This document shows, in pieces, positions 1 to 15,835 of a DNA stretch of 15,835 nucleotides. A program made the position numbers and the translations under genes. The stretch's first letter is position 1, and each line of letters begins with the position of its first letter. The stretch comes from Methanomicrobia archaeon (GTDB lineage Archaea; Methanobacteriota_B; Thermococci; Methanofastidiosales; NM3). The notes beneath the pieces are model-generated. The model searched no databases and was not told where the DNA came from. It saw only the letters and a list, made by a program, of their open reading frames with translations. Location: contig JAUVXU010000025.1 of assembly GCA_030603445.1 (NCBI GenBank), forward strand, positions 1 to 15,835, read 5' to 3'.

Positions 1-1
1 T

Positions 2-3000
2 AATGGCCTAGATGTATTTGATGCCGATTCATCTCAAAAAGTCGTGATAGAAAATGCTAAATTAGGAAAAAATATGGTAATCCAAGGCCCCCCTGGAACA
101 GGGAAAAGCCAGACTATTGCCAATATTATAATTAATATGGTGGCCGATGGAAAAACGGTACTTTTTGTCAGCCAAAAAGCAGCTGCACTCGAAGTAGTAT
201 ATAATAAACTTGAGAAAATAGATATGGGAAAATATTGTTTGAAACTACATGGCCATAATGCAAATAAAAAAGAAGTGGTCAATGAATTATACAATCATTT
301 AGAAACATCTTTTAATATTCCAACTAATATTATAAATGCTGATATTAAAACTTATCTTTCGAGCCAATCAGCATTGAATAACTATTATTTCTCTTTATGC
401 GAGAAAAAAGAACCTTATAATAAGTCGTTATTTAATATTAATGGAAAGATAGCCAAACTTGAAAATGTTCCATTTTCCAACTGTGATTTTTCTAGTTTAC
501 TATCATATGATATAGAAGAAATTGATGATATTAGAAATGAATTAGAAAAATTAGATGGCATTTTTGATAATAGTAACGATCCATTTAATTCACCGCTTTA
601 TTTTTTAAAATATAATGATAACACCCAATTTTATAATAATTTAGAATTAATACTCCAAAAATTAACAACAAACAGAGAGATATTTAACTTCATAGACAAT
701 TTTAAACAATATTTCAAAGAAAAAATGACTTTTAAAGACATATGTTTTGTGTTAGATAAATATAAAACACTAGAAAATATCATTGATCATGTATTTTTAT
801 CCCTTGATTGCGATTTATCATTATGTTTTAATGTGTTAAATGAAATAATGCTAAATTACTCGGAGATTGAAAATACCAAGAATAAAGCTAAAGGTCTAGT
901 GAATGTATCTTTCTTTGATGCATTAACAACTCATGAAGAAAATGTATTGAAAAAGTCTGGAATCCTAAGTAGATTCTTTAATAAAGAATACAATAATTCG
1001 ATGAGATCTCTACGCCAATATGAACTTTATTCATTGACAAAAAATGAATGGACATATTTATTCGATTTAAAAAATCAATATTACGAAAAAAAAGTAAAAT
1101 TAGAATCTCTCATCAATCAAAACAAAGAAATTTTATTTTCTTTAGGACTTCATAACTTGGATATGAATACTTCTAATTATATTAATAACATAATATCTTT
1201 TCAAAAATTATTACGCGAAACAAAGCAGTTTGGAGAATCTCAAAGAGCTTTTATTCTGTCTCTTTCAGAATATCAATATTTTGATTCAATTAACAAATAC
1301 TGTGAATCACTCAATAATATAAATTCATTCTTCAAATGTGTTATTATTAAACAAGATAATGATTATGAATTAATAAGAGGTATCCTGGATGCATCCTATG
1401 GGTGCATGGAGAAAAAAGCTGAATACATATACTTTCTTCGTATGATAAATACATTAAACGAAAATATTGTTCAAATAATAACTGAATATTATAAATCAAA
1501 AATTGAATGTTCATTAGTGGATTATTTTGATAAAACCTATTATTTATTACTTAAAAATTCTCGTCAATATACTCCTGAATTAATTCTTCCACGAAATGAA
1601 GCAAAAATTTTGAGAGAAAAGGGAACAAAAAATCAAGATAATTCAAGAATACGCCATATTAAAAAATTAGAAAGTTATAAACCAAATCTAATCTATGATT
1701 CTTATGGAAATCTAAGCATTAAATTATTGAAAAGGGAAAAGGAAAAAAAGAGGAGGTTAAAACCATTAAGAGTGCTTTTTTATGATATAGAAGATTTGAT
1801 ATTTAAAATCAAACCATGTTTCATGATGAGCCCTTTATCAGTATGCCAATATATTAATCCAGATTTCATAAAATTTGATGTCGTTATATTTGATGAAGCA
1901 TCACAGATAATGATAGAAGATGCAGTAAATTGTCTTATCAGAGCAAGACAGTTGATAGTGGCGGGCGATACAAAACAATTGCCCCCTACTACATTTTTCC
2001 TACGTGATGATGAAGAGGATTATGAAGATATTGAATTGTTACCAAGTTTTTTAAGTGAGTGTTCTACACGATTCCCTGAAAAGTTACTGAAATGGCATTA
2101 CAGAAGTAAAGACGAATCACTCATTACATTTTCAAATCTTAAATATTATAACAATAGATTATTTACATTTCCATCAAATAGTAGCAATCCATTGTTAGGT
2201 ATTGATTTTCACTATGTTGAAAATGGAATTTATGATAGGGGTAAATCACGTACTAACCGTATTGAAGCTGAAGAAATTGTAACAATATTCAATGATATTA
2301 GAAAAAAATATCCAGATAAATCAATTGGCATTATTGCATTCAGCATTAGCCAAGAACGTGCCATCTATCAAGCATTTGAAAACAGAGGTGTATATTTTGA
2401 TGATATAAAAGATTCTCCAAATAACGAACCATTCTTCATAAAGAATTTAGAAACGGTGCAAGGTGATGAAAGAGATATTATTATATTGAGTATTTGTTAT
2501 GGCAGAGATGGATTAGGAAAGTTAAATTATAATTTCGGACCTATTAATAAAGATGGAGGCCATAAAAGATTAAATGTTGCTATAACTCGATCTAGATATA
2601 AGACTATTGTAGTATCCTCTATTAGATATCATGATTTAGATGATTCCAAGCTTCATTCTGAAGGAACAAATAACTTGAAACAATATCTATCTTTTGCTGA
2701 AAACAAAAACCTTGATCTCCCTACTGTAAGAAATGATTACATGTTTGATTCAGATTTTGAAGAGGCAGTATATGATAGATTAAAAGAATCGGGCCTTAAT
2801 TTACAAACTCAGGTGGGATGTTCAGAGTATAAGATAGATATGGCAGTAGTTCACCCAAATAAACCCGGAAAATATGTGCTTGGTATCGAGTGTGATGGAG
2901 CACAATATCATTCATCTAAATTCGCTCGTGACCGTGATAGGATTCGTCAAAAAATTCTAGAAAGCCAAGGATGGCACATTTATCGCATTTGGTCTGATGA

Positions 3001-3721
3001 TTGGTTACATAATTCATCTAACGTTGTTAGAGTAATAACGGAATTGATTACAGATTTAGTAGAAAAAGACACAGAAAAACATCCTGCAAAATACGAATAC
3101 GAAAAACTCGATGTTAAAGAAAATAATTTAAAAAAAATTAACCTACAAGATATGTATCCTAAATATGAAAGTGTGATTCTAGAGATAAATGAAATAGGTC
3201 TAAGTGAAGCGAATAATTACAGATTATCTTTCAACTCTAAGGCATGCAAATACTTATACCAAAATGCAAACAAAGTAATGAACACAGAGGCGCCCATTAC
3301 AAAAGAACTTTTGATGAAGCGTGTTTTTAGTAGCATAGGAGTAAAAAAAATTACAAATAAATCAAAGAAAATATTTGATAATTTTTTTAAATCATATAAA
3401 TTTGAAAAAAATTTAATATTAAGTAATGGGACTGTATTTATGACTGATGATAAAGTACTTGTAGATGTTCGTATTTCTAATGAAATCTCAAGGCCTTTTG
3501 AATATATACCTATTCAAGAACTAGGAAGAGCAATTGTTGACATATTATTGAATTCTTCTCTTGATAAAAAAGGCATAATTCATGATGTTCCACGCTTAAT
3601 ATACGGATATGGGCGAGTTGGTAATAATATAAGAAAAAAAATGGAAGATACTATAAAATATTTGGAAAATAAGAAGTTAATTGTTGAAAAAAATGGAAAA
3701 TATTTTCCATTTGATAATTAA
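2..3721 (+). CDS. SF1 helicase-nuclease, Hhe/DUF4011-DUF3320-like, 5' end missing
   Basis: Large superfamily 1 (UPF1/DNA2-type) helicase fused to a Vsr-like nuclease. The frame is open from base 2, so the N-terminus (probably DUF4011) lies outside the window and the GTG at 44 is not the true start. Numbering from base 2: Walker A GPPGTGKS at 29-36; a roughly 590-residue AT-rich, helical insertion; Walker B DEAS at 631-634; motif III GDTKQLPPT at about 655; WHYRS soon after; QGDER motif V; motif VI NVAITRSR at about 858. A PD-(D/E)XK domain of the MTES_1575/Vsr type follows, with D946, E963-C-D965, an ARDRDR stretch and GWHIYRIWSDDW. The last 80 residues match the DUF3320 pattern (PIQELGRAIVDIL, then GYGRVGNNIRKKME). 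This order matches the single-gene DUF4011-helicase-Vsr (Hhe) anti-phage family. The nuclease presumably cuts invading nucleic acid; the target is unknown. No partner gene is visible downstream. Domain calls are strong; the defence role is inferred from the family. Confidence 0.88.
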   Translation, partial: NGLDVFDADSSQKVVIENAKLGKNMVIQGPPGTGKSQTIANIIINMVADGKTVLFVSQKAAALEVVYNKLEKIDMGKYCLKLHGHNANKKEVVNELYNHLETSFNIPTNIINADIKTYLSSQSALNNYYFSLCEKKEPYNKSLFNINGKIAKLENVPFSNCDFSSLLSYDIEEIDDIRNELEKLDGIFDNSNDPFNSPLYFLKYNDNTQFYNNLELILQKLTTNREIFNFIDNFKQYFKEKMTFKDICFVLDKYKTLENIIDHVFLSLDCDLSLCFNVLNEIMLNYSEIENTKNKAKGLVNVSFFDALTTHEENVLKKSGILSRFFNKEYNNSMRSLRQYELYSLTKNEWTYLFDLKNQYYEKKVKLESLINQNKEILFSLGLHNLDMNTSNYINNIISFQKLLRETKQFGESQRAFILSLSEYQYFDSINKYCESLNNINSFFKCVIIKQDNDYELIRGILDASYGCMEKKAEYIYFLRMINTLNENIVQIITEYYKSKIECSLVDYFDKTYYLLLKNSRQYTPELILPRNEAKILREKGTKNQDNSRIRHIKKLESYKPNLIYDSYGNLSIKLLKREKEKKRRLKPLRVLFYDIEDLIFKIKPCFMMSPLSVCQYINPDFIKFDVVIFDEASQIMIEDAVNCLIRARQLIVAGDTKQLPPTTFFLRDDEEDYEDIELLPSFLSECSTRFPEKLLKWHYRSKDESLITFSNLKYYNNRLFTFPSNSSNPLLGIDFHYVENGIYDRGKSRTNRIEAEEIVTIFNDIRKKYPDKSIGIIAFSISQERAIYQAFENRGVYFDDIKDSPNNEPFFIKNLETVQGDERDIIILSICYGRDGLGKLNYNFGPINKDGGHKRLNVAITRSRYKTIVVSSIRYHDLDDSKLHSEGTNNLKQYLSFAENKNLDLPTVRNDYMFDSDFEEAVYDRLKESGLNLQTQVGCSEYKIDMAVVHPNKPGKYVLGIECDGAQYHSSKFARDRDRIRQKILESQGWHIYRIWSDDWLHNSSNVVRVITELITDLVEKDTEKHPAKYEYEKLDVKENNLKKINLQDMYPKYESVILEINEIGLSEANNYRLSFNSKACKYLYQNANKVMNTEAPITKELLMKRVFSSIGVKKITNKSKKIFDNFFKSYKFEKNLILSNGTVFMTDDKVLVDVRISNEISRPFEYIPIQELGRAIVDILLNSSLDKKGIIHDVPRLIYGYGRVGNNIRKKMEDTIKYLENKKLIVEKNGKYFPFDN

Positions 3722-3722
3722 A

Positions 3723-3872
3723 TTAAAAGATTATAGGCGATCTTTTCATAATATCTAATACATCAAAGTCAAGTAATAACACCATTTTATGGGTTTCGCC
3801 AATAACGCAATATAATTTCATAGGCTTGGCTTTGCTCCAATGCTCGTTGAATGGAAAACTAAGAAAAGGGGT
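3723..3872 (-). pseudogene. coding-like fragment, possible gene remnant
   Basis: The minus strand is open for 49 codons between a stop at 3873-3875 and a TAA at 3723-3725. It contains an ATG at 3821-3819 that would give a 32-residue peptide starting MKLYCVIGETHKMVLLLDFD. The sequence looks protein-like (alternating hydrophobic and charged residues), but the ATG has no ribosome binding site and protein-like sequence continues upstream of it to the preceding stop. Its stop lies 1 base from the helicase stop, in convergent orientation. I do not recognise the family. It may be the 3' remnant of a lost gene or chance. Confidence 0.25.
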
Positions 3873-3888
3873 TTAACTATAATCCCCT
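3867..3888. terminator. G/C hairpin before a T-rich run
   Basis: AGGGG (3867-3871) and CCCCT (3884-3888) form an inverted repeat around a 12-base AT-rich loop, followed at 3889-3899 by a T-rich run. It could end transcription arriving from the helicase gene, although it lies about 145 bases past that stop codon. The stem is only five pairs, so the call is weak. Confidence 0.3.
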
Positions 3889-3944
3889 ATATTCTTTTTC
3901 GCTGATTAATAAAAAGATATTTTCGGTAAAACATTTTTATTTTT

Positions 3945-4105
3945 ATGCTGTATATGGGTAACGTGAATAATATTATTGGGACAGCGATCTTAGGGAACGT
4001 AGGCCCCAATCCCATAAACAAGCCAATCGAGGGCTTCAACAAAACAGCGAATAATATCTTTCCTAAAAATCCTTTGAGGTTTTTATGAATTGATAAACGG
4101 GTCAT
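3945..4105. other. short stretch open on both strands before the PIN gene
   Basis: On the plus strand an ATG at 3945 opens 47 codons ending in TGA at 4086-4088 (the interior reads NIIGTAILGNVGPNPINKP). On the minus strand an ATG at 4105-4103 opens a hydrophobic 70-codon frame that could form one or two membrane helices and ends near 3887. Neither start has a Shine-Dalgarno motif. The stretch is less AT-rich than its surroundings, which hints at coding history, but the strand cannot be decided. Neither product is recognised. Confidence 0.2.
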
Positions 4106-4109
4106 TGAA

Positions 4110-5264
4110 ATGAGCAAAGAAGAAAAATATGTCCAAAAGATAAAAAACGATGTCGATGAGCGCCTTTACGAGCTTTTAATGCTTCACTTGAGGGACATCG
4201 ATGAGAAGATCAGGATACATTCTGAAGCAAATATTAAACTAAAGAAGGAATTTATCTCCATTTTGGAAGGGGCAATATCCAATTTAAGAAATAACATTAC
4301 TTCCTTTAGTAGATTAAGCTACTATCGATATATCATTATCATCTGCAACACCATCTTGAGATTCGACACGACCAGGCAGGATCTAAAAGAGCTGAAAAAA
4401 GAGCTTATCGAAGACTTCACCCATTCAGATTCGGACGAACACGGTTTCATACCCCTTAACTACCAGATGAACGAGGTGAGGATAACATATGACGTTGCCT
4501 ACCTGACATACCTTGTCCAAAAATACATTGACAAGGGTTACTGGACGTATGCCCTTTACTGTCTCAAGGCAGTTGACATGCTGGAACCGGACCTTGATGA
4601 GATCGGTGGGTGGTACAAGACGATATATAAGAATCTTAAAGGACTTTCCCCACGGCAAGCAGATCATGAGACGCCGGTGGGAAAGGCGTTGGTGATAGAC
4701 TCAAACATTGCAATATCCATGATAAGCGACAACATCGGAAGGTATAGATTTCAGGAGAGGCAGGATGTAAATTGGGACATCCTATCATCAAACACGCTTT
4801 TCATTACGCCTTCGGTGCGAGACGAGGTAAGAAAGCATGTTGAGTTCATGGATGTCAAGATCAGGAAGTTTTGCAGGAAGAACCCCGCATTTGACAAAGA
4901 TGCGATATGCTCAGAATTTCATAAGAGGTATGAAGATCTTGTTCAAATGTATTCTATCGACGTGGATTTGGATGATAACAACATTGAGCCGATAAGGGAA
5001 TTCTATTTGCGGTATGTTCCAACACTAGCAGATATACTAGACGAGAAGAACAGCCACTATTATGTTTCACATAAGTTGAGAAAGCTTGCCCAGAGGGAGG
5101 ATCTTCTGCCTGAAAGGGGCGACATGGGGCTGCTTTCTGAAGTTATCTCTTTGAGAGAGAATGGAGTGGACGTGGACGGGATAATATCACTTGACAAGGA
5201 TTTTACTGTTTTTTCGGGAGATATTTATGACAAATTTGGGATTAAGGTGTATATGCCGTATTAA
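4110..5264 (+). CDS. PIN-domain ribonuclease with long helical N-terminal region
   Basis: 384-residue protein. Residues 1 to about 185 are mainly helical and charged, with no recognised domain. Residues 190-384 form a PIN (VapC/FEN-like) nuclease domain, seen from its ordered acidic residues: D197 in ALVIDSNIAIS, E239 in SVRDEVRKH, D338 in RGDMGLLSEV, and D362/D364 in IISLDKDF. PIN domains cut RNA with two metal ions held by these acids. At 384 residues it is far longer than a VapC toxin (about 130) and no antitoxin-like ORF stands next to it, so a simple toxin-antitoxin pair is unlikely. The ATG at 4110 has only a weak upstream match to a ribosome binding site. The gene is clearly richer in G+C than the helicase before it and is convergent with the mcrC-like gene, 37 bases away. 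Its place in a defence island suggests an RNA-cutting defence effector, but that is inference. Confidence 0.8.
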   Translation: MSKEEKYVQKIKNDVDERLYELLMLHLRDIDEKIRIHSEANIKLKKEFISILEGAISNLRNNITSFSRLSYYRYIIIICNTILRFDTTRQDLKELKKELIEDFTHSDSDEHGFIPLNYQMNEVRITYDVAYLTYLVQKYIDKGYWTYALYCLKAVDMLEPDLDEIGGWYKTIYKNLKGLSPRQADHETPVGKALVIDSNIAISMISDNIGRYRFQERQDVNWDILSSNTLFITPSVRDEVRKHVEFMDVKIRKFCRKNPAFDKDAICSEFHKRYEDLVQMYSIDVDLDDNNIEPIREFYLRYVPTLADILDEKNSHYYVSHKLRKLAQREDLLPERGDMGLLSEVISLRENGVDVDGIISLDKDFTVFSGDIYDKFGIKVYMPY

Positions 5265-5301
5265 CAAAAGAATAATATATGGAATGTTCAACCCTATTAA
5301 A

Positions 5302-6516
5302 TCAATTCGAGCAGGCAGATTTTATTAAACCTTCAATATTTCCATCACCAATCTTTATAACTGATACATTTTGGCTATGTTGCCTTACAACATCTACATT
5401 GTCCAAGAACAGCCAGCCTTTTATCTTATCAGAAGAAAAAACTGCATTTGCGTCATCTTCAAAATAATTGTCACTTGACCGTATCAGTGCCATGTATTCA
5501 AGGAGTTCCTTGAGGCCTTTAGACGCATAATAGACAGATTCAGTGTATTTGACCTCACCGAGGAAGACCTGAACGGGTCGTTTTTGGCCTTTATGGTATT
5601 TCTCTAGCACAATATCAGGCCTGCCACCCCATAACACATCACCTCGCTGCAAATCAAAGAATTTTTTACTAGCTTTTTGCCATTCCTTTACAACGAGAGA
5701 TTCGCGCTTTAGGTACCCATCCTTTTCCGGTATTTTGATGTTCTCCCATTTTTCACGAAAATTGAAAACTCCTGTACTGTCATGATATATTCGATAACGA
5801 TAATACTCGTCCTCCCATTCTGCAACGATGTTGTTATTACCATCAATAATATTGAAGGTAACGGCTTTCTTATCATGGGTCATGGCCATGATTACCTTGA
5901 ATATCCAGAATAGTTCAAACAATACCTTGACTCTGCCGGGTCTTATAAATGTGTTTTTTAGTAGCTCTTGAGCTTCTGAAGGAGCCAAATCATAATTCAT
6001 GAGCTTTTTGTAGTCACTCATGAGCTTGGCAGCCTCACTGTAGAGCGTGTTACGGGATTGCAAGGTGTTTGATATCATCCGTTCTGTCAATATCACTTCA
6101 CCTTCCTCCCTGATACGCCGCAGATAGATGTTCCGTTGATAAACGCCCTTGAGCATTGCCAAAAGGTTGCCTTTAGTCCATCCCTTGAGCCAGGGGTAAT
6201 CATTTTTGATTGCACGATATACGTCATTGGAAGTAATGGAATACATGGTCTTTAAGAGTTCGTTAAGGACGATATTCTCAGGTATGGAGTACTTGCGCTC
6301 TACAAGGTCAACATAATAAGGTGATAAGGTATCATTGGATCTGCAACGTTCCTTGAAGGTCTTTTGCCAATCTATGCGCCCACGAATTTTGTCCCTTTGT
6401 TGCTCATTGTACTTGTGCGTCGTAGTCTTAATTCGACGAATTCGTTGTGGTAAAGACGACACAAAATTGGTAACATCATTTCTCAAGATGAAATGAATGC
6501 GAAGCAATTTTTCCAT
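5302..6516 (-). CDS. mcrC: McrC-like PD-(D/E)XK nuclease subunit, N-terminus cut off by a stop codon
   Basis: 404 residues from the ATG at 6516. McrC is the nuclease subunit that McrB recruits to cleave DNA containing methylcytosine. The C-terminal third shows the nuclease motif: D301 in GGRPDIVLEK, then E321-V-K323 in LGEVKYT. The central part is helical and includes KIRGRIDWQKTFKERC (about residues 42-57), typical of McrC/DUF2357-like proteins. It lies just downstream of mcrB on the same strand. The ATG at 6516 has no ribosome binding site. The same frame continues upstream as credible coding sequence back to a TGA at 6598-6600 and, beyond it, to an ATG at 6639 overlapping the mcrB end. The product visible here is therefore probably an N-terminally shortened or dead version. 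The assignment as McrC-like rests on the motif and operon partner; other McrB-linked nucleases are possible. Confidence 0.75.
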   Translation of the reverse strand: MEKLLRIHFILRNDVTNFVSSLPQRIRRIKTTTHKYNEQQRDKIRGRIDWQKTFKERCRSNDTLSPYYVDLVERKYSIPENIVLNELLKTMYSITSNDVYRAIKNDYPWLKGWTKGNLLAMLKGVYQRNIYLRRIREEGEVILTERMISNTLQSRNTLYSEAAKLMSDYKKLMNYDLAPSEAQELLKNTFIRPGRVKVLFELFWIFKVIMAMTHDKKAVTFNIIDGNNNIVAEWEDEYYRYRIYHDSTGVFNFREKWENIKIPEKDGYLKRESLVVKEWQKASKKFFDLQRGDVLWGGRPDIVLEKYHKGQKRPVQVFLGEVKYTESVYYASKGLKELLEYMALIRSSDNYFEDDANAVFSSDKIKGWLFLDNVDVVRQHSQNVSVIKIGDGNIEGLIKSACSN

Positions 6517-6639
6517 ATCATCAATATTGAGTGAAGTATCAATTTTTTTTGTAAAGGATGAGATATCACCATATTTAAGGAAAGTGAAAAGATGCTCTCA
6601 AACTTCCTTGACAAGAGCACCCTCACTTGTTTTCGTCAT
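6517..6639 (-). pseudogene. original 5' end of mcrC, interrupted by in-frame TGA
   Basis: Reading upstream from the 404-residue frame, the codons give HLFTFLKYGDISSFTKKID and similar sequence back to an in-frame TGA at 6598-6600. Before the TGA the frame continues MTKTSEGALVKEV to an ATG at 6639-6637, which overlaps the mcrB stop (6625-6623) by 17 bases, a usual translational-coupling arrangement. No GTG or TTG lies between the TGA and the ATG at 6516. The simplest reading is a nonsense change (for example CGA or GGA to TGA) in a gene whose true start is 6639, giving an intact length of about 445 residues. TGA also ends mcrB and this gene, so it acts as a stop in this genome. Confidence 0.6.
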
Positions 6640-9271
6640 GATCAAACTTCCCTATCTTAAATCCGAAAAAATCACTTGCAAGCTTCTGTAGTTCCTCATA
6701 TTCCTTACCTTTAATGAGGCCCGATGTTTTTAGTTCATTAATGAAACTAATTTGGTCCTCTTGCATTAGACCTTCGAACTGGGGAAGTACGTACATTGCC
6801 AAGGATGAGCCGTAAGAGCCTCCTGCGCTTACACATTTTGCAATGTCATTGATTATAGCGGGGCCTATCCTCCTGTATTTGTTAATAGCGGCCCACAAAC
6901 TAGCAACCTTGTTAACTGTGTCCTCATCATTAGTCTGTATATCCCATATAGAGAATAGTTCCTTAACAGCCTTTGGAATGTCTTCAGGAATTCCAACATT
7001 GATAAATGCGAATCTTCGCATGAAAGCATATGACATCTCATAGAGCGAGGCTTTATCAAACGTGTTCATTGTTGCTATTATCCTCCAATCCGGGTGGATA
7101 AAAAATCGATGTGGCAATACTTTATCATCATCTTTTGGATCGCCGATGACTTCGATGCGTTCTCCTTTAATGAATTGTGATATTTGTATTCTATCTCCTG
7201 TTAGGGCAGAAAATAAAGCGCCGAACGCCTTATCGATGTCCGATCTGTTGATCTCATCAAGGATTAGCCATTTGTTCGCTGGAAGGCCATCTTTGTTCTG
7301 GAAGCATGATAAAAAGATGCCTTTATCAAATTCAAGACGGTTCTCCTTGTTTGGCATGTAACCCCCAATGGTATCAAATGTCGACCAGTCCGAGCATGCT
7401 GTGACCATCAAATAGTTGTCTTCATGCCTCATGGATTCGCATATACCCTTTGCAAGCTTGGACTTTCCCGTCCCTGGGGGTCCAATCAGGATGATATGTT
7501 TGCCTGAGTTTATAGCTGTTATTATTTGCCCTATGAGATGTTTCTCATCCTCAAAGTACAAATTTGGAATTATTTCATTATTAGGATCAAATTTTAAAGA
7601 TTCATGACAATTGCCATAAAGCATGGTAATACTTGGTTTTGATGGTGAATGTACAATAATATTTTCAAAAGCTTTCACAAGTTCAGGGCGCATGATCCAT
7701 GGAAAGTATCTTGTTTTCTTATCATCCCCCATAAATGGCACATTCCACCAGTTTATGCCTTCGCCTTTCTTGTAAGGGGGTGGCGTTATCCCCATTTTTT
7801 GTACGATGCGTTTGCTAAAACGGCTAACTTCCAGATTGATAACACCATGATGTGGCTTATTGAGTTTTTTTGCTATCTCAGAAGCTGTAATCTCGTGATC
7901 TTCGTTTTCATAAACCAATCTAAGTATTTCAAAATCCTCATCTTTAGTGATATTGGCATCGGTAATTATTTCTTCCCAATCCTCAATGGAAAGGCCAATT
8001 CCATTATTTTTACAAGAAGTGCGAATAATATCTACATATATATTTTCTATCTCTTCAATTTTTGGCAATAATTCCACTATGAAATGCATCATTGCATCAA
8101 TGACGTATAAATCGTATTTTTCATCAAGTTTTTCCAGCTCTCTTTCTACTTCTAATATTTGTAGATAATACTCCCCATCAGATGTTCCATGCTTCCTTTT
8201 AGGCAACAAACCTAATAGTTCTAATCCGCGCTTGGTTTTGTTATTCCAAATGAGATATTTCTCTGGAAATACTTCATGCAGGTATATTGAACGTGATCCC
8301 TTTCCAAAATTTTTGAAGTTGTTACCTTTGTTAAACCACGTAATAACATCAAATTCATTTGAAAATACTTCCATCACGTGATCTCTGAAATGATCATAAT
8401 TATTTTCAATGAATTCCTTGAATTTAGGCGCTATGCGAGAACCACCTGATTGAATCTTACCTCCATTCTTGACAAAATTATAGAAAAAATCTATAAACTC
8501 TTCACGATTCAGAAGCCTTATTTTTTGTTCTTCAATCTCATTGTATATCTTTAGCGGATTTTGTGAATGTTCGGAATTAATGTACCATTTTTCGTATCCA
8601 ATTTTAAATAAGGAGCTTGCAATTTGATATTTCAAGCTTTTATATTGGGTTATCGTATAAATAAAATCTTGACCATCCATGACGTTGGGATTAATGATAG
8701 TATCAGTATCTTTTAGGAAATCAGATATATTATTACATACTTCAATGTATTTTTCATATTTTTTTCCTAACCCCTCTTTTTTATCCCATTTTTTTCCTAA
8801 TATTTCCAAAAAATCGTTAAATACATTATTCTTGTAAACAGGATACTTTTGCATATCAAAAGAAGCAAGCACATAAGCAAAGAGAGATATTCCAAAATTA
8901 CATTTATATTCTTCTTTTAAGATATTTCGGGCATTCTCAATTCTATCAGCAAGCGGTATTTTTTCGTCAAGAAGAATATTTAAAAATGTTAAAACATCAT
9001 TAGGGTTTTTTTCAGCTATCTTTAGAAGATTATCTAGTTCAGTCCAATGTACTAAAGGTCCTTGATTGGGATTATATTTTTGTAATATTTTTATTTTTTC
9101 AACTATATTTTCCGCATTTATCTCTTTTAAAGACATTTTTTTATTAAGCTCAGAAAGAACATCCCATTTATAATTTTCATCCCATTCAAGAGTATTTCGG
9201 AATTTTTTATATTCATTGGCAGCTATCTTGAAATAATTATCTTTAACGAAAAAATCATTAATTTTATTCAT
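6623..9271 (-). CDS. mcrB: McrB-like AAA+ GTPase of a type IV restriction system
   Basis: 882 residues from ATG 9271; a TTG at 9280 would add three. McrB binds modified DNA with its N-terminus and assembles into an AAA+ ring that drives McrC. Motifs, numbered from ATG 9271: Walker A GPPGTGKS at 597-604, Walker B LDEINR at 671-676 followed by SDIDKAFG, and the McrB signature MNT at 735-737 with the conserved MRRF arginines shortly after. The 590-residue N-terminal region is much larger than in E. coli McrB. It has two similar segments (about 135-159 and 331-355), a probable winged helix at about 445-490 and a WWNVPF...FPWIMRPEL stretch at about 508-530. No SRA, EVE or PUA domain was recognised. 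The N-terminal half is strikingly AT-rich compared with the AAA+ part, suggesting an exchanged recognition module. The stop overlaps the presumed original mcrC start. Confidence 0.87.
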   Translation of the reverse strand: MNKINDFFVKDNYFKIAANEYKKFRNTLEWDENYKWDVLSELNKKMSLKEINAENIVEKIKILQKYNPNQGPLVHWTELDNLLKIAEKNPNDVLTFLNILLDEKIPLADRIENARNILKEEYKCNFGISLFAYVLASFDMQKYPVYKNNVFNDFLEILGKKWDKKEGLGKKYEKYIEVCNNISDFLKDTDTIINPNVMDGQDFIYTITQYKSLKYQIASSLFKIGYEKWYINSEHSQNPLKIYNEIEEQKIRLLNREEFIDFFYNFVKNGGKIQSGGSRIAPKFKEFIENNYDHFRDHVMEVFSNEFDVITWFNKGNNFKNFGKGSRSIYLHEVFPEKYLIWNNKTKRGLELLGLLPKRKHGTSDGEYYLQILEVERELEKLDEKYDLYVIDAMMHFIVELLPKIEEIENIYVDIIRTSCKNNGIGLSIEDWEEIITDANITKDEDFEILRLVYENEDHEITASEIAKKLNKPHHGVINLEVSRFSKRIVQKMGITPPPYKKGEGINWWNVPFMGDDKKTRYFPWIMRPELVKAFENIIVHSPSKPSITMLYGNCHESLKFDPNNEIIPNLYFEDEKHLIGQIITAINSGKHIILIGPPGTGKSKLAKGICESMRHEDNYLMVTACSDWSTFDTIGGYMPNKENRLEFDKGIFLSCFQNKDGLPANKWLILDEINRSDIDKAFGALFSALTGDRIQISQFIKGERIEVIGDPKDDDKVLPHRFFIHPDWRIIATMNTFDKASLYEMSYAFMRRFAFINVGIPEDIPKAVKELFSIWDIQTNDEDTVNKVASLWAAINKYRRIGPAIINDIAKCVSAGGSYGSSLAMYVLPQFEGLMQEDQISFINELKTSGLIKGKEYEELQKLASDFFGFKIGKFDHDENK

Positions 9272-9289
9272 ATTTATCAAATATTCTTA

Positions 9290-9310
9290 TAGATATTAAA
9301 TATATCGTTA
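9290..9310 (-). promoter_or_regulatory. TATA-like promoter of the mcrB operon
   Basis: On the minus strand the bases before mcrB read CGATATATTTAATA, an archaeal TATA-like box about 30 bases before the ATG at 9271. No Shine-Dalgarno motif precedes that ATG, so a leaderless or near-leaderless transcript is plausible. AT-richness makes chance matches common. Confidence 0.35.
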
Positions 9311-9340
9311 AATAAGAAGAATCCAGATATCTGCAAACAA

Positions 9341-9348
9341 TATAAATA
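9341..9348 (+). promoter_or_regulatory. archaeal TATA box for the broken ORF at 9368
   Basis: TATAAATA is centred about 24 bases before the ATG at 9368. That is close to the archaeal TATA-to-start distance, so transcription would begin at or near the ATG (leaderless mRNA). It points away from mcrB and so forms a divergent promoter pair with it. Confidence 0.4.
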
Positions 9349-9367
9349 ATCAATTAATCTAAATTCC

Positions 9368-9589
9368 ATGATTATTATGCCCCAAGAAATACGGGCGCCT
9401 AGAGTTCACAGAAAGGGGTTCCAGGCCAATCTCCAATAAGGGTTTCCTCTCGTTGACGGGCTTCTCAGCGCGCTTATGGATGTATATTCGATAAATGACA
9501 CAAAGAAGATGAAAGAAATCGCCATTTTCAAGGATTTATTAGATAACCAGATTAAAAATCAGATGAATAGAAATTTAATAAAATTGTAA
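9368..9589 (+). pseudogene. leaderless 73-codon ORF broken by an in-frame TAA
   Basis: The ATG at 9368 opens MIIMPQEIRAPRVHRKGFQA and stops at a TAA (9437-9439, codon 24). The same frame continues without another stop for 49 codons (GFPLVDGLLSALMDVYSIND, then a basic helical tail) to a TAA at 9587-9589. The sequence across the stop looks like one small protein, and the first part is richer in G+C than the DNA around it, as expected for decayed coding sequence. A TATA box fits a leaderless start. The family is not recognised. It could also be a real 23-residue peptide followed by chance. Confidence 0.35.
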
Positions 9590-9632
9590 ATTATTCCTAG
9601 ATAAAGTTCAAAGGTGTGCTAAGAGTACGAAC

Positions 9633-9651
9633 TTCTAGTTTGTGACTAGAA
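9633..9651. repeat. inverted repeat TTCTAG/CTAGAA
   Basis: TTCTAG (9633-9638) and CTAGAA (9646-9651) surround a 7-base spacer. The arms extend outward with ACG and CGT if a three-base bulge is allowed. It stands just before the first copy of the 89-bp repeat and could be a regulator site or an RNA hairpin. Confidence 0.4.
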
Positions 9652-9663
9652 CGTATATTGTAA

Positions 9664-9752
9664 ACATAAAAGGAAATTTTATAATTTTTACTTCTTATGC
9701 ATCATTTAATTTTGATGTAAAAAATGGTTCACACAACTTTTATTTATGATGA
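9664..9752. repeat. 89-bp direct repeat A, copy 1
   Basis: Begins ACATAAAAGGAAATTTTATA and ends TTTATTTATGATGA. It is repeated at 9848-9936 with three substitutions in 89 bases. Each copy can fold: TTTTTA...CATCA on the left pairs with TGATGTAAAAA on the right around an AT loop, with a bulge in the left arm. One of the three differences falls in the loop. No ORF of note is present. It could be a duplicated small RNA, a MITE-like remnant or a protein-binding element. Confidence 0.75.
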
Positions 9753-9841
9753 GAAAGACATATTGTAAAGATATGAGTTAGAGGGTAACAACTAACAGAA
9801 AGACATATTGTAAAGATATGAGTTAGAGGGTAACAACTAAC
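9752..9841. repeat. two tandem copies of a 45-bp repeat B
   Basis: The 45-bp unit starting AGAAAGACATATTGTAAAGA and ending GGTAACAACTAAC occurs exactly at 9752-9796 and 9797-9841. A third start (AGAAAGACAT) at 9842-9851 runs into repeat A copy 2. Each unit has two short inverted repeats, CATAT/ATATG and GTTAG/CTAAC. The array sits between the two A copies. With no spacers it is not a CRISPR. Iteron-like protein binding or repeated RNA hairpins are possible. Confidence 0.8.
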
Positions 9842-9847
9842 AGAAAG

Positions 9848-9936
9848 ACATAAAAGGAAATTTTATAATTTTTACTTCTTATGCATCATTTATTTTTGAT
9901 GTAAAAAATGCTTCACACAACCTTTATTTATGATGA
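9848..9936. repeat. 89-bp direct repeat A, copy 2
   Basis: Second copy of the element at 9664-9752, offset by 184 bases, with differences in the AT loop, at GG/GC before TTCACAC, and in AACTTTT/AACCTTT. Its first bases (ACAT) are shared with the truncated third B unit, so the junction looks like a recombination at short homology. Confidence 0.75.
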
Positions 9937-9983
9937 ACAATATTATCATCTTGTAATAGTAAATATGCACCAGGTGGTACAAG

Positions 9984-10001
9984 CTTATTATTGCGAATAA
10001 G
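9984..10001. repeat. CTTATT/AATAAG hairpin
   Basis: CTTATT (9984-9989) and AATAAG (9996-10001) flank a 6-base loop, ATTGCG. It lies between the repeat array and the palindrome cluster. Function unknown. Confidence 0.35.
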
Positions 10002-10028
10002 AAATAGAATATTGAATTACCGGGAAGA

Positions 10029-10110
10029 ATAATCCCCCCAGCAAAACGTTTACACCATAAACACTTAGTGTTTAAAGCTTTAAAAGCTTATCGTTTTTTT
10101 GTGGGGTTAT
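10029..10110. promoter_or_regulatory. palindrome cluster upstream of a small gene
   Basis: Two palindromes lie side by side: TAAACACT-T-AGTGTTTA (10058-10074, 8-1-8, perfect) and AAGCTTT-A-AAAGCTT (10075-10089, 7-1-7, perfect). They are followed by an oligo-T run at 10094-10100. An outer stem, ATAATCCCC (10029-10037) with GGGGTTAT (10103-10110), can enclose both. The cluster ends 10 bases before the Shine-Dalgarno motif of the ORF at 10138. It could be an operator for a dimeric repressor, an attenuator-like RNA, or a cruciform. Confidence 0.5.
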
Positions 10111-10120
10111 AACCTTCTTA

Positions 10121-10128
10121 GGAGGTGA
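10121..10128 (+). promoter_or_regulatory. perfect Shine-Dalgarno motif GGAGGTGA
   Basis: GGAGGTGA is an exact complement of the 3' end of archaeal 16S rRNA (UCACCUCC). It ends 9 bases before the TTG at 10138, ideal spacing. It is the strongest ribosome binding site in the window and decides the start of the small ORF. Confidence 0.65.
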
Positions 10129-10137
10129 GGCCCCATA

Positions 10138-10242
10138 TTGAATATAATAAGATTAGTTATAGTAACCACAATCGTGTATTTAGTGCGCGATATGGTCGTA
10201 GCAACGATGAATACTATCGTCGTTGCAATAAGGAAAAAATAA
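10138..10242 (+). CDS. 34-residue hydrophobic, probably membrane peptide
   Basis: TTG start at 10138, TAA at 10240-10242. The product begins MNIIRLVIVTTIVYLV, then RDMVVATMNTIVVAIRKK: two hydrophobic stretches split by an Arg-Asp pair and a basic tail, long enough for a membrane-spanning or membrane-lying helix. Evidence that it is real: the GGAGGTGA motif at correct spacing, the palindromic element just upstream, and an oligo-T tract just after the stop. The opposite strand is also open for 77 codons (10107-10340), but from a GTG with no ribosome binding site. The family is not recognised. Small hydrophobic peptides with basic ends include toxins of type I toxin-antitoxin pairs and membrane regulators; which applies here is unknown. 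Confidence 0.5.
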   Translation: MNIIRLVIVTTIVYLVRDMVVATMNTIVVAIRKK

Positions 10243-10244
10243 AA

Positions 10245-10258
10245 TTTTTTTCTTTTTT
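10245..10258 (+). terminator. oligo-T terminator after the small ORF
   Basis: Seven T, a C, then six T begin two bases after the stop codon of the 34-residue ORF. Archaeal RNA polymerase commonly terminates at such T runs without a hairpin. With the ribosome binding site it frames a compact single-gene transcript. Confidence 0.45.
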
Positions 10259-10352
10259 GTGAACGGGATCCCCAAATCAGGATTGAAGATAATTTTCTGT
10301 ATTTTGCCCCGTTCCTCTTTTCCAATGCAAGAGAAGACACATAAAAATCAAT

Positions 10353-10376
10353 GTTGTATAATCCATGCTATACGAC
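10353..10376. terminator. 8-bp stem hairpin between convergent units
   Basis: GTTGTATA (10353-10360) and TATACGAC (10369-10376) pair over eight positions, one of them a G-U wobble, around the loop ATCCATGC. It lies between the plus-strand small gene and the end of the minus-strand DUF927 gene. It may be a terminator for the latter or a recombination site. Confidence 0.3.
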
Positions 10377-10522
10377 GCAAAACAGGCAAAAACAAACAAG
10401 AAAATGTATATTAACAGATGCACGTCTTCATTCTTAACATTTAATCAGTACACCCCATGGAAAGTAATATCATCCTTCTCTATTTGGGTAAGAGGACTTT
10501 CAATAAGTAAACTTTGATTAGT

Positions 10523-12730
10523 CTAATAATCTTGGGACAACTTTATTTCATACATTCGGACTCGTCTGCCGTGAGAAAACGTGGAAGACTTAATAGTGTT
10601 GTGTTTCGATTCACCCATCACAAGAAGTCCTCTCTCTTTCAAGCCGTTTAACGTCCTTCTCGGTGAGAAACCCCACTCAATCATAAGCTTTTTGAATTGA
10701 TTAGGCAATATCCTTACCGATGATTCGCTCACGAACTCGCCGAACTGCTCTATGCTTCCTGATGTCGTGCCAATAAATCTATTCTCGTTTCCCCATACCC
10801 ACGATGCGAACATATCTATTGCCCTCTTCGTGTCGTCACGCTTGTCGTTGTCCTCAAGTTCCTGTAATAAATATTTCGCCATCACTTTCGCTTCGTTCAG
10901 CGTGAGGTCGTTCTTGTATCCCCAAAGCCAACGTCTCGACAGGACATCTCCTGTTGCCATACAAGCAAGCAGGTCAACGTGGCTTCGTGACTTGTTCTGT
11001 GCGAAAGGCAATAGGTATCCTATGATGTCGTTGTATATCGCTATTATCTCATCCCTGTCGGCACTTATGAGCTTCTGGATATAATCGTATCCTGCTATGC
11101 CGAAGAATCGTGTGGAGTCCTTATGAACGGCGTGTGCATCCTCGTCTGTCATAAAGGGCATCACCAACTCCACGATTCTTGTCTTTACCCCACCTAATTT
11201 ATCATCGTCTGTCAGTGTGTGTTTCCCTATGGTAAGTGCGATTGTTCTCCAATACGACATCGGTGCAAGTGACGTCGTTCCATCGTTAGTTCCCTTGGCC
11301 TTGCTTATGCCACCTGAAGCGACATAAACTATCATCTCGATAAACTTGTTCTTGGTGCTTCCTGCCTGCTTCTCATCGATGCCGAGTGGCAAGTCATTAT
11401 GCATGGCGACACTTCGTTCTATGCCCACCCTTGTGGCGTTGAAGTTAATCATCATCTGGTCTGGGTCGCCCCATACCGACAATGCACCTTTTAGTGTAGC
11501 CGTCTTCCCCCTGCCTGAACTTCCCCCTAAATGCACTGCCATTGATTTTCCGTTGATTATCCGAAGCAACGGGACTGCGAATGAGGAGGCCATCATCGCC
11601 CTTGTGGGAAATGTCTGGTATAAAGGTGCTATCGCCTGCATCCATTCGGCAAGGCTTCCTTGAACCCTGCACCCGTCGAGATGGTTGAACATATCAAGCT
11701 CGATAGCTGGTGCGCCGTAAGGTATGAACTCGGTCTTTGAGCACCACCCGTATCTTGTGGTGGAACGGACAGGACGGAATATATGCTTGTTGGCATCTTC
11801 GAACCCTGAAAGGTAATTGACCAATGCCTTCGACCTTTCGCTTGTAACAGGAAGACCATTGTCTGCGAGATTTATTATCTTCTGCTTGTTGAATATTATA
11901 CTTCTTCTTGCTTTCAGACTTCGCCACGCGTCGTCTGCGTGCCACGTTATGCCCACCTTTTCCTCGTGTGTGTGTATGTCCCTATATCTTGCCTTGATGC
12001 CTATCGGTACTGAGCAAGCTATCTCACTCTCAAATCTCTTACTTGAATTGGGATTACCCTTGATGGTAAAAACACCTTTATCTGAAAAGTCCCAACCCTT
12101 TGGTAATATAAGTCCTTTAATTGGAAATTCTGGATAAATATCATCTAAGTTATGGCTCGTGGCACAGTCTGGAGATTGAAATATAAATTTTTCATTTTTA
12201 GATATTCCATTTATATTATTGTTATTTGATGAGGTGGTGATAGAATCTATACCACAAAGTTCTTTGATATTGTTATATGATATTAATTCCTTTAGCTTCA
12301 CATATTTTTTGTTATTTTCATGAAAATCATTAAATTCAAGGGTAAGTATAGGTTCATTTTCGTCCCAATTATAAATATTGAATAAATGACCATTAGTAAG
12401 AATAGTAAAACGTATGGGATTTTCTCCCTTGAATCCACAATTTAATACATGGGCATATCCTGCTACTTGATAGGTATAGTTATCAATATTAGTAAGAGGA
12501 TTTTTGGCTTCGATTACAATTAATGGTTTATCCCCATAAAAACATACATAATCGGGTCTGTAAGCCTCTTTAATCGAACCCTTGGGGATATCAATATTAG
12601 CAAGGGAGTTATTAATTCTAATATTATTGTCTTCATATCCTAAAGCTCCAAGTAGCCTAATAATAAAAAATTGTTCAACTTCACTTTCACTTTTAAGTGC
12701 GTCCTTCTCACAGAACAAGTTCTTTTCCAT
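10523..12730 (-). CDS. HsdR-N-like PD-(D/E)XK nuclease fused to DUF927 P-loop NTPase
   Basis: 735 residues. The N-terminus (about 1-165) matches the type I restriction R-subunit N-terminal nuclease: YRPD60, then VIE74-A-K76, then YQ88VAGYA, so the D-E-K-Q catalytic set is present. An Asn-rich linker at about 166-180 follows. Residues from about 205 to the end match DUF927, an NTPase/helicase-like family common in phages, integrative elements and plasmids. They include Walker A GSSGRGKT (403-410), a following VWGDP, an FNATRVGIERSVAMHND stretch and acidic pair D452-E453 in LGIDEKQAG. DUF927 proteins often sit with primases; a nuclease fused here is unusual. The first 200 codons are far more AT-rich than the rest, pointing to a recent domain join. 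A good ribosome binding site supports the ATG at 12730. Role: possibly a mobile-element replication/processing protein turned defence nuclease; this is inference. Confidence 0.85.
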   Translation of the reverse strand: MEKNLFCEKDALKSESEVEQFFIIRLLGALGYEDNNIRINNSLANIDIPKGSIKEAYRPDYVCFYGDKPLIVIEAKNPLTNIDNYTYQVAGYAHVLNCGFKGENPIRFTILTNGHLFNIYNWDENEPILTLEFNDFHENNKKYVKLKELISYNNIKELCGIDSITTSSNNNNINGISKNEKFIFQSPDCATSHNLDDIYPEFPIKGLILPKGWDFSDKGVFTIKGNPNSSKRFESEIACSVPIGIKARYRDIHTHEEKVGITWHADDAWRSLKARRSIIFNKQKIINLADNGLPVTSERSKALVNYLSGFEDANKHIFRPVRSTTRYGWCSKTEFIPYGAPAIELDMFNHLDGCRVQGSLAEWMQAIAPLYQTFPTRAMMASSFAVPLLRIINGKSMAVHLGGSSGRGKTATLKGALSVWGDPDQMMINFNATRVGIERSVAMHNDLPLGIDEKQAGSTKNKFIEMIVYVASGGISKAKGTNDGTTSLAPMSYWRTIALTIGKHTLTDDDKLGGVKTRIVELVMPFMTDEDAHAVHKDSTRFFGIAGYDYIQKLISADRDEIIAIYNDIIGYLLPFAQNKSRSHVDLLACMATGDVLSRRWLWGYKNDLTLNEAKVMAKYLLQELEDNDKRDDTKRAIDMFASWVWGNENRFIGTTSGSIEQFGEFVSESSVRILPNQFKKLMIEWGFSPRRTLNGLKERGLLVMGESKHNTIKSSTFSHGRRVRMYEIKLSQDY

Positions 12731-12738
12731 AAGATATA

Positions 12739-12743
12739 CTCCT
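12739..12743 (-). promoter_or_regulatory. Shine-Dalgarno AGGAG for the DUF927 fusion
   Basis: On the minus strand AAAAGGAGT precedes the ATG at 12730 by 8 bases. It fixes the start. A CTTTTATG-like AT-rich segment about 30 bases before the ATG may be the TATA box, though in this AT-rich stretch that is uncertain. Confidence 0.55.
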
Positions 12744-12986
12744 TTTATTGCATAAAAGATAATATGGGTGATATCTTGTACATTTTTTTATTAAACAATT
12801 TACTTACTCATTGTATATTCTTATTTTTGTATGTGATTATAAATTATTGTGATACTCGTTTAATCATATCCAAGTAGTATTTGTTATAAACATATATAAT
12901 GAGAATTATGATTAACTCCTATTTTTAGTTATCGTTCTATTGTGCTTATATTTTAAGTATTCTTTTGGAAATACTTACTGCTATTT

Positions 12987-13008
12987 ATACCCTTTTTGGG
13001 TATTTTTT
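12987..13008 (+). terminator. terminator-like hairpin with T tract, no gene upstream
   Basis: ATACCC (12987-12992) and GGGTAT (12998-13003) form a six-pair stem with a TTTTT loop, directly followed by T residues to 13008: the classic intrinsic terminator layout on the plus strand. No plus-strand gene ends just before it, so it may close an untranslated small RNA or be a remnant. Confidence 0.45.
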
Positions 13009-13210
13009 GGTAGTAGTAAAACTAAATCAGGCCGAGTTGAGCTCTGCTGACACATTTTTGCAAGCTAATCACTTTGTGATAGTTTATAACCTAATGCAGC
13101 AACGTTTTTGTACTACCGCTTTAGAATATATTTCTCAAATAATGCCACATAAATCAAAATTTATAAACCTAATAGATAAAGGTATGTTTATCAAAAAACA
13201 TTTTAATGTA

Positions 13211-13218
13211 TTTATACT
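13211..13218 (+). promoter_or_regulatory. TATA-like box of the vsr-methyltransferase operon
   Basis: TTTATACT lies about 28 bases before the ATG at 13242, and no Shine-Dalgarno motif precedes that ATG. This fits a leaderless archaeal transcript. Confidence 0.4.
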
Positions 13219-13241
13219 CCAATATTGATGTTCGTGATTAA

Positions 13242-13694
13242 ATGGATTACCTTCGTGACGGGCGATCACCAATTCCGGATTCTGATTCAACCTCAAAAGT
13301 GATGAGCGCTAATAAAGGAAAGGACACAGGCCCAGAATTAGAACTCAGAAGAAATCTTTGGAAAAATGGCCTTAGGGGATATCGTATTCACCCCAAAAAT
13401 ATACCGGGGCGCCCAGATATAGCTTATACTAGATACAAATTAGCTATATTTATGCATGGCTGTTTTTGGCATAGGTGCCCTAAATGTAATCTCCATCTCC
13501 CCAAATCCCATACTCAATTTTGGGAAGACAAATTTCAAAAAAATGTCGAACGGGATATTAAGAAAAAGATAGAATTGGAATCATTGGGATGGAAAGTATT
13601 GGTGATTTGGGAATGTGAATTAATCAAAGATATAGGTAATTGCATTGAAAAGATTAAAATAGCTTTAGTGAAAAGAAAAACAAATGAACAATGA
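13242..13694 (+). CDS. vsr: very short patch repair (Vsr) endonuclease
   Basis: 150 residues, the usual Vsr length. Vsr nicks DNA 5' of the T in T:G mismatches left by deamination of 5-methylcytosine at the partner methyltransferase site, starting repair back to C:G. Seen in sequence: MSANKGKDTGPELELRR (about 21-37), the family's opening motif; GRPD59 with the catalytic aspartate; a GCFWH77 and Cys-rich segment (72-82); FWEDKFQKNVERD; and GWKVLVIWECEL, whose Cys at about 125 fits the zinc site. The gene overlaps the methyltransferase start by 11 bases, so the two are translated together. Small plain Vsr proteins can also be the nuclease part of restriction or defence systems, but pairing with a C5 methyltransferase makes the repair role most likely. 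Confidence 0.92.
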   Translation: MDYLRDGRSPIPDSDSTSKVMSANKGKDTGPELELRRNLWKNGLRGYRIHPKNIPGRPDIAYTRYKLAIFMHGCFWHRCPKCNLHLPKSHTQFWEDKFQKNVERDIKKKIELESLGWKVLVIWECELIKDIGNCIEKIKIALVKRKTNEQ

Positions 13695-15699
13695 TAATAA
13701 AGGGGTCACAGTAATAGACCTTTTCTGTGGAGCTGGTGGATTCAGCGAAGGTTTCCACATGGCTGGTTTCGATGTCGTATATGGCATTGATAATTGGAAA
13801 CCCGCATGTGAAACACATTCATTGAACAATCTAGGCGAAACTGGGAACATAGACCTTCTTTCTGTTGATATAGATGATGTTTTGGATATTAAATCCAAAC
13901 TTAACAAGAAATATGGGGAAATTGACATAGTAATTGGCAGTCCCCCATGTACCGAGTTCTCTTATGCTAAGAAAGGGGGAAGAGGCAATATCGAGAAAGG
14001 AATGCTTTTGATAAGAAAACATCTATTATTCGTTTCATTATTCAAACCAAAATATTGGCTAATGGAGAATGTCCCAAGACTGAAATCTGCTATTGAGGAC
14101 GAAAGTATCAAACATAATGGCCCAGGATGGTTTATTCCTTATAAAAAGATTGGGATACCTCCTGGTAGATTTGAAGAATTAGGCATCAATAGTAAATTGC
14201 TTCATATTCCAAAAGGTGGCATATTCACTGCTAGTGACTATGGTGCATGTCAAAACAGGAAACGATTCATTGCAGGTAATTTCCCTATAGATAATATGAA
14301 AAACCATGTTGTTCCAAAAGATTTTGATGTTAGTCTAGGCAAAATAATAAATTCCTTAGAAAAATTAAGAACACAGGATAATGGTCATGTCACAGACCCA
14401 AATTACCCCCATCATCAAGTAGATATTAGACACCTTAGAGATTATGATTATGACACATCCTTACATCCTATGTATTGGGAAGAGATGAGATATGCAAAGA
14501 GGAGGGCCATCCAATATGGCAAGATGAAATTCCCGGAGGACATGGGCTCCCCATCTAGAACGATAATGGCGACGGCAAATTCATCCTCGAGGGAAGCATT
14601 GGTTTTCGATACAGGTAAAATGAAGTTTTATCAAGGCAGAAAAAGACCAATATTTCGTCAACCTACTGTAAGAGAGGTATCTTGTATCCAAGGATTTCCT
14701 TTGGACTTTCAATTGTTGGCTAGTAAAATCAATGACAGGTACAAACTTGTGGGTAATGCCGTTCCATGCCGATTATCCTATTCCTTGGCCCTATCCATAT
14801 TAGATGAAATTGATTCTAATAAAAATAATATAACTGATGATGAGTACCTTAATCGTGTGAATACGGCCCTATCTAGAAGAAAAAAGAATCGTTATCTCCC
14901 AATTATTACAAATCCTTCAAAGATCGTAGCTGAGGCCAATGATGGAGATAATATTCATAATACCTTTAAGGCAAGATCGAACAAAAGGATAAAAAGAAAA
15001 TTATTATCCTCTAAGTTACCTGGAGATTCCCACATCGTTGTCTTTGATAATAGCATCATCGATAATGATAAACTAAAGGGCAGCACTGAATGGAAGGTAT
15101 GTATCCACAGGGGCGTAGGAAAGGGTTATGCTAAGGTATTCATGGACAAGATCAGCATTGGGATTATTCTAAAAGGTCTCGACAGACGTTTTACCTCTGA
15201 TGAGAAATCCATAATCAAAGAGCTTTTCCAACGTATCGATGAGGGGATACCAAAATTGAAGGGCGGCTGGATAGAGTTCAAGGACTTTTCTTCCTCGATT
15301 CCATATAAGGGATACATAAGTAAGGATAGACTTGAACTGCCCGATATAGAAACCTTTCAAAGGATGTTCACAAAGGATATACGGAAGATTGGGAATTATG
15401 TTGGCCCCATTGATATCTTCGACGGTCTTGATGCATTGATGTTAGAAGTGCTATGTGGACATAAGAATATGCTCGACTCTACACTATGCTTGAACTCATT
15501 GACCGATGAGGACATCTACATAGATTTCGAGGCATCTGGCGCATCTCGTATCGCGGGTAAAATCAAAATACCATTGATAACGATCTTTGCAGCATTCGCA
15601 TCTGTTTACGTATTGAACAGGATGTACGAAAAAGCGGGATCAGGATATAATGTCTATTCACGTTCTATATCCGAGGCAGTTGCCATGATAAAAGAATAG
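13684..15699 (+). CDS. DNA (cytosine-5) methyltransferase with long C-terminal extension
   Basis: 671 residues. It transfers a methyl group from S-adenosylmethionine to carbon 5 of cytosine at a specific site, protecting host DNA. Motifs in order: I, IDLFCGAGG (11-19); IV, GSPPC89T with the catalytic cysteine (Thr where Gln is usual); VI, E128NV; VIII, Q190NRKR; target recognition region about 200-318; IX, REVSCIQGFP (330-339); X, VGNAVP (356-361). A normal enzyme would end near 380. Here about 290 further residues follow (EWKVCIHRGVGKGYAKVF, GLDRRFTSDE, PLITIFAAFASVYVLNRMYE) that I cannot assign. The ATG at 13684 lies inside the vsr end and has no own ribosome binding site, so translation is coupled. 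No complete restriction partner is in the window; the convergent gene cut by the right edge is a candidate. The extension may be a regulatory or second recognition domain. Confidence 0.9.
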   Translation: MNNDNKGVTVIDLFCGAGGFSEGFHMAGFDVVYGIDNWKPACETHSLNNLGETGNIDLLSVDIDDVLDIKSKLNKKYGEIDIVIGSPPCTEFSYAKKGGRGNIEKGMLLIRKHLLFVSLFKPKYWLMENVPRLKSAIEDESIKHNGPGWFIPYKKIGIPPGRFEELGINSKLLHIPKGGIFTASDYGACQNRKRFIAGNFPIDNMKNHVVPKDFDVSLGKIINSLEKLRTQDNGHVTDPNYPHHQVDIRHLRDYDYDTSLHPMYWEEMRYAKRRAIQYGKMKFPEDMGSPSRTIMATANSSSREALVFDTGKMKFYQGRKRPIFRQPTVREVSCIQGFPLDFQLLASKINDRYKLVGNAVPCRLSYSLALSILDEIDSNKNNITDDEYLNRVNTALSRRKKNRYLPIITNPSKIVAEANDGDNIHNTFKARSNKRIKRKLLSSKLPGDSHIVVFDNSIIDNDKLKGSTEWKVCIHRGVGKGYAKVFMDKISIGIILKGLDRRFTSDEKSIIKELFQRIDEGIPKLKGGWIEFKDFSSSIPYKGYISKDRLELPDIETFQRMFTKDIRKIGNYVGPIDIFDGLDALMLEVLCGHKNMLDSTLCLNSLTDEDIYIDFEASGASRIAGKIKIPLITIFAAFASVYVLNRMYEKAGSGYNVYSRSISEAVAMIKE

Positions 15700-15730
15700 G
15701 GTGGATAAGAGCACAAATCCCACATATGTT

Positions 15731-15835
15731 CTAATAGCATGGATTGTCCCCACTATTTTTCGCAAAATCTCTGTATCCCTCCAAGATACCACCATGCAAC
15801 CAAGGTCGTGAATCAGAGTTCTCTCTTTCTAGATA
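15731..15835 (-). CDS. C-terminal end of an unidentified protein, cut by window edge
   Basis: The minus strand is open from the right edge for 34 codons to a TAG at 15733-15731. The visible residues include SRPWLHGGILEGYRDFAKN and look like real protein. It faces the methyltransferase gene with 31 bases between the stop codons, a common layout for a restriction enzyme next to its methyltransferase. Too little is visible to name the family. Confidence 0.45.
   Translation of the reverse strand, partial: YLERENSDSRPWLHGGILEGYRDFAKNSGDNPCY

Follow-up and report, generated by a model that had tools for sequence, protein, structure and literature searches.

A restriction-type nuclease domain in the position of the primase on a DUF927 helicase encoded in an archaeal defense island

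As a rule, restriction nucleases either rely on SF2 translocases as motors or are targeted by methylase or specificity domains. The gene described here departs from both arrangements, since it encodes an HsdR-type nuclease domain followed by a DUF927 domain, and it raises the question of whether such a protein defends its host or replicates a mobile genetic element (MGE). A sequence-only reading had taken the protein for a type I restriction nuclease carrying a DUF927 NTPase instead of the usual SNF2-type translocase, and had suggested a new single-gene defense system. The stretch of DNA analyzed (the window) is an entire contig of 15,835 bases (C37) from a 1.62-Mb genome in 48 contigs. This genome carries MCR alpha, which identifies the host as a methanogenic archaeon.

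Results

Domain architecture of the fusion protein

The fusion gene occupies a single, open, and uninterrupted frame of 735 codons on the minus strand (12730 to 10523) and encodes the sole DUF927 protein of the host genome. Its ATG is preceded, at a distance of 8 nt, by a Shine-Dalgarno sequence, AAAGGAG (12739–12745, minus strand), that can be read directly from the DNA. Pfam searches of the 735-residue product gave four matches, all exceeding the gathering cut-offs: HSDR_N (aa 56–121, E = 6e-9), HSDR_N_2 (aa 15–126, 2e-6), DUF927 (aa 216–485, 3e-47), and HTH_56 (aa 632–733, 2e-14). Profile searching thus confirmed the co-occurrence of HSDR_N and DUF927 in one chain. The two halves are separated by a low-complexity, AT-rich linker (SSNNNNIN...; 12161–12250, minus strand) that is of low confidence in the structural model, and helicase homology begins directly past this linker. 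A type I R subunit was considered and rejected, because the protein has no SF2 motor and the window, as had been claimed, contains neither HsdM nor HsdS.

The nuclease half

The N-terminal domain (aa 1–160; 12251–12730, minus strand) was assigned as an HsdR/type IIG-like PD-(D/E)XK nuclease on the basis of Pfam, alignment, modeling, and Foldseek. Its motif, P59-D60, E74-A-K76, and Q88-x3-Y92, contains the full D-E-K-Q set that the sequence-only reading had proposed, with D60 encoded at 12551–12553, E74 at 12509–12511, K76 at 12503–12505, and Q88 at 12467–12469 (all minus strand). In a four-row alignment with REase-MTase relatives, P59-D60, K76, Q88, and Y92 are invariant, and position 74 is occupied by E in two rows and by D in two.

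The N-domain is poorly folded in the full-length model, as the underlying alignment has no rows for this region; conclusions on the nuclease are, therefore, drawn from a separate AlphaFold model of the N-domain, made with four sequences, in which pLDDT is ~90 over aa 20–160. When this model was used as a Foldseek query, the first match was the HsdR fragment 3h1t (1.4e-4), followed by DrdV, BpuSI, BsaXI, and the HsdR of EcoR124I. Taken together, the confidence of the model and these matches support a nuclease fold for the domain, so that the possibility of an N-terminal region of some other fold did not materialize.

The nearest relatives of the nuclease domain are not HsdR subunits but proteins of ~880 residues in which HSDR_N is joined to an N6 methyltransferase (L156, L158, and L159; 34–39% identity), one of which (L156) additionally matches a type I specificity model. 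Similar proteins are encoded on plasmids of Priestia (38% identity) and Gordonia (37%). The start NxFC...E[AS]xVEQFF is common to the fusion's nuclease domain and relatives of the L156/L158/L159 type, which indicates that the N terminus of this domain is a natural one. The host itself has a second HSDR_N protein, an HSDR_N–N6 methyltransferase encoded on another of its contigs (L014, contig C40, 1616–4335), the C-terminal part of which is apparently separated by a frame change.

The helicase half

The region from aa ~195 to 600 is an MCM-like AAA+ helicase, the core of which corresponds to the DUF927 domain (11276–12085, minus strand; Pfam, PHROGs, alignment, and model). It is followed by HTH_56, a Cch-type C-terminal winged helix that is the DNA-binding domain in relatives (10532–10837, minus strand; Pfam and structure match). 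In PHROGs, aa 207–730 match phrog_8841, “DNA primase/helicase,” with an E-value of 8e-103, and phage primase-helicases of this group (THSA-485A and FP_Epona) show 34–36% identity to the helicase half including the winged helix. The full-length model is mostly confident over aa 195–735, and its best matches in the PDB are SaPIBov1 Rep (8tch, 7e-23) and SCCmec Cch (5dgk, 2e-20); the SaPI replication helicase 8tch is also the closest solved structure by sequence (3e-19). The second half of the fusion is a complete MGE replicative helicase, comprising core and Cch winged helix, and more than a bare NTPase domain.

Alignment showed that the Walker A motif GSSGRGKT (11501–11524, minus strand), the Walker B motif LPLGIDE (11372–11392, minus strand), and the conserved Arg518 (11177–11179, minus strand) are retained. 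Across 21 relatives, 73 helicase columns reach a conservation of 95% or more; of these, 60 are kept in the fusion and 13 are altered, compared with 0–10% altered in any single relative. One change replaces the family's TGE motif after the core, present as TGE or NGE/SGE in more distant sequences, by IGK (11222–11230, minus strand). In a maximum-likelihood tree, the branch of the fusion helicase is long (2.89) and is placed with bacterial phage/MGE sequences, separate from the archaeal DUF927 proteins found. The long branch and the altered columns are compatible either with prolonged independent evolution toward a new role or with relaxed constraint, and, judged from the alignment and tree, the motor may itself be altered.

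Survey of DUF927 and HSDR_N relatives

Pfam analysis of the N termini of 102 DUF927-helicase relatives identified a CHC2 zinc finger in 81, and PriCT_1, Prim-Pol, AEP-TOTE, or Toprim in the remaining classified ones; HSDR_N was found in none of the 102. Some other relatives have the primase encoded by the gene directly upstream of the DUF927 helicase, and 28 more DUF927 proteins from two bacterial phyla gave the same primase picture. In this two-phyla set, the HSDR_N proteins brought in by the N-domain were joined to an N6-MTase or to AAA_22/AAA_16, never to DUF927. Conversely, a phmmer search with the fusion's N-domain against the full set of 138 helicase relatives (from genomes, IMG/VR, phages, and plasmids), from which the 102 N termini were taken, gave no match at E-values up to 10. 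The architecture is, therefore, better put as a nuclease in the place of a primase than as DUF927 instead of an SNF2 translocase: the DUF927 domain is present and an SF2 motor is not, as first proposed, and the framing in terms of a replaced translocase fits less well.

In each of two alignments of relatives, a single member has an AEP-TOTE primase domain of the conflict-system type ahead of DUF927, a hint of a further conflict-related role for this helicase.

Whole-protein searches of ~950 genomes (151 relatives, 398 of Bacillota type, and 398 of Pseudomonadota type) gave no match spanning both halves, using local alignment that could miss a strongly diverged N-domain. The phage collection gave no match when searched with the N-domain alone, and no second HSDR_N–DUF927 copy was found in the phage and plasmid collections, where homologs of the same architecture had been considered a possible sign of a replication role. 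Borreliella plasmids were matched when plasmids were searched with the whole protein, but these matches look like HSDR_N-only ones and were rejected as fusions. Close-relative scans of genome and viral contigs with the single fusion protein returned nothing. DUF927 was found in four of 396 relatives (mostly archaea), the fusion's genome counted, and in none of 114 further genomes from the phylum of the host. A literature search on DUF927 with HsdR or nuclease yielded no title or abstract describing such a fusion. Hence, the HSDR_N–DUF927 fusion is a singleton in the collections searched, and the anticipated family of like proteins enriched in defense islands did not emerge, as the survey found no second example.

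Base composition of the fusion gene

The nuclease half has a GC content of 0.30 (0.27–0.33 over the domain), and the helicase half one of 0.47 (0.42–0.53 over most of its length), with host contigs at 0.37–0.40. The step-up coincides with the domain border, and the two halves are, therefore, probably of different origin. That the join is in frame, falls within the low-complexity linker between the domains, and leaves both predicted active sites intact argues for a natural fusion.

Genomic neighborhood

The contig is a defense island. It begins with a ProA/Hhe/PDC-S37-like helicase with an MTES_1575 nuclease domain (44–3721, plus strand), cut by the contig end, and a putative PIN-domain protein (4110–5264, plus strand) for which the motif was recognized by eye and family searches gave no match. 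On the minus strand, an McrB-like AAA+ motor (6623–9280), assigned by family and homology matches, is followed by an McrC-like nuclease (5302–6516), assigned from its position after McrB, its motif (GRPDIVL..GEVKY), and its haloarchaeal-plasmid relatives. The two genes make up an archaeal McrBC-like pair (window 5302–9280). This McrC-like partner was missed by Pfam, PADLOC, and NCBIfam, and relatives with 31–41% identity occur on many haloarchaeal plasmids. On the other side of the fusion gene lie a Vsr endonuclease (13242–13694, plus strand) and a C5-cytosine DNA methyltransferase with a long C-terminal extension (13684–15699, plus strand), both identified by family matches; the methylase gene adjoins the fusion gene and is divergently transcribed. 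Further genes of the island are also GC mosaics, and in the McrB-like gene the 5′ half is AT-rich and the 3′ half is not.

The 15.8-kb contig carries no gene for replication, a primase, SSB, integration, a recombinase, or a virion protein; RNA families and tRNAs were likewise not found in the window. Directly downstream of the fusion gene, the contig contains no origin-like iteron array. The only repeats seen downstream are a 45-nt tandem repeat, at least 670 bp away, and an 89-nt repeat; at 9664–9936, in the 1.2-kb gap between the McrB-like and fusion genes, two 89-nt copies (97% identical) flank two perfect 45-nt tandem copies. When the fusion was compared with curated defense models, the best PADLOC match had an E-value of 0.015, and no NCBIfam model scored above its cut-off.

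Discussion

Interpretation and proposed mechanism

We tentatively favor, at close to even probability, the interpretation that the fusion is a natural chimera, in which a type I/IIG-like nuclease domain has taken over the position of the primase in a phage/MGE primase-helicase (phrog_8841, Cch/SaPI-Rep type), and which has been retained in an archaeal defense island, probably as a stand-alone anti-MGE nuclease. Mechanistically, the C-terminal winged helix and the DUF927 ring would engage foreign DNA that is double-stranded or being replicated, the AAA+ motor would travel along or remodel this DNA, and the tethered PD-(D/E)XK domain would cut it, a motor–nuclease coupling that would resemble that of HsdR, except that an MCM-like ring would supply the movement. 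Loading would proceed as with Cch/Rep proteins; Cch2 binds the origin through its C-terminal domain, and its helicase works in the 3′–5′ direction (PMC7581432). A DUF927-associated primase-polymerase (Ppol) of Thermus is reported to act in defense (PMC7693054). Anti-MGE action is favored over replication because of the defense neighborhood, the restriction-type nuclease, the lack of a primase, and the Thermus Ppol report (PMC7693054). A defense role for the fusion is plausible, and the support lent by the neighborhood is circumstantial. Thus, the earlier suggestion of a new single-gene defense system keeps the intact nuclease and the defense-island setting in its favor, and has against it that there is one instance only.

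A more specific version, which we consider rather unlikely, is that a captured replication helicase of an invader serves as the aiming part of a defense nuclease. The winged helix and ring, taken from a phage/MGE initiator, would home in on origins or replication forks in related invaders, or assemble together with the invaders' helicases, leaving the cutting to the HsdR-type domain.

Alternative explanations

The favored chimera has to be weighed against its single instance, the long helicase branch, the 13 altered columns of 73, and the lack of a real PADLOC match. One rival, which we judge unlikely yet deserving of serious attention, is a recent chimera formed by chance, or an incorrect join made in metagenome assembly, by which a fragment of a type IIG-like enzyme came to lie in frame with an MGE helicase without selection for any joint function. 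The singleton architecture, the GC step at the domain border, and the diverged helicase motifs would all be expected in this case, and the setting, one whole short contig of a binned genome in 48 contigs, adds to the concern, as do the GC mosaics among other genes of the island. Indeed, the GC contrast between the halves is consistent with a recent fusion that may not have been exposed to selection. However, the frame is open throughout, and the join falls in the linker, precisely where the domains meet; the N-domain possesses a start of its own (conserved NxFC...EAxVEQFF) and a Shine-Dalgarno sequence; catalytic motifs survive in both halves; and the long branch itself speaks for a helicase that has long been open under some constraint.

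The descent of the helicase half suggests another possibility, that the protein serves a plasmid or integrated element as its replication-initiator helicase, with the nuclease standing in for the primase and, for example, nicking or processing its origin. The close relatives of this half are all phage/MGE primase-helicases, and Cch/SaPI Rep proteins bind origins via their C-terminal domain (PMC7581432), but the contig lacks a primase, SSB, integrase, recombinase, or virion gene, and there is no iteron array just downstream, where SaPI origins lie (PMC7581432). Moreover, the fusion gene has restriction genes on its flanks. HsdR-type domains, as is generally known, make double-strand cuts, whereas replication initiators make nicks, which further reduces the appeal of this explanation, and we regard it as improbable.

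Least probable, and in our view very unlikely, is a partnership with the neighboring Vsr/C5 methyltransferase pair, in which the fusion would be an ATP-dependent restriction enzyme and host DNA would be shielded by C5 methylation. The methylase gene is adjacent and divergent, and no other cognate restriction enzyme is evident; yet C5 methylases are usually partnered by Vsr itself, the fusion/methylase pair does not recur, and the fusion has no target-recognition domain.

If the fusion is functional, it would mean that motors which replicate mobile elements can be redirected to attack these elements, and that an MCM-like replicative ring is a new class of motor in nuclease–helicase defense. DUF927, so far a replication helicase, would then gain a place in defense beside the Thermus primase-polymerase (PMC7693054).

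Comparison with known systems

By descent, the fusion belongs to the DUF927 helicases. It shares with the MGE replicative helicases of this family the Walker A/B core and the C-terminal Cch winged helix, and differs from them in having no linked primase, in the same chain or a preceding gene, in having no mobile-element setting (integrase, origin iterons) on the 15.8-kb contig, and in carrying IGK for TGE. The phrog_8841 primase-helicases THSA-485A and FP_Epona have the same helicase half and winged helix behind a CHC2/Toprim primase N terminus, in the position taken by the nuclease in the fusion. SCCmec Cch and SaPIBov1 Rep share the helicase fold, as the best PDB matches, and the HTH_56 C terminus, whereas they are element replication initiators without a nuclease domain.

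On the nuclease side, HsdR (EcoR124I, 3h1t) likewise has an N-terminal PD-(D/E)XK domain with D-E-K-Q followed by an NTP-driven DNA motor, but the motor there is an SF2 translocase and not a DUF927 MCM-like AAA+ helicase, and, unlike a type I system, the fusion has no HsdM or HsdS within its 15.8-kb contig. The single-chain, type IIG-like HSDR_N–N6 methyltransferase enzymes (L156, L158, and L159) have the nearest nuclease domains, with the same N-terminal start; in these, the nuclease is followed by an N6-MTase, with a specificity-like part in L156, which the fusion lacks. Known anti-phage systems share the location in a defense island, but no curated model matches the fusion.

Proteins joining HSDR_N to an AAA_22/AAA_16 (STAND-like) NTPase were observed in a Bacillota genome (L184) and on the Phaeobacter inhibens plasmid pP51_d (L020). 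PADLOC gave no match for L020, and the type is possibly an undescribed family of defense proteins. Like the fusion, L184 and L020 combine an HsdR-type nuclease with a non-SF2 NTPase, for which they provide a precedent, although their NTPase is of another, AAA/STAND-like class. The combination of a restriction nuclease with an NTPase is thus already known from L184 and L020, and the new element in the fusion is the DUF927 partner.
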